Position numbers and translations under genes: made by a program | The notes under the pieces: generated by a model | Seen by the model: only the letters and a program-made list of their open reading frames with translations | Database searches by the model: none | What the model was told of the DNA's origin: nothing | Shown here: one piece after another, positions 1 through 64,000 of the stretch | How the letters are laid out: each line of letters begins with the position of its first letter | How positions within the stretch are numbered: the stretch's first letter is position 1 | From: Exiguobacterium sp. | GTDB lineage: Bacteria; Bacillota; Bacilli; Exiguobacteriales; Exiguobacteriaceae | Direction of reading: 5' to 3' | NCBI RefSeq assembly: GCF_020832205.1 | Contig: NZ_JAFIFD010000038.1 | Coordinates: 62,001-126,000, forward strand | DNA: 64,000 bases

Positions 1-32
1 ATGACCCGAAGCGTTCGCCCCGGGTCACCCGT

Positions 33-857
33 TTAGGATTGTGTTGCTAATTTTTTACGGTAGCCGGTATGGTTCGTCGGTCCGACATATTGGTTGAGGC
101 GGAACGAGTGGCGAACCGCTTCCGTGATGAACGCTTTTCCGATTTCGATCGCTTCGTCGACGGAATGTCCGTTCGCGAGTGATGCGGCGATCGCAGAAGA
201 GAACGTGCAGCCGCCGCCATGTGTGAAGGCCGGCTCGATTTTTTCGCTCTCGAGGAGGCGATATTCGTTTCCGTCATACAGCACATCAAATGCCGTATCA
301 AAACCGAGCTTGCCACCGACTTTGACGATGACGATGTCCGCGCCGAGCTCATGGATTAACCGGGCCGCTTCTTTGATCTCATCCATCGTTGACGGTGTCT
401 TATCGAGACCGGCGAGCATGCGTGCCTCGAACAAGTTCGGTGTGATGATTTTCGCGACCGGGACGAGGTGCTTGCGCATAGCGATGGCGACGTCCGGGTT
501 GAGGATCTCATCGGCGCCTTTACACGCCATGACCGGATCGACGACGGCGTTTTCGATGCCGTACTCTTTAATTTTACGAGCTGCCAGTTCGATAATCTCA
601 GGCGTCGGGAGCATACCTGTCTTAACGGCGTCGACACCGATTCCGGCGAGCACGGTGTCAATTTGCTTCTCGATCAACGTCGTATCGATTGGAAATACTT
701 CATGATGCCAGGCGTTGTGCGGATCTTGGGCCACGATGACCGTGAGGGCCGTCATACCGTACACACCGAGCTCTTCCATCGTTTTCAAGTCAGCTTGAAT
801 GCCAGCACCGCCGCTCGTATCCGATCCGGCGATCGTTAATGCTTTTTTCATCGTCAT
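33..857 (-). CDS. pdxK: Pyridoxal/pyridoxine kinase (PdxK, ThiD-fold)
   Basis: Ribokinase-fold kinase of 274 residues that phosphorylates vitamin B6 vitamers in pyridoxal phosphate salvage. The N-terminal substrate motif GSDTSGGAGIQAD is visible near residue 11, and the C-terminal anion-hole segment is HGGGCTFSSA. Both cysteines that mark the Bacillales dual-cysteine PdxK type are present, C112 in the VMACKG segment and C217 in GGGCTF. This favours PdxK over the ThiD hydroxymethylpyrimidine kinase, although the two families are close and some members do both. AAAGGGG lies 11 bases before the ATG. It is transcribed alone, divergent from the CBS-ACT gene, from a good sigma-A promoter at 894-922. 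Confidence 0.88.
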   Translation of the reverse strand: MTMKKALTIAGSDTSGGAGIQADLKTMEELGVYGMTALTVIVAQDPHNAWHHEVFPIDTTLIEKQIDTVLAGIGVDAVKTGMLPTPEIIELAARKIKEYGIENAVVDPVMACKGADEILNPDVAIAMRKHLVPVAKIITPNLFEARMLAGLDKTPSTMDEIKEAARLIHELGADIVIVKVGGKLGFDTAFDVLYDGNEYRLLESEKIEPAFTHGGGCTFSSAIAASLANGHSVDEAIEIGKAFITEAVRHSFRLNQYVGPTNHTGYRKKLATQS

Positions 858-893
858 AGTCGTTCAATCCCCTTTGTCTGTTTGGATAGTTTC

Positions 894-922
894 ACTATAA
901 CGACTTTTTGGCGTTACGACAA
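894..922 (-). promoter_or_regulatory. Sigma-A type promoter of pdxK
   Basis: On the minus strand TTGTCG is followed after exactly 17 bases by TATAGT, about 35 bases before the pdxK start. Confidence 0.65.
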
Positions 923-1045
923 ATCCCATGACCAGGAAAGGTTCTCCTCAACTTTTCATTATAAGATGGCAGGATTTCAATCATATTTGGGGAATAGTAA
1001 TGAATAGGGTGTAGACCACTTTCAATTGGGCAGGAGGAAAATCGC

Positions 1046-1681
1046 ATGTTAGTGCACAGCTTATGCATTCCGAAGAAAGACGTCGTGACCATCAGTGAAA
1101 AAGCGACGTTACGGGAAGCGCTCGACACGCTTGAGAAAACAGGATACCGTTGCGTCCCTGTTCTCGACGAGACAGGAACGTTTTTCCGCGGTAACATTTA
1201 TAAAATGCACATTTATCGTCACGGTATGAACGAGGGGAGCCTAGACGATAACGTCATGACGCTCATTAAGAACACGCAAAAGTACGTCCACGAGTCGGAC
1301 GGCTTTTTCCAAGTGTTCTTCTCGATCAAAGAATTACCGTACATCGCCGTGTTAAAAGACGAAAGCAATGAATTTTACGGCATCTTGCCGCACGGCAAAA
1401 TGCTCGGTATGCTCGAAGAGGCGTGGAGCCGGGACACGGGAAGTTACGTCGTCACGATCGCTTTGAGCGAACAGGCGGGGGCGCTTGAAAAAATCACGAA
1501 AATCGTCAGCCGGTACTCATCGATCGCGAGTCTCATGACGCTCGATGCGAAGAGTAAAGTACTGCGACGTGTGTTGATCACGCTGCCGCCGGACTGTGAC
1601 GAACCGAAAAAAGACAAGATTGTCGCGAAGCTCGAACAAAAAGGGTTCCGCGTCGTCGAAGTCGAGAACTTGAACAACTGA
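1046..1681 (+). CDS. cbpA: CBS-pair plus ACT domain protein, candidate c-di-AMP receptor CbpA
   Basis: The 211-residue protein has two CBS repeats (about residues 4-130) followed by an ACT domain (about 133-208, GSYVVTIALSEQAGALEKI onward). This CBS-CBS-ACT order matches the cyclic di-AMP-binding protein CbpA described in Listeria, whereas the related DarB/CbpB proteins have only the CBS pair. It is a soluble cytosolic protein with no catalytic motif, so a ligand-sensing role is inferred. Start: AGGAGG sits 9 bases before the ATG. It is monocistronic and ends at a bidirectional terminator shared with the convergent acetyltransferase. The sequence cannot show the ligand, so the CbpA name is by architecture. 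Confidence 0.65.
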   Translation: MLVHSLCIPKKDVVTISEKATLREALDTLEKTGYRCVPVLDETGTFFRGNIYKMHIYRHGMNEGSLDDNVMTLIKNTQKYVHESDGFFQVFFSIKELPYIAVLKDESNEFYGILPHGKMLGMLEEAWSRDTGSYVVTIALSEQAGALEKITKIVSRYSSIASLMTLDAKSKVLRRVLITLPPDCDEPKKDKIVAKLEQKGFRVVEVENLNN

Positions 1682-1683
1682 TA

Positions 1684-1717
1684 GGAAAAGCCCTTCCTCG
1701 AGCGAGGAAGGGCTTTT
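1684..1717. terminator. Bidirectional terminator
   Basis: AAAAGCCCTTCCTC and GAGGAAGGGCTTTT form a perfect hairpin between the convergent cbpA and acetyltransferase genes. Confidence 0.9.
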
Positions 1718-2242
1718 CTACGTCAATCGTTTCTCCATCCGGATGTCTGCCCAAAGTCGTCCATCCCAATAGGTGAACGCCTCAATCCGGGCAATCTCTT
1801 CGTAGCCGAGTTTCTCGTAAAGGCGGTGCGCCGCTTCATTGAAGGCGAACACACCGAGTTCGATGCGTGGGGTTCCTTGATGCCGGAGCCGATCTTCAAG
1901 CAGACGCAACGCGTTCGTGCCGACGCCTTTGCCGCGCCCGTGCGTCTCGCCGATGACGATTCCGAGCCAGGCGCTGCCTGGTTCTTGACGATACAAGTGC
2001 GCCGCGTCATACATCACGTTCACTTCTCCGACGAGCTCGTCGTCCGCATAAATTAAGAAGATATCGTGCGTGGCGAGGCGCTCGTTTAATTCATCGACTG
2101 TCAATCGATGTTCAGCCGTCAGTTCGGCTTCGGAGCGACTGGGGCGAATCAAATGGACGATGTCAGAATCGTTATTCCAGCGGTTGAACGTCTCGACGAT
2201 CGCTCCGGAAGCCGCTTCTAGAGGAACGAGCGAGATGGTCAT
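1718..2242 (-). CDS. GNAT family N-acetyltransferase (RimL-like)
   Basis: A 174-residue GNAT acetyltransferase. The acetyl-CoA pyrophosphate-binding motif GRGKGVGTNAL lies in the middle, followed by the beta-bulge segment FNEAAHRLYEKLGYEE typical of the RimL/RimJ-type GNAT_3 group. The acceptor (small molecule or protein N-terminus) cannot be told. The ORF track starts at a GTG (2251) that overlaps the ribosome binding site AAAAGGAG; the in-frame ATG at 2242, 9 bases after that site, is the better start. It lies 31 bases downstream of the lipid kinase gene on the same strand and is probably its operon partner. Confidence 0.8.
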   Translation of the reverse strand: MTISLVPLEAASGAIVETFNRWNNDSDIVHLIRPSRSEAELTAEHRLTVDELNERLATHDIFLIYADDELVGEVNVMYDAAHLYRQEPGSAWLGIVIGETHGRGKGVGTNALRLLEDRLRHQGTPRIELGVFAFNEAAHRLYEKLGYEEIARIEAFTYWDGRLWADIRMEKRLT

Positions 2243-2273
2243 TCGATCCACTCCTTTTTATTTATGCCTCGTC

Positions 2274-3161
2274 TCAAGACATCGGTTTTAACACGTTCAA
2301 ATGACTCGGCAGCACCTCGAACGTGAGCGGCAGCTTCCCGCCCGTGTCGCCGTCGGCATTGACGGGGAGTGACTCCGGTGAATCGACATGGACACGTTTC
2401 GTCGTGAACGATGTGACGCTTTCCGTCTCCTTCAATTTACCGGTGAACAGGGCCGGGGCGAGTTGAAGCGCGTCTTTGAAACCGAGACTTTCAAACAAAT
2501 AGACGTGCAACAAGCCGTCGTTCAGTTCGGCGTCCGGCTCAAAGTTCTCAAAGCCGCCGACCGAGTTCGTGAGCGCGATGACGACAAGATAGGCGTCTCC
2601 GTCGAACGTCTTTTCCTCGGCCTGGACAGAGAGGGAGTAAGGACTATGCTCCCGGAACGCTTTCACACCTTCGATGAGATAAGCGAACGGTCCCCATTTC
2701 GTCTTCTCCTCGACACTCACTTCATCGACTGCTTCGGCAATCAGGCCGATGGCGATGACGTTCATGAAGTAGCCGTTCTCGTATTTGCCGATATCCATCG
2801 GTGTCGGCTCCGCTGTCTTCAATGCGTCAATCGCTTCTTCCGGATCGCTCGGCACACCGAGCGCGCGAGCCAAGTCGTTCACTGTGCCGAGCGGGATGAT
2901 TCCGAAGTCGGGACGATGCGGCGCTTCAGCGAGTCCTGCGACCGTCTCGTTTAGCGTTCCGTCTCCGCCCATGGCGATGACCGCGCGGTAACGCTTCTGC
3001 GCCGCCTCGCGGGCGAAATGCGTCGCGTCGTCCGCTTTTTCGGTGAAGCGGACGTCCACGTTGCCGTATCGCTCTTTCAGTACCGCTTCAGCGTGTGGTG
3101 CATGTTCTTTTCCTAACTCTTTTCCTGATGACGGGTTGACGATCAACATGACAGGTTCCAT
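2274..3161 (-). CDS. Diacylglycerol kinase family lipid kinase
   Basis: A 295-residue member of the DAGK_cat/YegS/DgkB family, which phosphorylates diacylglycerol or a related lipid at the membrane surface and so recycles lipid head-group by-products. The nucleotide loop GGDGTLNETV is at about residue 69, and a second conserved block (GTVNDLARALG) follows at about residue 96. The C-terminal beta-sandwich carries LTNSVGGFE and NADGD segments typical of the family. Length agrees with DgkB (about 300). Several paralogues (DgkB, BmrU, YtlR) exist in Bacillales and I cannot say which one this is. AAAGGGG lies 10 bases before the ATG. Confidence 0.85.
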   Translation of the reverse strand: MEPVMLIVNPSSGKELGKEHAPHAEAVLKERYGNVDVRFTEKADDATHFAREAAQKRYRAVIAMGGDGTLNETVAGLAEAPHRPDFGIIPLGTVNDLARALGVPSDPEEAIDALKTAEPTPMDIGKYENGYFMNVIAIGLIAEAVDEVSVEEKTKWGPFAYLIEGVKAFREHSPYSLSVQAEEKTFDGDAYLVVIALTNSVGGFENFEPDAELNDGLLHVYLFESLGFKDALQLAPALFTGKLKETESVTSFTTKRVHVDSPESLPVNADGDTGGKLPLTFEVLPSHLNVLKPMS

Positions 3162-3227
3162 TCAGACATTCCCCTTTTACGTTTAGATACTGTGCTATAT
3201 TCCCGTCCATTCAAAAAGCTAGTCATC

Positions 3228-3254
3228 AAAAAAAAGCAACGGTCACCCGTTGCT
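3228..3254 (-). terminator. Terminator of the downstream-unlinked 124-residue gene
   Basis: Minus-strand AGCAACGG-GTGA-CCGTTGCT hairpin followed by a run of T, directly after the stop codon of the small hypothetical gene. Confidence 0.85.
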
Positions 3255-3628
3255 CAGTAGTGGCGGAACGCCGACATGTCGAGATGGCTCGCCTCGGACT
3301 CGTCGACGGCGAGTTCGATTTTCAAATGTTCATGAAACGGCGAGTCGAACGCACCCATGCAGGCGACCGGTTCGTGGTCCGGGACGGGGGACTTGCGCTT
3401 CGTTTTGACGAACAAATAGTCCTCCCGCGGAAGCGTTAATAAAAACCGTTCAACCGCGTGCGGTTCGCGCGTGACGTTCGACCAAGGCAAGTGATTGAAC
3501 AACAAAAAGACCGCGCCTTCTTTTCGTAGCGCATAATCGGGGGCAATCCCTTCCCGGTTCAACAACTCGATGACCGAATCCAAATAGTGTTGCTTGATCG
3601 TCAATGAAATCTCGTAATATTCACGCAT
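3254..3628 (-). CDS. Hypothetical protein, 124 residues
   Basis: I do not recognise this soluble protein. It begins MREYYEISLTIKQHYLDSVIELLNREG, which suggests an alpha-beta start resembling small ligand-binding or ferredoxin-like folds, and it carries no signal peptide or membrane segment. The ORF track starts at a GTG inside the ribosome binding site AAAGGGTGG; the ATG at 3628, about 6 bases downstream, is preferred. It has its own promoter (3663-3691) and its own terminator, so it is a single-gene unit divergent from mhqR. A role in quinone stress cannot be inferred from position alone. Confidence 0.65.
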   Translation of the reverse strand: MREYYEISLTIKQHYLDSVIELLNREGIAPDYALRKEGAVFLLFNHLPWSNVTREPHAVERFLLTLPREDYLFVKTKRKSPVPDHEPVACMGAFDSPFHEHLKIELAVDESEASHLDMSAFRHY

Positions 3629-3662
3629 GCCGTCCACCCTTTCTAAAAATCACAATAATTCC

Positions 3663-3691
3663 ATTCTAAACGTTTCGTCGATGGGCGACAA
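3663..3691 (-). promoter_or_regulatory. Sigma-A type promoter of the 124-residue hypothetical gene
   Basis: Minus-strand TTGTCG, 17-base spacer, TAGAAT, 35 bases before the chosen start. Confidence 0.6.
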
Positions 3692-3703
3692 TGAAGAAGT
3701 TTC

Positions 3704-3732
3704 TTGACGAAGTGTTTTTCCCCCCGTATACT
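3704..3732 (+). promoter_or_regulatory. Sigma-A type promoter of mhqR
   Basis: TTGACG, 17 bases, TATACT. A second possible -10 (CTATACT) follows at about 3745. Confidence 0.65.
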
Positions 3733-3787
3733 GCTCATGTCCTGCTATACTAAAAGTAAATGATGAACGAATTGAGGTGAGACCGAC

Positions 3788-4219
3788 ATGATTGAATCGC
3801 TTGAGTTGAAGGCATGGATCGTCTTGGCACGGACGATGGACGCGATCAGTGACCGTGTGAAAGAAGATCTTCGACGCCACCAATTGAATTCAACAGAGTT
3901 CGGTGTTTTATCCGTGCTGTACAAACGAGGGGATACCCCGTTGCAACAAATCGGAGATCAAATTTTGATTACGAGCGGCAGTGTGACGTACGTGATCGAT
4001 AAGCTCGAGAAACGTGGGCTCATCGAGCGTGTCGCTTGTCCGTCTGACCGACGCGTCACGTACGCCTCGTTGACGGAAGCTGGTAAACAGTTGATGGACG
4101 TCGTCTATCCGGAACACATCGAAATCTTTAAAGACATTTATGGCCCGCTCAGTGAAGCGGAGACCGAGACGCTGATCGAGTTATTGAAGCGCGTCGGTTA
4201 TAACGCGGCAGGCAAATGA
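3788..4219 (+). CDS. mhqR: MarR family repressor, MhqR type
   Basis: A 143-residue winged-helix MarR protein. The recognition region QQIGDQILITSGSVTYVIDKLEKRG and the wing PSDRRVTYASLTEAG closely resemble Bacillus MhqR, the repressor of azoreductase and dioxygenase genes induced by methylhydroquinone and catechol. There is a single cysteine (ACPSDRR) and no N-terminal redox cysteine, unlike OhrR/YodB; this fits MhqR, which does not use cysteine sensing. The next gene is an azoreductase preceded by a near-canonical MhqR box, which supports the assignment. AATTGAGGTGAG provides the ribosome binding site. A terminator follows, so azoR is transcribed separately. Confidence 0.82.
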   Translation: MIESLELKAWIVLARTMDAISDRVKEDLRRHQLNSTEFGVLSVLYKRGDTPLQQIGDQILITSGSVTYVIDKLEKRGLIERVACPSDRRVTYASLTEAGKQLMDVVYPEHIEIFKDIYGPLSEAETETLIELLKRVGYNAAGK

Positions 4220-4239
4220 CGCCTGTCGTGTTTTTTTTT
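4206..4239 (+). terminator. Terminator of mhqR
   Basis: CGGCAGGC / GCCTGTCG stem with one wobble pair, then TGTTTTTTTTT; it overlaps the mhqR stop codon. Confidence 0.8.
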
Positions 4240-4244
4240 ACATA

Positions 4245-4262
4245 TATCTTGAATTCGAAATA
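4245..4262 (+). promoter_or_regulatory. Putative MhqR operator
   Basis: TATCTTGAATTCGAAATA is an imperfect 9+9 inverted repeat that matches the MhqR box known from Bacillus subtilis (TATCTCGAATTCGAGATA) at 16 of 18 positions. It abuts the -35 element of the azoR promoter, which suits repression. Confidence 0.75.
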
Positions 4263-4263
4263 A

Positions 4264-4292
4264 TTGACGATGAGATATACAGATGATATAGT
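4264..4292 (+). promoter_or_regulatory. Sigma-A type promoter of azoR
   Basis: TTGACG, 17 bases, TATAGT, about 50 bases before the azoR start. Confidence 0.75.
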
Positions 4293-4343
4293 ACAAACTG
4301 TTGTTATTAAAAATAGAGATTTCAATATATGGAGGAACCCATC

Positions 4344-4979
4344 ATGAAAAAAGTACTTTACGTATCTGCAAACCCGAAACCAACTGAATTGTCATACAGC
4401 AAACAAGTCGCTGAAACGTTCATGACGACACTCAAAGAAGAGAACGCGTCACTCGACATCGAAGCGATCGAACTATACGACGTCGATGTCCAAGAAATCG
4501 ATGGCGATGTCCTCAGTGCATGGGGCAAGTTCGCTTCAGGCGAAGCGCTCACAGACGTCGAAGCGCAAAAAGTCGCGACGATGAACGGCATGCTCGAGAA
4601 GTTCATGGCAGCAGACGTGTACGTGTTCGCGACGCCGATGTGGAACTTCTTCTTCCCAGCACGTATGAAGATGTTCCTCGACAGCGTATTGACTGCTGGT
4701 AAGACGTTCCGTTACACAGAGCAAGGGCCGGTCGGTCTTCTCGAGAACAAACAAGCGATCCACATTCAAGGAACAGGCGGCATCTACACAGGCACAGACC
4801 TCAACTTCGCTGACGCCTACCTACGCCAAGCACTTGCGTTCGTCGGCGTGACAGACGTGACGACGCTTGCCGTTGAAGGAATGAACCAATTCCCGGACAA
4901 GATTGAAGAAATCGTCGCTGACGCAAAAGCGAAAGCTGAGACGCTCGCGAAAGAAGTCGCAGGCGCGGTAACTGTATAA
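4344..4979 (+). CDS. azoR: FMN-dependent NADH-azoreductase
   Basis: A 211-residue flavodoxin-fold NADH:quinone/azo oxidoreductase. The FMN-phosphate loop is the N-terminal YVSANPKPTELSYSK segment; the central ATPMWNFFFPARMKMFLD block and the later GTGGIYTG segment are typical of AzoR. It reduces quinones by two electrons, which protects against the electrophiles that MhqR senses. The ORF track starts at an ATG (4329) that overlaps the ribosome binding site GGAGGA; the ATG at 4344 lies 9 bases after it and begins MKKVLYV. It has its own promoter and operator and ends at a terminator. Confidence 0.93.
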   Translation: MKKVLYVSANPKPTELSYSKQVAETFMTTLKEENASLDIEAIELYDVDVQEIDGDVLSAWGKFASGEALTDVEAQKVATMNGMLEKFMAADVYVFATPMWNFFFPARMKMFLDSVLTAGKTFRYTEQGPVGLLENKQAIHIQGTGGIYTGTDLNFADAYLRQALAFVGVTDVTTLAVEGMNQFPDKIEEIVADAKAKAETLAKEVAGAVTV

Positions 4980-4984
4980 CGTTC

Positions 4985-5013
4985 AAGGCGGGTCCTGACG
5001 GGCTCGCCTTTTT
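4985..5013 (+). terminator. Terminator of azoR
   Basis: AAGGCGGGTCC-TGAC-GGGCTCGCCTT stem followed by TTTTT. Confidence 0.8.
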
Positions 5014-5059
5014 GTGTGTCATCGATTCGGGTATGATAAGACGGAAAGGGGAGAGTGGA

Positions 5060-5737
5060 ATGGGAGAACAGTTATCAGACCGCTTGCTCGGCGATTGGAG
5101 CGATATGATCGAGAGCGAGATGGGGCGGCCGTACTTCAATGAGTTGGCTGCGTTTGTCGATGAGGCGTACGCGACAGCGACCGTATATCCGGCTCGACAA
5201 GATATTTGGAACGCGTTCGTCTATACGAAATTGAAAGACGTCAAATGCGTCATCCTCGGACAAGACCCGTATCACGGACCGAACCAAGCGCACGGCCTCA
5301 GCTTTTCAGTCCAAGACGGTGTTCGTTTCCCACCGTCTTTGCGAAATATTTTTCAAGAGTTACACGACGACATCGGCTGTGACATGCCGACGAGCGGCAA
5401 TCTCGAGAAGTGGGCCCGCCAAGGTGTGTTGCTGCTCAACACGGCACTCACGGTCGAGGCAGGAAAAGCCGCCTCACACCGTGGGAAAGGGTGGGAGACG
5501 TTCACGGACGCTGTCATCGCGGAGCTCGGGAAACGTGAGCAACCGATCGTGTTTATTTTATGGGGCAACGACGCGAAGAAAAAACAACGGCTCATCGGCG
5601 ACCAACACGCCATCTTGACGTCGGTCCATCCGAGTCCGCTATCGGCGCATCGGGGCTTTTTCGGCTCAAAGCCATTCTCGCAAGTGAACGCAAAACTTGT
5701 CGGATGGGGACAACCTGAAATTGATTGGTGTTTATGA
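5060..5737 (+). CDS. ung: Uracil-DNA glycosylase (family 1)
   Basis: Removes uracil from DNA in base excision repair. Family-1 motifs are clear: GQDPYHG with the water-activating aspartate at D69, and HPSPLSAHRGF near the C-terminus, the His-containing leucine-loop region. The 225-residue length is normal. The ORF-track start at 5012 has no ribosome binding site; the ATG at 5060 follows AAAGGGGAGAG by 7 bases and begins MGEQLSDRLLG. The gene is monocistronic and ends with a strong hairpin terminator. Confidence 0.95.
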   Translation: MGEQLSDRLLGDWSDMIESEMGRPYFNELAAFVDEAYATATVYPARQDIWNAFVYTKLKDVKCVILGQDPYHGPNQAHGLSFSVQDGVRFPPSLRNIFQELHDDIGCDMPTSGNLEKWARQGVLLLNTALTVEAGKAASHRGKGWETFTDAVIAELGKREQPIVFILWGNDAKKKQRLIGDQHAILTSVHPSPLSAHRGFFGSKPFSQVNAKLVGWGQPEIDWCL

Positions 5738-5764
5738 CAGTCCGCACATGCGGACTGTTTTTTT
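5737..5764 (+). terminator. Terminator of ung
   Basis: ACAGTCCG-CACATG-CGGACTGT hairpin followed by seven T; it overlaps the ung stop codon. Confidence 0.9.
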
Positions 5765-5766
5765 GG

Positions 5767-5795
5767 TTGACGTCATAAAAAAGGTCTGTTATCGT
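5767..5795 (+). promoter_or_regulatory. Promoter of the phhA T-box leader
   Basis: TTGACG, 17 bases, TATCGT. The -10 is moderate; the -35 is good. Confidence 0.5.
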
Positions 5796-5860
5796 TACTA
5801 CCAACAAGATGCTTTAATGCTTAAAAGCGAATGTGCATAAAAGCATAACTGCATAACAGT

Positions 5861-6080
5861 GATAAGCGATGACCAAACCGAAGTAGAGACATCTTCCCTG
5901 GCCCAGAGAGCGTGTGGTGCTGCGAACACGCCCAAAAGATGAATCGAATTACAGTTTGCGAGCTCTCAATGATTGAGCGGTCCCCCGTTATCGGAATGAA
6001 GTGACTAGGCGTCTGTCTAGTAATCAGGGTGGTACCGCGGCCAAAGTCGTCCCTATCGAGTGATTCGATAGGGACTTTTT
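5861..6080 (+). ncRNA. T-box riboswitch, tyrosine-type specifier, upstream of phhA
   Basis: The T-box sequence AGGGTGGTACCGCGG (6026-6040) is canonical. It is followed by an intrinsic terminator, GTCCCTATCGA / TCGATAGGGAC plus TTTTT (6049-6080). Stem I can be drawn: CAAAC (5874) pairs with GTTTG (5954) below the specifier loop and CATCTT pairs with AAGATG above it; the 5' side of the loop carries AGTA (5882). On the 3' side the sequence GAATTACA gives the specifier TAC (5950-5952) followed by the conserved A, which reads tRNA-Tyr. No TTC (Phe) codon is available in that loop. Uncharged tRNA-Tyr should therefore allow read-through into phenylalanine hydroxylase, the enzyme that makes tyrosine. 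Confidence 0.85.
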
Positions 6081-6110
6081 GCCGTTTCAAACACAAAAGG
6101 AGGAACCAAC

Positions 6111-7676
6111 ATGTTGACACAACTCATCCCGCGCCACTTGGCCCCACATATCTCACCGCAGTTTTACGACGAGTACACGCCGACCGATCACGCCGTGTGG
6201 CGCTTCGTCTTGCGGCTCAATTTACACACGCTTGAAGGGAAGGCCCATCCGTTCTACATCGAAGGGCTGAAGAAGACGGGGATGGGTCCGGAGCGGCTGC
6301 CTAACGTCGAGACGATGACCGAAGAAATGCGATCGGCCGGTTGGTCAACAGTCGCCGTCGATGGACTCATCCCGGGCGTTGCCTTCTTCGACTTCCAAGG
6401 GAACGGCATGCTCCCGGTCGCAACCGATATCCGAAAAGTCGAGAATATTTTGTACAGCCCGGCCCCGGACATCATCCATGAAGCGGCCGGTCACGCCCCG
6501 ATGTTGATGGATCCTGATTTTTCAAACATCGTCAAACGGTTCGGACAGCTCGGGGCGAAAGCGTTCATGAATCGTGAGGAACATGCCTCGTTCGCGGCGT
6601 TAAAACGATTGACTGTCGTGAAAGAGAACGCCAACTCGACCGACGAAGAGGTGGCTGCGGCGGAAGTTGCCGTCCACGCGGCGAAAGCACAAGTGACCGG
6701 CTTCTCCGAAGCGCAGCAAGTCGCCCGCATCTTTTGGTGGACGGTCGAGTTCGGTCTCATCGGGGACGTCGACAACCCGCTCATCTACGGGGCAGGGCTG
6801 TTGTCATCGGTCGGCGAGAGCCGGCATTGTCTGACGGACGCCGTCACGAAGCATCCGTTCGACTTGGAGCACGCGCTCGAGACGAAGCAGGATGTGACGA
6901 ACATGCAGCGAGAACTGTTCGTCATCCCTGACTTTGACACTTTGACCGAGGCGCTTGACGAGCTAGAAGGGCGGATGGCCGTTCGTCAAGGCGGAGTGGC
7001 GTCACTCGAGAAAGCACTTGCCTCAGGGAGTCAAGCGACCGTCCGTCTCGAAGACGGGACAGACCGGGTCGGAGTCGTCCGTCACGTGACCCGGAGCGCA
7101 GGACACGCGCTCGTTCAATGGAACGACTGCGTGAAAGTCGACAATGGACAGTTGACGAACCTCGAGAACCACGGCTTACTCGTTCTCGACGGTCCGCTCC
7201 GGGACGTGTTGGCGACGACGGCACTTCGACTCGATGGGCGGGTCGTCAACGAGACGGCAGACGAGTTGCGTTTAGAAGAAGTAGTCTTGGAGATGGAAGG
7301 GCGCCGCATCGAACTGGCGACGCTTGAAGTGAGACAAGACTCGCTTCCTTCCGTCTTCCCTGGGACCGACGTCGAGGAGCTTGTCTTAATCGAGAAACCG
7401 GTTCACATCGAGCGAGATGCCCGCGTCTGGACGAATGACGACCCGATGTTCAACCGCATCCGGAACCTGCGGGAACAAGGGACCTCGATCGATGCGCTCA
7501 TCCCGACGATTCTCGAGGAGCATGCGGACGCATGGTTGCTCCAAATCGAATGTCTTGAACTCGTTGAGTCTGAGACACTGAAACAGGCGCTGGTGGCTCG
7601 TCTCGAGGAACTGCGGGCGACATCACCGTCACGCAATGAGTTGATCGGACGGGCGTTTGGGCTGTTGAACGTCTGA
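6111..7676 (+). CDS. phhA: Phenylalanine 4-hydroxylase, long Bacillales type
   Basis: Pterin- and iron-dependent aromatic amino acid hydroxylase converting phenylalanine to tyrosine. The iron ligands are visible: H123 and H128 in IIHEAAGHAP, and E213 in FWWTVEFGLIG. The ligand pair and the glutamate are 85 residues apart, about twice the spacing in animal or proteobacterial enzymes; the insert (about 150-195) is charged and probably helical. A further C-terminal extension of about 230 residues follows the catalytic core (521 residues in total against about 270-300 for short bacterial forms) and is not an ACT domain. AAAGGAGG precedes the ATG. Expression is under the tyrosine T-box. Its cofactor-recycling partner PhhB is encoded at 58776. 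Confidence 0.93.
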   Translation: MLTQLIPRHLAPHISPQFYDEYTPTDHAVWRFVLRLNLHTLEGKAHPFYIEGLKKTGMGPERLPNVETMTEEMRSAGWSTVAVDGLIPGVAFFDFQGNGMLPVATDIRKVENILYSPAPDIIHEAAGHAPMLMDPDFSNIVKRFGQLGAKAFMNREEHASFAALKRLTVVKENANSTDEEVAAAEVAVHAAKAQVTGFSEAQQVARIFWWTVEFGLIGDVDNPLIYGAGLLSSVGESRHCLTDAVTKHPFDLEHALETKQDVTNMQRELFVIPDFDTLTEALDELEGRMAVRQGGVASLEKALASGSQATVRLEDGTDRVGVVRHVTRSAGHALVQWNDCVKVDNGQLTNLENHGLLVLDGPLRDVLATTALRLDGRVVNETADELRLEEVVLEMEGRRIELATLEVRQDSLPSVFPGTDVEELVLIEKPVHIERDARVWTNDDPMFNRIRNLREQGTSIDALIPTILEEHADAWLLQIECLELVESETLKQALVARLEELRATSPSRNELIGRAFGLLNV

Positions 7677-7688
7677 ACGCAAGGAACG

Positions 7689-7731
7689 AAAAAACACGAC
7701 CATCCCTTCATGATCGAGGGGTGGTCGTGTT
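7689..7731 (-). terminator. Terminator between phhA and the esterase gene
   Basis: AACACGACCATCCC / GGGGTGGTCGTGTT stem. The T run is on the minus strand, so it mainly serves the esterase operon; it may also stop phhA transcripts. Confidence 0.8.
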
Positions 7732-7737
7732 GTCGTT

Positions 7738-8736
7738 TCAAAGTGATCGAGTAACAGACGTCTCGCGTAAAAACGCGATGAGTCGACGATACGTCGCATT
7801 GGCAGCTGGCTTATTCATCTCGAAATGATAGGCGTGGCCGAGCTCATGTTCCGCTTGATCATAGAAGATACGCGTCACATCGGTGCGACCCGACAAGATC
7901 GTCGCGAATTCTTTCGCTTGTGTCTCGAACGATCCGGTGTTGCCATCCGTGATGAACGTCGGTACGAACGTCGCCGGAATATTGACGAGCGGAGACGCTT
8001 CAGAGACGACAGGGAGGTTCTCCCAATTATACGTCCCGAAGTACGCCCAACCGATTCGTTTGAACAAGAAGCGGTTGACCGCTTTTGAAGATTCGACAAT
8101 CGCCCGTTTCAAATCATACGGGCCGGAGAAGAGAATTGCACCGAGAATCGACTCTTTCGGGACGACTTGCTTCACTTCGGCCGAAGGCGCGTAGCCGTCG
8201 TTCAATTGAATCCCGACGAACTGGGCGACGAGTTGGGCCCCGTTCGAATCCCCGGCGAAAAAGACGCGGTCGAGGTCGAGCCGGAAGCGATCGTTGTTTT
8301 CCGCGATATACGTGTACGCTTCTTCGATTTGTTGAAGCGGGACGGGATACGTGACGTCCGGGGCGAGCGCGTAGTTGATGCTGACGACGTTGTAGCCGTT
8401 GCTCGCAATCGACGCGGCATATTTGAAGACGTCAGCTTTGTCACCGCCGACGAAAGAGCCGCCGTGGACCCAAAAGATGGTTGGCACCGGTTTGTCTCCT
8501 TCGTAGCGAATCAAGTCGAACGTGCCGTTTTCGTAGGCAGAATAATAGTCGATATCTTTGCGGACCGACGTTTTTTGAACGACTTCGTCAAATCCTTTAA
8601 TAGCGACTTCATTCCCGCCGGCGAACGAGGTTTTGACGAGGCGGGACGTCGGTTTCGGGGACAAGAATACGTACGCGGCTCCGGCGACGGCTGTCCCGAC
8701 GAGTCCGAGTCCTGCTCGTTTCAATCCTTTATTCAT
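7738..8736 (-). CDS. Alpha/beta hydrolase, HSL/BD-FAE-type esterase, membrane-anchored
   Basis: A 332-residue serine hydrolase. The oxyanion-hole motif HGGSF is near residue 91, the nucleophile elbow is GDSNGAQ (about residue 164), and the acid and histidine are probably in TDGNTGS and EHELGHAYHF. The N-terminus has positive charges and a hydrophobic segment (LGLVGTAVAGAAYVFL) that is more likely an uncleaved anchor than a cleaved signal. The substrate is unknown; HSL-family enzymes hydrolyse short-chain esters. AGGAGGAATTACG precedes the ATG. It is 36 bases downstream of the HAD phosphatase gene and probably in one transcript with it. A second esterase of similar type is at 53546. Confidence 0.82.
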   Translation of the reverse strand: MNKGLKRAGLGLVGTAVAGAAYVFLSPKPTSRLVKTSFAGGNEVAIKGFDEVVQKTSVRKDIDYYSAYENGTFDLIRYEGDKPVPTIFWVHGGSFVGGDKADVFKYAASIASNGYNVVSINYALAPDVTYPVPLQQIEEAYTYIAENNDRFRLDLDRVFFAGDSNGAQLVAQFVGIQLNDGYAPSAEVKQVVPKESILGAILFSGPYDLKRAIVESSKAVNRFLFKRIGWAYFGTYNWENLPVVSEASPLVNIPATFVPTFITDGNTGSFETQAKEFATILSGRTDVTRIFYDQAEHELGHAYHFEMNKPAANATYRRLIAFLRETSVTRSL

Positions 8737-8772
8737 CGTAATTCCTCCTCAGGTAAAGCGTCTTTCAAAAGT

Positions 8773-9594
8773 TTATTGATCAACGAGGACGCTGCTCATG
8801 AACGTCTCGATGACGTGGGCGATGCCGTCTTCGTCGTTTGACTTCGTGATGAAGTCGGCCTTTCCTTTGACGGTCGCATTGGCGTTCCCCATCGCGACGC
8901 CGAGGCCGGCCCATTCGATCATCGTCAAGTCGTTGTTGCCATCACCACAGGCGATGACATGCGCTTGTTCGATTCCGACATGTTTTGCTAAGAAAGCGAG
9001 GCTCGTCCCTTTCGTCACACCGGCTTCGGTGAACTCGAGGAAGAACGGTTTTGAGCGGGCAACGGCGAGCTCGCCTTCAAGCTCGACTTGCAATTTCGTT
9101 TCGATTGGGGCGAGCGTGTCCCCATCGGCGAGCATCAGACATTTGACGACCGGCGTCGTCACCGTCTCTTTGAAGTCGTTGACATGGATGACGGGCATGC
9201 CTGTCAATTCACCTTCGATGTTCGTGTATGGGTTTGGTTGATCGGTTACGATTTCGTTACCGATGTACGTATGAATCGCGATTTCCTCTCGGACACTGAT
9301 ATCATGGAGATATGCGACCGTCTCCGGTGTCAGTGTGCTCGAGAAAATTTCTTCATCTGTCGCACAATCGATAATGGAAGCACCGTTAAATGATAAGATG
9401 AAGCTTCCGTACTTGGCGAGCTCGAGCTCGCGGGCAGCTTCCCACATCGCATACGTCGGGCGACCGCTCGCGAGGACGACTTTATGTCCGCGTTCTTGGG
9501 CGTCAAGGAGCGCTGTCTTCGTCTTCGGTGAAATCGTATGATCACTCGTCAAAAGCGTGTCGTCCATATCTAATACAATCATTTTGTAACTCAT
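8773..9594 (-). CDS. Cof-type HAD family phosphatase
   Basis: A 273-residue HAD hydrolase of the Cof/YidA subgroup, which usually acts on sugar phosphates or flavin/pyridoxal phosphates. Motif I is DMDDTLLTSD (nucleophile plus acid), motif II SGRPTY, and motif III/IV GDGNNDLTMIEWAG; the C2B cap lies between. The ORF track extends to 9672, but the extra residues cover the divergent promoter region; the ATG at 9594 starts MSYKMIVLDMDD and follows AAGGAGG, though with a long spacing of about 13. It heads a two-gene unit with the esterase and is divergent from the response regulator. Confidence 0.85.
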   Translation of the reverse strand: MSYKMIVLDMDDTLLTSDHTISPKTKTALLDAQERGHKVVLASGRPTYAMWEAARELELAKYGSFILSFNGASIIDCATDEEIFSSTLTPETVAYLHDISVREEIAIHTYIGNEIVTDQPNPYTNIEGELTGMPVIHVNDFKETVTTPVVKCLMLADGDTLAPIETKLQVELEGELAVARSKPFFLEFTEAGVTKGTSLAFLAKHVGIEQAHVIACGDGNNDLTMIEWAGLGVAMGNANATVKGKADFITKSNDEDGIAHVIETFMSSVLVDQ

Positions 9595-9730
9595 AATCGG
9601 AATGAGTCCTCCTTCGGAATCTAATGACTCCATCCTAATACGATTTGAGGTCAATTGACAACCTTGTCGCAAAAACGTAACTATTATGTAGAGAATATGT
9701 AGAGAAGTGAACTATAGAAGAGGTGGAAAC

Positions 9731-10423
9731 ATGAATCGGATATTAGTAGCCGAAGATGAGCATGCGATTCGCAGCTTTATCATCGTAAATTTAAAGCGAG
9801 CCGGGTTTGACGTCTTTGAGGCGTCGAATGGTCGCGAAGCCGTCACGGCGTTTGACCGTCAACCGTTTGATATCGTCTTGCTCGACGTCATGATGCCGGA
9901 GATGGATGGATTTGAAGCGTGTGCGGCGATCCGTGATTTAGATGAAAACGTCGGCATCATCATGTTGACGGCACGGACGCTCGAAGAAGATAAGATTGAA
10001 GGGCTCGGGAAAGGCGCGGACGACTACATCGCCAAACCGTTCAGCCCAGGCGAGCTCGTTGCCCGGATTCAAGCGCTCCTCCGCCGTGTTGAAAAAGTGA
10101 AGCGCAAAGAGAAAAAACGCTTGAAGTCGGGACCGTTCGCCATCGACTTGGCAGCGAAGCAAGTGACGAAATACGGACAACCGATTGATTTGACACCGAC
10201 CGAGTATGATTTGATTTGTCACCTCGTGCAAAATGAAGAAGTCGTCTTATCGCGTGACGCGCTTCTCGATGCGGTCTGGGGCGTCAATTACTTCGGCGAC
10301 CGAAAGACGGTCGACGTCAACATCCGCCGGTTGCGTCAAAAGATTGAAGACGACCCGAGCCATCCTGCGTTCATTGAGACGCTGTGGGGACATGGGTATA
10401 AGTGGCGGAGACATGACGGATGA
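9731..10423 (+). CDS. OmpR/PhoB family response regulator
   Basis: A 230-residue regulator. The receiver domain (1-115) has the acidic pair at D9/E10, phospho-acceptor D52 in VLLDVMMPEMDG, and K104 in DDYIAKPFSPGEL. The C-terminal winged helix (about 135-230) has the OmpR signature DLTPTEYDLICHL and the recognition segment KTVDVNIRRLRQKIE. The start is the ATG after AGAGGTGG, not the upstream in-frame codon of the ORF track. Its stop overlaps the start of the kinase gene by four bases (ATGA), which indicates translational coupling. The target genes are unknown. Confidence 0.92.
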   Translation: MNRILVAEDEHAIRSFIIVNLKRAGFDVFEASNGREAVTAFDRQPFDIVLLDVMMPEMDGFEACAAIRDLDENVGIIMLTARTLEEDKIEGLGKGADDYIAKPFSPGELVARIQALLRRVEKVKRKEKKRLKSGPFAIDLAAKQVTKYGQPIDLTPTEYDLICHLVQNEEVVLSRDALLDAVWGVNYFGDRKTVDVNIRRLRQKIEDDPSHPAFIETLWGHGYKWRRHDG

Positions 10424-11799
10424 AGCAACAGCTCGTCATCCGCATCATGATTGTTATGACGCTCGTTTTGATTCTGCTCGTGAGCGTACTGTCCTACGGA
10501 ACGTATCGCTATTACTATGAGTATGAATCTGAAGCACTCCTTAGCCACGCGACGACGAGTGCGTACTTGTATCCACAGGCACAAGTCGGGTTCGATACGC
10601 CGAGCGCGTTTTCTGTTCTCGTCCGGACGTTCGGCTATCCAGGGACGGATTTGACGATCGTCAACCGTTTCGGTGAAATCGTGAAGACGACCGGGCAACG
10701 CGACCATCAGGCGCTGTTCACCGAGCGGCAACTCGAGCAACTTGCGCGAGGAGAGTCCGTCGTTCAAGACTATGACGTTCAGGACGAACACTACTTGTCG
10801 GTGACGAGTCCGATCATGACCGGTGAGACGAGTGAACTCGCCATCAGTTTCACCCGGCCGCTAGAAGACTTAGATACACTCATCCGCGAGATATGGATGG
10901 CGGTCATCTTGATTGGCGTCCTCATCTGGCTACTCGCACTCTATGCGGTCATTCGCATCGCCGACCGGTTCGTCCGTCCGATTCGTGACATCATCGAGAC
11001 GGCAGACGAGATGGCACAAGGTGACTTCGACGTCGAAGTCTATTCGAATGAAAAACATGAGCTCGGGGCACTCGCCCGGACGTTGACGTATTTAGGGGCG
11101 AAAGTCCAGCAGCATCAATCGACGCGGAACGAATTTTTATCGAACGTGTCACACGAGCTCAGAACGCCGTTGACCTCCATCAAAGGATGGACCGAGACGA
11201 TCCGAGGCGGAAATGAGAAATTGTCAGAAGAGACTGAGCTTGGCCTTGGGATCATCCATTCCGAGACGGAGCGGATGATCGGTCTCGTCGAACAGCTTCT
11301 CGACTACACAAAAATCGAGGAGAGCCGGCTCGTGCTATACCGGCAAGAGCTCGATCTCGTCTCGTTGCTGCGAAAAGTATCAGTGCAGCTGAAACAATCA
11401 CTCGAAGACAAACAGATTACGCTGGTCGAACGCTATCCTCAAAAATCGATCGGCCTGTTCGATGAGAACCGCTTGAAGCAAGTGTTTTTGAACTTGCTTG
11501 AGAACGCGATCCGATTTTCGCCGGACGGGGGGACGTTGACGGTTCGATTCGTCCAGTCGGAGCGTGTCGCCTTCATCTCGATTATCGACGAAGGACCTGG
11601 TATCTCGAAGGAACATTTACAGCGCATCACCGAGATGTTCTACCAGGCACAAGTGACGAAAGGGAGCAGCGGTCTCGGTCTTGCCATCGCCAAGGAATTG
11701 ATCGAGGCGCACGAAGGGAAACTCGTCATTGAAAGTGAAGTCGGTCAAGGGACGACGGTGACCGTTCTATTGCCGCTCGACCCGAGTGAACTACATTAA
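10420..11799 (+). CDS. Membrane sensor histidine kinase
   Basis: A 459-residue kinase paired with the upstream regulator. One transmembrane helix lies at about 7-29, followed by an extracytoplasmic sensor region of about 130 residues and a second helix at about 160-182. A HAMP domain comes next, then the HisKA dimer with H245 in NVSHELRTPLTSIKGW, and a HATPase domain with N box NLLENAIRFS, G1 box DEGPGIS and G2 box GSSGLGLAIAKE. The sensor domain resembles no family I can name, so the stimulus is unknown. ATGA overlap with the regulator gene gives a tight operon. Confidence 0.92.
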   Translation: MKQQLVIRIMIVMTLVLILLVSVLSYGTYRYYYEYESEALLSHATTSAYLYPQAQVGFDTPSAFSVLVRTFGYPGTDLTIVNRFGEIVKTTGQRDHQALFTERQLEQLARGESVVQDYDVQDEHYLSVTSPIMTGETSELAISFTRPLEDLDTLIREIWMAVILIGVLIWLLALYAVIRIADRFVRPIRDIIETADEMAQGDFDVEVYSNEKHELGALARTLTYLGAKVQQHQSTRNEFLSNVSHELRTPLTSIKGWTETIRGGNEKLSEETELGLGIIHSETERMIGLVEQLLDYTKIEESRLVLYRQELDLVSLLRKVSVQLKQSLEDKQITLVERYPQKSIGLFDENRLKQVFLNLLENAIRFSPDGGTLTVRFVQSERVAFISIIDEGPGISKEHLQRITEMFYQAQVTKGSSGLGLAIAKELIEAHEGKLVIESEVGQGTTVTVLLPLDPSELH

Positions 11800-11806
11800 A
11801 AGGGTT

Positions 11807-11863
11807 AAACCTCCTTGATTCAGGATACATGTAATTGTATGTAGAATAAGGGAGGTTTTTTTT
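11807..11863 (+). terminator. Terminator-like hairpin whose 3' arm holds the next gene's ribosome binding site
   Basis: AAACCTCC (11807-11814) pairs with GGAGGTTT (11851-11858), followed by six more T. The GGAGG of the 3' arm is also the only ribosome binding site for the DUF1499 gene (GTG at 11866). The structure could end the two-component transcript and mask the site in any read-through RNA. Confidence 0.6.
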
Positions 11864-11865
11864 GC

Positions 11866-12231
11866 GTGGCGACGAAATCATTGAAACCGATCAAAGGAAC
11901 ACCGAACGCTGTATCGACGCAAACATCGATCACGGCGCTCAAGATGGACCCGCTCCCGTACGGACGCGACCGTGCCCACACGGTCGAGACGATGAAAATG
12001 GTCATGAGCCAGATGCCTCGGACCGAACTTGTCGAGGAGACGGACGACATGCTTCGGTACGTCGTATCGACGAAAGTGATGCGGTTTAAAGACGACGTCG
12101 AATTTTTATTTGACGATGAGACAAGACAAATTGAGTTTCGTTCGGCCGCACGACTCGGGCATTCCGATTTTGGTGTGAACCGAAGACGGATGGAAGATGT
12201 GAGTGAACGATATCGGAGGTTGATGAAATGA
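11866..12231 (+). CDS. DUF1499 family protein
   Basis: A 121-residue protein of the DUF1499 family; no function is established. Visible family features are the central RTELVEETDDMLRYVVSTKVMRFKDDVEF segment and the closing RSAARLGHSDFGVNRRRM block. No signal peptide is seen. The start is GTG, 10 bases after GGAGG, and that site lies in a terminator-like hairpin. The TGA stop overlaps the ATG of the following flavoprotein, so the two are translated together; DUF1499 genes are often found with redox enzymes, but their joint role is not known to me. Confidence 0.75.
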   Translation: MATKSLKPIKGTPNAVSTQTSITALKMDPLPYGRDRAHTVETMKMVMSQMPRTELVEETDDMLRYVVSTKVMRFKDDVEFLFDDETRQIEFRSAARLGHSDFGVNRRRMEDVSERYRRLMK

Positions 12232-13652
12232 AAGATTATCAGTTGATTGTCATCGGTGGAGGCGCGGCCGGCATGACGGTTGCGGCCGGAGCCGCCAACC
12301 TTGGCGCGAAAGTCGCGCTCGTCGAGAAGAAAAAACATCTCGGCGGGGATTGTCTTCACGTCGGATGTATCCCGTCCAAGGCGCTCATCGCCGCCTCGAA
12401 AGAAGCGAGTGCGATGATGCAGGCCGCACGCGTACTCGGCACCGAGTTTGACGGGCGCGATCATTATCAGACAACGAAAGCACGGGTCGACCGGGCCCGT
12501 GAGATCATTCAAGAGCATGACGGTACCGAGCGTTTCACAAAGTTAGGTGTCGACGTCTACATCGGGGAAGCGTCATTCCAAAGCCCTTATGAATTAAAAG
12601 TAGGCGAAGACTTGTTGATCGGCAAAAAGTTCGTCATTGCGACAGGTTCGAAGCCGACGGTACCGCCGATTGACGGACTGGATACGGTCCCATACTTAAC
12701 GAACGAGAACGTTTTCCAAGAAGAGACGCTTCCGGAAAGTCTGATCGTCATCGGGGCGGGCACGATTGGACTCGAACTCGCCCAATCGTTCGCGCGTCTC
12801 GGCAGTCAAGTGACCGTGCTCGAGGCACTGGATACGTTTTTACCGAAAGAGGACGAATCGGTACAGACGCTTTTACGCACGCAACTCGAGATGGCGATGC
12901 GCCTGAAAATCGGCGTGAACGTCAAACAAGTCTCAGAAGTAAATGGAAAGATCCATGTCGACGCTGAAGTCGATGGGGAAAGCGTCCACTATGAGGCGGA
13001 CAAGCTTCTCATGGCAACGGGAAGAAAACCGCGTCTCGATGCGCTCCGGCTTGACCGGGCCCGCGTCCACGTCAAAGACGGGTACGTCGATATCTCCTCG
13101 ACGTACCGGACGTCGCAACCCCATATCTTTGCGATCGGGGATACGATCAACACGTTGCCGTTCACGCATGCGGCCGGTGAAGAAGGAAAAGCGGTCGTCG
13201 CGAACGCATTGTTCGGTCTGTGGAACAAAGTCGACTATCGGAAGATGCCGTGGATCACTTTCACAGACCCAGAAGTGTTTCATGTCGGGTTGACCGAGGC
13301 CGAGGCGCGGAAGCAGTACGGCGAAGACGTTGACATTTTTGAAGCGAAGCTGTCGGAAGTCGATCGGTTTGTCGCCGACCGACAAGAGACGGGATTCGTC
13401 AAAATCATTACACGAAAGAACGGGAAAATCATCGGTGGACATGCGGTCGGGATGACGGCTGGCGATTGGATGCAAATCGTCGTCTACGCGATGCAGCGTG
13501 GCGATAAGATCGGGAAGTTATCACGCATGATTTATCCGTACCCGTCCCGGAGTGAAGCCGTCAAAAAAGCGTCTGATCTGTACTGGCGCAAACGCCTGTT
13601 CAACAGCCCGCTCACAGAACTCGCGCGCAAGTATTTTGAATGGACAAGATGA
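12228..13652 (+). CDS. FAD-dependent pyridine nucleotide-disulfide oxidoreductase (mercuric reductase-like)
   Basis: A 474-residue class I flavoprotein disulfide reductase. The FAD-binding GGGAAGM motif is at the N-terminus, the redox-active disulfide is GGDCLHVGCIPSK (about residue 40), and a second dinucleotide motif GAGTIGLELAQ and the FAD-ribityl motif IFAIGDT follow. The dimerisation domain ends in KYFEWTR and lacks the C-terminal cysteine pair of mercuric reductase, and the N-terminal NmerA domain is also absent. Detoxification of Hg(II) is therefore unlikely. The substrate is unknown. It is coupled to DUF1499 by an ATGA overlap and ends at a bidirectional terminator. Confidence 0.85.
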   Translation: MKDYQLIVIGGGAAGMTVAAGAANLGAKVALVEKKKHLGGDCLHVGCIPSKALIAASKEASAMMQAARVLGTEFDGRDHYQTTKARVDRAREIIQEHDGTERFTKLGVDVYIGEASFQSPYELKVGEDLLIGKKFVIATGSKPTVPPIDGLDTVPYLTNENVFQEETLPESLIVIGAGTIGLELAQSFARLGSQVTVLEALDTFLPKEDESVQTLLRTQLEMAMRLKIGVNVKQVSEVNGKIHVDAEVDGESVHYEADKLLMATGRKPRLDALRLDRARVHVKDGYVDISSTYRTSQPHIFAIGDTINTLPFTHAAGEEGKAVVANALFGLWNKVDYRKMPWITFTDPEVFHVGLTEAEARKQYGEDVDIFEAKLSEVDRFVADRQETGFVKIITRKNGKIIGGHAVGMTAGDWMQIVVYAMQRGDKIGKLSRMIYPYPSRSEAVKKASDLYWRKRLFNSPLTELARKYFEWTR

Positions 13653-13659
13653 ACATGAC

Positions 13660-13687
13660 AAAAGCCCACTCGGCTGAGTGGGCTTTT
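13660..13687. terminator. Bidirectional terminator
   Basis: AAAAGCCCACTC / GAGTGGGCTTTT hairpin between the convergent flavoprotein and motB genes; it overlaps the motB stop. Confidence 0.9.
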
Positions 13688-14465
13688 ACTGTGGCAAGAT
13701 AATCGTTTCAATCATTTTAGGAGACCCTTCCGATAAATCGACGAGCGGTTTGATCAACACTTCGACGCGCCGGTTTTTAGCGCGGCCGGCATCCGTGTCG
13801 TTCGACGCAATCGGTTTATACTCTCCGTAGCTCGCGAGCGTGAACTGGTTCGGATTTAAGGCGTCGTTCGTCAACAAGCCGCGCATGAACGCCGTCGCTC
13901 GCGCCGAGCTGAGCTCCCAGTTCGAAGGGAAGCGAGCCGTGTTGATCGGGACGTTGTCCGTATGGCCGGACACGACGATCTCCCGGTTGCCGGCTTGCTC
14001 GAGGATTCCGCTGATGGACCGGGCGACGTCACGTGCCTCGGCGTCGAGTGTCGCTTCACCCATGCTAAACAGCGCCCTGTCTTGAATCGTCAGGACGAGT
14101 CCGCTCGAGTTGATCGTCGCCTCGATCTGGTCTTGAAGTCCTTTTTCTTCGATATATTGAGTCACTTGTTCTTTCAACTCATCGAGTTTAGCAAGTTCGT
14201 ACGTTCGCGGGTTCGCCGTCGTATCGGTGTTGTTCGTCCGGTTGATATCACTGTTCGAGGCCGTCGAGGCTTGAAAGACGCTCGTCCCACCAGAGAACAC
14301 TTGATTGAACGAGCGCGACATCTTCTCGAGTTTCGTCTGGTCGACACTACTCGATGCGAATAAAACGATGAACAAAGCGAGAAGAAGCGTCAGTAAATCC
14401 GCATACGGGATGAGCCAGCCTTCTGGGATATGTTCTTCATGGTCATGCTTCTTTTTGCGCTTCAT
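13686..14465 (-). CDS. motB: Flagellar motor stator protein MotB
   Basis: A 259-residue stator subunit. The short cytosolic KRKKKHDHEEH tail is followed by a single transmembrane helix with the proton-binding aspartate D23 (IPYADLLTLLLAL). A linker of about 80 residues leads to a C-terminal OmpA-like peptidoglycan-binding domain (VVSGHTDNVPINT, NRRVEVLI). It anchors the MotA ring to the wall and conducts protons for flagellar rotation. Its start overlaps the end of motA by 23 bases, with AAGGAG upstream, so it is translated with motA. Confidence 0.94.
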   Translation of the reverse strand: MKRKKKHDHEEHIPEGWLIPYADLLTLLLALFIVLFASSSVDQTKLEKMSRSFNQVFSGGTSVFQASTASNSDINRTNNTDTTANPRTYELAKLDELKEQVTQYIEEKGLQDQIEATINSSGLVLTIQDRALFSMGEATLDAEARDVARSISGILEQAGNREIVVSGHTDNVPINTARFPSNWELSSARATAFMRGLLTNDALNPNQFTLASYGEYKPIASNDTDAGRAKNRRVEVLIKPLVDLSEGSPKMIETIILPQ

Positions 14466-15225
14466 AGTCGGCTCGCTCCTTTGGAGACAAATACACGGAC
14501 AACTTATCTTCTAACGTCTTCGGCGATTCGCCGCCTTGGATCGAGAGGATCCCTTCAATCATCATTTCTTTGATGAGCACCTCGGTCTTTGAATATTGCT
14601 TCAATTTATTGGCGAACGGGAACCAAAGCACGTACCCCGAGAAGATCCCGAACAGTGTCGCGACGAAGGCGGCCGAAATCGCATAGCCGAGCTTATCGAT
14701 GTCAGACAGGTCTTTTAGGGCGGCGACGAGTCCGATGACGGCCCCGAGTACGCCGAGTGTCGGTGCGTACGTACCGGCTTGCGTGAACACGTCAGCGTTC
14801 GCTTTGTGCCGGATTTCCATGTTTTCGATATCACGCGACATGACTTCCGCGATATATTCAGACGGTTGCCCGTCGATGACCATCATCATGCCTTGCTTTA
14901 AAAACGGCTCTTCGACTTGTTCTAAGGCGGTCTCGAGTGACAAGAGACCTTCTTTACGAGCTTGTGTCGATAAATCGACGAATTGGGTCAACATGCCGGA
15001 CTTGCTAGGCAAGTTCTGTTTTGTGAATAGGATTTTGAACAGCTTCGGCACGTTTTGAAGCTGCTCTTTTGAAACGGCGATACTGACCGCTGCTGCGGTC
15101 CCGACAAAAATGATGACAAGTGCGGCCGGGTTGATGAGCGGTGCCACACCTGCCCCTTTCAGAATCATCCCGCCAATCAACGTGAAGAAACCGAGTAAAA
15201 GTCCTACTAAAGTGACGACATCCAT
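14443..15225 (-). CDS. motA: Flagellar motor stator protein MotA
   Basis: A 260-residue stator subunit with four membrane helices, two at the N-terminus (LVGLLLGFFTLIGGMIL; PAALVIIFVGTAAAVSIAV) and two at about 145-205, around a large cytosolic loop. The block FTQAGTYAPTLGVLGAVIGL and the following AISAAFVATLFGIFSGYVLW match Bacillus MotA more closely than sodium-type MotP. The ORF track starts at a GTG inside the ribosome binding site (AAAGGTGG); the ATG at 15225 is better placed. I see no convincing sigma-D promoter upstream, only a terminator from the preceding gene. Confidence 0.93.
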   Translation of the reverse strand: MDVVTLVGLLLGFFTLIGGMILKGAGVAPLINPAALVIIFVGTAAAVSIAVSKEQLQNVPKLFKILFTKQNLPSKSGMLTQFVDLSTQARKEGLLSLETALEQVEEPFLKQGMMMVIDGQPSEYIAEVMSRDIENMEIRHKANADVFTQAGTYAPTLGVLGAVIGLVAALKDLSDIDKLGYAISAAFVATLFGIFSGYVLWFPFANKLKQYSKTEVLIKEMMIEGILSIQGGESPKTLEDKLSVYLSPKERADYEAQKEA

Positions 15226-15261
15226 GTCTATGTTTTCCACCTTTCTAAATGAACAGGAATT

Positions 15262-15293
15262 AAAAAAAGCGAGAGACGCAACTCGTCTCCCGC
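15262..15293 (-). terminator. Terminator of the small gene upstream of motA
   Basis: Minus-strand GCGGGAGACG-AGTTG-CGTCTCTCGC followed by seven T, in the gap before motA. Confidence 0.85.
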
Positions 15294-15311
15294 ATAATGC
15301 GTTCCCGATGG

Positions 15312-15551
15312 TTAAGCGCCGTTTTCGTCAATCAGCAATTGAATGCTGATATTTCGTTCTTCACGCTCTATATCGGTTAATACATCGTATTTTTTTAACA
15401 ATGCGTACAATTGATTCACAACTTGTTGATCAAGCGACCAATGCAGCAATTCTTCGAGCTGGAAATAAAGATGGGCGGGCATGTACTGTGACTGACGCTC
15501 CAACCTTCGCGAGACATCCTTTAGCGAATGATCTACCGTACTAGGGTCCAC
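15312..15551 (-). CDS. Small hypothetical protein, about 79 residues
   Basis: I do not recognise this short, charged, probably helical protein; it lacks a signal or membrane segment. The start is uncertain. The ORF track uses a TTG at 15572 that coincides with the ribosome binding site GAGGAGG. A GTG at 15551, 12 bases after that site, is my choice, and another TTG at 15563 is possible. It has its own terminator just before motA, so it is probably not part of the motility operon. Confidence 0.55.
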   Translation of the reverse strand: MDPSTVDHSLKDVSRRLERQSQYMPAHLYFQLEELLHWSLDQQVVNQLYALLKKYDVLTDIEREERNISIQLLIDENGA

Positions 15552-15639
15552 GGTTTCATTCAACCTCCTCAACGTTTATAAAGTCTATCTATCATATTAC
15601 CAAAAAAACAAAGAAAGGGTTAGCATGACATTTTCCTAG

Positions 15640-15668
15640 TTGGCAATTTCTATATTGAGGCGTAATAT
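15640..15668 (+). promoter_or_regulatory. Sigma-A type promoter of the Ktr/TrkH gene
   Basis: TTGGCA, 17 bases, TAATAT, about 31 bases before the start codon. Confidence 0.65.
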
Positions 15669-15699
15669 GGGGCTTAGAAACAGTGAAGGAGATACGAAC

Positions 15700-17079
15700 A
15701 TGCGACATCCATTGTCAGTGCGTGAACGGCAGTTTAAACGAATCGAGGCGTTGTACCGAATCGTTTTCGAGAAACCGGCCCGTTTCATCGCGACTGGTTT
15801 TTTACTCACGATTTTTGTCGGTGCGACGCTGTTGTATATGCCGTTCGCACAAAGTGAGCCGGTGTCTTGGATCGACTGTCTCTTCATTGCGACATCGGCC
15901 GGGACGGTGACGGGTCTGTCGACCATCGATATCGGGACGTCGTTCACGACGTTTGGAGAAATCGTCATCGTCGCTTTGATTCAAATCGGCGGACTCGGGT
16001 TCATGACGATCGCGCTCATGCTTTTGAGCGTGCTCGGGAAGAAAATCGGCTTGAAGCAACGGATTTTGCTGCAAGAATCCCTCAATCTATCGGGTCCGGG
16101 CGGAACGGTTCGGCTCGTTCGAAACATCGTCTTCACGACGGTCATCGTCCAGTTCCTCGGGATGTGTTTTTTGACGTTCGAGTTATATGGAACAGGGCGT
16201 TACTCGTTTGGGGAAGCGCTCTACTATGGATTTTTCCATGCCGTGTCCGCATTCAACAACGCGGGTTTCTCCTTATGGCCCGACAGTCTCATGCAGTTCG
16301 AGCAAAACACGTCCGTTATCATCACGATCGCCATGCTCATCATGATTGGCGGGCTCGGCTTCACGACGATTGCCGATGCGACCGAGGCGAGACGCTGGAA
16401 ACGGCTAGCGCTCCACTCGAAGATTATGATCGCGTCGCTCGTCGTCATCAACGGGATTGCCTGGTTTGCACTTATGTTATTTGAATGGGTGTCGATTGAA
16501 GGCGCACTATACGGACGACCGCTTAACGAAGCGCTGCATGCGACGTTCTTTCAGGCGGTGACGACGCGAACGGCCGGATTCAATACGATCGACATTGCGG
16601 CGATGGCACCGGTCTCGATCGGTCTCATCCTCATTCTTATGTACATCGGGGCTGGGGCCGCGTCGACAGGATCAGGGATTAAAGTGACGACCGTGGCTGT
16701 CATTTTGGCTGATATGTGGGCGTTTATCGTCGGTAAGAAAGAAACGGTCATCATGGAGCGCACGATCGATGTGTTTCAAATTAAAAAGGCGTATATGGTG
16801 GCCATCACGAGTTTCTTCTTTATTCTGTTCCTTACCGCATTGACGATTTTGACGAACGGCCATTTGCCGGCGACAGCGATCTTGTTCGAGGTCGTGTCCG
16901 CATTCGGGACGGTCGGCCTGTCGCTTGGAATCACGGCGGAGTTGAACAACAGCGGGAAAGAGCTCATCATGTTCATGATGCTCCTTGGCCGTGTCGGCTC
17001 ATTGACGATCCTCTTCACCGTGGCGAGACAATTGGACCGCAAGATTCGCTATCCGAAAGAAAAACTATTGATTGGATGA
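15700..17079 (+). CDS. TrkH/KtrB-family potassium uptake channel subunit
   Basis: A 459-residue membrane protein with four M1-P-M2 repeats. The pore-loop filter segments are visible in order: SAGTVTGLST, FNNAGFSLW, TRTAGFNTI and FGTVGLSLG. The size and N-terminus fit KtrB/KtrD of Bacillus. These proteins move potassium (often with sodium dependence) when a cytosolic RCK ring, KtrA or KtrC, is bound; no such gene lies nearby, as is usual for KtrD. The start is the ATG after GAAGGAG at 15700; the upstream in-frame codons of the ORF track lie on the promoter. Ktr systems are known c-di-AMP targets, but no riboswitch is seen here. Confidence 0.9.
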   Translation: MRHPLSVRERQFKRIEALYRIVFEKPARFIATGFLLTIFVGATLLYMPFAQSEPVSWIDCLFIATSAGTVTGLSTIDIGTSFTTFGEIVIVALIQIGGLGFMTIALMLLSVLGKKIGLKQRILLQESLNLSGPGGTVRLVRNIVFTTVIVQFLGMCFLTFELYGTGRYSFGEALYYGFFHAVSAFNNAGFSLWPDSLMQFEQNTSVIITIAMLIMIGGLGFTTIADATEARRWKRLALHSKIMIASLVVINGIAWFALMLFEWVSIEGALYGRPLNEALHATFFQAVTTRTAGFNTIDIAAMAPVSIGLILILMYIGAGAASTGSGIKVTTVAVILADMWAFIVGKKETVIMERTIDVFQIKKAYMVAITSFFFILFLTALTILTNGHLPATAILFEVVSAFGTVGLSLGITAELNNSGKELIMFMMLLGRVGSLTILFTVARQLDRKIRYPKEKLLIG

Positions 17080-17080
17080 C

Positions 17081-17107
17081 AAAAAGCCCTGATGATCAGG
17101 GCTTTTT
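17081..17107. terminator. Bidirectional terminator
   Basis: AAAAAGCCCTGA / TCAGGGCTTTTT hairpin between the convergent potassium channel and SDR genes. Confidence 0.9.
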
Positions 17108-18166
17108 GTGTGTGTCGTAATAGGCGACAACTTGTGGCAAGTAGTCTTTTAAATCGGGACAAATGATGCCGGTACCGTTTAATGCCCGCATCGTCTGGGT
17201 CGTGTCGAAATGGACTTGGTGCTTGAAGTAGTCGAGGAGTTCGCGAGGGACTCCGTAGCGTTCCGATAATTTGAGAGCCGAAAAACCGGCATCGGCGGCG
17301 ACGTGAGGAATCGTCCCGCGTGGAGGACGGTGGAACATCTCTTCATGAATCATGCGATACACTTCGCGCGCCCCATGCGGGAACGGGTCTGTCAGATGGA
17401 ACGTCCGGCCTAATCCAGCTGGTGCGTGCGCGAGATACGCCGTCGCCTCGACCACATAATCATACGGCACGAGGTTCACTTCGATATTTTGGCGTCCGAT
17501 GTACGGAAGCGGTGCGGCCTGGCGCAACTGGTCCATCAATTTCAAGACGAAATAGACACCATCGAATTTTTTCGTCTCGCCGGTCAGGCTATGACCGATG
17601 ACAATTCCCGGGCGGATCACGGTCACCGGCATCGACCCGAACTCGCGGGAGACGATCGCTTCGGCTTCATACTTCGTCGCCTCGTAATGGTTTTTGAAAG
17701 CGACGCGATGCCATAGTTCGTTCTCGTACACCGTTCCTTGCCGCCGTCCCGACACATAGGCGGTACTGAAATAGACGTACCGCTTCAAGTTCGGGGCGCG
17801 CTTCGCGAATGCCGTCATATGTTTCGTGCCGAGCAAGTTGATTCGATAACCGACCTCGTAAGGGATGCTCAAATCGTATGCGGCCGCCAAATGAAACACA
17901 TAATTCACGCTCCGCTCGATGACCGAGCGCATAATCGGGTCGAGGATGACTTCCGGGAGTGTGATGTCCGCCTCGACGAGGACGAGTTGCTCGTCTTGGA
18001 GTGACGTCGTCGCCAATAGCTCTTGTTTCAACGCGAGCGCTTCACCGTGTTGGTTCGGAAGATGAAGCGCGTAAATTGTGCCGATTTGACTCGGTAAAGA
18101 AGCGAGATGGGTGATCAGCTTCCCGGCGAGAAAGCCGGGGAATCCGGTAAAGACGTAATGGTTCAT
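17096..18166 (-). CDS. Extended SDR / NAD_binding_4 (thioester or acyl reductase-like) protein
   Basis: A 356-residue Rossmann protein. The NAD(P) loop is TGFPGFLAGKL at residue 6. The active-site region has the serine in YFSTAYVSG and the YEATKYEAE motif with the Tyr-x3-Lys pair. This pattern is typical of the male-sterility/NAD_binding_4 group, whose members reduce acyl thioesters or act as sugar epimerases; the substrate is unknown. The ORF-track start lies far inside the kinase gene; the ATG at 18166 after GGAGGAAACGAT is correct and overlaps the kinase stop as ATGA. An SDR coupled to a sensor kinase is unusual. Confidence 0.78.
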   Translation of the reverse strand: MNHYVFTGFPGFLAGKLITHLASLPSQIGTIYALHLPNQHGEALALKQELLATTSLQDEQLVLVEADITLPEVILDPIMRSVIERSVNYVFHLAAAYDLSIPYEVGYRINLLGTKHMTAFAKRAPNLKRYVYFSTAYVSGRRQGTVYENELWHRVAFKNHYEATKYEAEAIVSREFGSMPVTVIRPGIVIGHSLTGETKKFDGVYFVLKLMDQLRQAAPLPYIGRQNIEVNLVPYDYVVEATAYLAHAPAGLGRTFHLTDPFPHGAREVYRMIHEEMFHRPPRGTIPHVAADAGFSALKLSERYGVPRELLDYFKHQVHFDTTQTMRALNGTGIICPDLKDYLPQVVAYYDTHKKP

Positions 18167-20337
18167 ATCGTTTCCTCCGCTAAGTCGAGCGTGAATGTGA
18201 ACGTCGATCCGACACCGACCGTCGATTCGACTTCGATGCTGCCGCCATGTGATTCGATGATTTCTTTGCAAATCGAGAGCCCGAGCCCAGTCCCGCCGAT
18301 TTGACGAGTATCGGAATTATCGACGCGATAGAACTTCTTGAACAATTCCTCGAACGCATGCTCCGGAATCCCGATGCCGAAGTCTTGAATCGAGACGTGG
18401 GCTTGGTTGTGCTCCCGACGGACTCGGACTTCGACTTCTCGGTGGTTCGGTGAGTACTTGATGGCGTTCGAGAGCAAATTGATGAGCACTTGTTCAATCC
18501 GGTCTTGATCGGCGACGAGCGGGAGCGGTTCATCCGCGTCATCGAAATGAATCGAATGGTCGTTCGTCTCCCGGAAACGTTCAACGACGTCTCGGACGAG
18601 TTCGTTCAAGACGAAATGATTTTGTTTATACTCTTGATTGCCGTCTTCCATTCGTTGAATGTCGAGGAAGTCGTTCAGCAAATCGGTCAACCGCTTCGCC
18701 TCTTTCGCCATCGTCTTCAAATAGCGCTCCCGCTTGTCGGGAGTCAGTTCACGGTTGAGCATGAGCTCGATATAACCGGACAAGGAAGACAGCGGCGTCC
18801 GCAGTTCGTGTGAGACGGGGCTGACGAGTTCGTTCTTGATTTGATCCATCCGTTCTTCTTCGGTCCGGTTGCGAAAAACGAAAAGGAAGCCGCTATCGAC
18901 ACCGATCTGTCGCTTCGTGTCCATGCCGGTCGCGTACATCTCGTAATATTGCTCGTCTCGGTCGTTCGGTTGCGGGATGGAGAAGCGCATCGAGACTTCT
19001 CGAGCCGACCCGTCAAGCAACAGGTCGATTTTCTTCAACATCTCGGTCCGGTCACGGGGACGGAACGTCGTGAGGAGCGGGATACGCTCTTGGATCTTGT
19101 TAGGAGCGATTCCAGGCAAGTCGAGGAGCCGGCGCGCGTGAACGTTCATAAACAGGACGCTCCCGTTCGACTCCGTCAAGACGAACGCCTCGTTCGACGC
19201 CTGGAGAATGGACTGAATGATATCGCGTTGACGGGCGATGGCATTCTTTTCGCGTTCGAGCATGCGCTCGACTTTTTTCCGGTCGCTAATATCGCGCATG
19301 ACGGCGACACGGAGCGTCTGGCCTTGGTACGTTACTTCTTTCGGATAGACTTCCATCTCGAGGAACGTACCGTCCTCGCGGCGCCCGATTACTTCATAAG
19401 GTGTCTGGATGTGGTTGCGGATCCGGCGCAAAACGTCGGCCCGGTAACCTTCCGCGATGAACTCGATCGTTTGGCGCCCGACCATCTCTTCAGCCGGGAT
19501 CCGGAAGATCGTCTCGGCAGCCTTGTTGGCGTCAAGAATCGTGCCGTCCTCATGGAACAAGACGGCCTCGATGACCGATTCGGCGAACATGCGATAACGT
19601 TGTTCTTTATGCAACAGTTCGCCTTTTAAGGCGATCTCTGGGCTGACGTCGAAGACGAAAAAGAAGAAGCCGATAATGCGCGCCTGTTCGTAGACAGGAT
19701 GCATGAACAGCTTACCGACGAAGTGGGTCCGGTCTTTTCGTTGGAACTTCCATTCTCGGTCCCCGCGATCGAGCGCGACGCGCAACATTTGTTCGAACGA
19801 CAAGAGACGTTCGGTCTCATCTTGGTAGTGGGTTCGTTTTTCGCTCAATTCGCGCGATTCGAAAAGCGCGAACGGCGTCATCTCATAGAGCACTTCATGG
19901 GGCGCGTAACCGAACAGTTCGGTCGCGCCTTTATTGAATCGATTGATGAGCAAGTTCGCATCGGTCATGATCATCGCCATGTCGAGCTCGGTGTGCATCA
20001 TCGCCTCAAAAGCGTTGTGTTGGACCGTGACCCGCGTGTCGAGCGGGAGCGGTTCAATCGAGAGGATATAGACGTCCCCGTTCGGGATCGCATGGATGCG
20101 GATTGTCGGCATCTCATAGGTCCATGGAAGTCCTTGCTCCATTCGGCGGGACAGTTCCATCGTGATCGGGGACTGATTGACCATATGAAACACGTTGGAA
20201 CGTGTCTGTAAGTCTTCTGGGAACTGCTCTAAAAACGGACGGTTCGCTTGAACGATGGTGCCGTCAGTCTGAATCAAGGCGACACCGTAAGGCAAGGCAT
20301 GCAACAGGTCGTTCTGGAGATGCACTCTTTTCTCCAT
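18163..20337 (-). CDS. Multi-PAS sensor histidine kinase, cytosolic
   Basis: A 724-residue kinase with no transmembrane helix. I count four PAS or PAS-like domains (about 5-105, 120-230, 245-360 and 370-485), then HisKA with H510 in VSHELRTPLSSLSGY and a HATPase domain with NLLSNAIKYS, DFGIGI and GTGLGLSICKE. Two PAC-type segments (DRKKVERML; VMRDISD) support the PAS reading. Such proteins sense redox, light or small ligands in the cytosol, and no response regulator gene adjoins it. The ATG at 20337 follows AGGAGGG by 11 bases. The downstream SDR gene starts within its stop codon. Confidence 0.88.
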   Translation of the reverse strand: MEKRVHLQNDLLHALPYGVALIQTDGTIVQANRPFLEQFPEDLQTRSNVFHMVNQSPITMELSRRMEQGLPWTYEMPTIRIHAIPNGDVYILSIEPLPLDTRVTVQHNAFEAMMHTELDMAMIMTDANLLINRFNKGATELFGYAPHEVLYEMTPFALFESRELSEKRTHYQDETERLLSFEQMLRVALDRGDREWKFQRKDRTHFVGKLFMHPVYEQARIIGFFFFVFDVSPEIALKGELLHKEQRYRMFAESVIEAVLFHEDGTILDANKAAETIFRIPAEEMVGRQTIEFIAEGYRADVLRRIRNHIQTPYEVIGRREDGTFLEMEVYPKEVTYQGQTLRVAVMRDISDRKKVERMLEREKNAIARQRDIIQSILQASNEAFVLTESNGSVLFMNVHARRLLDLPGIAPNKIQERIPLLTTFRPRDRTEMLKKIDLLLDGSAREVSMRFSIPQPNDRDEQYYEMYATGMDTKRQIGVDSGFLFVFRNRTEEERMDQIKNELVSPVSHELRTPLSSLSGYIELMLNRELTPDKRERYLKTMAKEAKRLTDLLNDFLDIQRMEDGNQEYKQNHFVLNELVRDVVERFRETNDHSIHFDDADEPLPLVADQDRIEQVLINLLSNAIKYSPNHREVEVRVRREHNQAHVSIQDFGIGIPEHAFEELFKKFYRVDNSDTRQIGGTGLGLSICKEIIESHGGSIEVESTVGVGSTFTFTLDLAEETI

Positions 20338-20458
20338 CAACGGGTGATCCCTCCTTCTGTAAATCAAACGGGTACATCTTCATTACATTCGACAGATGTG
20401 CCTTTGTTTTCCTGCCTTCAGACGGTAAAGTAATAGTGAACAAATGATGGAGAGGACG

Positions 20459-20959
20459 ATGGATGTGAAAGGATTGGGGTTTAGTCTAGTGCTCGCGCTC
20501 GGACTGTGGTGGTGGGACGCGCCGTTCTGGACCGTTATCACGGCTGTCGCGCTCGGGCTCGCTTGGCTCGTGTGGCGAAAACGACTTTCGACGATCGATC
20601 GGATCGACCGGATGGAAGGGCGTGAGTTCGAACTGTTTTTAGAAGACGTGTTCACCGAACTCGGCTACACGGTCACCGTCACGCCGGCGTCACGCGACTT
20701 TGGGGCCGACTTGTTGCTCGAGACACCGGAAGGATGGTCGATCGCGGTACAGGCGAAGCGTTACGGAAAAGTCGTCGGTCTCGAAGCGGTCCAGCAAGTA
20801 GCGGCGGCTGTCCCGTATTACGGAGTGAACGAAGGATGGGTCGTGACGAACTCGTCATACACGGACAGCGCGTACGAATTGGCCGAGCCAAATCAAGTTC
20901 GTCTGATTGCAAGATCGGAGCTTGAACAGCTGTTGAAAGAAGCCGGTTTTAAGCGGTAA
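20459..20959 (+). CDS. Membrane-anchored Mrr-type restriction endonuclease-like protein
   Basis: A 166-residue protein with an N-terminal hydrophobic hairpin (about residues 5-42: SLVLALGLWWWDAPFWTVIT, AVALGLAWLVW) followed by a PD-(D/E)XK fold of the Mrr_cat family. Catalytic residues are visible: an acidic helix GREFELFLEDVF, the aspartate in DFGADLLLE, and the QAKRY motif. Family members cut modified DNA or act as DNA-end nucleases; the membrane-anchored form is of unknown role. The ORF track begins 15 bases upstream, inside the ribosome binding site GGAGAGG; the ATG at 20459 is preferred. It is divergent from the PAS kinase. Confidence 0.75.
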   Translation: MDVKGLGFSLVLALGLWWWDAPFWTVITAVALGLAWLVWRKRLSTIDRIDRMEGREFELFLEDVFTELGYTVTVTPASRDFGADLLLETPEGWSIAVQAKRYGKVVGLEAVQQVAAAVPYYGVNEGWVVTNSSYTDSAYELAEPNQVRLIARSELEQLLKEAGFKR

Positions 20960-21175
20960 TGACGCGTGTTTTCACATGTTTGACAAGATGACGGATTGTG
21001 TCGAAGAAAAAGGGGTTGTCTTTTTGTTCAAACGGTGCAATAATCATCTTCGTCATATGAAATATGTAGTAGTTGAATAGAGAGATTCGGCTGCTAGAAA
21101 CTTTTTGGGGTTTCACAGAATGCCCAACCGGACAAATAGAAAAATCGTGGTTGGAACGTATTAGGAGGAAAAGCG

Positions 21176-21655
21176 GTGCGCAAATTAATTTATGTAAAAG
21201 GTTGCGTCTTTACGCAAGGCGAGGCGACCATTTATGACGAGACGAACGATGCGATCGGTTCTGTTCACCGCGACGCGGAAGGCAGTGTCCAAGTGCACAA
21301 CTTGTCTGGTCGACAAATCGCTCACGGGAAGTATATCCCGAATTGCCAAAAGTGGGTTGTCATGAACCACGATGGACAGGCGATCGGTCAATTGAAAGAC
21401 AAATTCTCGTTATTCGGGAAAAAGTGTGAGTACAACGTCTATGAACGCGGACTCTTTACGATTCAATACGATGTCGAGCGCTACAAGTTCAGTGTACGCG
21501 ACAAGGCAGGGAAGCTCGTGGCGGAACTTCGCCGTCAAGAAGACGACTCTTTCTGTTTGACGAAAGAAGCCGATCAGCTTTCGATGTTCGAACTCTTGTC
21601 GGTATTGAAAACGTTGAGTGTGAAGTCACGGATGCCGCTCGCGGTCTCTGTTTAA
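21176..21655 (+). CDS. Hypothetical protein with a repeating beta pattern (possible tubby/LURP-like fold)
   Basis: I cannot name this 159-residue soluble protein. It is made of short beta-strand repeats (ATIYDETNDAIGSV, VVMNHDGQAIGQL, FSVRDKAGKLVAEL) with polar turns of the form D-x-x-G. This is reminiscent of the tubby-like or LURP-one/scramblase barrel (weak, by eye). The start is GTG, 7 bases after AGGAGG. The 216-base gap upstream holds no recognisable gene or promoter that I trust. It ends at its own terminator. Confidence 0.6.
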   Translation: MRKLIYVKGCVFTQGEATIYDETNDAIGSVHRDAEGSVQVHNLSGRQIAHGKYIPNCQKWVVMNHDGQAIGQLKDKFSLFGKKCEYNVYERGLFTIQYDVERYKFSVRDKAGKLVAELRRQEDDSFCLTKEADQLSMFELLSVLKTLSVKSRMPLAVSV

Positions 21656-21666
21656 TCGATATGACG

Positions 21667-21694
21667 AACACCAGTCACAACGACTGGTGTTTTC
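21667..21694 (+). terminator. Terminator of the 159-residue hypothetical gene
   Basis: AACACCAGTC / GACTGGTGTT hairpin followed by TTCTT. Confidence 0.75.
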
Positions 21695-21701
21695 TTATAC
21701 A

Positions 21702-21730
21702 CAAAAACCGCTCCATCAAATGAAGCGGTT
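21702..21730 (-). terminator. Terminator of the DUF1836 gene
   Basis: Minus-strand AACCGCTTCAT / ATGGAGCGGTT followed by TTTGT; the stop codon lies in the loop region. Confidence 0.75.
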
Positions 21731-22339
21731 CAAATAATGTTTTGCCTCGAGTTCGAGCGTCGTGACACGATGGGCGTATAGACAGAGCTTCAACACATGG
21801 ACGATGTTCGGGTGCGTATGGCCCATCTTCTCGATGGAACGCTTGGCACGTGTGTCGAGCAAATCGATCGGACTCGTCGATTTCGCATATTCCGCGTACA
21901 ACCGGTAAAAGTCAATCGGCGAGATGAGGTCGTCTTCGTCACGGTCCGGGTTGTTGAAGATGAGCGCAAGCAGTGAACTCGTCTCTTCAAGAGAGAACAA
22001 GTGCTTCAAATCATCGAGCAAATAGATAATCGCGGCTTGTTGCAACGAATATTTTTTGCCGACCCGGGGGACGCCGATGATTTTCCGGACTTCTCGTTTC
22101 GTCCAGTTTTGAATCGTCGTCGCGGATAAATGTTCGCCCGTCAAGGTGTTCGCTAAAGCGACGATTTGGTTGATGGACAGTCCGTTCTTTTCAATATGAA
22201 ACAAATGGATTTTACGAAGTTCTTTCGGGAAGTGTTCACGCACTTCTTCCGGAAACAGGGCGATGGCCCGATCGACGTCGCCAACTTGCATGTAATGCAG
22301 GCAGTCCGCCAAAGTTTGAATTGAAGTTGCGTCGCGCAT
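21716..22339 (-). CDS. DUF1836 domain protein (MerR-like helix-turn-helix)
   Basis: A 207-residue protein of the DUF1836 family. The core at about 55-110 (SINQIVALANTLTGEHLSATTIQNWTKREV...) has the layout of a MerR-type helix-turn-helix, and the remainder is helical with the typical YSLQQAAIIYLLDDLK segment. DNA binding is inferred from family architecture; targets are unknown. The ATG follows AAAGGGTGG. It is a single-gene unit with its own terminator, divergent from the polyprenol kinase-like gene. Confidence 0.78.
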   Translation of the reverse strand: MRDATSIQTLADCLHYMQVGDVDRAIALFPEEVREHFPKELRKIHLFHIEKNGLSINQIVALANTLTGEHLSATTIQNWTKREVRKIIGVPRVGKKYSLQQAAIIYLLDDLKHLFSLEETSSLLALIFNNPDRDEDDLISPIDFYRLYAEYAKSTSPIDLLDTRAKRSIEKMGHTHPNIVHVLKLCLYAHRVTTLELEAKHYLNRFI

Positions 22340-22487
22340 ACAGCCACCCTTTCTATAGTCGGCTTCGATCGCCGTCTATACAGTCATTTGACCTCATTCT
22401 ACCAAATGTTTGAAAAGGAAGCTAGGTTCTGGCCCGATTAAGGTATAATGTAAACGTATAAATTATGTAGCTAAAGGTGGTCTACCG

Positions 22488-23138
22488 ATGAATGAATGGG
22501 TCAGCTCCATCCTGTCCATCGTCATAGTCCTAGTATTCCTCGTCGGGCTCGAACAAGTCGGCAAGCGTCTAGGATGGACGGATGAAACAATTCGTAAAAG
22601 TGTACATATCGCGGTCGGACATTGGGCGTTGCTCGCTGTCTGGTTGATGGAGACATGGTACGTCGCCGCTGTTCCGCTCGTCTTCTTCACGTTCGCGAAC
22701 GCATTTCTTCTTTATAAAAGTCCGTCGCCGGTCCATCAAACCGAGCGGAAGTCGTTCGGCACGGTCTATTATCCGATCGCGCTGCTCGTGATCTTATTTT
22801 TCTTTTTTGAGACAGAACCGCTCGCCTTCTTGGCCGGGTCGCTCGTCTTGGCGTGGGGAGATGGATTGGCCGCCCTCGTCGGACGAAAGTATGGGACAGT
22901 GACGTACGACTTGTATGGGCAGAAACGTTCGTTCCAAGGCAGCATGGCCATGTTCCTCAGCTCCTATGCCGTGCTCTTTTTATTGTTTTTGTGGGATGAT
23001 GTTCCGCTATGGCAAGTGGTAACATATGGGTTTATCATTTCCATCATCGCTACACTGACAGAAGCGATTTCTTATCGAGATTGGGACAATCTAACAATTC
23101 CTATCGTAGTAGCGGTCGCAACATCATTATTGTTATAA
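22488..23138 (+). CDS. Diacylglycerol/polyprenol kinase family protein (phytol/dolichol kinase-like)
   Basis: A 216-residue polytopic membrane protein with six or seven hydrophobic helices. The CTP-transferase/dolichol kinase signature is visible as IRKSVHIAVGHW near residue 36 and WGDGLAALVGRKYG at about 123, with RSFQGSMAMF following. Family members phosphorylate isoprenoid alcohols (dolichol, phytol) or diacylglycerol using CTP or ATP; the lipid used here is unknown. AAAGGTGG precedes the ATG, and a TATAAT box sits at about 22445 with a poor -35. No terminator is seen before murB, but murB has a good promoter of its own. Confidence 0.8.
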   Translation: MNEWVSSILSIVIVLVFLVGLEQVGKRLGWTDETIRKSVHIAVGHWALLAVWLMETWYVAAVPLVFFTFANAFLLYKSPSPVHQTERKSFGTVYYPIALLVILFFFFETEPLAFLAGSLVLAWGDGLAALVGRKYGTVTYDLYGQKRSFQGSMAMFLSSYAVLFLLFLWDDVPLWQVVTYGFIISIIATLTEAISYRDWDNLTIPIVVAVATSLLL

Positions 23139-23169
23139 ACCTTTTCGTTCATTGTAAAGAAAACGTTGC

Positions 23170-23198
23170 TTGTCACTTCTGTCAAACATTTGTATACT
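23170..23198 (+). promoter_or_regulatory. Sigma-A type promoter of murB
   Basis: TTGTCA, 17 bases, TATACT. Confidence 0.7.
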
Positions 23199-23284
23199 GT
23201 GTTTCGTACTGAAACCATTCAGCGACGTGCCCGGACGAGTCCGAAGCACCGATAAAAATAGAACGTAAAGGATTGAGTGAACGC

Positions 23285-24205
23285 ATGAGCTTTTTAGACC
23301 AATTAGTAACGATCATCCCGGCCGATCGCGTCAAACAAGACGAGCCTTTATCGGCACACACGTATACAAAGCTCGGCGGCAACGCCGATTATTTCGTAGC
23401 TCCGCACACGTATGAAGAAGTACAGGCGGTGCTCGAGCTCGCACACCGCGAGCAAGTCCCGTTCATGATTCTCGGATTCGGATCGAATTTGATTGTTCGT
23501 GACGGTGGCCTCCGAGGGATCGTGTTGAACTTGAATGAGTTGAAGACGATTCGCCGGGAAGGTGATCGCGTGATCGCTCAAGCGGGTGCCGCCATCATCG
23601 ATGTGTCGCGTCAGGCGCTCACGGAAGAGTTGTCGGGCCTCGAGTTCGCTTGCGGCATTCCTGGAACGGTCGGCGGCGCAGTGTACATGAACGCTGGTGC
23701 TTACGGCGGCGAGACGAAAGACGTCATCTTGAACGCGGTCGTCTTGACGCCGGCAGGGGAACTCTTGACGCTCACGAAAGACGAGCTCGAGCTCGACTAT
23801 CGGTCGAGCCGGATTGCGACAGAAGGACTCATCGTGCTCGAGGCGACATTCGAACTAGAACCGCTCCCTTACGAAGAGATCAAAGCCGTGATGGACGACT
23901 TGACGTACAAACGTGAGTCGAAGCAACCGCTCGAATATCCATCGTGCGGGAGCGTCTTTAAACGGCCGCCGGGCTACTTCGCCGGGAAGTTGATTCAAGA
24001 TTGCGGTCTTCAAGGGAAGCGAATCGGCGGGGCGGAAGTGTCGCTCAAACACGCCGGCTTCATCGTCAACATCGCCGACGCGACGGCGACGGAGTACATC
24101 TCGCTCATCCGTCACGTTCAAGCGACGGTCAAAGAAAAGTTCCACGTTGAACTTGAACCTGAAGTAAAGATCATCGGTGAAGACATCGCCGTCGAGAACG
24201 CCTAA
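23285..24205 (+). CDS. murB: UDP-N-acetylenolpyruvoylglucosamine reductase
   Basis: FAD/NADPH enzyme that makes UDP-N-acetylmuramate for peptidoglycan synthesis. A 306-residue type II MurB. The FAD segment [14 protein letters not shown] and the [20 protein letters not shown] block are typical, and the proton-donating serine lies in [11 protein letters not shown]. An apparent TTG start in the ORF track touches AAAGGA; the ATG at 23285 (MSFLDQL) is 12 bases after it and is preferred. The gene stands alone, away from the division cluster, and its stop codon is inside the shared terminator stem with ald. Confidence 0.95.
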
Positions 24206-24248
24206 ATAAAACGCCCGAACGGAATCAGCCGTTCGGGCGTTTTATTTA
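24203..24248. terminator. Bidirectional terminator containing both stop codons
   Basis: A 20-bp perfect stem (TAAATAAAACGCCCGAACGG and its complement) with a 6-base loop. The TAA stops of murB and of the convergent ald form its two ends. Confidence 0.95.
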
Positions 24249-25376
24249 GGCTTGCAGTTGTTTCGTGACCGCTTCTGAAGCCGGGACGAACGGATAGTCG
24301 AGGTCTCGGGCGACCGCCTCGTACGTGACCGTCCCATCGATGACGTTCAACCCTTTGAGGAGCGCCGCATTTTCACGGAGAGCCGGGAAGACGCCTTTTT
24401 GCGCGCACTCGATGATATACGGCATCGTCGCGTTCGTCAAACCGAGCGTCGACGTGCGTGGGACCGCGCCTGGCATGTTGGCGACCGCATAATGTTGAAC
24501 CCCGTAGCGCTCATACGTCGGCGCGTCGTGTGTCGTGATATGGTCGATTGTCTCGCAAATCCCGCCTTGGTCGATGGCGACGTCGACGATGACCGAACCA
24601 GGTGACATTTGTTGAACCATCTCTTTTGTGACGAGCTTTGGCGCTTTGGCGCCCGGGATGAGAACAGCACCGATGACGAGGTCGCTCTCGGCGACTTGCT
24701 TGGCGATGTTGTAACTGTTCGAGATAAGCGTGTTGATCGTGTTCCCGAACTGATCATCGATTTGACGAAGCCGGGCCGGGCTGATGTCCATGAGTGTCAC
24801 GTTGGCTCCGAGACCGATGGCGATACGGGCCGCGTTCGTTCCGACGACACCGCCGCCGATGACCGTCACGTTGGCACGCGGGACACCTGGGAGACCAGAC
24901 AAGAGGATGCCTTTCCCGCCATGCGGCTTCTCTAAAATTTGAGCACCGATTTGTGCGGCCATCCGTCCGGCTACTTCACTCATCGGCGTGAGGAGCGGAA
25001 GCGTCCGGTCGACTTCGACCGTTTCATAGGCGATGGCGGTCATGCCTGACTCGACGAGCGCTTTCGTCAGTTCCGGCTCGGCTGCAAGGTGCAAGTACGT
25101 GAAGAGCGTCAAGTCGCTGCGGAAATAGCGGTACTCCGTAGGTTGCGGCTCTTTCACTTTGAGTGCTAGCTCGACGTGGTTCCAAACGTCTGCCGCCGTA
25201 TCGACGATCGTCGCACCGGCGTCGACATATTCGATGTTCGTGAAGCCGCTCCCGATACCGGCTTCCGTTTCTACGAGCACGTCATGTCCGAGTTCCGTCA
25301 ACACCGCTGCCCCCATTGGCGTCAAAGCGACGCGGTTCTCGTTATTTTTAATCTCTTTCAATACCCCGATTTTCAT
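24246..25376 (-). CDS. ald: Alanine dehydrogenase
   Basis: NAD-dependent oxidative deamination of L-alanine to pyruvate and ammonia. A 376-residue protein. Catalytic residues K75 (LALKVKEPQ) and H96 (FTYLHLA) occupy the family positions, and the NAD loop is [20 protein letters not shown] (about 168-187). AAAGGGG lies 8 bases before the ATG. A probable promoter with -10 TATACT is at 25423-25451, and a TTTGTGA-N4-TCACAAA palindrome lies about 75 bases upstream of the expected transcription start. The same palindrome overlaps the promoter of the adjoining PucR-type regulator, which suggests AdeR-like activation by alanine. Confidence 0.96.
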
Positions 25377-25422
25377 GATCCGTTCCCCTTTCGATCTGTT
25401 GACACAATTTGTTCACACTTCT

Positions 25423-25451
25423 AGTATAGACCGTTCCGAAAACGCTGTCTT
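25423..25451 (-). promoter_or_regulatory. Probable ald promoter
   Basis: Minus-strand AAGACA, 17 bases, TATACT. The weak -35 fits a promoter that needs an activator. Confidence 0.55.
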
Positions 25452-25482
25452 TAGCCTGCATTCTAAAAACGAAGACCCCCGC

Positions 25483-25500
25483 TTTGTGAAAAATCACAAA
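25483..25500. promoter_or_regulatory. Putative PucR/AdeR operator upstream of ald
   Basis: TTTGTGA-AAAA-TCACAAA, a perfect inverted repeat, is centred near -75 relative to the inferred ald start. The repeat is also part of a hairpin just after the regulator's stop codon, so it might additionally act in RNA. Confidence 0.65.
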
Positions 25501-25508
25501 AGCGAGAG

Positions 25509-26732
25509 TCAGTCGTCTTGACGATATTGTCCGGCTTTGATCGCCAAATAGATGGCGGCCCGTTCCGGGAGCGAGACGCGGGTAATTTGCGTCAACTCTT
25601 CGATCCGCCGGACCCGGTACAGCACCGTGTTCGGATGAATGTGAAGATGGGCCGCGACTTGCTTCACGTTGCCGTCGAAATAGAAGTACCATTCGAGCGT
25701 CGTCACGAGTTCGGTTTGGTGAGCGTGATCGTAAGCGTGCAGCCGTTCGAGCGTCGGATGCGTCTCGAGCCGGAGGCCGATCAGGCGAGCGAGATCGGGA
25801 ACGAGTTGATAAATGCCAATCTGCTCGAACGCGCGTGCGGCGGCAAGCTCGAGAGGGAATTTCCGGCGCAGTGAGGTCACACGTCGCGCTTCCTCGGCCG
25901 CGTTATAAATCGTCTCGCTTTCGAAGAAACGGCGGCTGATCCCGAGGCGAGGTTCCGCTTCGGGAAACTTGTCCCCGAGCTGGGCCTCGAACCGTTCGGC
26001 CCATTCAACGAGCGCCGTCTCTTCTTCGGACAGCTCTGATTTCATGTAGTGCCAGACGAGCAGCTGTTGCCCGTCAATCGCTTGGAGGACGACTTCGATC
26101 GCCTGCTGGGTCGCGAGTACGTAAAAAAGCCGTTCCGCGAATTGCGGGGTGATCGGTTGCAAGCAATCAATGACCGTCAATCGGCTTGCCACAGCGATCG
26201 GTGCGATTTCGTTCAACCGTTCGTGTTGCGACAGGCTGAGTGTCGGCGTGGCCAAAATATCCAAGAAGAAACGCTCTAGTTCAGCGTCGATGCGTCGTTC
26301 GTGCATCGCGATCGTCATGAGCAGCTTCTTGGCGATGTTGGCGCCTTCTTGTAAGACGGTGAGCTCTTGTTCAGAAAACGGGTGCGTGCGAGCCAAACTC
26401 CAAATATAGCCGAGCACCTCGTCTTGTTGTTTAATGACGACGGCGGCCCGTTCCCCGAGCCCGACCGAAAGGCGGGCTGGAATGACGACCGGTTCGTCGC
26501 GATCGATCACGTTCTGCAAGATCCCGCTCTCCCACAAGTCTTCAATGACCGCTTCCGGGACGCGCCGTCCGATGATGGTCGCGATTCGAGCCGGGTCCGT
26601 CGAGTCGGGATGCGTGCTGTAGGCGATGAGTTGATGGTGGCGGTTCTCGATCGTGATCGGGGCGCGGATCGCTTGACCGATCGCTTCAGCGAGCGTGTCG
26701 AGTGACTCATAAGACTTCTGCAAAAAAGGCAT
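25509..26732 (-). CDS. adeR: PucR family transcriptional regulator, probable activator of ald (AdeR-like)
   Basis: A 407-residue regulator. The N-terminal half is a GAF-like sensor region (PITIENRHHQLIAYS... VVIKQQDEVLGYIW). The C-terminus is the PucR helix-turn-helix HLHIHPNTVLYRVRRIEELTQI. In Bacillus subtilis a PucR-type protein, AdeR, activates ald. Here the gene lies directly upstream of ald on the same strand, and both promoters carry the same palindrome; the name rests on this context. AGGAGG is 7 bases before the ATG. The palindrome overlapping its own -35 suggests autoregulation. Confidence 0.82.
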   Translation of the reverse strand: MPFLQKSYESLDTLAEAIGQAIRAPITIENRHHQLIAYSTHPDSTDPARIATIIGRRVPEAVIEDLWESGILQNVIDRDEPVVIPARLSVGLGERAAVVIKQQDEVLGYIWSLARTHPFSEQELTVLQEGANIAKKLLMTIAMHERRIDAELERFFLDILATPTLSLSQHERLNEIAPIAVASRLTVIDCLQPITPQFAERLFYVLATQQAIEVVLQAIDGQQLLVWHYMKSELSEEETALVEWAERFEAQLGDKFPEAEPRLGISRRFFESETIYNAAEEARRVTSLRRKFPLELAAARAFEQIGIYQLVPDLARLIGLRLETHPTLERLHAYDHAHQTELVTTLEWYFYFDGNVKQVAAHLHIHPNTVLYRVRRIEELTQITRVSLPERAAIYLAIKAGQYRQDD

Positions 26733-26752
26733 GTCGATTCCTCCTCACTTTG

Positions 26753-26781
26753 AGTATACCGTCTTCATTGTGAAAGTTCAC
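26753..26781 (-). promoter_or_regulatory. Probable adeR promoter
   Basis: Minus-strand TATACT (26753-26758), with a poor -35 (GTGAAC) that lies inside the palindrome at 26767-26784. Confidence 0.5.
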
Positions 26782-26784
26782 AAA
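26767..26784. promoter_or_regulatory. Putative PucR/AdeR operator upstream of adeR
   Basis: TTGTGA-AAGT-TCACAA has the same half-sites and the same 4-base spacing as the site before ald, here over the -35 region. Confidence 0.65.
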
Positions 26785-26823
26785 AAGATGGTGGAGGAAG
26801 GCGACATGCCTTGCATCATTAGA

Positions 26824-27240
26824 TTAGATAGGGAAAAACAAACCAACGACGAGACCGAGCAAGGCGCCGACGATGACTTGGAACGGCGTATGGCCGACAA
26901 GTTCATTTAAGATCGGGGTCTCATGCTTGATGCCTTTAAAGTAGTCGTTCAACAAGCGGGCTTGGAATCCGACCGCTTGGCGGACACCGGTCGCATCGTA
27001 CATGACGATCGTCGCGAAAATCAAGGCGAGGGCGAACATACTGGAGTCGAGCCCTTCCATTCGGCCGATCACGGTCGCTAAAGCGACGACGGTCGAAGAG
27101 TGGGAGCTTGGCATGCCGCCAGAGGCAAACATGATTTGCAGTTCGAAATCTCTCGTTTTAATCAGTTCGGTCACTAGTTTTGCCGCTTGGGCGATAAACC
27201 ACGCAAGCAGGGCGGCGAGTAAAGGTTCGTTAAACAGCAA
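26824..27240 (-). CDS. Divergent PAP2 family membrane protein (YuiD-like)
   Basis: A protein of about 138 residues with four hydrophobic helices. The conserved block ASGGMPSSHSSTVVALATVIG and the MYDATGVRQAVGFQA segment match the YuiD/DUF212 group of divergent acid phosphatase/vanadium-haloperoxidase proteins. These keep the SHS of PAP2 phosphatases, but activity is unproven. The ORF track runs to 27318, but homologues start near LLFNEPLLAALLAW. A TTG at 27240 lies 10 bases after AGGA, and a GTG at 27249 is the alternative. A TATAGT box lies upstream. Confidence 0.78.
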   Translation of the reverse strand: MLFNEPLLAALLAWFIAQAAKLVTELIKTRDFELQIMFASGGMPSSHSSTVVALATVIGRMEGLDSSMFALALIFATIVMYDATGVRQAVGFQARLLNDYFKGIKHETPILNELVGHTPFQVIVGALLGLVVGLFFPI

Positions 27241-27315
27241 TCGATTCACTTCCTGTCTGACAATAGTATCTTCACTATACCCGATTCTCGTCATCGATAG
27301 ACGTAAAGATTCTGT

Positions 27316-27352
27316 CAAAAAAAGCGCAAGAGGTAAGGTCCTCTGCGCTTTC
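27316..27352 (-). terminator. Terminator of trhO
   Basis: Minus-strand AAAGCGCAGAGG / CCTCTTGCGCTTT hairpin followed by seven T. Confidence 0.88.
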
Positions 27353-27365
27353 TGGTCGATTTTTG

Positions 27366-28307
27366 TTACCCGACGACGCCTTCAGTCTCCTGAAGTTTAT
27401 CCGCGATATTCTCGATGATATAGCGGTTGCGTGGATGCTCCTGGCACTCTTTCGAGCATGAACGCATTTGCTTCGGTTCACACTCTTCACAACAGAAATG
27501 CTGGGCATTACACACCGGGTTGGCACAATTCACGTAACGGACCGTCTTCGTGCCGCAGTGCATGCACGCGGATACGACCGATGGATTGACCGTGTTGACC
27601 GGGACGTTGATGCGCTCGTCAAAGACGTAAAGCTCACCTTCCCAATCTTCACCTTGTGTGGCTTCGTCTTTTCCATACATGGCGACGCCGCCTTTTAAGT
27701 GGAAAATGTTGTCGTGACCTTGGTCACGCATATATGCGGTAAATTTCTCGCAACGGACGCCTCCGGTGCAATACGTGAGTAAGGTTTTCCCTTCGTAGAG
27801 GTCCTTGTTCTCTTCGAGCCAATCTGGCATGTAACGAGAAGCCTCTACATCGATCTTGATCGCATTCTTAAAGTGACCAAGGTCGTATTCGTAGTTGTTA
27901 CGAACGTCGAGGATGACGACATCGTCGCGATTCATCATCTCTTTCCATTCTGCCGGTTCGAGGTATGCACCGTGCTGTTTCGGCACGTCAAACTCGCCGT
28001 CAAAGCGCCACGTCACGAGCTCTTTCTTGTGACGGACAAAAATTTTCGAGAACGCATGCTCGTCGACTTCATCGATTTTGAACTCGATGTCGCTAAAGAG
28101 GGGGTTCGCCTTTAAATCAGTCATGTATTGCTCGGTCTGTTCCCAAGTACCAGAGCACGTCCCGTTGATTCCTTCAGAAGAAATCAAGATCCGTCCTTTG
28201 ATGCCGAGGTCCTTACAATACTTGAGGTGCTCTTGTGTGAGCGTTTCTGGGTCTTCGATGTTGACGTACTTATAATACAGCAAGACCCGCATTGGTTTTG
28301 TTTCCAT
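27366..28307 (-). CDS. trhO: tRNA uridine(34) hydroxylase, rhodanese domain protein
   Basis: A 313-residue TrhO (YceA/YbfQ family), which hydroxylates U34 of tRNAs as a step to methoxyuridine. An N-terminal acylphosphatase-like region (about 1-95, KGRILISSEGINGTCSG) precedes a rhodanese domain with the active-site cysteine in TYCTGGVRCEK (about residue 180). A C-terminal cysteine-rich region follows, with zinc-finger-like pairs CMHCGTKTVRYVNCANPVC and FCCEECE. AGGGGAG is 8 bases before the ATG. It is a single-gene unit with its own terminator. Confidence 0.9.
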   Translation of the reverse strand: METKPMRVLLYYKYVNIEDPETLTQEHLKYCKDLGIKGRILISSEGINGTCSGTWEQTEQYMTDLKANPLFSDIEFKIDEVDEHAFSKIFVRHKKELVTWRFDGEFDVPKQHGAYLEPAEWKEMMNRDDVVILDVRNNYEYDLGHFKNAIKIDVEASRYMPDWLEENKDLYEGKTLLTYCTGGVRCEKFTAYMRDQGHDNIFHLKGGVAMYGKDEATQGEDWEGELYVFDERINVPVNTVNPSVVSACMHCGTKTVRYVNCANPVCNAQHFCCEECEPKQMRSCSKECQEHPRNRYIIENIADKLQETEGVVG

Positions 28308-28530
28308 GTTATTACTCCCCTGTGTTCAGTTTTTTGCAGGAAAACGAACGTTGGGTTGTGTCGTTCGACGAATGGGCTTGCCTGCAACCACAAGTCCATT
28401 ATTATATGATAGATATCACAGCGAAATTTCGCAAATACTTTTTAATTTTTTTTGAACTCGGCAGGGGGATGTGTCCTGTGGCACGAATTCGGGTAAAACA
28501 GAGTAACGAAAGCTGAAGGTGGAAACTGAT

Positions 28531-29175
28531 ATGCTCACATCTCTCGAACAGTGGATCATCCAATTGATTAAATGGCTTCAAGAGTTGCCGGGAGGGCCGT
28601 GGGCCGGTCTCGGCGCCCCTTTTTTAGAAGCGATTTTCCCGTTTCTTCCACTTGTCCTCATCATTTCAGCGAACGCGGCAACATACGGATTCCTGCTCGG
28701 TGCGTTATTATCATGGGTCGGCAGTTTGCTCGGGACAATTCTCGTCTTTTCTGCGGTGCGGTACGTGTTCCGAAAACCGATGACGCGTTGGCTCGAAAAA
28801 CATAAGAAAGGTGTCTACTGGCTCGAACGAATCAATCATATGAGCCCGGTTTCGCTCGGGTTCTTGTACTCGTTACCGTTCATCCCGGTCAGTTTGATCA
28901 CGTACTTACTCGCGCTTATTCAAATGCCGCTCCGGACGTTCATCATGGCGGCCGGGTTTGGGAAATTGCTCGTCGTGTTGATTTTCTCGGTGATCGGTGA
29001 CCAATGGGAAGAGTTCATCCAAAGCCCGTTCCGCCTGTCGATGCTCGGTCTGTTGTTGCTCGTCCTTTGGGCGATCAGCCGTGGACTCGAAGAACTTCTC
29101 AAACGGCGTGCCTTCAAAAAACGGAACGAGTTGCTCAAACGTGAAATCGAAGCAAGACGCAAAACGACCTTTTGA
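28531..29175 (+). CDS. TVP38/TMEM64 family (VTT domain) membrane protein
   Basis: A 214-residue polytopic protein with a VTT/SNARE-associated (DedA-superfamily) core. The re-entrant segments FLEAIFPFLPLVLIISANAATYG and YSLPFIPVSLITYLLALIQMP are characteristic. VTT proteins are thought to move lipids or lipid-linked substrates across membranes; the substrate is unknown. The C-terminus is a basic cytosolic tail (KRRAFKKRNELLKREIEARRK). The ORF-track GTG at 28519 overlaps the ribosome binding site GAAGGTGG; the ATG at 28531 is preferred. The stop codon is embedded in the terminator stem. Confidence 0.83.
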   Translation: MLTSLEQWIIQLIKWLQELPGGPWAGLGAPFLEAIFPFLPLVLIISANAATYGFLLGALLSWVGSLLGTILVFSAVRYVFRKPMTRWLEKHKKGVYWLERINHMSPVSLGFLYSLPFIPVSLITYLLALIQMPLRTFIMAAGFGKLLVVLIFSVIGDQWEEFIQSPFRLSMLGLLLLVLWAISRGLEELLKRRAFKKRNELLKREIEARRKTTF

Positions 29176-29200
29176 AGCCGAGGCTTCAAAAGGTCGTTTT
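29161..29200. terminator. Bidirectional terminator overlapping the VTT gene stop
   Basis: AAAACGACCTTTTGAAGCC pairs perfectly with its complement over 19 bases. The TGA of the upstream gene lies in the left arm. Confidence 0.93.
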
Positions 29201-29202
29201 TG

Positions 29203-30486
29203 TCAGGCCTGCTTCTTGAAACGCGGGAAATTGAAGACGATAGCAAGTCCGCCGCAGATGAACAAGAGAAACGGGTAAAACATGTACGGCACGAGAGCCG
29301 GTGAGGCCGTGTTCGTCAACTCGGCGGCGATGAGCAGTTGTGCCCCATAAGGCAAGAGACCTTGCACGCCACACGAGAAGATATCGAGCACGCTCGCCGA
29401 TTTCTTACGCTCGATGTCATACGTGTCGGCGATGTTCGCCGCAAGCGGTCCGGCGACGAGAATCGAAATCGTATTGTTCGCCGTGGCGACGTTCGTCGCA
29501 CTGACGAGCCCGGCGATGCTCCACTCGGCACCGGCCCGTTGTTGAATCCGGGCGGTGAGGGCGTCTCGCAAATAAGTGAGCCCTCCGTTATGCGAGATGA
29601 GTCCGACGAGCCCGCCCATGAAGAGTGTCAAAATCGAAATCTCCGCCATGCCGATCATCCCGTCGGCCATCGCCGTGACGAACGCCGTCACGGACAAACT
29701 GCCGTCTAACAATCCGATGATGCCGGTCAAGGCGATCCCTCCGAGCAAAACGAGGATGACGTTTAATCCTATCAAGGCGAGGGCGATGACGGCGAGATAA
29801 GGGATGAGCTTGTACCATTCGAAAGCAGCGACTTCAATCGTCGATTCCCCGCTCGATAAGACGGCGAGTAGAATCGTTGTGATGACGGCTGCCGGCAAGA
29901 CGATCCAAAAGTTTGTGCGGAACTTGTCGCGCATATTCGTCCGTTGCGTCCGCACTGCTGCGATCGTCGTATCCGAAATGAACGACAAGTTGTCCCCGAA
30001 CATGGCGCCGCCGACAACGGCAGCTGCCGCGATGGCGATATTGACACCACTTTCTTCATGGATGCCGAGCGCGATCGGTGCGAGCGCCGCGATGGTCCCG
30101 GTTGACGTGCCCATCGCCATGGAAATGAAGGCCGCGATGACGAACAGACCGCTCAAGAGAAGGGACGGCGGTAGTAACGTGAGCGCCGCATTGACGGTCG
30201 CGTCAATCGCTCCGATCTCACCGGCGACGTTAGAGAACGCTCCGGCGAGGAGGAAGATGAAGATCATAATCAAAATGCCTGGGTTGCCCGCACCTTGCGC
30301 GATGCGTTCGACGGTTTGCGTGACGCTCCCTTTCGTCATCATCGCTGCGACGATCAAGGCGATGAGTGCCGCGATCAAGACAGGGAATTTATAAAAGTCA
30401 CCGTAGTAAATCCCGGCCCCGATGAAGAAAGTAAGGAAGACGAGTAAAGGCAAGAGTGCCCATTTGTTTGCAGTTGGTTGTTCCAA
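29203..30486 (-). CDS. NhaC-family transporter under a SAM-I riboswitch, probable methionine transporter (MetT type)
   Basis: A 427-residue protein with about 11-12 membrane helices of the NhaC antiporter superfamily; the motifs AMGTSTGTIAALAPIA and GGAMFGDNLSFISDTTIA are conserved in the group. A SAM-I riboswitch controls the gene, and NhaC-family members inside S-box regulons have been proposed to be methionine transporters (MetT). That makes methionine uptake more likely than Na+/H+ exchange, by inference. The ORF track starts at an ATG (30504) without a ribosome binding site; the TTG at 30486 is 6 bases after GAGGTG and is my choice. Confidence 0.78.
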   Translation of the reverse strand: MEQPTANKWALLPLLVFLTFFIGAGIYYGDFYKFPVLIAALIALIVAAMMTKGSVTQTVERIAQGAGNPGILIMIFIFLLAGAFSNVAGEIGAIDATVNAALTLLPPSLLLSGLFVIAAFISMAMGTSTGTIAALAPIALGIHEESGVNIAIAAAAVVGGAMFGDNLSFISDTTIAAVRTQRTNMRDKFRTNFWIVLPAAVITTILLAVLSSGESTIEVAAFEWYKLIPYLAVIALALIGLNVILVLLGGIALTGIIGLLDGSLSVTAFVTAMADGMIGMAEISILTLFMGGLVGLISHNGGLTYLRDALTARIQQRAGAEWSIAGLVSATNVATANNTISILVAGPLAANIADTYDIERKKSASVLDIFSCGVQGLLPYGAQLLIAAELTNTASPALVPYMFYPFLLFICGGLAIVFNFPRFKKQA

Positions 30487-30510
30487 TCGTTTCACCTCAT
30501 TCATAGAAAT

Positions 30511-30543
30511 AAAAAAGAGAGCCCTTCGAAAAAGGCTCTCTCC
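30511..30543 (-). terminator. Riboswitch-controlled terminator
   Basis: Minus-strand GAGAGAGCC / GGGCTCTC hairpin followed by six T, about 25 bases before the transporter start. It is the expression platform of the SAM-I element. Confidence 0.88.
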
Positions 30544-30556
30544 ATGTAAGAAGCGC

Positions 30557-30655
30557 CTTTTTCATCTTTCAAGCACGTGCTTGCTGGATTTGGCACAGGT
30601 TCCCCGCTGCCGAGACGTCACAGGGCCAGTCCCTCAGTCTCTCTTGATAAAAAAG
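30557..30655 (-). ncRNA. SAM-I (S-box) riboswitch
   Basis: The S-box core is complete: TTATCAAGAGAG, then GAGGGACTGGCCC, then GGCAGC, CCAAATCCAGCAAG and the closing CTTGAAAGATGAA. P1 pairs CTTTTTTATC with GATGAAAAAG, with one wobble. A terminator follows. High SAM should end transcription before the NhaC-family transporter. Confidence 0.95.
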
Positions 30656-30667
30656 TCGGATGATTTA

Positions 30668-30673
30668 ATTATA
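30668..30673 (-). promoter_or_regulatory. -10 element of the SAM-I leader
   Basis: Minus-strand TATAAT about 13 bases before the riboswitch. The -35 at 17 bases (CAGATA) is poor. A second possible promoter, TTGACA-N17-TAGGTT, begins at 30715. Confidence 0.5.
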
Positions 30674-30717
30674 AGACACGTTCCCTAACCTATCTGTTTC
30701 GAACCGGTTTGTCAATA

Positions 30718-30747
30718 GAAAATCCCCACGCTGTGTGAGCGTGGGGA
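30718..30747 (-). terminator. Terminator of the diguanylate cyclase gene
   Basis: Minus-strand TCCCCACGCT-CACAC-AGCGTGGGGA followed by TTTTC. Confidence 0.9.
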
Positions 30748-30751
30748 CGGG

Positions 30752-32431
30752 TCAAGTCGTCAAATAGTTGTAGTGGGCGACTCGGTTGCGCCCGGCATAC
30801 TTACCGCCGACGTATAACGCCCGGTCCGCGTTACGAATCGTGTCATCGAGTCGTTTGTCACCGAACGCTTGAATCGTGTCGACCCCGATTGAGGCGGTCA
30901 CTTGGATATCGATTCCGTCGACATGGAACGGTTTATCCTCAATCTTTTGGCGGATGCGCTCAGCGATTTCGACGGCTTGGTCGACGTCGCAGTGATTGAG
31001 CAACAAGATGAACTCTTCTCCGCCGTAACGGGCCGCAAAGTCCTCGGTCCGCAACGCCTGGCGGATGCGCCGGCCAAACTCTTGGAGGACGCCGTCGCCG
31101 ACTTGATGGCCATGCGTGTCGTTGATTTTTTTGAAGAAGTCGATATCAAGCATCGCGACCGAGATCGGATACATGGAGGCGTCTGAAATTTGCTGAATCC
31201 CGTATTCATAAAATGCCCGAGCGTTCGCGAGGAGCGTCAAGCTGTCCGTCCGGCTCTCCGTAAAGAGGCGATCCCGTTCGTGGCAACGGCTGATCGTTCG
31301 ATTGAACGACTTGAGCAGTTTGACGATTTCGCGCTGGATGATCAGCGGGTAGCCGTAGACGTGCTCGCCTGCCATGACGATCCACGTGCGAATCCCCTCG
31401 ATTTCTTCGGAGCGGACAGAGATGAAGCTATGGTAATCGTCGTGGAACTCATCTGACATCGGTGCGTCCCATTCAAAACGCATCTCATACTCGACGGACG
31501 ATTCGTTCGGATACGTCGAATCGAGCAAATCGAAGACGCGTGGGCGTTCAATCGGTTGCCGCGTCTTTAAATCGAAATAGAGCGAGCGGTCGAACAGCGT
31601 GAACTCGACGTAGCCGGCGTCATATTGATTCAACCGTTCACATTGGCTGAGGAACACTTCGATCGCTTGCGCCTCACTTTGCGACAGCGACACGGCTTCT
31701 TTTGCTTCATCGTATTGTTCGATGAGTGACTTGAACGCGTCTTGCCGTCCTTTTTGAATCAACAGTCGTTTGATGAAAAACGTGAGCGCGGCGGCGATAC
31801 TGCTGACGACGAGCAAGTTCGTCTCGCGGAAGAAAGAAGCCGCGAAGATAAAGACGAGGCTGACGATATACGTGTAAAACGCGATGCTCAAGAAGTCGCG
31901 GACAGGCACGTCGACCCGGAACCACCAACCGACTTGGTATTTCTGGACGACCGTGTTAAAGATGATAGCGGCAATCAACCCGGCGACGGGGAGAAACGAT
32001 TCTTGCGTGTAAAAGCCGAGTCCTGTCTCACCGCCGAGCGCCAAGTAGACGCTGGCCGGAATCGCTAGTTCTAAAAAGGAGGTGATAGCATTCCACGGAT
32101 ACGTGAAGCGGAAGCGCCGGAGCGCGACGCGCGGCTTCAAATTGACGAACTGGAAGACGAGCAACCCGATTTGGTTGACGAACAACGCCGTCTCAAAGTC
32201 AAAGAATAAAAAGATGATCAGGACGATACTTTCAGAAAATGTGAAATAGATGCCTTTGCGCTCGATGGAGTCGAGTTGGAAGATGATGACGAGCAGGGCG
32301 ATCAAGATGAACGGCAGCGGCTCAATGGCCGGCGTATTCAACACGCCAGTAGCAAACAATGTAATCGTCAAAAGTACAAAAGCACTCCAAATACCCCAGC
32401 CGAGGGCAGACATCTTACGGAAATGGTTCAT
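30752..32431 (-). CDS. Membrane diguanylate cyclase (GGDEF)
   Basis: A 559-residue protein that makes c-di-GMP. Six or seven membrane helices occupy about residues 10-225. A linker follows (about 225-385) that looks like a divergent sensor domain with a coiled start (YDEAKEAVSLSQSEAQAIEVF). The GGDEF domain (about 390-555) has an intact active site RYGGEEF. The inhibitory I-site RTED lies exactly five residues before GGEEF, so product inhibition is expected. No EAL domain is present. AGGAGGGGCC precedes the ATG. The YajQ protein at 35152 belongs to a proposed c-di-GMP-binding family. Confidence 0.9.
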   Translation of the reverse strand: MNHFRKMSALGWGIWSAFVLLTITLFATGVLNTPAIEPLPFILIALLVIIFQLDSIERKGIYFTFSESIVLIIFLFFDFETALFVNQIGLLVFQFVNLKPRVALRRFRFTYPWNAITSFLELAIPASVYLALGGETGLGFYTQESFLPVAGLIAAIIFNTVVQKYQVGWWFRVDVPVRDFLSIAFYTYIVSLVFIFAASFFRETNLLVVSSIAAALTFFIKRLLIQKGRQDAFKSLIEQYDEAKEAVSLSQSEAQAIEVFLSQCERLNQYDAGYVEFTLFDRSLYFDLKTRQPIERPRVFDLLDSTYPNESSVEYEMRFEWDAPMSDEFHDDYHSFISVRSEEIEGIRTWIVMAGEHVYGYPLIIQREIVKLLKSFNRTISRCHERDRLFTESRTDSLTLLANARAFYEYGIQQISDASMYPISVAMLDIDFFKKINDTHGHQVGDGVLQEFGRRIRQALRTEDFAARYGGEEFILLLNHCDVDQAVEIAERIRQKIEDKPFHVDGIDIQVTASIGVDTIQAFGDKRLDDTIRNADRALYVGGKYAGRNRVAHYNYLTT

Positions 32432-32529
32432 GGCCCCTCCTATGTGGGAAAATCGAATATGTATCGTAAAAAATTCGGCATCAGCAGGCGCGAGTCCTGC
32501 CTATTCCTCATAATGGCGGAATTCTAGCA

Positions 32530-32558
32530 TTGAGTCTATATGAATTATCCTCTATAAT
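32530..32558 (+). promoter_or_regulatory. Sigma-A type promoter of the argS leader
   Basis: TTGAGT, 17 bases, TATAAT, about 30 bases before stem I. Confidence 0.75.
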
Positions 32559-32589
32559 GAAATTGCTTTTCAACCACATAGACGAAAGT

Positions 32590-32820
32590 CGATGAAAAAG
32601 AGAGTAACGACCGTTTAGTCAACAAAGCGACCTAGGGATTGGTGAGAGCCTGGGCTGACAGACGTCGCGAAACGCACTTTTGAGATGCTATCCGAAACGA
32701 GTAGGCGTAGCCGGGGGACCCCCGTTATCACCGATAAAGCGGTCTGCGTCAAGCAGGCAAGAAGAGTGGTACCGCGGGCCATCCCGTCTCTTTGCATCTG
32801 TGCAAAGGGCGTTTTTTTTA
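32590..32820 (+). ncRNA. T-box riboswitch, arginine-type specifier, upstream of argS
   Basis: The T-box AAGAGTGGTACCGCGG (32762-32777) is followed by a terminator built on CTTTGCA / TGCAAAG and a T run (to 32820). In stem I the 5' side of the specifier loop has AGTA (32603). On the 3' side GAAACGCA gives specifier CGC (32673-32675) plus the conserved A, which reads tRNA-Arg and fits the downstream argS. The apical part has the GGGATTGGTGAGAGCC pattern common in T-box stem I. Uncharged tRNA-Arg should allow read-through. Confidence 0.88.
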
Positions 32821-32852
32821 TGTAACGATTGATCATTTAAGGAGGAATAATA

Positions 32853-34535
32853 ATGAGTTATGAACGCAAGTATGCAGAAGCGTTGTCCCGTGTCATCGGC
32901 GACGAGTTGACGCTCGACCAAATCGAGGCCTTGATTGAAAAACCGAAACACGAAGCGCATGGGGATTTAGCGTTCCCGTGCTTCCAACTCGCGAAAGCTT
33001 ACCGGAAAGCCCCGGTCATGATTGCGACGGACATCGCGGGCGAACTGAACGATGAACTGTTCACGAAAGTCGAAGCGGCAGGACCTTACGTCAACGTCTT
33101 CTTGAGCCGTGACGTCGTGTCCCAAGAGATCATCAACACGGTGCTCGATGAGTCGGCGGACTACGCGACGCACGCGACGCGCAACGAGACGATCGTGACG
33201 GACTTCTCGTCGCCGAACATCGCGAAACCGTTCTCGATGGGCCACTTGCGCTCGACGGTCATCGGTAACGCCATCAACCAGATTGCCCGTAAAAACGGCT
33301 ATGACGTCGTCGGCATCAACCACCTTGGCGACTGGGGCACGCAGTTCGGAAAACTGATGGTCGCCTACAAGAAGTGGGGCGACGAGGAAGCGGTACGCGC
33401 CAACCCGATTGCCGAGCTGTTGAAACTTTACGTTCACTTCCATGAAGAAGTGAAGACGCAACCGGAACTCGAAGACGAGGGCCGTGCTTGGTTCAAAAAG
33501 CTTGAAGACGGCAACGAGGAAGCGACTGAACTATGGACATGGTTCCGCGATGAGTCACTGAAGGAGTTCCAAAAAGTATACGACCTTCTCGGTGTCGAAT
33601 TCGACAGCTTTAACGGGGAAGCGTTCTATAACGACAAGATGGACCGCATCGTCGCCATGCTCGAAGAGAAGCAGCTTCTCGTCGAAAGTGAAGGGGCGAT
33701 GGTCGTCTCACTCGACGACGAGAACTTGCCGCCGTGCTTGATCAAGAAGAAAGACGGCGCGACGCTCTACGCGACGCGTGACTTGGCGGCAGCCGTCTAC
33801 CGTCACGAGACGTACAACTTCGTCCAGGCCAACTACGTCGTCGGCGGCGAGCAGGCGCTTCACTTCAAGCAACTGTTCTCTGTACTTCGTAAACTCGGCT
33901 ATGACTTTGTCGACGGCATGCACCACGTACCGTTCGGCTTAATCTTACAAGAAGGGAAGAAGATGTCGACACGTAAAGGTCGCATCGTCCTTCTCGAGGA
34001 AGTGCTGAAAGAAGCGATCGAAAAAGCACAGGCGAACATCGCGCAAAAGAACCCGGAACTTGCGAACGCAGACGACGTGGCCCGTATGGTCGGCGTCGGC
34101 GCGGTCATTTTCCACGACTTGAAGAACGAGCGCATCAACAACATCGAGTTCGACCTCGACAGCATGCTCAAGTTCGAAGGAGAGACGGGTCCTTACGTGC
34201 AGTATACGAACGCCCGTGCGAACTCTCTCCTTCGTAAAGGCAACTACGACGGTTCGACGTTCGCTGGTGCGGACGACGATCATACGTGGGGTGTCGTGAC
34301 GATGCTCAACGCCTTCCCGCACGTCATCACGCGTGCCCATGAGCGCCGTGAACCATCGATCATCAGCCGCTATGTTCTCGACTTGGCGCAAGCGTTCAAC
34401 AAGTATTACGGCCACGTCCGTGTCCTTGAAGAAGACGCAGGCAAGCAGTCGCGTCTCGCCCTCGTCAAAGCTGTGACGATTGTGTTGACGGAAGGACTCC
34501 GGTTGATCGGGGTTCAAGCTCCAGAAGAAATGTAA
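32853..34535 (+). CDS. argS: Arginine-tRNA ligase
   Basis: A 560-residue class I synthetase charging tRNA-Arg. The N-terminal Add1 domain (1-110) is followed by the HIGH-type motif in SSPNIAKPFSMGHLRSTVIGNA and the KMSKS equivalent KMSTRKG (about residue 370). The C-terminal helical anticodon-binding (DALR) domain ends QAPEEM. AAGGAGG is 8 bases before the ATG. Expression is governed by the upstream arginine T-box. Confidence 0.97.
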   Translation: MSYERKYAEALSRVIGDELTLDQIEALIEKPKHEAHGDLAFPCFQLAKAYRKAPVMIATDIAGELNDELFTKVEAAGPYVNVFLSRDVVSQEIINTVLDESADYATHATRNETIVTDFSSPNIAKPFSMGHLRSTVIGNAINQIARKNGYDVVGINHLGDWGTQFGKLMVAYKKWGDEEAVRANPIAELLKLYVHFHEEVKTQPELEDEGRAWFKKLEDGNEEATELWTWFRDESLKEFQKVYDLLGVEFDSFNGEAFYNDKMDRIVAMLEEKQLLVESEGAMVVSLDDENLPPCLIKKKDGATLYATRDLAAAVYRHETYNFVQANYVVGGEQALHFKQLFSVLRKLGYDFVDGMHHVPFGLILQEGKKMSTRKGRIVLLEEVLKEAIEKAQANIAQKNPELANADDVARMVGVGAVIFHDLKNERINNIEFDLDSMLKFEGETGPYVQYTNARANSLLRKGNYDGSTFAGADDDHTWGVVTMLNAFPHVITRAHERREPSIISRYVLDLAQAFNKYYGHVRVLEEDAGKQSRLALVKAVTIVLTEGLRLIGVQAPEEM

Positions 34536-34537
34536 GC

Positions 34538-34575
34538 ATAACGAAAGGGACCTCGCAAGAGGTCCCTTTCGTTAT
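34538..34575. terminator. Bidirectional terminator
   Basis: ATAACGAAAGGGACCTC-GCAA-GAGGTCCCTTTCGTTAT, a 17-bp perfect stem between argS and the phosphoesterase gene. Confidence 0.93.
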
Positions 34576-34576
34576 G

Positions 34577-35155
34577 TCACGCTTTCATCCGCGTGACGGT
34601 CCGTGTTTCGGTATCGTACAGGCACCATTCGCGGTCGAAGATGACGGCGCCGACGTTGATGACGTAGCGTTTCTTCTTCAGCTTGAACGGTGTCCCGAGT
34701 TCCCATGGGATCGAGCGTCCTTTCCGGTAAATACCAGGGATATGGCTATGGCCGATGAAGACGAGCGGGTACTTCCCTTTCTCGACGAGCGGCTCCCAAT
34801 CCGGACTCCACTTCACTTGGTGGCCGTGCAAGAACAGCGCCTCGTCGAGTGTCGTCTGTTCCGGAAGCAAGGCGATGCGTGTCTTGACCGGATGCGAGAC
34901 GACGAGCACCTCGTCGATTCGTTCTTCTTGGTTGCCGCGCAGGCTCGGGAACGTGAGGAGTGCCTCATACTCCGGATCGTACGTCATCACGTCCGTCACA
35001 TCGTGAAACCGTTCGTTGCGCCGCTTTTTGCCGATATGGCACTCGTACAAGTCACCGAGGCAGAGGATGTGCTCGGTCTCGCGGCGAACCGACGCAAGGA
35101 CGGCTTTCAAATCATCAAACGAGCCGTGCGGATCACTGATGATGGCGAGTTTCAT
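34577..35155 (-). CDS. Metallophosphoesterase family protein
   Basis: A 192-residue calcineurin-like phosphoesterase. Metal-binding motifs appear in order: SDPHGS (residue 7), CLGDLYE (about 32), RGNQEE (about 72), LHGH (about 108) and GHSH (about 134). The substrate is unknown; small soluble proteins of this type hydrolyse phosphodiesters or nucleotides. Its ATG overlaps the TGA of yajQ (ATGA), so it is translated after yajQ in a two-gene unit. The 195-residue ORF on the opposite strand is a shadow. Confidence 0.85.
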
Positions 35156-35643
35156 CGGTAGTTCGTGAACTGGGCGTCAACCGACAACTCGAGCTCACGG
35201 ACGAGCTGCATGACAGCTTGCAGGTCATCACGCGACTTGGCCGTCACACGGATTTGGTCGTCTTGAATTTGTGGTTTCACTTTCAATTTCGACTCTTTGA
35301 TGGCGTTGTTAATTTTTTTCGCGTCGTCTTTATCGATTCCGCTCTTCAACTTGACGCGTTGACGGACGGTGCCGCCGAGCGCGCGCTCGATTTTTTGATA
35401 GTCGAGGTTTTTCGTCGGGACGCCGCGTTTGATCAGCTTAGAAATCATGACGTCTTTTAACTGTTCGAGTTTATAGTCGTCGTCTGAGACGAGGACGAGG
35501 TCGCCGTTATCGAGTGACATCTCGCTTTTCGAGCCTTTGAAGTCATAACGGTTCAAGATTTCTTTTTCGGCGATTTGAATCGCGTTTTTCACTTCTTCGA
35601 GGTTCATTTCTGACACAATATCAAAAGAATTGTCTTTTGCCAT
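35152..35643 (-). CDS. yajQ: YajQ family nucleotide-binding protein
   Basis: A 163-residue protein with the two-lobed YajQ fold. The start [21 protein letters not shown] and the later [25 protein letters not shown] are highly conserved in the family. Members bind nucleotides, and c-di-GMP binding has been reported for some; the role in Bacillota is not settled. AAAGGATGG precedes the ATG. It is the first gene of a two-gene unit with the phosphoesterase and divergent from the pullulanase. Confidence 0.92.
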
Positions 35644-35712
35644 GTTTCATCCATCCTTTATGAGGGTTTTGTTATAATGATAGCAGATTTGAAGTAGTGA
35701 AGGAGTGAAAGA

Positions 35713-37704
35713 ATGGAACGTACTATCGATCAACAGACAAATGTAGATTTAGATCATATGGCTTATCACGGAAAAGACCTCGGGGTGACGTTTAAAAGTG
35801 ACTTCATCCGATTGCGTGTCTGGTCACCCGTCGCGACCGAAATGGCTGTCAAACTGTACCGGACGCCGCGGGCGCGCAAGTTTGAACGGATGGCGCTCGA
35901 ACGGGCAGAGAAAGGGACGTGGGTCATTGAACTCGATCGCTCGTTTGAAGGACAGTTTTACGTGTTCGAGGCGGTCGTTGACGGCAAGCGTGTCGAATCG
36001 CTCGATCCGTACGCGAAAGTCGTCGGTGTCAACGGGAAACGCGGATGTCTTCTCGACCCATCCGCGCTCAATCCCGACCATTGGGTGAAAGAACGCCCGC
36101 TCTTCCACTCTTCACAAGAAGCGGTCATCTATGAAGCGCACGTCCGCGATTTGACGAGCCACCCGGACAGCGGGGCATTGCATCGCGGCAAGTTTCTAGG
36201 CATGACCGAGGTCGGTACGAAGACACCGAACGGCTATCCGACGGGGCTCGACTACATCACGTCACTCGGCATCACCCATCTGCAACTCATGCCGTTCTTC
36301 GACTACGGATCGGTCAATGAGTCGAAAGAAAGTGAATCCAATTACAACTGGGGTTATGATCCGGTCCATTACTTCGCCGTCGAAGGGTCTTACGCGTCAT
36401 CCGCGGACGATCCGGCAGCTCGAATCATCGAACTCAAAGCGATGATTCAGGCGCTGCATGACCGTGGCATCCGTGTCATCATGGACGTCGTCTTCAACCA
36501 TACGTACGATGCGTTGACGACGCCGCTCGGTCAATTCGTACCTGATTATTATTATCGCTTGAACGAGGACGGGACACTCGCTGATGGATCGGCGTGCGGG
36601 AACGACACGGCGTCAGAACGGGCGATGATGCGTAAGCTCATCGTCGAATGTGTGACGTATTGGGCGAAAGAGTTCATGATTGACGGCTTCCGTTTCGATT
36701 TGATGGGGCTGCATGACGTCAAGACGATGAACCAAGTCCGCAAAGCGCTCGACCGGGTCGACCCGTCCATCCTTGTCATCGGAGAAGGCTGGGACCTCGA
36801 CACGCCGCTGTCGGTGCGAAAGAAAGCGAACCAGCACAACGCCCGTAAAATGCCGCGTATCGCTCAATTCAACGATGCCATCCGAGACGGGGTACGCGGT
36901 GACGTGTTCATCGACGACTTACCGGGTTGGGTGAGTGGCAATCTCGACATGACGAGTGACGTGAAGCGCGGTATCGCCGGTGCCGTCACGAGTCAAAGTT
37001 TTGCGGACGAGCCGAACCAAGTCGTCAACTACGTCGAATGTCATGATAATTTGACGCTTTGGGACAAGCTTGCCGTGACGAATCCCGATGATGACGAGAC
37101 GACGCGCCGTCGCCGGCACCGTCTCGCGACGACGATCGTCATGCTCGGGCAAGGCATCCCGTTTCTCCATAGCGGACAGGAATTCTTCCGGACGAAAGAC
37201 GGGGACGAGAACAGCTTCAACTCTGGTGAAGTCGTCAACCGTCTCGATTGGACACGGGCCGAGACGGAGACGCCAAGCGTCGAGTATGTAAAAGGATTAA
37301 TCAGCCTGCGGAAACAATATCCGTTGTTCCGTCTCGAGAACGCCGAGCAGATTCGCAAACATTTACGCTTCTTCGATGAAGAAGAAGGGGTCATCGCCTA
37401 TGAGCTCAGCCGTCACGTCGAGGGCTACGTCGAGCGCCACCTCGTCTACCATAACGGACTAGAACAAGAAGTCGAAGTGAAACTTCCCTCCGGTAAGTTC
37501 GAGGTGAACGTCGAAGACCATACCGTCAACTTGACAGCGCCACGACTCATCGAAGCGCGGCATGTAACGATCGCCCCGCTCTCGACGCTCGTCGTGACCG
37601 AACGCCGTCCGGACTACAGCAAATATGCCGTCGCCGGCGGAGCCGCTCTTGCGATTCTCGGTCTCTGGTATGTGGCGAAAAAACGGAAAAACAAGCAAAA
37701 GTAA
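35713..37704 (+). CDS. pulA: Type I pullulanase with a C-terminal membrane helix
   Basis: Debranching enzyme that cleaves alpha-1,6 links in glycogen-type glucans. A 663-residue protein. An N-terminal CBM48-like domain (about 20-110) precedes the GH13 barrel. The type I signature YNWGYDP is near residue 215, with the catalytic nucleophile in DGFRFDLMG, acid/base in VIGEGWDL and third carboxylate in VECHDNLTLWDK. There is no signal peptide, yet the last 35 residues form a membrane helix (YAVAGGAALAILGLWYVA) followed by KKRKNKQK, with no LPXTG motif. This looks like a tail anchor on a cytosolic enzyme. AAGGAG precedes the ATG; an extended -10 (TGTTATAAT) lies upstream. Confidence 0.9.
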   Translation: MERTIDQQTNVDLDHMAYHGKDLGVTFKSDFIRLRVWSPVATEMAVKLYRTPRARKFERMALERAEKGTWVIELDRSFEGQFYVFEAVVDGKRVESLDPYAKVVGVNGKRGCLLDPSALNPDHWVKERPLFHSSQEAVIYEAHVRDLTSHPDSGALHRGKFLGMTEVGTKTPNGYPTGLDYITSLGITHLQLMPFFDYGSVNESKESESNYNWGYDPVHYFAVEGSYASSADDPAARIIELKAMIQALHDRGIRVIMDVVFNHTYDALTTPLGQFVPDYYYRLNEDGTLADGSACGNDTASERAMMRKLIVECVTYWAKEFMIDGFRFDLMGLHDVKTMNQVRKALDRVDPSILVIGEGWDLDTPLSVRKKANQHNARKMPRIAQFNDAIRDGVRGDVFIDDLPGWVSGNLDMTSDVKRGIAGAVTSQSFADEPNQVVNYVECHDNLTLWDKLAVTNPDDDETTRRRRHRLATTIVMLGQGIPFLHSGQEFFRTKDGDENSFNSGEVVNRLDWTRAETETPSVEYVKGLISLRKQYPLFRLENAEQIRKHLRFFDEEEGVIAYELSRHVEGYVERHLVYHNGLEQEVEVKLPSGKFEVNVEDHTVNLTAPRLIEARHVTIAPLSTLVVTERRPDYSKYAVAGGAALAILGLWYVAKKRKNKQK

Positions 37705-37711
37705 GCACAAA

Positions 37712-37739
37712 AAAAGGAGACGTCATTCCGTCTCCTTTT
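37712..37739. terminator. Bidirectional terminator
   Basis: AAAAGGAGACG-TCATTC-CGTCTCCTTTT between pulA and the convergent yycC; it covers the yycC stop. Confidence 0.9.
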
Positions 37740-37887
37740 CCTCGTTCGCTTCCGATTGTGAGGCTTCAAGTTGCATCATTTTTTGTACGAGGATATGTTT
37801 TGGCATATGCATCAAGTCTTCGAGCGGGACGTTTAACTTCTTGGCAAGTTCGACAGCCGTCTCCGGTGACAATTGAAGTGGGCGCAT
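37723..37887 (-). CDS. yycC: YycC family small protein (54 residues, not in ORF track)
   Basis: The reading frame MRPLQLSPETAVELAKKLNV... runs for 54 residues and was missed by the track because of its length. The MRPLQ start and the PLEDLMHMPKHIL block match the YycC family of Bacillales, whose function is unknown. The ribosome binding site AAAGGAGAG is 7 bases before the ATG. It is soluble and acidic at the C-terminus (SEANEEKETE). A TATACT -10 lies upstream at about 37930. The gene is divergent from the hypothetical gene at 38028, with a 23-bp palindrome in between. Confidence 0.85.
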   Translation of the reverse strand: MRPLQLSPETAVELAKKLNVPLEDLMHMPKHILVQKMMQLEASQSEANEEKETE

Positions 37888-37952
37888 TAAAAACTCTCCT
37901 TTCTATAAGTGGATTAGCTACCGCCAGTATACAGGAAAACAGGACGAAATGA

Positions 37953-37975
37953 GAATGTGTTCGTGGAACACATTC
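37953..37975. promoter_or_regulatory. Perfect palindrome, probable operator
   Basis: GAATGTGTTC-GTG-GAACACATTC has 10-base arms and a 3-base centre. It sits in the divergent gap between yycC and the gene at 38028, with no T run. It looks like a binding site for a dimeric regulator; which one is unknown. Confidence 0.6.
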
Positions 37976-38027
37976 AAAATCGTCAAAACGTTCGGTCGTT
38001 GCTAAGCTAAAGTTAGGAAGTGATCAA

Positions 38028-38819
38028 ATGTACAAACAAGTCGCAGACTATCAATTTCATCAGACGGTCGAATGGTTAGAGCGTGTCGGTGGAGGATGGA
38101 TGTTATATTTGGCGCAAACGGGATTTTTATTCTTTGACGAGACGTTCCACGTCCAATGGGAACTCGAATGGGAATGGACACCGTGCGCCCTCTTTATAGA
38201 ACCACATAGAAAGATTGCCGTCGCATTGTTCCGCGATCGGCAGACGTACGGCATCATCGACCTCAAAAGAGGCACGATGGAAAGTCATCCGCTACCGCGC
38301 GCGTTTCACGACGATTGGTTCAGCAATTTATATCATTGGGACGGGGACGACCTGTTTCTGTACTCGGCCGAATCCGATATCGTGGCGCTCAATGTGAGCG
38401 ACAAGACGTTTCGTTACAGCCGGTATGAAGAAGTCCCGACGTTCGGAGCCATTATCGAGCTGGCGTATCAGCCAGATTACGATTTCGAACGTTTCACGTC
38501 CCCAGGTCTCGTCACATTGTATGACGAACGGAATCGCCAATTCCTCGTCGATGACGTCGGTGCCAATGAGCGCTGGGTCATTCCGTACGGGGGCGAACGG
38601 GATACCGTTATCGTCGATCAAATCGGCGAGACGACCGCGATCACCTCGTCGACAGCGTTCCAGCTGTTCGATCGTGAGCGCGAACTGTTTTCTTCTGAAG
38701 TATGTGCCGAAAATGAACTACTGAAAGTCGTTTTGCTAGACGAGGCGGGTGACCGGCTCGTCGTCTTGTCAACACCGCGTCGCTTTTGTCACAGTTGGCT
38801 TCAAGTGTTCGAACGTTGA
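38028..38819 (+). CDS. Hypothetical protein, beta-rich, 263 residues
   Basis: I do not recognise this soluble protein. It is rich in aromatic residues and beta-strand-like repeats (GWMLYLAQTGFLFFDETFHVQWELEWEW; DDLFLYSAESDIVALNVSDKTF; LLKVVLLDEAGDRLVVLST), which suggests a beta-propeller-like or jelly-roll architecture. There is no signal peptide. TTAGGAAGTG precedes the ATG. It lies next to a 23-bp palindrome and ends at its own terminator. Its neighbours (yycC, MMPL transporter) give no hint of role. Confidence 0.65.
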   Translation: MYKQVADYQFHQTVEWLERVGGGWMLYLAQTGFLFFDETFHVQWELEWEWTPCALFIEPHRKIAVALFRDRQTYGIIDLKRGTMESHPLPRAFHDDWFSNLYHWDGDDLFLYSAESDIVALNVSDKTFRYSRYEEVPTFGAIIELAYQPDYDFERFTSPGLVTLYDERNRQFLVDDVGANERWVIPYGGERDTVIVDQIGETTAITSSTAFQLFDRERELFSSEVCAENELLKVVLLDEAGDRLVVLSTPRRFCHSWLQVFER

Positions 38820-38821
38820 CG

Positions 38822-38854
38822 TTCCTGAACCCGATCAAGGTTCAGGAATTTTTT
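38822..38854 (+). terminator. Terminator of the 263-residue hypothetical gene
   Basis: TTCCTGAACC / GGTTCAGGAA hairpin followed by six T. Confidence 0.9.
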
Positions 38855-38857
38855 GTG

Positions 38858-38900
38858 AAGACTCTAGTGAAAGCCCGAGAAAACGGGAAGAGTCTTTTTA
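38858..38900 (+). terminator. Second terminator-like hairpin, possible attenuator of the MMPL gene
   Basis: AAGACTC (38858) pairs with GAGTCTT (38890), with an inner CCCG / CGGG pair, followed by TTTTTA. It ends only about 20 bases before the MMPL start codon. Confidence 0.6.
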
Positions 38901-38921
38901 GACGGAGAGGAGTGGGAACGT

Positions 38922-41045
38922 ATGGAACGGTTAGGACACGCGTTAGTCCGATGGCGCTACATAGTCGTCGCGATTTGGACCTTATTATTGGCGGTATCCG
39001 TGTATTTCGGGTTACAACTCCCAGGTGAACTACGGGGCAACGGTTTTGCCATCCAAGATGGACGGTTTGCTCAAGTCGAGGACAAGTTGAACGATCGGTT
39101 CGACCGAGCCGGCGCCTCGATGATCGTGTTGCTTGAAGGCGGGGACCTCGATGCCGTGCTCGAGGAGCAACGCGACCGGCTCGAATCCCTGCCCGGCGTC
39201 GATGGGGTCATCACGCCGGAAGAGAATCCGGATGCGCGTGTGGGGGACGTCGCATATTTGTTGCTCGAGTTTAACGACTACGACACGGCGGAAGCGTCAA
39301 TTGAAGACGTCCGCAACGCCCTCATTCAAGACAGTGACACGGAAGTCCGTTTGACCGGGGAGCCGGTCTTTGCCGACGATTTGAACGAGGCGTCGAAAAA
39401 TGACTTAATTCGGGCCGAACTGATCGGGATACCGGTCGCCCTCATCGTCTTGTTGCTAGTGTTCGGGACCCCGCTCGCGGCGTTCATGCCGCTCTTTGTC
39501 GGCTTGATCACGTTTATCGTCGCGGCCGGATCGCTGTTCTTCTTCGCTCAGACGATGGAACTGTCCATCTTCGTCTTGAACGCAGTGGCGATGATTGCCA
39601 TCGCGCTCGGGATCGACTTCTCGCTTCTTCTCGTCAACCGTTATCGGGAAGAGCTTGCCAAAGGGAAATCACGAGAAGCGGCCATCGTCCGGACGGTCGC
39701 GACCGCAGGACGTTCGATTTTATTCTCGGGCCTTTGCGTGTTCGTCGGATTGGCCGGACTGTTGTTCATTCAAGTCGACGTCTTCCAAGCGATCGCACTC
39801 GGCGCGCTGATTGCCGTCGCTGGAGCCGTGCTGTCGGCGCTCACTCTCTTGCCGTCAGCGCTTTATATCGTAGGGGATGCGATCAATAAAGGACGCCTCG
39901 TTAAGACGAACGAGCTTCGTTCAGAAGTGCGCTGGCAACAACTCGCACGTTTCGTCATGAAACGTCCGGTCGTCATGACGCTCGTCGCGCTGCTCTTGTT
40001 ACTGCCGAGTCTTTGGTTCGTACGAGATTTGGAGTTAAACATCCCGGATGCGGACGCGCTCCCGACGTCGTATGAGTCGCGGGCCGCGCTCGAACGCTGG
40101 GATGACGTGTTCGGCGAGACATCGACAGACGCAGTGTTGTTGTTTGAGACGAACGATTTGACCGATTCGATGATTCTCGAAGAATTGACGGCGCTCACCG
40201 ACGAGTTGAACGAAGACCCGATTGTCGACAACGTTACGACGTTCTTGACGGCGTCCGGGCTGACACCGGAAGCGTTCCAGCAACTCGCCGAGGCCGCCCC
40301 GGAACAGCTTGAGGCGTTCGACCGCCTCGTCACGCTCGACGGCAATACGGACCTCGCTCTCGTCAACGTCAGTTTCAACGTTCCGCCAAGCGATAAAGAA
40401 GCGCAGGCGTTCGTCCGCGATTGGCGTGAGCAAGGGTTCGATGTCGGGGGACCGGCCGCATTTAACGAAGAGATTTACGAAGAAATCTATGACAGCATCC
40501 CATACGCGGTCATCACCGTCATCTTGGCGACGTTCGTCATTCTCATGTGGGCGTTCCGTTCGATTTTGATCCCGATCAAGGCGATCATCATGAACGTGCT
40601 TGGTCTCGGGGCGACGTTTGGCCTCTTGGTCATCATCTTCGAATCAGGTTACGTCTATGACGCCGAGACGATCAGTATTTTGACGCCGGTGTTCATCTTC
40701 TCGCTCGTCTTTGGGCTCTCGATGGACTACGAGGTGTTCCTCGTATCAAGGATTGAAGAGTACTATCGGGAGACGGGAGATAATGATTACGCGACGGAGA
40801 TGGGACTTGCGAAGACGAGTAAAATCATCACATCGGCTGCGATTATCATGATTGTCGTCACGGGGGCGTTCGCCTTTACGGGTGTCAGTCCGATCAAGCA
40901 GCTCGGTGTCGGCATTGCGCTCGCAATCTTCATCGACGCGACCATCATTCGAATTCTCCTCGTGCCGTCTTTGATGAAACTGTTCGGGGATTGGAATTGG
41001 TGGTGGTTCGGAAAGAAAAATTTACCGAAACGTAATCTACATTAA
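38922..41045 (+). CDS. MMPL family RND transporter (YdfJ-like)
   Basis: A 707-residue membrane protein with the MMPL/RND layout: one N-terminal helix (about 10-30), an extracytoplasmic domain of about 130 residues, five helices (about 165-330), another helix near 345-365, a second external domain and the last five helices to about 690. The motif GIDFSLLLVNRYREELAKGKSREAAI and its second-half equivalent GLSMDYEVFLVSRIEEYYRETG carry the charged residues of the family's proton-relay region. Substrates are lipids or drugs; unknown here. GGAGAGGAGTGG precedes the ATG. Two tandem terminator-like hairpins lie immediately upstream, and a 20-bp palindrome spans the stop codon. Confidence 0.87.
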   Translation: MERLGHALVRWRYIVVAIWTLLLAVSVYFGLQLPGELRGNGFAIQDGRFAQVEDKLNDRFDRAGASMIVLLEGGDLDAVLEEQRDRLESLPGVDGVITPEENPDARVGDVAYLLLEFNDYDTAEASIEDVRNALIQDSDTEVRLTGEPVFADDLNEASKNDLIRAELIGIPVALIVLLLVFGTPLAAFMPLFVGLITFIVAAGSLFFFAQTMELSIFVLNAVAMIAIALGIDFSLLLVNRYREELAKGKSREAAIVRTVATAGRSILFSGLCVFVGLAGLLFIQVDVFQAIALGALIAVAGAVLSALTLLPSALYIVGDAINKGRLVKTNELRSEVRWQQLARFVMKRPVVMTLVALLLLLPSLWFVRDLELNIPDADALPTSYESRAALERWDDVFGETSTDAVLLFETNDLTDSMILEELTALTDELNEDPIVDNVTTFLTASGLTPEAFQQLAEAAPEQLEAFDRLVTLDGNTDLALVNVSFNVPPSDKEAQAFVRDWREQGFDVGGPAAFNEEIYEEIYDSIPYAVITVILATFVILMWAFRSILIPIKAIIMNVLGLGATFGLLVIIFESGYVYDAETISILTPVFIFSLVFGLSMDYEVFLVSRIEEYYRETGDNDYATEMGLAKTSKIITSAAIIMIVVTGAFAFTGVSPIKQLGVGIALAIFIDATIIRILLVPSLMKLFGDWNWWWFGKKNLPKRNLH

Positions 41046-41059
41046 ATGTACATTTAATG
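41040..41059. promoter_or_regulatory. 20-bp perfect palindrome across the MMPL stop codon
   Basis: CATTAAATGTACATTTAATG is fully self-complementary and AT-rich, without a T run or loop. It lies about 20 bases upstream of the promoter for the YitT leader and is a candidate operator. Confidence 0.5.
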
Positions 41060-41076
41060 AAACACTCGTTAAAGTA

Positions 41077-41085
41077 TGTTAAAAT
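41077..41085 (+). promoter_or_regulatory. Extended -10 promoter of the YitT leader
   Basis: TGTTAAAAT reads as TG-n-TAAAAT. No good -35 is seen. Confidence 0.45.
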
Positions 41086-41091
41086 AGTCCC

Positions 41092-41300
41092 ATGAATACG
41101 CGCATTTATGGGAAAGGAAGGTCTTTATGGACACCGAGAGGGCATGGCCTCTGTTTCAATTACCGGACTTCTAGCGTTGAGTGTTTACAGATGAAATCAA
41201 TGTAAAACATCAACAAACGGAAGATCGGAGATGGAACAGATGGAACCGCGGCTACGACTGAGGATCCTCCTCTCCGTTGAAAACGGGGAGGACAATCGGA
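41092..41300 (+). promoter_or_regulatory. Long structured 5' leader with a sequestered ribosome binding site (unassigned RNA element)
   Basis: About 210 bases without a gene. Visible structures are CCCAT / ATGGG at the start, AGAGG / CCTCT in the middle, and a final hairpin in which TCCTCC (41265) pairs with GGGGAGGA (41285), burying the ribosome binding site of the YitT gene. A T-box-like core, AGATGGAACCGCGG (41238-41251), lies just before it, but the usual stem I specifier signature is not evident. It may be a translational T-box variant or another riboswitch. I cannot assign it. Confidence 0.5.
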
Positions 41301-41936
41301 ATGAAACGAGTTGCTACCATAGTGCTCGGAACGCTGATCATGGCGTTCGGTTATTATTATTTGAATGAACAGTTTGGTTTGGCAGAAGGAGGCTTTGTCG
41401 GGTTAGCGTTACTCGGCCGCTATTTATTTGATATCGATCCTGCGATCTCGATGATCGTGCTCGACATTCCCTTCTTTTTAATCGCCCTTTGGTGGAAAGG
41501 CTGGCGCTTCGTCGGACAAGCGGTGCTCGCGGCGGCGTCACTCTCGCTCAGCTATGCGATGTGGGACCGGCTCGACCTGTTGACGTTTGACATCCAGGTT
41601 TGGCCTGCGACCTTATTTGCTGCGATCGCAAGTGGAATCGTGACCGGTTACGGTCTCGGTCTCGTCTTGAAGTCAGGCGGAGCGACCGGAGGCGACGATT
41701 TATTCGCACTCGGTTTGTCAAAGTGGACCGGCGTATCGGTCGGAACGATTCTCATCGCCTTCGATGTGATCGTCCTCGCGATCTCGCTCATCTACTTGCC
41801 GCTCTCGAACGCGCTTTACACGCTCATCGCGGTCTCGATCGCGGGTCGTGTCGTCACGAAGATGTTGACGGAAGACGCTGTCGAAGTAGCCGTACCAAGT
41901 GTGACCAAACTTGCACCAAAAAACGATCTCGCGTGA
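41301..41936 (+). CDS. YitT family membrane protein
   Basis: A 211-residue protein with about five N-terminal membrane helices of the YitT_membrane (DUF161) type; GTLIMAFGYYYL, the GGFVGLALLGRYLF segment and GYGLGLVLKSGGATGGDDLFAL are family features. It lacks the C-terminal DUF2179 domain found in the longer YitT proteins (about 280 residues), so it is the short form. Function unknown; transport is suspected. The start is the ATG at 41301, 9 bases after GGGGAGG, not the upstream codon of the track. The ribosome binding site is in a hairpin. Confidence 0.82.
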   Translation: MKRVATIVLGTLIMAFGYYYLNEQFGLAEGGFVGLALLGRYLFDIDPAISMIVLDIPFFLIALWWKGWRFVGQAVLAAASLSLSYAMWDRLDLLTFDIQVWPATLFAAIASGIVTGYGLGLVLKSGGATGGDDLFALGLSKWTGVSVGTILIAFDVIVLAISLIYLPLSNALYTLIAVSIAGRVVTKMLTEDAVEVAVPSVTKLAPKNDLA

Positions 41937-41954
41937 GATCGTTTTTTTTTTTTT
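41918..41954 (+). terminator. Terminator of the YitT gene
   Basis: AAAACGATCTC-GCGT-GAGATCGTTTT followed by a long T run; the stop codon is in the stem-loop. Confidence 0.93.
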
Positions 41955-41985
41955 GCGCGATACGTCCGAGCAGAATCGCAACTGG

Positions 41986-42441
41986 TCATTGGATGGAACT
42001 CGCAATGTGAAGTAAATCTTCTTTTGAGAGATGGTCTCCTGTATAGTCGATGGCGTATTCGACATTGTCTTGTTGCCAACTGACCATCTTCATATCATCA
42101 AATTCGGTATAGTGACCGTCTAATCCGTCTCTAATCCTGACTTCATCGTCCCAACTGCTGACATGATTCCAGCCTATGTCAGTGGTCGCCCAAACGGTGA
42201 GTGACTCGGTTTCATTTTTATAGACGAGCCTCACTTGGTTTAAGTTCTGGAGGTAGGCATGTTGCTCTTCTACCTGGAGGGGGAGGTGGGAGGGAGGTGC
42301 AACATGGAACGGCACGAACGAGGTTGCAACGGTAATCGGCATGGGGAGAGGTGTACGGCTGATGACCAAAAGCGCAAACGTCATAGCAAAGATCATGAGG
42401 AAAACGCCACGGCTCTTTCGCTGTTTTGTGTGCTGAATCAC
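41986..42441 (-). CDS. Membrane-anchored DUF4367-like protein
   Basis: A 151-residue protein with one N-terminal transmembrane helix (VFLMIFAMTFALLVISR) and an external domain. The C-terminal MVSWQQDNVEYAIDYTGDHLSKEDLLHIASSIQ fits the DUF4367 pattern (W-x-x-x-x-x-Y-x-I ... LSKEEL-x-x-IA-x-S), a domain often found in anti-sigma-like or wall-facing proteins; this is a match by eye. The start is GTG, 8 bases after AGGAGG. It is convergent with the YitT gene and divergent from the YwiC-like gene. Confidence 0.65.
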   Translation of the reverse strand: MIQHTKQRKSRGVFLMIFAMTFALLVISRTPLPMPITVATSFVPFHVAPPSHLPLQVEEQHAYLQNLNQVRLVYKNETESLTVWATTDIGWNHVSSWDDEVRIRDGLDGHYTEFDDMKMVSWQQDNVEYAIDYTGDHLSKEDLLHIASSIQ

Positions 42442-42617
42442 TTTCTATACCTCCTGTTTATCGGTTCACTTCTAGAATACAGGAATGAGAAGATAAAGAA
42501 TGAATTTTTTTTACTAATTATGGATATACAAACGTTGGTAAGTTGTGCAATCAGTAACAATTATCACAGCGTCCAGAAAAACATTGCTTTACACTGAACG
42601 TAGAAGGAGTGAGAGAA

Positions 42618-43340
42618 ATGAAATGGATGATTCCAAAACAACATGGTGCCTGGTCGATGCTCATTCTACCGTTCGTATTGGGCGGGATTGTCGGCGGATG
42701 GACACTCGCGCACGTGCCGTTCGCCGTCGCTTGGCTATTCGTCTATATGGGTACGTTCTTCCTATTCCAATATGTGAAACAACGCAAAAAGTCGAGTGAC
42801 TTGTTGCGCACGGTCGTGACGTACCTTGGCATCAGTATCGTCGCGGCAATCCCGGTTTTCATCACGGAGTGGCGCCTCGTCTGGTTCGTGCTAGCCATGG
42901 TCCCGTTCGGGCTCGTCAACGGCTACTTCGCTAAACAAAAAGACGAGCGTAACGTCTGGAACGACGTCAGTGCCGTCACATCGTTTTGCATCGGTGGGAT
43001 GGCGAGCTATTATTTAGGTGCCGGAACACTCGGATGGACGATCGTCTGGATGTTCTTATTCCCCTACCTTTATTTCCTCGGAAGTATTTTTTACGTCAAG
43101 ACGATGATTCGTGAGAAGAAGAGCACGATGTACCGCAACGTGTCATGGGGATATCATCTCGTGCTTGTCGTGTCGTTCATCGTTCTTGGTTATCCGTTGT
43201 TAGCGCTCGCCTACGTGCCGAGTCTCGTCCGAGCGGTCGTGTTTTACGGGAAAAAGATCCCGATCATGCGAATCGGGATCGTGGAGATTGCGAACTCTGT
43301 GTTCGTGTTAGTCTGTCTGAGCGTTTATTTATACACATAG
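42618..43340 (+). CDS. YwiC-like family membrane protein
   Basis: A 240-residue protein with seven or eight hydrophobic helices. The start MKWMIPKQHGAWSMLILPFVLGG, with its KQHGAW motif, is the hallmark of the YwiC-like family. In Bacillus subtilis ywiC lies next to nitrate-respiration genes; nothing of that kind is seen here, so the function is unknown. The ORF-track GTG overlaps the ribosome binding site AAGGAGTG; the ATG at 42618 is preferred. Confidence 0.85.
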   Translation: MKWMIPKQHGAWSMLILPFVLGGIVGGWTLAHVPFAVAWLFVYMGTFFLFQYVKQRKKSSDLLRTVVTYLGISIVAAIPVFITEWRLVWFVLAMVPFGLVNGYFAKQKDERNVWNDVSAVTSFCIGGMASYYLGAGTLGWTIVWMFLFPYLYFLGSIFYVKTMIREKKSTMYRNVSWGYHLVLVVSFIVLGYPLLALAYVPSLVRAVVFYGKKIPIMRIGIVEIANSVFVLVCLSVYLYT

Positions 43341-43361
43341 AAGGGGCGACCCTTCTTTTTT
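43339..43361 (+). terminator. Terminator of the YwiC-like gene
   Basis: AGAAGGG-GCGA-CCCTTCT followed by TTTTT; it overlaps the end of the convergent DUF4003 gene. Confidence 0.75.
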
Positions 43362-44307
43362 AGTTGTTTGATGATGTGGTCGAAATGACGGCGACGGTCG
43401 CGGCGGCGGTTGCAGCTTGTTGCATCGCGAGCAGATGGGCGAACGTGCCATGCAGGAGCAACTCACTCGCCTCTTCCGTAATATGTTCTGCGGCGACGAG
43501 TTGCAATGCGATGGTCAAGCTATGTGTATTGAACCAGCGCTGTCTTTCGACTTCGGCCGCGACGATATCCGCGATCACGCGTTCATCATCCTCGTTCGGT
43601 GCCGACACGATCGTGAGGAGGGCGAGCGGTGGTAAATGCTCGTTTCGCACCGCGATATTTTGCATGTTCAGCCGTTCGCGCCAGTCAAGGAAACGAGTGA
43701 CGGCATCGTCTGGGGCAAGTTCACTGAAGGCGAGCAAATGCGAGACGAGCTGCAGTTCGTTTGAACGGGACACGTGTTGCTTTAGCGCCTCGTAGTACGC
43801 TTCGATGCGGTCGTTCAAGGCAGTGTGGTCATCAAATGCTTGAACAAGGACGAGCGCCGACAACAAATCTTCTTCACTCGTGAGCCAAGGGTGGTGGCGT
43901 TTGAACGTCTGGTATAGAGAACTCGCTTCATCGAGACGTCGTTCCGGGTCATCGGTGTTGAGCAGTTGGCTCGCGATGAACGGGCGTAACGTGCTGTAGC
44001 GGAAGTGCTTCCGGTCGAGTAACTGATCGAGTCGGAGCGCCTCATCGATGGCAGGGGCGACGTCCTCATATTTGGCGTCGAGGAATGACAACCAGACGAG
44101 GCTGTTCGTCCCTCGGAATTTCGAGAATATGCCGGTCTTCTGTTTCAAGGCGGCTTGGGCTGCTTCGAAACGTTCCGCCTCGAATGGTGCGTCATGGATG
44201 GCATAGTTGATGGCCATCAATCTTCGGAAGTCGTCGGTGAGCGACCATTTGGTCGCTTGTTTAATCGCTTCGAACGCCTCAAGGTAACGGGTGTAACGCG
44301 TCATCAT
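43360..44307 (-). CDS. DUF4003 family protein
   Basis: A 315-residue helical, soluble protein of the DUF4003 family of Bacillales. Family features include the early KQKTGIFSKFRGTNSL segment and the C-terminal cluster LLLHGTFAHLLAMQQAATAAATVAVISTTSS. The function is unknown. AGGAGG is 9 bases before the first of two adjacent ATG codons (44307 or 44304). It is a single-gene unit. Confidence 0.75.
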   Translation of the reverse strand: MMTRYTRYLEAFEAIKQATKWSLTDDFRRLMAINYAIHDAPFEAERFEAAQAALKQKTGIFSKFRGTNSLVWLSFLDAKYEDVAPAIDEALRLDQLLDRKHFRYSTLRPFIASQLLNTDDPERRLDEASSLYQTFKRHHPWLTSEEDLLSALVLVQAFDDHTALNDRIEAYYEALKQHVSRSNELQLVSHLLAFSELAPDDAVTRFLDWRERLNMQNIAVRNEHLPPLALLTIVSAPNEDDERVIADIVAAEVERQRWFNTHSLTIALQLVAAEHITEEASELLLHGTFAHLLAMQQAATAAATVAVISTTSSNN

Positions 44308-44487
44308 CTGAAAAACCTCCTTTTCCTACATACGACACATCCACTGAGAATGTTTCAACACGTGAGCTTCATCTTCCTTCGTGTTCCCTTTATTCCTCAG
44401 AAGCGAAAGGGAAGACGTTTAGTTGAAAACGAAGAGGGAATCAAATGGATGTCAGAAGATTCTGGTTTCTTCGGGAGGTGTAAAGGG

Positions 44488-44958
44488 ATGAAGAAACGTC
44501 CTTATACGTACGCGTTTCGAAATTTCGGTTCGGGATTTCTATTTGGGATCGGGCTCATCGCATTTGTTGATGAAACGGTCTTCCATCAACTCCTCGCGTG
44601 GCATCACTTTTATGATCGATCGACTTTAAAGGTGGGTTTGTTTTCAGATGGTCTGTTCCACGCCTTTAGTTGGTTCGCCACCGTCGCTTCTTTGTTTTTA
44701 TTAGCCGATTTGCGAAGACGGCAATCCTTTTGGTTGAAGAGATGGCTGAGCGGGGTGCTCATCGGAGTGGGGTTTTTCCAACTGTACGACGGAATCGTTC
44801 ATCATAAGGTGTTTCAACTTCACCAAATTCGCTATGGCGTGAACATTCTTCCTTATGACCTCACTTGGAACATTGCGGCCGCAGTGATTTTGATCGGTGG
44901 CATCGTGCTGTTCAGCCAGACGCAAAAACGGAAGAGACTTGCGGAAGAAGGGGGATGA
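44488..44958 (+). CDS. DUF2243 family membrane protein
   Basis: A 156-residue protein with four membrane helices. The motifs GFVDETVFHQLLAWHHFYD (read here as AFVDETVFHQLL) and LSGVLIGVGFFQLYDGIVHHKVFQLHQIRYG identify DUF2243; the many conserved histidines suggest metal or heme handling. The ORF-track start (44155) is antisense to DUF4003; the ATG at 44488, after GGGAGGTGTAAAGGG, is the real start. The stop overlaps the CtaG gene (ATGA). DUF2243 and CtaG genes commonly occur together. Confidence 0.85.
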   Translation: MKKRPYTYAFRNFGSGFLFGIGLIAFVDETVFHQLLAWHHFYDRSTLKVGLFSDGLFHAFSWFATVASLFLLADLRRRQSFWLKRWLSGVLIGVGFFQLYDGIVHHKVFQLHQIRYGVNILPYDLTWNIAAAVILIGGIVLFSQTQKRKRLAEEGG

Positions 44959-45749
44959 GCGATATGCATTCCCACATGCACGTACCTGGGGGAGGGTATG
45001 AGGCGCTCGTCTCACTCGTGTTGCTGTCAGGACTGCTCATCTATCCGCTCGCCGCTGTGACGACGAGTCGCCACTACAAATCGTGGCCGCTTCACCGCTA
45101 CGGATTTTGGATCGCCGGCGTGTTAACAGCGGGGCTCGCCCTCGTCGGACCGTTGGCAACCTACGCCCACGCCAATTTTGTCGGGCATATGATCGGACAT
45201 CTGCTTCTTGGGATGTTGGCGCCGCTTTTGCTTGCTTTGGCGGCCCCGATGACGTTGATGTTACGGACGCTCCGTGTAGGGACGGCGCGGCACGTGACGC
45301 GGTTGTTAAAAAGCCGTGTCCTTCAATTCATCACACATCCTGCTACGGCGGCCGTTTTAAACATCGGAGGCCTATATGTGCTCTACTTGACGAACGTTTA
45401 TTCGCTCATGCACGAATCGGCTTTGTTGTATGCGCTAATCCATCTGCACGTGTTTTTGGCAGGGTATGTGTTCACGATTTCGCTCATCTATGTGGACCTG
45501 CCCCCACATCGCTACAGTTACGTCTATCGCGCGACGATATTGGTGCTTGCCTTGGCCGGCCATAAAATATTGGCGAAACTCATTTATGCCAACCCGCCAA
45601 ACGGAGTGCCAAGAGGGGAAGCGGAGGCAGGAGCGCTTTGGATGTATTATGGAGGTGACGTGGTCGATGTCATCTTGATTATTATTCTTTGTTACCAGTG
45701 GTACAAAGCGACCGCGCCTCGTCATCTCGCGCTGCGGGACAACGGCTGA
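44955..45749 (+). CDS. CtaG-family (caa3-type) cytochrome c oxidase assembly protein
   Basis: A 264-residue protein with seven membrane helices of the Caa3_CtaG type. The blocks FVGHMIGHLLLGMLAPLLLALAAPMTLMLR and LIHLHVFLAGYVFTISLIYVDLPPH are characteristic, and the histidines in them (GHMIGH; LIHLHVF) may bind copper during assembly of the oxidase CuB site, as proposed for the family. No oxidase genes are in the window. The track begins upstream in the DUF2243 frame; the true ATG at 44955 overlaps the preceding stop, after GAAGAAGGGGG. Confidence 0.86.
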   Translation: MSDMHSHMHVPGGGYEALVSLVLLSGLLIYPLAAVTTSRHYKSWPLHRYGFWIAGVLTAGLALVGPLATYAHANFVGHMIGHLLLGMLAPLLLALAAPMTLMLRTLRVGTARHVTRLLKSRVLQFITHPATAAVLNIGGLYVLYLTNVYSLMHESALLYALIHLHVFLAGYVFTISLIYVDLPPHRYSYVYRATILVLALAGHKILAKLIYANPPNGVPRGEAEAGALWMYYGGDVVDVILIIILCYQWYKATAPRHLALRDNG

Positions 45750-45756
45750 CGGTAAG

Positions 45757-45800
45757 AAAAAAGACGATTCTCCCGAACGGATCGGAGGAATCGTCTTTTT
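45757..45800. terminator. Bidirectional terminator
   Basis: AAAAGACGATTC and GAATCGTCTTTT arms with an additional TCC / GGA pair, between the CtaG gene and the convergent YbjN-type gene. Confidence 0.88.
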
Positions 45801-45833
45801 GTCTGGCGACTGACGTCGTCAGAGAAGTGATGG

Positions 45834-46265
45834 TCATTGTACTTGCGTATACAACTTCTGCATGTACTCGTTCACTTCATCAGCCGCTTGGAACATCATG
45901 AACGAATGTTGCAAGATGATCTCCGGCGAGAAGCCAAGGTCAAGGTCGAGCGTCGAGGCGAGCGTAACGTCACGGTCGCTGTCGAGTACGCAACGGAAGT
46001 ATTTGAACTCTTGGTTGAACTCGTTCAAGGCGTTGAGGATCGGCAAGTCTTCGACGTAGTCCGGCACGTGCGTCACGGTCGCGGCATAGAGCTCGGCGTC
46101 CGTCGTCTTTTTGTTGAAGGCGATAATCATAACGGGCTGAGCCCCAGATTTAGTCGTTTCACGTGTCAAAAACGTAACGTGTGTTTCGGTCTCGCTCTCT
46201 TTGAACGTCATGTTGCGTTCAGCGACGAGCGCTTTAAATGATTCCACTTTTTCTTCGAAGTTCAC
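45834..46265 (-). CDS. YbjN-type (CesT/sensory transduction-like) domain protein
   Basis: A 143-residue soluble protein. The layout of strands and helices with VMIIAFNKKTTDAELYAATV, LNALNEFNQEFKYFRCVLDSDRDVTLASTLDL and a final helix QHSFMMFQAADEVNEYMQKL is that of the YbjN domain, which adopts a type III chaperone-like fold. Members are thought to assist protein folding or signalling; the role is unknown. The ORF track extends too far upstream; the GTG at 46265 follows AAGGGGGA by 8 bases. It lies downstream of cstR on the same strand, 66 bases away. Confidence 0.68.
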   Translation of the reverse strand: MNFEEKVESFKALVAERNMTFKESETETHVTFLTRETTKSGAQPVMIIAFNKKTTDAELYAATVTHVPDYVEDLPILNALNEFNQEFKYFRCVLDSDRDVTLASTLDLDLGFSPEIILQHSFMMFQAADEVNEYMQKLYTQVQ

Positions 46266-46331
46266 AAAGAAGTCCCCCTTAAAAGTCGTTACTCTAACTT
46301 TCGCCCATTTGGGAAGGGAAAGCAAGGGGAA

Positions 46332-46598
46332 CTAGCGTTTCATCAACATTTTGATGGCTTCTTCGACCGTTTCAGACGTATCTTCGCCATCTTGTTGTGC
46401 GGTGATAATGCACTGCTCTAAATTTTTCGCGACGATGATCGTCGAGGCGCGGTCGAGCGCCGATCGGGCTGCGCTCAACTGGGTGACGACATCACGGCAC
46501 TCTTTTCCTTCTTCCATCATCCGGATGATGGCCCGAATCTGACCTTCGACACGCTTCATCCGGTTCAACACTTTCGTGTCATATTGATACTGTTCCAT
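46332..46598 (-). CDS. cstR: CsoR-family repressor, CstR (persulfide-sensing) type
   Basis: An 88-residue all-helical CsoR/RcnR-family repressor. Cysteines C34 (GKECRDVV) and C63 (NLEQCIITA) occupy the two thiol positions, but the copper-ligating histidine of CsoR is replaced by asparagine (N59). This two-cysteine pattern without histidine is that of CstR, which senses persulfides by forming interprotomer di- and trisulfides. It is divergent from a rhodanese and a CoA-disulfide reductase/TusA/DsrE fusion, the usual CstR targets, and both promoters carry G-tract palindromes. GAGGTG is 8 bases before the ATG. Confidence 0.85.
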   Translation of the reverse strand: MEQYQYDTKVLNRMKRVEGQIRAIIRMMEEGKECRDVVTQLSAARSALDRASTIIVAKNLEQCIITAQQDGEDTSETVEEAIKMLMKR

Positions 46599-46657
46599 TT
46601 CTGTTCACCTCTATAGTAAAAATCGTTCAGTAACCCAACTATTTATTGTGTAGTCTC

Positions 46658-46686
46658 ATCTTAATACGTGGGGGAGTATGTGTCGA
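46658..46686 (-). promoter_or_regulatory. Probable cstR promoter with operator in the spacer
   Basis: Minus-strand TCGACA, 17-base spacer, TAAGAT. The spacer is almost entirely the palindrome at 46664-46679. Confidence 0.6.
46664..46679. promoter_or_regulatory. Putative CstR operator 1 (cstR side)
   Basis: ATAC-GTGGGGGA-GTAT has the ATAC/GTAT ends and central G-tract typical of CsoR-family operators. Confidence 0.65.
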
Positions 46687-46743
46687 GCGACAACCTTTGA
46701 AGTGAAGAATTTTAAAAGTTTGCGGTTTCGTCAAACATATTCC

Positions 46744-46772
46744 TTGCAATGAGATACCATAGGGGGTATATT
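46744..46772 (+). promoter_or_regulatory. Promoter of the rhodanese-cdr operon
   Basis: TTGCAA, 17 bases, TATATT, with the operator in the spacer. Confidence 0.65.
46754..46769. promoter_or_regulatory. Putative CstR operator 2 (rhodanese side)
   Basis: ATACCATAGGGGGTAT: an ATACC / GGGTAT palindrome with a G-tract, between the -35 and -10 of the operon promoter. Confidence 0.7.
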
Positions 46773-46885
46773 AATGACGTGGACGCGAATTGTTCAACGA
46801 ATCACAAACTTTGTTGGACGCCCGCGACCAAGCTGAGATAAAAACCGTACACATGATACATGAAGAAAAGGATGGGTTTACAAAG

Positions 46886-47191
46886 ATGAAAGCATCGGCT
46901 TTAAAACGACAAATGGATTTTGAAGTACCTGTAAATATCGTCGACGTTCGTGAACGGGACGAATTTCAAGAAGCGCACATCGCCGGGGCGAAAAACTATC
47001 CGCTCTCTGAATTAGCAGAGTGGATCGACACGCTCGACCCGGAGCAAGAATACATCGTCTTATGCCGTTCAGGTGCCCGCAGCACGCAAGCGACTTGGCA
47101 AATGGAAGCAAAAGGCTATAAAGTGGTCAATATAGAAGATGGCTTGATGAGTTGGCCAGGTGAAGTCGTCAAAGGAGGAAATGAGCAATGA
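46886..47191 (+). CDS. Single-domain rhodanese (sulfurtransferase)
   Basis: A 101-residue rhodanese with the active-site loop CRSGARS (cysteine at about residue 64) and the typical VNIVDVRERDEFQEAHIAGAKNYPL entry. It carries persulfide sulfur between donors and acceptors in the cytosol. The track starts at 46790, but that region contains no good site; the ATG at 46886 follows AAAGGATGGG and begins MKASALKRQ, and an ATG at 46853 is an alternative. The TGA overlaps the ATG of the downstream fusion gene, so the two are co-translated. Confidence 0.85.
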   Translation: MKASALKRQMDFEVPVNIVDVRERDEFQEAHIAGAKNYPLSELAEWIDTLDPEQEYIVLCRSGARSTQATWQMEAKGYKVVNIEDGLMSWPGEVVKGGNEQ

Positions 47192-49659
47192 GTAAAAAAA
47201 TCGTAATCGTCGGTGGGGTGGCAGGTGGTGCCTCGGCAGCAGCCCGTCTTCGCCGTTTAAATGAAGAGAACCAAATTGTCATGTTCGACCGTGGAGAATA
47301 TATTTCGTTCGCGAACTGCGGTCTTCCATATTACATCGGAGACGTGATCCAAGACCGTCAAAAGTTACTCGTCCAAACGGTCGAAGGGATGAACAAACGA
47401 TTCCAGCTCGACATCCGTAACTTGACAGAAGTGACAAAAATCAACCGTGCTGAGAAAACGGTATCGGTGAAAAACGTCAAAACGGGCGAGACGTATGATG
47501 AGTCATACGACGTACTCGTCTTGTCTCCAGGTGCGAAACCGATTCGTCCGAACATTCCTGGAATCGAAGAAGCAGAAGACATCTTCACGCTCCGTAACAT
47601 TCCGGATACGGATAAAATCCGCAGCTACGTTGATGACAAGGCGCCAAAACACGCGACTGTCATCGGTGGAGGCTTCATCGGAATTGAAATGGCTGAAAAC
47701 TTGCGTGAGCGCGGCGTCGATGTGACACTCGTCGAAATGGCCGATCAAGTCATGACACCGCTCGACCGTGAAATGGTATCACCTGTCCATGAACATATGC
47801 GTCTTCATGGCGTCGACCTTCAATTGTCTGATGGTGTCGACTCGTTCTCGGAAAAAGGGAAACGTGTCCACTTGAAGAGCGGTCGCGTCATTGAAACGGA
47901 CATGGTCGTCTTGTCGATCGGCGTCGTGCCGGAATCTTCAATCGCGACAGAAGCCGGTCTTGAGACAGGCATTCGTGGCGCGATTCGTGTCAACGAGAAG
48001 ATGCTCACGTCAGACCCTAACATCTATGCGATCGGTGATGCTGTCGAAGTACTCGACTACGTCTTCAAAGAGCCGACGGTCGTCCCGCTTGCATGGCCGG
48101 CTAACCGCCAAGGACGTCTCGTGGCCGACATCATTAACGGCCGTGACGTGAAATACAACGGTACGATGGGAACTGGGATTGCCAAAGTGTTTGATATGAC
48201 CGTCGCTTCGACAGGTTGGAACGAGAAACGTTTGAAAGCGGCTGGTAAAGAGTTTGAAGCCGTTCACGTGCATCCAGGTTCGCACGCCGGCTACTACCCA
48301 GGATCGACACCGGTATCGCTCAAGCTCTTGTTCCATCCGACGACAGGTGAGATCTATGGCGCCCAAGGCGTCGGCATGAACGGCGTCGACAAACGCATCG
48401 ACGTGATTGCGACAGCGATGAAAGGCGGATTGACGGTCCTCGACCTCCCAGACCTTGAACTCAGCTATGCGCCACCGTTCAGTTCGGCGAAAGACCCGGT
48501 CAACATGATCGGTTATGTCGCCTCGAACGTCGTCCTCGGGGACAACGAAGTCGTCCATTGGGACGAGATTGAAGGCTTGGTCGCGAACGGCGCGACATTG
48601 CTTGACGTCCGTGACGAGTCGGAACACGAACTTGGGAAAATCCCAGGATCGATTAACGTCCCGCTCAATTCGCTTCGTGACAACTTAGAAAACTACAGCA
48701 AAGACGAAACGATTTACGTGACATGCCAAGTCGGTCTTCGCGGATACCTTGCGTCCCGCATCTTGCGTCAAAACGGCTTCAAAGTGAAAAACTTGAGCGG
48801 TGGCTACAAAACGTGGTCACAAGTGAAGCGTGATTTCGATGCGATCGAGGAAGGTACGAAAACAGCGGCGGATGAAACAGCCGCGACAGCTACAAAGGAG
48901 GCACCACAAGCAATGATCAATGAACCAGTCGGGGAACCGATTTTCCTAGATACGTGCGGTCTGCAATGCCCGGGACCAATCTTAGAAGTAAACAAAAAAG
49001 TCGCTGAACTAGGCGAAGGCGAAACACTTCGTGTCCTCGCGAGCGACCCAGGATTCTTCGCTGACATCGAAGCGTGGGCGAAAAAGACGGGCAACAAACT
49101 CGTTTCGAAACAGTTCGTCAACGGTCGTGTTGAAGCGATCCTTCAAAAAGGCAACGGCCCTGCGGCCGTCCAAGCCGGTGCACCAGCAACTGACGGCGCT
49201 TCAATGGTCGTCTTCAGCGGTGACCTTGACCGTGCCCTTGCTTCATTCATCATCGCCCAAGGTGCTGCGGCGATGGGCAAAGACGTGACGATGTTCTTCA
49301 CGTTCTGGGGACTTAACGTCATCCGTAAGCCGGACGCGCCGGAAGTGAAGAAACAAGGTCTCGAGAAGATGTTCGGCATGATGATGCCTTCGCATGCAGG
49401 GGAACTCCCGCTCTCGAACATGAACTTTGGTGGAGTTGGTCAGAAGATGATGAAGAAAGTGATGAGCGACAAAAACGTGCCATCACTTGATGAAATGATT
49501 AAATCGGCACAAGAGGCAGGCGTCAAAATGGTCGCTTGTACGATGTCGATGGACGTCATGGGAATCAAAGAAGAAGAGTTGATCGACGGCATCGATCTCG
49601 GTGGTGTGGCCGCATACCTCGGGGCAGCTGAAGGTGGAAACTTGAACCTCTTCATCTAA
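47188..49659 (+). CDS. cdr: Four-domain CoA-disulfide reductase / rhodanese / TusA / DsrE-family fusion
   Basis: An 823-residue sulfur-handling flavoprotein. Residues 1 to about 445 form a CoA-disulfide (persulfide) reductase: FAD motif VGGVAGGASAAAR, redox cysteine C44 (SFANCGLPYYIG) and GGGFIGIEMAEN for NAD(P)H. A rhodanese domain follows (about 460-555, C513 in VTCQVGLRGY). After an Ala/Thr-rich linker (about 556-580) comes a TusA-like domain (about 585-655, CGLQCPGP with C590 and C594). A DsrE2-like domain (about 665-823, C784 in VACTMS) ends the chain. The likely task is reduction and relay of per- and polysulfides. A strong internal ribosome binding site lies in the linker. Repression by CstR is expected. 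Confidence 0.9.
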   Translation: MSKKIVIVGGVAGGASAAARLRRLNEENQIVMFDRGEYISFANCGLPYYIGDVIQDRQKLLVQTVEGMNKRFQLDIRNLTEVTKINRAEKTVSVKNVKTGETYDESYDVLVLSPGAKPIRPNIPGIEEAEDIFTLRNIPDTDKIRSYVDDKAPKHATVIGGGFIGIEMAENLRERGVDVTLVEMADQVMTPLDREMVSPVHEHMRLHGVDLQLSDGVDSFSEKGKRVHLKSGRVIETDMVVLSIGVVPESSIATEAGLETGIRGAIRVNEKMLTSDPNIYAIGDAVEVLDYVFKEPTVVPLAWPANRQGRLVADIINGRDVKYNGTMGTGIAKVFDMTVASTGWNEKRLKAAGKEFEAVHVHPGSHAGYYPGSTPVSLKLLFHPTTGEIYGAQGVGMNGVDKRIDVIATAMKGGLTVLDLPDLELSYAPPFSSAKDPVNMIGYVASNVVLGDNEVVHWDEIEGLVANGATLLDVRDESEHELGKIPGSINVPLNSLRDNLENYSKDETIYVTCQVGLRGYLASRILRQNGFKVKNLSGGYKTWSQVKRDFDAIEEGTKTAADETAATATKEAPQAMINEPVGEPIFLDTCGLQCPGPILEVNKKVAELGEGETLRVLASDPGFFADIEAWAKKTGNKLVSKQFVNGRVEAILQKGNGPAAVQAGAPATDGASMVVFSGDLDRALASFIIAQGAAAMGKDVTMFFTFWGLNVIRKPDAPEVKKQGLEKMFGMMMPSHAGELPLSNMNFGGVGQKMMKKVMSDKNVPSLDEMIKSAQEAGVKMVACTMSMDVMGIKEEELIDGIDLGGVAAYLGAAEGGNLNLFI
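48894..48915 (+). promoter_or_regulatory. Internal ribosome binding site and in-frame ATG in the fusion gene
   Basis: AAAGGAGG at 48894-48901 is followed 11 bases later by an in-frame ATG (48913, codon 576), exactly at the linker before the TusA domain. Initiation here would give a separate TusA-DsrE protein of 248 residues. Confidence 0.55.
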
Positions 49660-49676
49660 TAAACAACGAACGATTG

Positions 49677-49706
49677 GAGCGACCGGTATCATGCCGGTCG
49701 CTCTTT
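49677..49706 (+). terminator. Terminator of the sulfur operon
   Basis: GAGCGACCGG-TATCATG-CCGGTCGCTC followed by TTTC. Confidence 0.88.
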
Positions 49707-49745
49707 CTAATGTTGGAGCGGTTTTTTGAAAATTGTTGAAAAGGA

Positions 49746-49774
49746 TTGCATTATCGAATCGTTTTTCCTATAAT
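49746..49774 (+). promoter_or_regulatory. Sigma-A type promoter of the symporter gene
   Basis: TTGCAT, 17 bases, TATAAT. Confidence 0.75.
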
Positions 49775-49842
49775 TCTAATCATGTTAAGAAAGTTGACAT
49801 AACTTTTACTTATGATGACTCATACATATGGAGGATTAACAG

Positions 49843-51288
49843 ATGGAAAATATGATTGAAAAGTTTGTTGGGCAAGCAAACGACTTGTTATGGTCGTCAG
49901 TGCTCATCGTCGTTCTCGTGGCACTTGGACTGTATTTCACGGTTCGCATGGGCTTTGTTCAGTTCCGGATGCTTCCGGAGATGTTCCGTCTCCTATTCAA
50001 AGAAGGCATGAAGCGTGAAAAAGGACAAGTCTCGTCGTTCCAGGCATTCGCCATCGGTACGGCAGCTCGTGTCGGTACCGGGAACATCGCAGGTGTCGCG
50101 ACAGCGATCGCCCTCGGTGGACCGGGAGCCGTCTTCTGGATGTGGCTCATCGCCCTCATCGGCTCGGCCTCGGCGTTCGTCGAGAGCACGCTCGCCCAAG
50201 TGTATAAAATCCGCGACGGACGCACGTGGCGCGGGGGTCCGGCTTACTATATGGAACGCGCCCTCGGACAGCGTTGGCTCGGGATTTTGTTCGCCATCCT
50301 GATCACGTTCTCGTTCGGATTCGCTTTCAACTCGGTGCAGTCAAACACGATCTCGCTCTCGATGAGCAACCAGTTCGGTGTCAGCACGACGACGGTCGGG
50401 ATCATTTTGGCGGTCATCACGGCCATCGTCATCTTCGGCGGCGTTCAATCGATCGCCATCTTGTCGAGTATTATCGTCCCAGTCATGGCCGGCGGTTACA
50501 TTTTGCTCGCGATGTGGATCATGATTTCGAACGCGTCACTGCTGCCGAGCGTCTTTAGCCTCATCTTCTCGGAAGGTGTACTCGGCATCCAGCAACTGTT
50601 TGGCGGTGCGGTCGGGGCAATGGTGCTTCAAGGTATCCGTCGCGGTCTCTTCTCGAACGAGGCTGGTATGGGTTCGGCGCCGAACGCGGCAGCGACGGCA
50701 GAAGTATCACACCCGGTTAAACAAGGCTTGATCCAATCGTTCAGCGTCTTTGTCGATACGCTCATCATCTGTACGTCAACAGCGATGATCATCTTGTTGT
50801 CGGGCGTGGCTGGTTCAGATTCGTTTGCTGGTGTTGAATTGACTCAAGCGGCACTTACGGCAGAAGTCGGTCCGATCGCGACATCGTTCTTGACGATTGC
50901 GATTTTCTTGTTCGCGTTCAGCTCGATTCTAGGTAACTATTACTACGGCGAGACGAACATTCAGTTCATCTCGGAGAAAAAGATTTACGTCACGCTTTAC
51001 CGCATCGGTGTCGTCGGAATGGTCCTCTTCGGAGCAGTTCGTTCAGCAGGCCTCGTCTGGTCAATCGCCGACGTGTTCATGGGACTCATGGCGCTCGTCA
51101 ACTTGTATGCGATTTTCCGTCTTGCGAAAGTGGCGCGTCTCGTGCTCGATGACTACTTGGCGCAACGTCGTCAAGGAGACGACCCGGTGTTCTACGCCGA
51201 TTCGATTGAAGACCTTCCAGGTCGTGAGTATTTGGAAGCTTGGGAAAGCGAAGCGGAAGAAACGAAAACCGGCACCGTCCGTTCATAA
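49843..51288 (+). CDS. Alanine/glycine:cation symporter (AgcS family)
   Basis: A 481-residue sodium- or proton-coupled amino acid carrier with about 10-11 membrane helices. Family motifs include AIGTAARVGTGNIAGVATAIALGGPGAVFWMW near residue 66 and RRGLFSNEAGMGSAPNAAATAEVSHP near 266. It probably brings in alanine or glycine; the alanine dehydrogenase gene lies about 25 kb away in the window, so a functional link is possible but unproven. TGGAGG is 8 bases before the ATG; a good promoter lies upstream and a terminator follows. Confidence 0.92.
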   Translation: MENMIEKFVGQANDLLWSSVLIVVLVALGLYFTVRMGFVQFRMLPEMFRLLFKEGMKREKGQVSSFQAFAIGTAARVGTGNIAGVATAIALGGPGAVFWMWLIALIGSASAFVESTLAQVYKIRDGRTWRGGPAYYMERALGQRWLGILFAILITFSFGFAFNSVQSNTISLSMSNQFGVSTTTVGIILAVITAIVIFGGVQSIAILSSIIVPVMAGGYILLAMWIMISNASLLPSVFSLIFSEGVLGIQQLFGGAVGAMVLQGIRRGLFSNEAGMGSAPNAAATAEVSHPVKQGLIQSFSVFVDTLIICTSTAMIILLSGVAGSDSFAGVELTQAALTAEVGPIATSFLTIAIFLFAFSSILGNYYYGETNIQFISEKKIYVTLYRIGVVGMVLFGAVRSAGLVWSIADVFMGLMALVNLYAIFRLAKVARLVLDDYLAQRRQGDDPVFYADSIEDLPGREYLEAWESEAEETKTGTVRS

Positions 51289-51293
51289 CGTAT

Positions 51294-51327
51294 AAACCGT
51301 CTACGAAAGCGCGTAGGCGGTTTTTTT
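51294..51327 (+). terminator. Terminator of the symporter gene
   Basis: AAACCGTCTACG / CGTAGGCGGTTT hairpin (one mismatch) followed by a T run. Confidence 0.88.
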
Positions 51328-51373
51328 GCGTCCGAAAGATGGGTAAACTATAAAAAAAGGGGGGCGTTCATTC

Positions 51374-51829
51374 ATGGAGACGACACATTATATACGCATT
51401 TCCCCAGAGGTTTGGGTCTCGTTCGGACAAGATCCGGAGATGATCATGGATTGGCTCCTTCACGTCCACGCTCAAGGCCGTGACACCTATGACACGTTGA
51501 CACTGCCGAATATTAGTCATTTCCAAAAAGTGCTCGGACAAATCGAAGTATACATCGATGGGGACGATACGTATAACTTGGAGATGGCGGCGATCGGGGA
51601 AGAGTTGATCGTCAATGAAGAGCAGGCGGTCGTCGTCGGCATCTTGACACCGCAACTGTTGCATATCGTCAAAGACGCGCTAGGAGCGTTCACGAAAGAA
51701 GATGTCGCCGACATGGCGTTCGTCGACCACGACGCGCTCGATGATGTGTGGCTTAAGTGGACATCGCTCCAACACTTTTGCGAGGCGGCGGCGGAACGAG
51801 ATGAGCTCGTCTTGATTTACTATGAATGA
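51374..51829 (+). CDS. Hypothetical protein, 151 residues, acidic
   Basis: I do not recognise this soluble, strongly acidic protein. It begins METTHYIRISPEVWVSFGQDPEMIMDWLLHVHA and ends in a short DELVLIYYE strand; no catalytic motif stands out. A DUF1877-like fold is a faint possibility. AAAAGGGGGGCG precedes the ATG. It follows the symporter terminator and precedes an extended -10 promoter, so it is probably transcribed alone. Confidence 0.6.
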   Translation: METTHYIRISPEVWVSFGQDPEMIMDWLLHVHAQGRDTYDTLTLPNISHFQKVLGQIEVYIDGDDTYNLEMAAIGEELIVNEEQAVVVGILTPQLLHIVKDALGAFTKEDVADMAFVDHDALDDVWLKWTSLQHFCEAAAERDELVLIYYE

Positions 51830-51840
51830 CACGAACGGAA

Positions 51841-51848
51841 TGGTATAA
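51841..51848 (+). promoter_or_regulatory. Extended -10 promoter of the small membrane protein gene
   Basis: TGGTATAAT reads as TG-n-TATAAT, about 70 bases before the ATG at 51915. No clear -35 is seen. Confidence 0.5.
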
Positions 51849-51914
51849 TATTGAAAAAAATAGGCGGTGACGATGGTTGAATGACTTCTTTTTGACCACA
51901 GCGATGTTTTTTCG

Positions 51915-52322
51915 ATGATCAGCCCAGTGTTTGCTTATCGAACGGGACAGAAATGGCTCGGTCGCGTCAACGCGTTGACGTTGATATTATTTGTTGTCAG
52001 CTTTTTATCCATGCATGGGGGCGGCATATACGATACTCGGTTGACCACGGCCATGTTCGCACTATTTTTCCTGAATTTATTGTTCGCTATCATCAACAGC
52101 TCGATGTTTATTCATGACCGGCATCCACGCGCCTCGCTCGTCAAAGTAGTCGGAACGGTCGGCTTGCTCTTTCTCGGAAGTCTATCGACTGCGTACTACT
52201 TCGATTTACACGGGGAATGGTGGAGAGTGGTCATCGGGGCAACCATCCCGACCGTGACGCTGTTCGTGACGGGGGTATTGTTGCTTCGCATGAAACAAAT
52301 CGACGAACAGCCAGGACGATAA
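51915..52322 (+). CDS. Small four-helix membrane protein with a questionable 5' end
   Basis: A 135-residue protein with four membrane helices and no recognised family. The ATG at 51915 lacks a ribosome binding site. A well-placed start exists 42 bases upstream: GGCGGTG followed by ATG at 51873, in the same frame. That frame meets a TGA at its fourth codon (51882-51884) before running open into this gene. Either the annotated start is used weakly, translation restarts after the stop, or the TGA is a mutation or read error of an original codon such as TGG. The downstream part is well preserved. Confidence 0.6.
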   Translation: MISPVFAYRTGQKWLGRVNALTLILFVVSFLSMHGGGIYDTRLTTAMFALFFLNLLFAIINSSMFIHDRHPRASLVKVVGTVGLLFLGSLSTAYYFDLHGEWWRVVIGATIPTVTLFVTGVLLLRMKQIDEQPGR

Positions 52323-52360
52323 AAGAACGCGCGATGCCTGAGGCACCGCGCGTTCTTTTA
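52321..52360. terminator. Bidirectional terminator
   Basis: AAAAGAACGCGCG / CGCGCGTTCTTTT with a TGCCTGAGGCA inner hairpin, between the membrane protein gene and znuA. Confidence 0.92.
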
Positions 52361-52362
52361 CG

Positions 52363-53364
52363 TTACTTCAATGCGATTTCGAGTGCTTTGACGTTTTCAC
52401 GCATCAAGTCGAAATAGCTCTGTTCCATTTGTTCTTTCGTGACCGATTCCAAGTTGTAGATCGTCACCGCTTCAGCGCCGATCTCGTTTTTCACGACTTC
52501 AGCGACTTTTGGCGTGACCGTGTCTTCAAACGCGATATGCGTCAAGTCATGGGCCCGCGCTTCTTCGATGACACGCTTTAGTGCTTGTTGAGACGGTTCT
52601 TCAGAAGGTGTCAGCCCAGCGATCGGGAGTTGCTCAAAACCGTAACGGTCCGCCAAATAGCCGTAGGCCGCATGCGTGACGAGGAGTTGTTTTTTCGAAC
52701 CGGCGTCGACAGCCGCTTGCAGTTCAGCGTCAAGCGCCTCGGCTTCTTCTTTGAATGCGCTCAACCGGTCCGCAAACTCATCTTTATAGTCAGGGGCTTG
52801 CTCGGCGAATGAGGCCTCAACGGCTTCTGCCATGGAGACAGCGTTCATCGGGTCGAGCCAGACGTGCGGATCGTATTGACCGTGGCTATGTCCATGGTCG
52901 TCCTCTTCATGCCCATGCTCGTCTTCTTCATGCCCATGCTCATCTTCTTCGTGTCCGTGCTCATCTTCACCATGGACGTGGACCGTCTTGTCGGCAGCGA
53001 GCAAGGTGACGTTCTCGGCTGTCTTGATGAAGGCTACTTCTTCCCCAGCAAGACTCTTCTCCATCGACTCGACGTACGGCTCGAGATCGTGCCCGACTGT
53101 GAGGAACAAGTCGGCTTTAGCAATCTCCGTCATTTGACGTGATGTCGGCTCGTACGTGTGCGGGTCGGCTCCGGGCGGGATGACCATCTCGACTTGAACG
53201 CGGTCGCCCCCAATTTCTTCAGCGATCGATTTTAACGCGAACGTCGACGCGTAAACGGTCAATTGATCGTTCGTCTCCTCTGATGCACCGCTTTCTCCAT
53301 CGTTGGCACATCCTCCTAATAGAAGCGTTCCTGCTGCGGCGACAGTAAGTAATTTTTTATTCAT
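52363..53364 (-). CDS. znuA: Zinc ABC transporter substrate-binding lipoprotein
   Basis: A 333-residue cluster A-I binding protein. The signal peptide ends in the lipobox LLLGGC, so it is a membrane-anchored lipoprotein. A histidine-rich acidic loop (about 118-145) made of HGHEEDE repeats is typical of zinc-specific ZnuA/AdcA, and the metal ligands are expected from H in PGADPHTYEP, YDPHVWLDP and the later VTHAAYGYLAD. The track starts too early; the ATG at 53364 (MNKKLLTVAAAG) follows AGGTGGAAGG. A Zur box and a strong promoter lie upstream. No znuB or znuC adjoins it. Confidence 0.92.
   Translation of the reverse strand: MNKKLLTVAAAGTLLLGGCANDGESGASEETNDQLTVYASTFALKSIAEEIGGDRVQVEMVIPPGADPHTYEPTSRQMTEIAKADLFLTVGHDLEPYVESMEKSLAGEEVAFIKTAENVTLLAADKTVHVHGEDEHGHEEDEHGHEEDEHGHEEDDHGHSHGQYDPHVWLDPMNAVSMAEAVEASFAEQAPDYKDEFADRLSAFKEEAEALDAELQAAVDAGSKKQLLVTHAAYGYLADRYGFEQLPIAGLTPSEEPSQQALKRVIEEARAHDLTHIAFEDTVTPKVAEVVKNEIGAEAVTIYNLESVTKEQMEQSYFDLMRENVKALEIALK
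52891..52974. repeat. Four 21-bp in-frame tandem repeats encoding the His-rich loop of ZnuA
   Basis: Four consecutive 21-base units, each close to CCCATGCTCATCTTCTTCATG on the plus strand, encode the metal-binding HGHEEDE-type repeats. Replication slippage could change the copy number without breaking the frame. Confidence 0.85.
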
Positions 53365-53407
53365 CTGACCTTCCACCTGTCCTCTCTCTATTTGAAACTG
53401 AATCATT

Positions 53408-53428
53408 AAATCGTAACGGTTACGTTCT
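53408..53428. promoter_or_regulatory. Putative Zur box
   Basis: AAATCGTAACGGTTACGTTCT contains TCGTAAC-G-GTTACGT, close to the Bacillus Zur consensus TCGTAATNATTACGA. It lies just downstream of the -10, over the expected transcription start. Confidence 0.8.
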
Positions 53429-53443
53429 GTGACTGCGAGTTAT

Positions 53444-53472
53444 ATTATAGGGGGCAGATTCATTGGCGTCAA
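53444..53472 (-). promoter_or_regulatory. Sigma-A type promoter of znuA
   Basis: Minus-strand TTGACG, 17 bases, TATAAT. Confidence 0.8.
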
Positions 53473-53545
53473 GTCCGACTTCCGATGGATGGATTTTTGA
53501 GAAAAAGGGAATATGATTAAAAAAAAGAACGAGGAGTGGATGTAT

Positions 53546-54481
53546 ATGAGAAAGGAGACTGCCTGGTTCGTCGGGGGCGCCGCACTCGCCGCGGCGACTG
53601 CGGCCGGGGCCACCGTATGGAACCAATACGGCTCGCTCGTGCGCTGGCAAGAGCCCGAACTGCCGATTCGGTCCTCAACACGCAAACGGCGAACCCACAC
53701 GTATAAAATCATCGATGACCGCCCGCTCCAATTTGATGTGTACTATCCGCCTGGCGACGGGCCGTTTCCTGTTGCCGTTTATGCACACGGCGGAGCGTTC
53801 GTGCGCGGGAGTCGGGGCATGGTGACGTTGTTCCATCCGTTGCTCGATCATTTCTTATCGAAAGGGTTCGCCGTCATCAGCGTCGACTATCGCTTGTTCG
53901 AAGACGGTGTCTATTTCCCTGACAACATTATCGATGTGTCGGACGCCCTCTGTTATTTGAAACAACACGATGCGCTCCTGAACCTCGATATCGAGAACTT
54001 GATCGTCTGGGGGGACTCGGCCGGTGCCGCCCTCATGTTGGCGACGGCGCTCGATCGAGAAAAGCAGTTCACAGGCACGCTCGGGAAAGACGTCCCGACG
54101 GTGAAAGGCGTGATCGCGCTCTATCCGCCGACGAACTTCTTGCTGTTCAAGTTCGTTCAGACGTGGCTCGCCCATTTGAAATTCTATGAAGGAAGCCGGG
54201 AAGAGTGGCGGGAACTGATGGTGAAATGTTCTCCGGTGACACATCTGTACGACGACGCCCCGCCGATTCTCATGCTTCACGGCAAAAAAGACCCGATCGT
54301 CCCGTTCGGACAGGCGCTCCACTTCGTCGAGCACGCGAGTGAGGTCGGCGCTAACGTTCAGCTCATCTCGTTCCCGAACGGCACTCACTCCTTAGCGAGC
54401 TTTCTCCAGTCCGATAACCCGATCAAAGAAGAGAAACTCATGGCCCGCATCGATCGCTTCATCGATGATGCCCTGACGTGA
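53546..54481 (+). CDS. Alpha/beta hydrolase, BD-FAE-type esterase, membrane-anchored
   Basis: A 311-residue serine hydrolase. The oxyanion motif HGGAFVRG is near residue 83, the nucleophile elbow GDSAGAALM at about 154, the acid in HGKKDPIVP, and the histidine in FPNGTHSLA. An N-terminal hydrophobic segment (AWFVGGAALAAATAAGATVW) is a probable membrane anchor. It resembles in layout the esterase at 7738 and may be a distant paralogue. The ATG at 53546, 9 bases after GAGGAG, is preferred over the earlier codons of the track. It is divergent from znuA, and no Zur control is evident in its direction. Confidence 0.82.
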   Translation: MRKETAWFVGGAALAAATAAGATVWNQYGSLVRWQEPELPIRSSTRKRRTHTYKIIDDRPLQFDVYYPPGDGPFPVAVYAHGGAFVRGSRGMVTLFHPLLDHFLSKGFAVISVDYRLFEDGVYFPDNIIDVSDALCYLKQHDALLNLDIENLIVWGDSAGAALMLATALDREKQFTGTLGKDVPTVKGVIALYPPTNFLLFKFVQTWLAHLKFYEGSREEWRELMVKCSPVTHLYDDAPPILMLHGKKDPIVPFGQALHFVEHASEVGANVQLISFPNGTHSLASFLQSDNPIKEEKLMARIDRFIDDALT

Positions 54482-54548
54482 CGTTGCGATTTTTTGAAAA
54501 GATGGTACGATGGGGAAAGATCTTAGAGATAAAAAAGGAGTGACTCGT

Positions 54549-55148
54549 GTGACAGAGCTTTGTTTGGTCCGACATGGTCAGACCGATTGGAACTTTCAAG
54601 AAATCATTCAAGGACGGGAAGATATTCCGCTAAACGCGCTCGGGCATCGTCAAGCCGAAGAGAGCGCGGCCTTTTTAAGTCAAGAAGAGTGGGACGTCAT
54701 CGTGGCGAGTCCGCTCACGCGAGCTGTTGACACAGCGCGCTACATTGCCGAAGCATGCGGGTTCGAGGAAGAAACAATCATCCGCGATGAACGGTTCATC
54801 GAGCGTGAGTTCGGATTTGCGTCCGGCAAACCGGTCCCGGGCATTTATGAGGCGGTTCAAGCCGATGATCGGACGCGTGTGCCAGGTCTAGAGTCAGAAG
54901 ATGAGATGCGGGCCCGCGTCCTCGAAGGGATGGAGCATCTCGTCAAGACGTATCCTGGGAAACGAATCATCGTCGTCTGTCATTCTCATGCGATCAAAGC
55001 CGCGCTATCTGCGGTCGACGACACGTATACGTTCCGTCACGCGATGCGAAACGCCTGCTCGAACTATATCGAGCACGAAGGCGACCGATTCATCATCAAG
55101 GCGGTGAACGTGGCCGACCATATCACGAACGAAATCACGGTGAAGTGA
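54549..55148 (+). CDS. Histidine phosphatase family protein
   Basis: A 199-residue branch 1 histidine phosphatase (phosphoglycerate mutase-like). The phospho-accepting histidine is in LVRHGQTDWN near the N-terminus. The second histidine is in VVCHSHAIKAAL, with a conserved arginine in SPLTRAVDTAR. It probably dephosphorylates small phosphate esters; the substrate is unknown. The start is GTG, 8 bases after AAAGGAGTG; the track begins further upstream without a site. It lies 10 bases before the DUF456 gene, so the two form an operon. Confidence 0.85.
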   Translation: MTELCLVRHGQTDWNFQEIIQGREDIPLNALGHRQAEESAAFLSQEEWDVIVASPLTRAVDTARYIAEACGFEEETIIRDERFIEREFGFASGKPVPGIYEAVQADDRTRVPGLESEDEMRARVLEGMEHLVKTYPGKRIIVVCHSHAIKAALSAVDDTYTFRHAMRNACSNYIEHEGDRFIIKAVNVADHITNEITVK

Positions 55149-55158
55149 GGAGAGGCAT

Positions 55159-55635
55159 ATGTCGACATTGCTTTGGGTTTTCATTATCGCATCATTCGTT
55201 GTCGCGTTCGCTGGCCTGATTTATCCGGTCATCCCGAGCGTATTGTTCTTATTTATCGGTTACTTCATTTACGGCTTCGGATTCTCGTTCGAACCCCTCA
55301 CATGGACGTTCTGGCTCTGGCAAATCGTCTTCCTCGTCTTCCTGTTCGCCGTCGACTATATCGTCACGCGGGCGACAGTCGATAAACGGGGAGGATCTGA
55401 GCGGGCAAAGTGGGGAGCGACGATCGGTCTCATTGCGGGGCCGTTCATCTTCCCGCTCGTCGGGGTGCTCATCTTTCCGTTCGTCTTCGCATTTTTAGCT
55501 GAGCTGACGCTCGGTAAGACGACCCGGGAAGCATGGAGTATCGGTGTCGGGACGGTATTGGCGTTTTTAGGCAGTACCGTGCTCAAGATTATTGGGATGA
55601 CGATGATGGTCATCTTGTTTTTCATCTATATTTAA
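55159..55635 (+). CDS. DUF456 family membrane protein
   Basis: A 158-residue protein with four or five helices. The segments GLIYPVIPSVLFLFIGYFIYGF and KWGATIGLIAGPFIFPLVGVLIFPFVFAFLAEL are the glycine- and proline-rich repeats of the DUF456 family, which has no known function. GAGGAGAGGC precedes the ATG. It is co-transcribed with the histidine phosphatase gene. Confidence 0.83.
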   Translation: MSTLLWVFIIASFVVAFAGLIYPVIPSVLFLFIGYFIYGFGFSFEPLTWTFWLWQIVFLVFLFAVDYIVTRATVDKRGGSERAKWGATIGLIAGPFIFPLVGVLIFPFVFAFLAELTLGKTTREAWSIGVGTVLAFLGSTVLKIIGMTMMVILFFIYI

Positions 55636-55663
55636 AGACGGAGACAAATTCTTCGTCTTTTTT
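55634..55663 (+). terminator. Terminator of the phosphatase-DUF456 operon
   Basis: AAAGACG / CGTCTTT hairpin followed by TTT. Confidence 0.65.
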
Positions 55664-55691
55664 GGTTGAGGAATTATCGAAAAAGGGGAAA

Positions 55692-55731
55692 GAAAAACAG
55701 GAACGTCCGATTACTCGAACGACCCTGTTTT
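55692..55731 (-). terminator. Terminator of ywpF, overlapping its end
   Basis: Minus-strand AAAACAGG / CCTGTTTT arms followed by TTCTTT; the stop codon lies within the hairpin. Confidence 0.65.
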
Positions 55732-56184
55732 AACGAGCTGATTGAACGCGGAGCGGCTGAACGACTGTTGATGTTCGACTTGTCTTTCGAAGAACGACGG
55801 CTTCAAATCAGCTTCCGCCACACCTTCAGCGATCAGCGAGTCGAGGACTTGTTTTGTCGGATCTTGTTTCGGGAGGAGCATCAGTCCTTCGGCGACGAAC
55901 GTGTGATGGTTCGAGAGCGAGCGTTCGCTCGTGAACGTCAAGGCGATCGCGGCCGGACGGTTGGCCGGAGACGTGATCACCGCTTCGGCGAGAAGTAATA
56001 TCCGCTTGTTCAAGTAGTGATGAAGCGTAACGGCAAACTCTGTCGGGACGAGCATCTCAAGCAGCCATTCATTGTCGTGTTCTTTCGAGATGATTAATCC
56101 ATCGACGAGGTCGATCGGGAGGTTCAACTCATTGCCGTACTCGTCTTGGACGAGGCGGACTTGGACGAGGCGGAACGTTTTCAT
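55711..56184 (-). CDS. ywpF: YwpF-like family protein
   Basis: A 157-residue soluble protein. The N-terminus MKTFRLVQVRLVQDEYGNELNLPIDLVDGLIISKE closely follows Bacillus YwpF, and the AEAVITSPANRPAAIAL and SFFERQVEHQQSFSRSAFNQL segments complete the family pattern. Function unknown. The ATG at 56184 follows GGAAGGGATT; the track start six codons earlier has no site. It is a single-gene unit ending in a terminator that overlaps the gene. Confidence 0.8.
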   Translation of the reverse strand: MKTFRLVQVRLVQDEYGNELNLPIDLVDGLIISKEHDNEWLLEMLVPTEFAVTLHHYLNKRILLLAEAVITSPANRPAAIALTFTSERSLSNHHTFVAEGLMLLPKQDPTKQVLDSLIAEGVAEADLKPSFFERQVEHQQSFSRSAFNQLVKTGSFE

Positions 56185-56296
56185 CGGATCAATCCCTTCC
56201 ACGTTTCTTTAGAACATCTTAACATAGTCTCATTGTCAGGTTGTGTTACGATAGCGTGGAAGCGACGTAAAAAATAAGAGAGTAGGAGGCATCAAG

Positions 56297-56599
56297 ATGA
56301 GTTGGATTGTTGGGATTATCGGATATATCGCCATACTAGCCATCGTCTACTATGGTGTCCTTTTCTTCAAAGTAAAACAAGAACGAAGCCGGGCCGGATA
56401 TCGGATTTTTCTCTTGCTCGCGGGTGTGTTCCTGTTGAGCGGGAGTGATTATATCATCGCCTTGTTCCAAGGAGACACGGAGGCGACGTTTTGGCAACGA
56501 ACCGTCTATTTCATTTTGATTCTCATTTCCCTCTCGATAGCGCTTTACTTTCGGAGAAAAGAAGATCAAAGCCATGCGCACGAGATGACGACCGCATGA
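56297..56599 (+). CDS. Small membrane protein, three helices, unknown
   Basis: A 100-residue protein with three hydrophobic helices (about 3-25, 36-55, 66-85) and a charged C-terminus (FRRKEDQSHAHEMTTA). I do not recognise the family. AGGAGG is 9 bases before the ATG, and an extended -10 (TGTTACGAT) lies upstream. It ends at a perfect bidirectional terminator shared with pncB. Confidence 0.65.
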   Translation: MSWIVGIIGYIAILAIVYYGVLFFKVKQERSRAGYRIFLLLAGVFLLSGSDYIIALFQGDTEATFWQRTVYFILILISLSIALYFRRKEDQSHAHEMTTA

Positions 56600-56601
56600 A
56601 A

Positions 56602-56629
56602 AAGAGGCTGTGGAGCTCCACAGCCTCTT
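56602..56629. terminator. Bidirectional terminator
   Basis: AAGAGGCTGTGGAG / CTCCACAGCCTCTT, a fully self-complementary 28-base hairpin between the small membrane protein gene and pncB. Confidence 0.9.
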
Positions 56630-56631
56630 TC

Positions 56632-58077
56632 TTATTTCGGGATCCGTGTCTGACGAATCATCTCGAGCTTCAAGTCCCATAGCGGTTTGCTGAACGTGAC
56701 TGAATACACTTCCGGCAACCGGAGCCGTTTGTATTCTTCCCACAGCCCGTTCATTTGCTCTTGGTGATAGTCGCGAATCTCTTTCGCACTCGGTAGGTCA
56801 TAGACGCGCTCACCGTCGCGGAAAATCGGTTCGAGCAGACGCTTGACGTGGAAGTTGCGCGTCTTGATTTTGAAGGCAGGATCACGAACGTCGATCAAGT
56901 CGATTTCTGAATACGTCTCGACCGGCTCGTCGGCAAGGGCGATATAGTCGCCTTTGAATTTTTTCGTTTCTTTGTCGATGATCCGATACAGTTCTTTCTT
57001 ATGCGGAGTCGTCGTTTTCACTTTCGATGAGGACACTTTGATGACCGGCTTCAAGTTGCCGTCTTGGTCTTCACGGGCGACGAGCTTATACACCATGCCG
57101 AGCGCCGGCTGTTCGTACGCCGTGATGCCGCGCGTCCCGACGAGGAACGTATCGGCTTCAGCTCCTTGCATGCGCAAATCTTGGATGACGTACTCATCGA
57201 GGTCACCGGACACGACGATTTTCACATAGTCGAGCCCTGCCTCGTTGAGCGCTTTTCGGGCCCGTTTAGACAGATAGGCCAAGTCACCTGAGTCGAGGCG
57301 GACCGATTTCAAACGGTATCCTTTCGCCTCGAGCTCTTTTGCGACGGTGATCGCGTTCGGAAGACCCGACTTGAGCGTGTCGTACGTATCGATCAACAGG
57401 CTCGTGTTGTCCGGATACATTTCGGCGAATGAGCGGAACGCCGTCAATTCGTCGTCGTGGAACTGGATATCGGCGTGTTCCATCGTCCCCCCGGTCGGTA
57501 CGTCAAAGTCACGTCCGGCTGAGACGAGGCTTGTCACATCAAAGCCGGCGATGTAAGCGGCGCGCGTCCCATAATAAGCGGCGTCGACGCCTTGGGCGCG
57601 TCTGGCTCCGCCTTCAAGCAACGTCTCGTTCGGTGCCGCTTGGCGGATTCGGGCGTATTTCGTCGCGATCAATGACTCGTGGTTGGCGATGTTTAAAAAG
57701 GCGGTCTGGAACAGCTTCGCCTCAAAAATGGTCGATTCGATGCGCACGACTTGTTCGTGCGGGAAAATCACTTCCCCTTCCCGGACACTGTAAAGTGAAC
57801 CGGTGAACTTGAAGTTGCGCAAAACATCGGCAAACTCGTCCTCGAAGTCGAGTTGTTGCTTCAAATATGCGATGTCCGCTTCCGTGAACGACACGTTTTC
57901 TAAATAGTGGACGATGTTTTGCAGCCCGGCGAAGACGACGTATCCGCCGCTGAACGGGTTCGAACGATAATAGAGGTCGAAGACGACTTTTTCGTTGTGG
58001 CGTCCTTGTTTCCAATAAATATACATCCAACGAGGAAGATAAAGGTCCGTGTGCAGTGCTAAATTACGATGTAACAT
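56632..58077 (-). CDS. pncB: Nicotinate phosphoribosyltransferase
   Basis: A 481-residue enzyme that joins nicotinate and PRPP to give nicotinate mononucleotide in NAD salvage. The family blocks GGARRAQGVDAAYYGTRAAYIAGFDVTS (with the catalytic-histidine equivalent further on in GTMEHADIQFHDDE), LIDTYDTLKSGLPNAI and VRLDSGDLAYLSKRAR are plain. Length matches the Gram-positive type. GAAAGGAAC precedes the ATG. It lies 24 bases after pncA on the same strand, so nicotinamide deamidation and nicotinate activation are in one operon. Confidence 0.95.
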   Translation of the reverse strand: MLHRNLALHTDLYLPRWMYIYWKQGRHNEKVVFDLYYRSNPFSGGYVVFAGLQNIVHYLENVSFTEADIAYLKQQLDFEDEFADVLRNFKFTGSLYSVREGEVIFPHEQVVRIESTIFEAKLFQTAFLNIANHESLIATKYARIRQAAPNETLLEGGARRAQGVDAAYYGTRAAYIAGFDVTSLVSAGRDFDVPTGGTMEHADIQFHDDELTAFRSFAEMYPDNTSLLIDTYDTLKSGLPNAITVAKELEAKGYRLKSVRLDSGDLAYLSKRARKALNEAGLDYVKIVVSGDLDEYVIQDLRMQGAEADTFLVGTRGITAYEQPALGMVYKLVAREDQDGNLKPVIKVSSSKVKTTTPHKKELYRIIDKETKKFKGDYIALADEPVETYSEIDLIDVRDPAFKIKTRNFHVKRLLEPIFRDGERVYDLPSAKEIRDYHQEQMNGLWEEYKRLRLPEVYSVTFSKPLWDLKLEMIRQTRIPK

Positions 58078-58101
58078 AATAAGTTCCTTTCTGATTTCGT
58101 G

Positions 58102-58635
58102 TCACTTCCCGGTAACGGTTGCTCCGAGAGTCGTGACAAAATGTTCGAGCGCCCATTCATGGCCGATCGGATTGAAGCTTTGGACGGCGTCGGCATGGAT
58201 GACCATCTTGTAACCGAGGTTGTATGCGTCGACGGCGGTGTGGAGCACGCATATGTCTGTGCACACCCCGACGAGATGGACTTCGTTGATGCCGCGTTCC
58301 CGTAGACGGATGTTGAGATCGGTCCCGGCAAAAGCGCTGTACCGTGTCTTGTCGATCCAATGATCGGCTCGTTCGGCTGCCGTCTTGACGTTTCCGTACA
58401 AGTCACGTCCTTCGGTCCCTCGGATGTTGTGAGGCGGGAAGAGCGTCGTTTCCGGATGATACGTATCACCAGCGTCATGGACGTCGTTGGCGATGACGAC
58501 ATAATCTTCGGCCGAGAACTCTTCGATCAACTGTACGATGCGTTCTTCTATGTCTTGCCCAGGTTTCCCGCAAGTCAAACGGCCCGCGTCCGCGATAAAA
58601 TCATACGTGTAGTCAATGACAATCAATGCGCGCAT
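58102..58635 (-). CDS. pncA: Nicotinamidase
   Basis: A 177-residue cysteine hydrolase that converts nicotinamide to nicotinate. The catalytic triad is visible: the aspartate in VIDYTYDFIAD, a lysine in IDKTRYSAF, and the nucleophile cysteine in GVCTDICVLHTA. Metal-binding histidines are in NDVHDAGDTYHPE. The track start eight codons upstream lies within the leader; the ATG at 58635, after GAGGAG, is preferred. It is the first gene of the pncA-pncB operon. Confidence 0.94.
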   Translation of the reverse strand: MRALIVIDYTYDFIADAGRLTCGKPGQDIEERIVQLIEEFSAEDYVVIANDVHDAGDTYHPETTLFPPHNIRGTEGRDLYGNVKTAAERADHWIDKTRYSAFAGTDLNIRLRERGINEVHLVGVCTDICVLHTAVDAYNLGYKMVIHADAVQSFNPIGHEWALEHFVTTLGATVTGK

Positions 58636-58775
58636 AGGAGTTTCTCCTCTCAAGTGCAAAATAGTTGGCTATCTTTCTTATTCTAAATCATTTTACGTCA
58701 AGCGAAAAAGATTATTTTTCGCCGGTGTCGGGTAGTAGGTGTAAGTAGAACTGTAAGCGAAAGGGGAATGAGCTG

Positions 58776-59051
58776 ATGTTGTTGTCATCCACCGAACTAT
58801 CGGAACAATTGTCGCGCTTGAACGGGTGGGACGTCGTCGAAGGTGAGTTGCAGAAGACGTATCGTCTAGAGACGTTTCCAGAAGCGATTCAATTCGTCCA
58901 TCTCGTCGCTGATTTGGCCGAATCGCTCAATCATCATCCGAACATCTTGATTGAGTATCGAAACGTCACCCTCACCGTGTCCACGCACGACGAAGGGGGC
59001 ATCACGGAGAAAGATATCATGCTCGCGAAAGGGTGTGAGGAACTTGTCTAA
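58776..59051 (+). CDS. phhB: Pterin-4a-carbinolamine dehydratase
   Basis: A 91-residue PhhB/DCoH-type protein that dehydrates the hydroxypterin formed by phenylalanine hydroxylase and so recycles the cofactor. The family signature is seen as NHHPNILIEYRNVTLTVSTHDEGGITEKD, with the paired histidines and the distal His and Asp. AAAGGGGAATGAG precedes the ATG. The partner phhA lies 51 kb upstream under its own T-box, and no T-box precedes phhB. The gene overlaps the next one by 8 bases. Confidence 0.92.
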   Translation: MLLSSTELSEQLSRLNGWDVVEGELQKTYRLETFPEAIQFVHLVADLAESLNHHPNILIEYRNVTLTVSTHDEGGITEKDIMLAKGCEELV

Positions 59052-59526
59052 CTTATACATGACATTCGCGTCAGGCAGCGTTGCCGACCGGTTCCGTAAA
59101 AATTCGGACGTCCTCGTCGCGAACGGAAACGAGACGATTTTGCTCGCAGAAGGGGGCAAGTCTCCGTTTCAAAGCGGGAAGACGTTCCGTATTGAAGAAG
59201 CGGAAGGACAATTCGCCCCGAAAGGGAATATTGTCTATGCGAACGTTCCTGTCGATACGAATGCACGGTCGCTCTTGTTCCATCGATTGTTGACCGAAAA
59301 GGCGCGCCTCGGTGCAGGACACGACGGTTTTTCCGCCTTCCGGCTCGGTGTCGACCCGGACGACAACCATGCGATCGTCCTCATTCAATTTTCCGAAGCA
59401 GGCAACAAGTTCCGCGACTCGACCGATTACGTGTTGTTCCAAGAATGGCTGAAAGATGCCGTCGAGCAAAAAGGAGCAGGTCCGATTATAAAACACTATG
59501 TCGTCACGGAAGCGGATAACCTATAA
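59044..59526 (+). CDS. ABM-fold protein resembling HmoB/TRAP
   Basis: A protein of about 160 residues. The N-terminal GNETILLAEGG... segment and the C-terminal GHDGFSAFRLGVDPDDNHAIVLIQFSEAGNKFRDSTDYVLFQEW resemble the antibiotic-biosynthesis-monooxygenase fold of Bacillus HmoB (YhgC) and TRAP proteins. HmoB degrades heme, but the heme-ligand histidine region is not obviously kept, so the function is uncertain. I place the start at TTG 59044, 10 bases after AAAGGG, which overlaps phhB by 8 bases and implies coupling; an ATG at 59059 is the alternative. The track start at 58951 lies inside phhB. Confidence 0.6.
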   Translation: MSNLYMTFASGSVADRFRKNSDVLVANGNETILLAEGGKSPFQSGKTFRIEEAEGQFAPKGNIVYANVPVDTNARSLLFHRLLTEKARLGAGHDGFSAFRLGVDPDDNHAIVLIQFSEAGNKFRDSTDYVLFQEWLKDAVEQKGAGPIIKHYVVTEADNL

Positions 59527-59560
59527 TAAAAGATAACGTCACGTTAGGGGAGGATTTTTT

Positions 59561-59878
59561 ATGAACAAGAACTATTTTTGGATGGGGATGGCCGCAGGTG
59601 CCATCATCGGGGCAAGCGCATCACTTCTCCATAGAGAGACGCGCGAGCAACAAGTGAGACAGTTGAAAGGGTTGAAGTCACGCCTCAAATCTTCGGATGC
59701 CTCGACACAAGCCCACTCGGTCGGCTTGCAAGCCGCACCGAAAGGGAACTTGAAAGATCGCGTCATGGATTTGAAGGCGCTGTACGAAGAGAACCAAGAC
59801 ACCATCCAAAACCTCGTCGAAGACGTCAAAGACTTGATGGACGCGCTTCAAGAGGCTCGTCACAAAAATCAAATCTAA
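59561..59878 (+). CDS. YtxH-like small membrane-anchored protein
   Basis: A 105-residue protein with one N-terminal helix (FWMGMAAGAIIGASASLL) followed by basic and then helical, coiled-coil-prone sequence (MDLKALYEENQDTIQNLVEDVKDLMDALQEA). This is the plan of YtxH/YhaH-type general stress proteins, but the sequence match is weak. AGGGGAGG precedes the ATG. It lies 34 bases after the ABM-fold gene and may be in the same transcript. A bidirectional terminator follows. Confidence 0.65.
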   Translation: MNKNYFWMGMAAGAIIGASASLLHRETREQQVRQLKGLKSRLKSSDASTQAHSVGLQAAPKGNLKDRVMDLKALYEENQDTIQNLVEDVKDLMDALQEARHKNQI

Positions 59879-59882
59879 TGAG

Positions 59883-59910
59883 AATGGCCAAGCGCACGCG
59901 CTTGGCCATT
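59883..59910. terminator. Bidirectional terminator
   Basis: AATGGCCAAGCG / CGCTTGGCCATT with a CACG loop, between the YtxH-like gene and the convergent lipoprotein gene. T tails are short on both sides. Confidence 0.75.
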
Positions 59911-59912
59911 TG

Positions 59913-60365
59913 TTATTCTTGCTTGTATTCTTTTTCAGTACCATCCGTGAACGTGACGTCTGCTTCGATTTTTTTAGCATCGTCCGCGATGTTGAAGGCC
60001 GCCTTGATTTGATTCAGCACTTCCTCATCCGGGGTGTCTTGGTCGAAGTTCAACTGGCCAAAGACCGGATCGAGTTCTTGCATCGCTTCGTCCCCGCGTA
60101 AACTTTGGTCGTCTTCTTTTCGTTCATATGACGCTTCCGTCGAATTGTTCTCGTTCTCATAGTCTACTTTGATGGCGTCGTCGACGTCCGTGTAGTCGAC
60201 TTCGAGTTCAAACTTATCGAACGTGTACATCGAGTTGTTTTCAGTGTTCGCTTCCTCTTCAACCGGCGCATCGCTCGGCTGATTCGTCACTTCGTCTGAC
60301 GACCCGCATCCGGCCATTAAAAACAAAGAAGCTGTAATCGGTACTGCCCATTTCAATTGTTTCAT
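59913..60365 (-). CDS. YusW-like lipoprotein
   Basis: A 150-residue secreted lipoprotein: signal peptide with lipobox LFLMAGC, an acidic linker rich in E, N and T, and a C-terminal domain (MYTFDKFELEVDYTDVDDAIKVDYEN... ADVTFTDGTEKEYKQE) of the YusW family. The function is unknown. GGAGGGATTG precedes the ATG. It is divergent from argC, whose operator region lies in between. Confidence 0.78.
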   Translation of the reverse strand: MKQLKWAVPITASLFLMAGCGSSDEVTNQPSDAPVEEEANTENNSMYTFDKFELEVDYTDVDDAIKVDYENENNSTEASYERKEDDQSLRGDEAMQELDPVFGQLNFDQDTPDEEVLNQIKAAFNIADDAKKIEADVTFTDGTEKEYKQE

Positions 60366-60473
60366 TATTCAATCCCTCCAATATTTTCGCATAATCCGTA
60401 CATTCCCCTGTTATAAAAAAAATACACTTTTCAAGCCGTGTTTTCCGGAACAATAAGCGAGGTCATGTTTAAT

Positions 60474-60519
60474 TTGTATAAAAATACAATTGACAGTATA
60501 AATATACGTATGGTTTAAT
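60474..60519 (+). promoter_or_regulatory. argC promoter with two ARG-box-like palindromes
   Basis: TTGACA (60490-60495), 18 bases, TTTAAT (60514-60519). The palindrome TTGTATAAAAATACAA (60474-60489) abuts the -35, and a second, GTATAAATATAC (60496-60507), fills the spacer. Two adjacent AT-rich palindromes of this kind are the usual target of the arginine repressor ArgR/AhrC. Confidence 0.7.
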
Positions 60520-60548
60520 CGGATTATTCTTTTGAGGAGGTACGACAG

Positions 60549-61574
60549 ATGATCACTTGTGGAATCGTCGGCGTGACCGGGTACGCCGGAATGGAACTGT
60601 TGAAATTGATCACGGCGCATCCGCGCTTACAAGTGGCGTGCGTGATGAGCGACTCGAGTGCGGGCAACCGGCTGTCTGACCTGTATCCGTGGATGGAGAC
60701 GGGCACGTTAACGCTCGAACCGTTCAACGTAGAGAACGTGAAGCGGCTTGACGTCTTGTTTCTCGCGACGCCGAGCGGGGTGTCGTCTCAATATATTGAG
60801 TTGTTGGATACGTTTGAAGGGGTGGTCGTCGACTTGAGCGGTGATTTGCGCCTTACGAGCGAGGCGTACACGACGTGGTACAACAGAGCGCCCGTCAAAG
60901 CGAGTACGCAGGCGAAAGCAGTTTACGGCTTGACGGAATGGAATCGAGAATCCGTACAGACAGCGAGCTGGATCTCAAATCCCGGCTGTTACGCGACAGC
61001 CGTGTCGCTCGGTCTCCTGCCGTTTCTGCATGACAGCTTGATTGAGCCGGACGACATTATTGTCTCGGCATGCTCCGGCATCACTGGCGCCGGGAAAGCG
61101 CTCAGCGCGAAAACACACCACGCCCGTTCGAACGAGAACGTGCAGCTATATAAAATACACACACATCAGCACATTCCAGAGATCGAACAGACGATTCGTC
61201 AACTGACGGGAGTCGAAGCGACCGTATCACTTTCGACACATCTGTTACCGATCAATCGTGGCATCATGGCGACGATGCACGTCGTTCCGACGGTCGAACA
61301 GACGGAGGCGGAGTGGGTCGATGTGCTCCACCGTGCGTATAAAACCGAACCGTTCATCCGCGTGCAACAAGGGGAGCCGGAGATTCGGACGGCCGTCGGA
61401 TCGAACTATTGTGATCTCTGGGTGTATAAAGACCAACGGACCGGGCGGCTCACGATCGTCTCGGTCATCGACAACATGCAAAAAGGTGCGGCCGGGCAGG
61501 CGATTCAAAACGTCAACGTCCGTTTTGGACTAGCGGAGACGCTCGGGCTGAGCGCCCAACCACAATACATATAG
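60549..61574 (+). CDS. argC: N-acetyl-gamma-glutamyl-phosphate reductase
   Basis: Third step of arginine synthesis, NADPH-dependent reduction of N-acetylglutamyl phosphate. A 341-residue protein. The Rossmann motif GVTGYAGMELLKL is at the N-terminus. The catalytic cysteine is in SNPGCYATAVSLGLLP, and the conserved histidine is in STHLLPINRGI. GAGGAGGTACGAC precedes the ATG. It is the first gene of argCJBD, under the ArgR-type operator. Confidence 0.96.
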   Translation: MITCGIVGVTGYAGMELLKLITAHPRLQVACVMSDSSAGNRLSDLYPWMETGTLTLEPFNVENVKRLDVLFLATPSGVSSQYIELLDTFEGVVVDLSGDLRLTSEAYTTWYNRAPVKASTQAKAVYGLTEWNRESVQTASWISNPGCYATAVSLGLLPFLHDSLIEPDDIIVSACSGITGAGKALSAKTHHARSNENVQLYKIHTHQHIPEIEQTIRQLTGVEATVSLSTHLLPINRGIMATMHVVPTVEQTEAEWVDVLHRAYKTEPFIRVQQGEPEIRTAVGSNYCDLWVYKDQRTGRLTIVSVIDNMQKGAAGQAIQNVNVRFGLAETLGLSAQPQYI

Positions 61575-61584
61575 GAGGGATCGT

Positions 61585-62802
61585 ATGACAGATTTGACGA
61601 TGAGCCCACCGGTGAGCCTCGTGTCACCAAAAGGGTTTCATGCGACAGGCGTTCATGCCGGATTGAAACGAAAGCGTAAAGACTTGGCGCTTCTCGTCTG
61701 TGAACAACCGGCGAGCGCGGCAGCCGTCTACACGACGAACCAATTTCAAGCGGCGCCGATTCAAGTGACGAAACAAACGCTTCACGCGTCGAACGGGAAA
61801 GTTCGCGCCGTCCTCGTCAACAGCGGCAACGCCAACGCTTGTACGGGTGAGCAAGGAATGAGCGACGCTTACGCGATGAGAGCCAAGGCGGCAGCGCACT
61901 TAGGGATTGACGACGACGAAGTCGCCATCGCATCGACTGGTGTCATCGGTCAACTGTTACCGATGGATACGTTGCTCTCAGGGATCGACTTATTGATCCC
62001 TACAAATGAGACGGATCAGGCAGAGGCTTTCGCCGAAGCAATCTTGACGACGGACACCGGGGTGAAGACGACCGGGGTCCGCTACGCGGATGGAGAGACG
62101 TTCGTGACAGTTGCCGGTGTCGCCAAAGGGTCGGGCATGATTCATCCGAACATGGCGACGATGCTCGGGTTCGTGACGACCGATGCGGTCATCGCACCAG
62201 AACTGTTACAAACGGCGCTCAAGCAAAGTGTCGACGCCTCGTTCAACAACATCACCGTCGACGGCGACAGTTCGACGAACGACATGGTGCTTGTCTTAGC
62301 GAGTGGTGCTGCGGACACAGAAGAAATCAAAGCAGGGACGGATGCGTTCAACCAATTCACGAATGCGTTGACGGACGTCTGCACCGATCTCGCCAAGCAA
62401 ATCGCCCGTGACGGTGAAGGCGCGACGACACTGATTGAAGTCGATGTCGTCGGCGCAAAGACAAACGAGACGGCACGCGTCATCGCGAAACAAGTCGTCG
62501 GCTCCTCGCTCGTGAAGACGGCGGTATACGGCAAGGATGCGAACTGGGGACGCATCATCGCAGCCGTGGGGGCGACGAAAGAACCGATTGAAGTCGGGCA
62601 AGTGGACATCCACATCGGCTCTCAGCTCGTCTTATCAAAAAGTGTGCCGGTCTGGTTCGACGAAGCGCTCGCCTCAGAAGAGATGGGGCAAGACGTCGTC
62701 TCGATCCGCATCGACTTGAACGATGGACCGGGGACAGGCAGCGCCTATGGCTGTGACCTCACGTATGATTACGTCAAAATCAACGCGAGTTACCGGACAT
62801 GA
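61585..62802 (+). CDS. argJ: Bifunctional ornithine acetyltransferase / N-acetylglutamate synthase
   Basis: A 405-residue Ntn-type enzyme that transfers acetyl from N-acetylornithine to glutamate and so recycles the acetyl group. The precursor self-cleaves before T192 in HPNMATMLGF. The downstream NNITVDGDSSTNDM and KDANWGRIIAAVG blocks are conserved. AGGAGGGATC precedes the ATG. The final bases overlap the argB start (ATGA). Confidence 0.96.
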   Translation: MTDLTMSPPVSLVSPKGFHATGVHAGLKRKRKDLALLVCEQPASAAAVYTTNQFQAAPIQVTKQTLHASNGKVRAVLVNSGNANACTGEQGMSDAYAMRAKAAAHLGIDDDEVAIASTGVIGQLLPMDTLLSGIDLLIPTNETDQAEAFAEAILTTDTGVKTTGVRYADGETFVTVAGVAKGSGMIHPNMATMLGFVTTDAVIAPELLQTALKQSVDASFNNITVDGDSSTNDMVLVLASGAADTEEIKAGTDAFNQFTNALTDVCTDLAKQIARDGEGATTLIEVDVVGAKTNETARVIAKQVVGSSLVKTAVYGKDANWGRIIAAVGATKEPIEVGQVDIHIGSQLVLSKSVPVWFDEALASEEMGQDVVSIRIDLNDGPGTGSAYGCDLTYDYVKINASYRT

Positions 62803-63578
62803 GCATGCGGAAAGTCATTAAGCTAGGCGGGAGCGTCTGGGACACGCTCCATCCGGATTACTTTGCAGAGTGGAAGGGATGGGTCGAAGCAGGTCATGAA
62901 TTAATTTTACTTCACGGTGGGGGGCCGAGGCTGTCGGCTTACTGTGAGACCCAACAGATCAAGCCCGTCTTTCAAAACGGTCGCCGCGTGACGACTGAAG
63001 ACGTGCTGACCGGGGCGACGCGTGTACTCGCCGGGGAGATGCAGACAGAAATCGTGACGACGCTCGGCCGATACGGGGTGAACGCGGTCGGATTATCGGG
63101 TGTCGATGGACGGATGATCACGGGACGGGAAATGACAGAACTCGGGGCCGTTGGAGAAGTCGAAGCCGTCGACGTGTCGCTAATCGAGCTCCTCACAGGA
63201 CGCCAATACGTGCCGGTCGTGACGTCGATTCTCTCAGGGGAAAACGGCGCGCTCAACTGTAACGGGGACGATTGTGCCGTCGCGGTGGCCTGCGCCCTTC
63301 AAGCCGATTATTTCGAGATGATCACCGATGTGCCCGGCATTCGAATCAACGGCACGTTCCGTGAGATGTTGACGGTAGATGAGATGCAGCGGGCGATTGA
63401 ATCGGGAGACATTTATGGGGGCATGATTCCAAAGACAGAGGCGCTCCGCTCCGCGCTAAAAGGCGGGGTGGCGCTCGCCGTGATACGGGACGGCAATGAC
63501 CCGACAGCAGCTGGGACACAAATGAAGGAGGGACACCATGAGCGCATTACTTCCCACATATGGGCAACGAGCCATTGA
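62799..63578 (+). CDS. argB: Acetylglutamate kinase
   Basis: A 259-residue amino-acid kinase, second step of arginine synthesis. The N-terminal KLGGSVWD, the HGGGPRLSAY loop, the GLSGVDG motif and the NCNGDDCAVAVA block are visible. It is the short, arginine-insensitive form. Its ATG overlaps the argJ stop; a second ATG two codons later is equally possible. The reading frame runs 41 bases into argD (last residues MKEGHHERITSHIWATSH), an unusually long overlap within the operon. Confidence 0.94.
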   Translation: MSMRKVIKLGGSVWDTLHPDYFAEWKGWVEAGHELILLHGGGPRLSAYCETQQIKPVFQNGRRVTTEDVLTGATRVLAGEMQTEIVTTLGRYGVNAVGLSGVDGRMITGREMTELGAVGEVEAVDVSLIELLTGRQYVPVVTSILSGENGALNCNGDDCAVAVACALQADYFEMITDVPGIRINGTFREMLTVDEMQRAIESGDIYGGMIPKTEALRSALKGGVALAVIRDGNDPTAAGTQMKEGHHERITSHIWATSH

Positions 63579-64000
63579 AATCAAGCAAGCAGACGGCTCA
63601 TACGTGACGGACGCGACGGGGAAACGGTACCTCGATTTCGTCATGGGTATCGCCGTCTGTAACACCGGGCATCGCCATCCGGCCGTCCTCGAAAAGATCG
63701 AGGTGCAGCTCGGGCACGTCTGGCATACGTCGAACTTGTACGCGATTAGTGCTCAGGAGCGTGTGGCGGAGAAACTCGTCTCCGGCACCCATTTGACGCA
63801 CGCCTTCTTCTGCAACAGCGGCACCGAGGCGAACGAGGCGGCTTTCAAGCTGATTCGTAAATGGACGGGCAAGACGAAAATCGTCACGTTCACCAAGTCG
63901 TTTCATGGGCGGACGTTCGCGATGCTTGGAGCGACCGGACAAGACAAAGTGAAGGCCGGCTTCGGGCCGATGGTACCGGACTTCAAGCACGCGCCATTCA
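63538..64000 (+). CDS. argD: Acetylornithine aminotransferase, 5' part (cut by window edge)
   Basis: The first 154 residues of a class III PLP aminotransferase converting N-acetylglutamate semialdehyde to N-acetylornithine. The start MSALLPTYGQRAIEIKQADG, the DFVMGIAVCNTGHRHPAVLE region and the PLP-phosphate segment FFCNSGTEANEAAFKL are diagnostic; the PLP lysine lies beyond the edge. It was not in the ORF track because it is open at the end. AAGGAGGGACACC gives an excellent ribosome binding site. It begins inside argB (41-base overlap). Confidence 0.93.
   Translation, partial: MSALLPTYGQRAIEIKQADGSYVTDATGKRYLDFVMGIAVCNTGHRHPAVLEKIEVQLGHVWHTSNLYAISAQERVAEKLVSGTHLTHAFFCNSGTEANEAAFKLIRKWTGKTKIVTFTKSFHGRTFAMLGATGQDKVKAGFGPMVPDFKHAPF

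Follow-up and report, generated by a model that had tools for sequence, protein, structure and literature searches.

CoADR-RHD of Bacillus anthracis (3ICR/3ICS) and CoAPR of Enterococcus faecalis (8A56) combine a CoA-disulfide reductase with a rhodanese in one chain and stop after the rhodanese; enzymes of the CoADR-RHD type are dimers (PMC9405070). CstA, encoded in the cst operon of Staphylococcus aureus, joins rhodanese, TusA and DsrE domains in that order (PMC9918477) and is without a CoA-disulfide reductase part, and the TusA of aligned CstA-type proteins lacks the first cysteine of the CGLQC motif. All of these domains occur together in BF638R_0572 of Bacteroides fragilis, whose published description mentions no internal start (PMC6158253). 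The DsrE2/DsrE3 proteins of Metallosphaera and Sulfolobus are reported to be trimeric, gel filtration of DsrE2B being compatible with either a dimer or a trimer (PMC4175335).

In several other systems, namely SctQ/YscQ-C (PMC4295842), Cas11b (PMC11899642) and RpnS (PMC10327210), an in-frame internal start lets one mRNA yield, besides the full chain, a separate protein made of the C-terminal domain or domains. The short products of these systems have been detected experimentally, and that of YscQ, YscQ-C, is a required assembly partner of the longer form (PMC4295842).

Here, we focus on a four-domain sulfur-transfer gene of an Exiguobacterium sp. and on a candidate second start within it. The gene lies in a stretch of 64,000 nucleotides (the window), to which all positions refer. 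Its product shares its first two domains with CoADR-RHD and CoAPR, but continues with TusA and DsrE2 and holds the internal start; its last three domains are those of CstA, but a reductase part precedes the rhodanese, and the protein was accordingly regarded as related to the CstA-type sulfurtransferases and not as one of them. BF638R_0572 has the identical domain order at nearly identical coordinates (TusA 589-657, DsrE 671-825), and the fusion itself is not new, being widespread in Bacillota and published in B. fragilis. No report of an internal start in a four-domain sulfur-relay fusion was found in the literature searched. The host of the internal start is a metabolic sulfur relay, unlike SctQ/YscQ, Cas11b and RpnS, and whereas their short products were observed by experiment, the TusA-DsrE2 short form is predicted from comparative evidence.

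The four-domain gene and its operon

The gene, its domains and the elements upstream of it are as follows.

46332-46598, minus strand: CsoR/CstR-type repressor gene (PF02583, Pfam), divergent
46744-46749 and 46767-46772, plus strand: predicted promoter (promoter scan), -35 TTGCAA and -10 TATATT
46755-46768, plus strand: putative CsoR/CstR-type operator TACCATAGGGGGTA, overlapping the predicted -10 of the rhodanese-fusion operon
46886-47191, plus strand: single-domain rhodanese gene (Pfam), overlapping the fusion gene by 4 nt
47171-47178, plus strand: Shine-Dalgarno sequence (SD) of the full-length gene, AAAGGAGG, within the 3' end of the upstream rhodanese gene
47188-49659, plus strand: four-domain sulfur-transfer gene, CoA-disulfide reductase-rhodanese-TusA-DsrE2, 823 aa, ATG start
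47197-48489, plus strand: CoA-disulfide reductase part, FAD/NAD and dimerisation domains (Pfam, NCBIfam; PDB relatives 3icr, 8a56), redox Cys C44 at 47317-47319
48568-48822, plus strand: rhodanese domain (Pfam), active-site Cys C513 at 48724-48726
48943-49149, plus strand: TusA domain (Pfam, PF01206), CPGP Cys C594 at 48967-48969
49201-49653, plus strand: DsrE2 (DrsE_2) domain (Pfam; PDB relatives 3pnx, 2qs7), Cys C784 at 49537-49539

A preliminary description of this DNA had recognised four sulfur-transfer modules in one chain, and the Pfam matches on the 823-residue product bear this out: Pyr_redox_2 (residues 4-293), Pyr_redox_dim (333-434), Rhodanese (461-545), TusA (586-654) and DrsE_2 (672-822) all exceed their curated cut-offs. 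The score for NF010037 lies above its cut-off and that for TIGR03385 slightly below (571 bits against 578.8), and residues 2-546 match the B. anthracis CoADR-RHD structure 3icr with E = 1.8e-242. By sequence this part has the hallmarks of a CoADR-RHD, with a disulfide reductase fold and a single redox cysteine in SFxNCGLPYY, followed by a rhodanese with its active-site cysteine; the predicted activity of the reductase part is the NAD(P)H-dependent reduction of CoA disulfide or CoA persulfide.

In E. faecalis CoAPR the catalytic cysteines C42 and C508 are the counterparts of C44 and C513 (PMC9405070). In an alignment of 38 divergent fusions (48-66% identity) C44, C513, C594 and C784 are invariant, and C590 is variable, with serine or other residues in several relatives. 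The persulfide relay proposed earlier is therefore kept in part: the path C44-C513-C594-C784 is plausible by homology, two of its steps having been measured in relatives, but C590 is not conserved and the CPGP cysteine C594 alone should be given for TusA. One member of the genus (L080) has a TAA stop at codon 662, between TusA and DsrE2, which either cuts off DsrE2 or is an assembly error. Every genome of the window's genus also holds a second CoADR-rhodanese paralogue (one copy being L002, G000:C17:4646-6295), 40% identical and without TusA-DsrE2.

The start of the full-length gene is common to all 19 species of the window's genus compared; its SD (-12.1 kcal/mol) is followed by a 9-nt spacer, and the stop codon of the upstream rhodanese gene overlaps it in the sequence ATGA (47188-47191). 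That rhodanese gene most likely starts at ATG 46886 (MKASALK...) rather than at TTG 46790, the start column being conserved with an SD. A CsoR/CstR-type repressor gene adjoins the fusion, as in a cst-like operon. The putative operator element, TACC(ATA/TAA)GGGGGTA, was present in seven of seven genus species compared, and the same pattern was not found in four species of the sister genus. Together, repressor gene and putative operator would fit induction by sulfane sulfur by analogy with cst operons. Disproportionation of elemental sulfur has been reported for Exiguobacterium, and rhodaneses are suspected of taking part (PMC12510457). Next to the repressor gene lies a gene for a 163-aa protein without a Pfam hit (45834-46325, minus strand), which probably starts at a GTG (VNFEEKVES) conserved with an SD; directly upstream of the sister-genus fusion there appears to be a similar gene.

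A probable start site in the linker before TusA

The elements of the linker between the rhodanese and TusA domains are as follows.

48865-48930, plus strand: linker, residues 560-581, predicted disordered (AlphaFold pLDDT below 50)
48894-48901, plus strand: internal SD AAAGGAGG, an SD being present in 19/19 species of the genus
48913-48915, plus strand: internal start codon ATG (Met576), in frame and kept in 19/19 species of the genus
48913-49659, plus strand: predicted internal product, TusA-DsrE2, 248 residues (comparative evidence)

A strong SD with an in-frame ATG at codon 576 had been placed in the linker by the preliminary description, and both the sequence and the predicted disorder of residues 560-581 agree with this. 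The spacer between SD and ATG is 11 nt, against 9 nt at the gene's own start. The first TusA strand of the AlphaFold model begins at residue 585, nine residues after Met576, so that, with the preceding linker disordered, a start at 576 would be predicted to give a complete TusA-DsrE2. Folding of the mRNA around the site is in no way unusual (z = 0.03).

Start codon and strong SD are both kept in all 19 species of the window's genus, with SD strengths from -8.8 (weakest) to -12.5 and a mean of -11.8 kcal/mol, while the linker around Met576 is otherwise variable in sequence and length. Non-conservation in close homologues, which the preliminary description had named as counting against a short product, was thus not seen. 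Among 35 conserved start-codon columns in the gene the internal site ranks second in SD strength, the true start being first, and of the 34 columns where Glu is invariant across the genus, only that of Glu571, which forms the SD core, is GAG throughout. Four-fold sites of the gene differ by about 0.53-0.56 between subclades of the genus. The fusion contains the only TusA (PF01206) in the genome, and the same holds for each of the 19 genomes of the genus; a second DsrE2 was not found in these genomes at the threshold used.

The site is constructed differently in the sister genus, also represented by 19 species. None of these has Met at the position of ATG576; instead, ten codons upstream, GGAGG is followed after 8 nt by GTG in 18 of the 19. 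At codon level, the motif (AAG/CGG/CAG) GAG GA(A/G) followed by two codons is found in all 19 species, and then GTG in 18. Directly ahead of the core Glu stands Lys, Arg or Gln, in a codon that always ends in G, which is unique among 91 K/R/Q columns; of 37 Glu columns, that of the core Glu alone is GAG throughout; and the start Val column, with GTG in 18/19, shares the top place among 45 Val columns in a gene where GTG makes up 15% of Val codons. The mean SD of the site is the strongest of 33 conserved start columns in the gene. The 16S 3' end of the sister genus reads GGATCACCTCCTTTCT; the 16S 3'-end pattern was not found in the regions examined from the window's genus, which large stretches of N fill.

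Over both genera, a start codon at the linker site is kept in 37 of 38 species, as ATG in the window's genus and GTG in its sister. The exception, a sister-genus species (L060) that has no other TusA gene, keeps the SD and has GTA in place of GTG, so that here the second start has been lost in nature. Other TusA genes are present in 16 of the 19 sister-genus species, so the internal start cannot in general be put down to the absence of a free TusA.

Within a single genome the signal is weaker. A synonymous shuffle of the linker gave p = 0.056 for the window's genome, which is suggestive only, and p = 0.01-0.25 (median 0.14) for single genomes over the genus; once codon usage and the K/E-rich composition of the linker are allowed for, the SD is therefore not exceptional in one genome. 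Single-genome tests (the synonymous shuffle and a gene-internal window test) did not settle the question in the genus, and conservation tests took their place as the main evidence; out-of-frame starts were dropped as a control, as the shifted frames hold too few start codons. The background was taken, by a scan set up independently of the linker site, from all ortholog groups in the 20-kb neighbourhood, comprising 20 groups with 152 conserved start-codon columns in the genus and 15 groups with 109 in the sister genus, under an SD cut-off of -8 kcal/mol in every species. The columns that pass are gene starts and exactly one internal in-frame site per genus, which is the linker site. SD and start codon are more strongly conserved than the protein sequence alone would demand, and the conservation of the site, together with its turnover in the sister genus, is far more than chance would give. 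Elsewhere in the neighbourhood, codon 138 of a Na+:alanine symporter gene (49843-51288, plus strand) is a conserved internal Met with a moderate SD in both genera (means -8.5 and -7.2, weakest -6.2 and -6.0), below gene-start strength.

The fusion and its linker in other lineages

Many families of Bacilli have four-domain frames of 810-900 residues, and the fusion is also found in Clostridia, Fusobacteriota, Bacteroidota, Spirochaetota and others. The Exiguobacteriaceae fusions sit among fused homologues. In a tree of DsrE2, proteins of the CstA type arise from within clades of fusions in at least two places.

Fusions read as Anoxybacillaceae have a linker Met at -15 in 11 of 11 cases, with a mean SD of -9.2, and this is the strongest conserved internal start of the gene. 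In a staphylococcal-family genus, whose family also includes the genomes of staphylococcal type that carry CstA, a start codon is found at -15/-16 in all seven readable genes despite residue changes; in one of them the linker Met has become Val by a change from ATG to GTG. Paenibacillus-like fusions and many others have no internal site. Among 77 divergent fusions Met is weakly enriched at the TusA boundary (0.035 against about 0.02 per codon), and 39% of linker ATGs have an SD of -8 or better, compared with 3% of other internal ATGs; much of this excess reflects amino-acid composition, and the remainder is borderline (p = 0.05). A very strong linker SD with a start codon occurs in six single divergent fusions (L107, L166, L199, L204, L213 and L242), the linker of L107 reading GAGAGGAGATTTTTATG (-13.5 kcal/mol).

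From these comparisons, there is a strong case for an internal start in Exiguobacteriaceae and a suggestive one in a few other lineages, but no general one. More tentatively, and we consider this rather doubtful, internal initiation between rhodanese and TusA might be a recurrent device, re-made across Bacillota at shifting positions, that fixes how much full relay is made relative to free TusA-DsrE2, with mixed DsrE2 trimers supplied by a dimeric reductase.

One reading frame, probably two proteins

We consider it likely, with good confidence, that one mRNA gives rise to two proteins through selected internal initiation, the 823-residue chain and a 248-residue TusA-DsrE2. Ribosomes would initiate afresh at the linker SD and start codon, and the short protein would have the same C-terminus as the full chain. 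The internal start would have been selected across Exiguobacteriaceae, having moved ten codons between the two genera and yet been retained. The earlier proposal of two possible products, the full fusion and a separate TusA-DsrE2, is strongly supported by the comparative evidence, and we infer both that the short protein is made and what its role may be; the 11-nt spacer, which is long, counts against a dual product. The full chain would reduce or unload CoA-persulfide at the cysteines of its reductase and rhodanese, and the likely use of free TusA-DsrE2 would be to carry sulfane sulfur onward, off the rhodanese. In addition or instead, the short form may fill a trimeric DsrE2 assembly that a dimeric reductase alone cannot complete, a suggestion made by analogy because CoADR-RHD enzymes are dimeric and DsrE2/DsrE3 proteins trimeric, with YscQ-C as a precedent in assembly. 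The setting of stoichiometry by the internal start, put forward in the preliminary description, is one plausible role.

Four other explanations of the site were weighed. The SD-like motif might instead act as a translational pause at the domain boundary, allowing the reductase-rhodanese half to fold first, with no new protein made. The motif does lie exactly at the boundary, and L060 retains it after loss of the start codon; a pause, however, requires no start codon at the right distance, whereas ATG or GTG is kept in every species but one, and SD and start codon shifted together between the genera, which makes this explanation unlikely.

It is also quite improbable that the tail half is translated from a separate short mRNA, made from an internal promoter and served by the same SD. 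Such a transcript would explain the conserved SD and start codon too, but a consensus scan of the plus strand from 47305 to 48900 found no promoter-like site, such scans being weak evidence.

Simple coincidence, in which the codons of a K/E-rich linker (AAG GAG, GAG GAG) happen to resemble an SD and the Met is incidental, would accord with the p values of the single-genome shuffles and with the stronger SDs of linker ATGs elsewhere, which stem partly from amino-acid make-up. It has very little chance of being correct, however, given that the SD-core Glu is the sole all-GAG column independently in both genera, that a Met or GTG is conserved within a variable linker, and that the 20-kb scan gives no second internal site of gene-start strength.

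Scarcely credible, finally, is the neutral relic that the preliminary description had also entertained, a leftover ribosome-binding site of a once separate TusA-DsrE2 gene fused in frame: although the internal start is located where free-standing TusA proteins begin, the fusion is widespread and the Exiguobacteriaceae are among its fused homologues, many fusions (Paenibacillus-like ones included) are without the site, and the site survives, at different positions in two genera, a synonymous divergence so near saturation that a neutral relic should have vanished.

If selected internal initiation does operate here, a widespread persulfide-handling enzyme would be, at least in Exiguobacteriaceae, a system of two proteins specified by a single frame, and the sole TusA-type carrier in the window's genus would exist both tethered and free. 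Knock-out of the gene would then remove two proteins together, and work on the full-length protein only would misreport the system. The locus also plainly documents how an internal ribosome-binding site has turned over, which is visible since it is codon choice, and not the amino acid, that is conserved; the test used, for a conserved start column with an SD in every species, could reveal further hidden isoforms.
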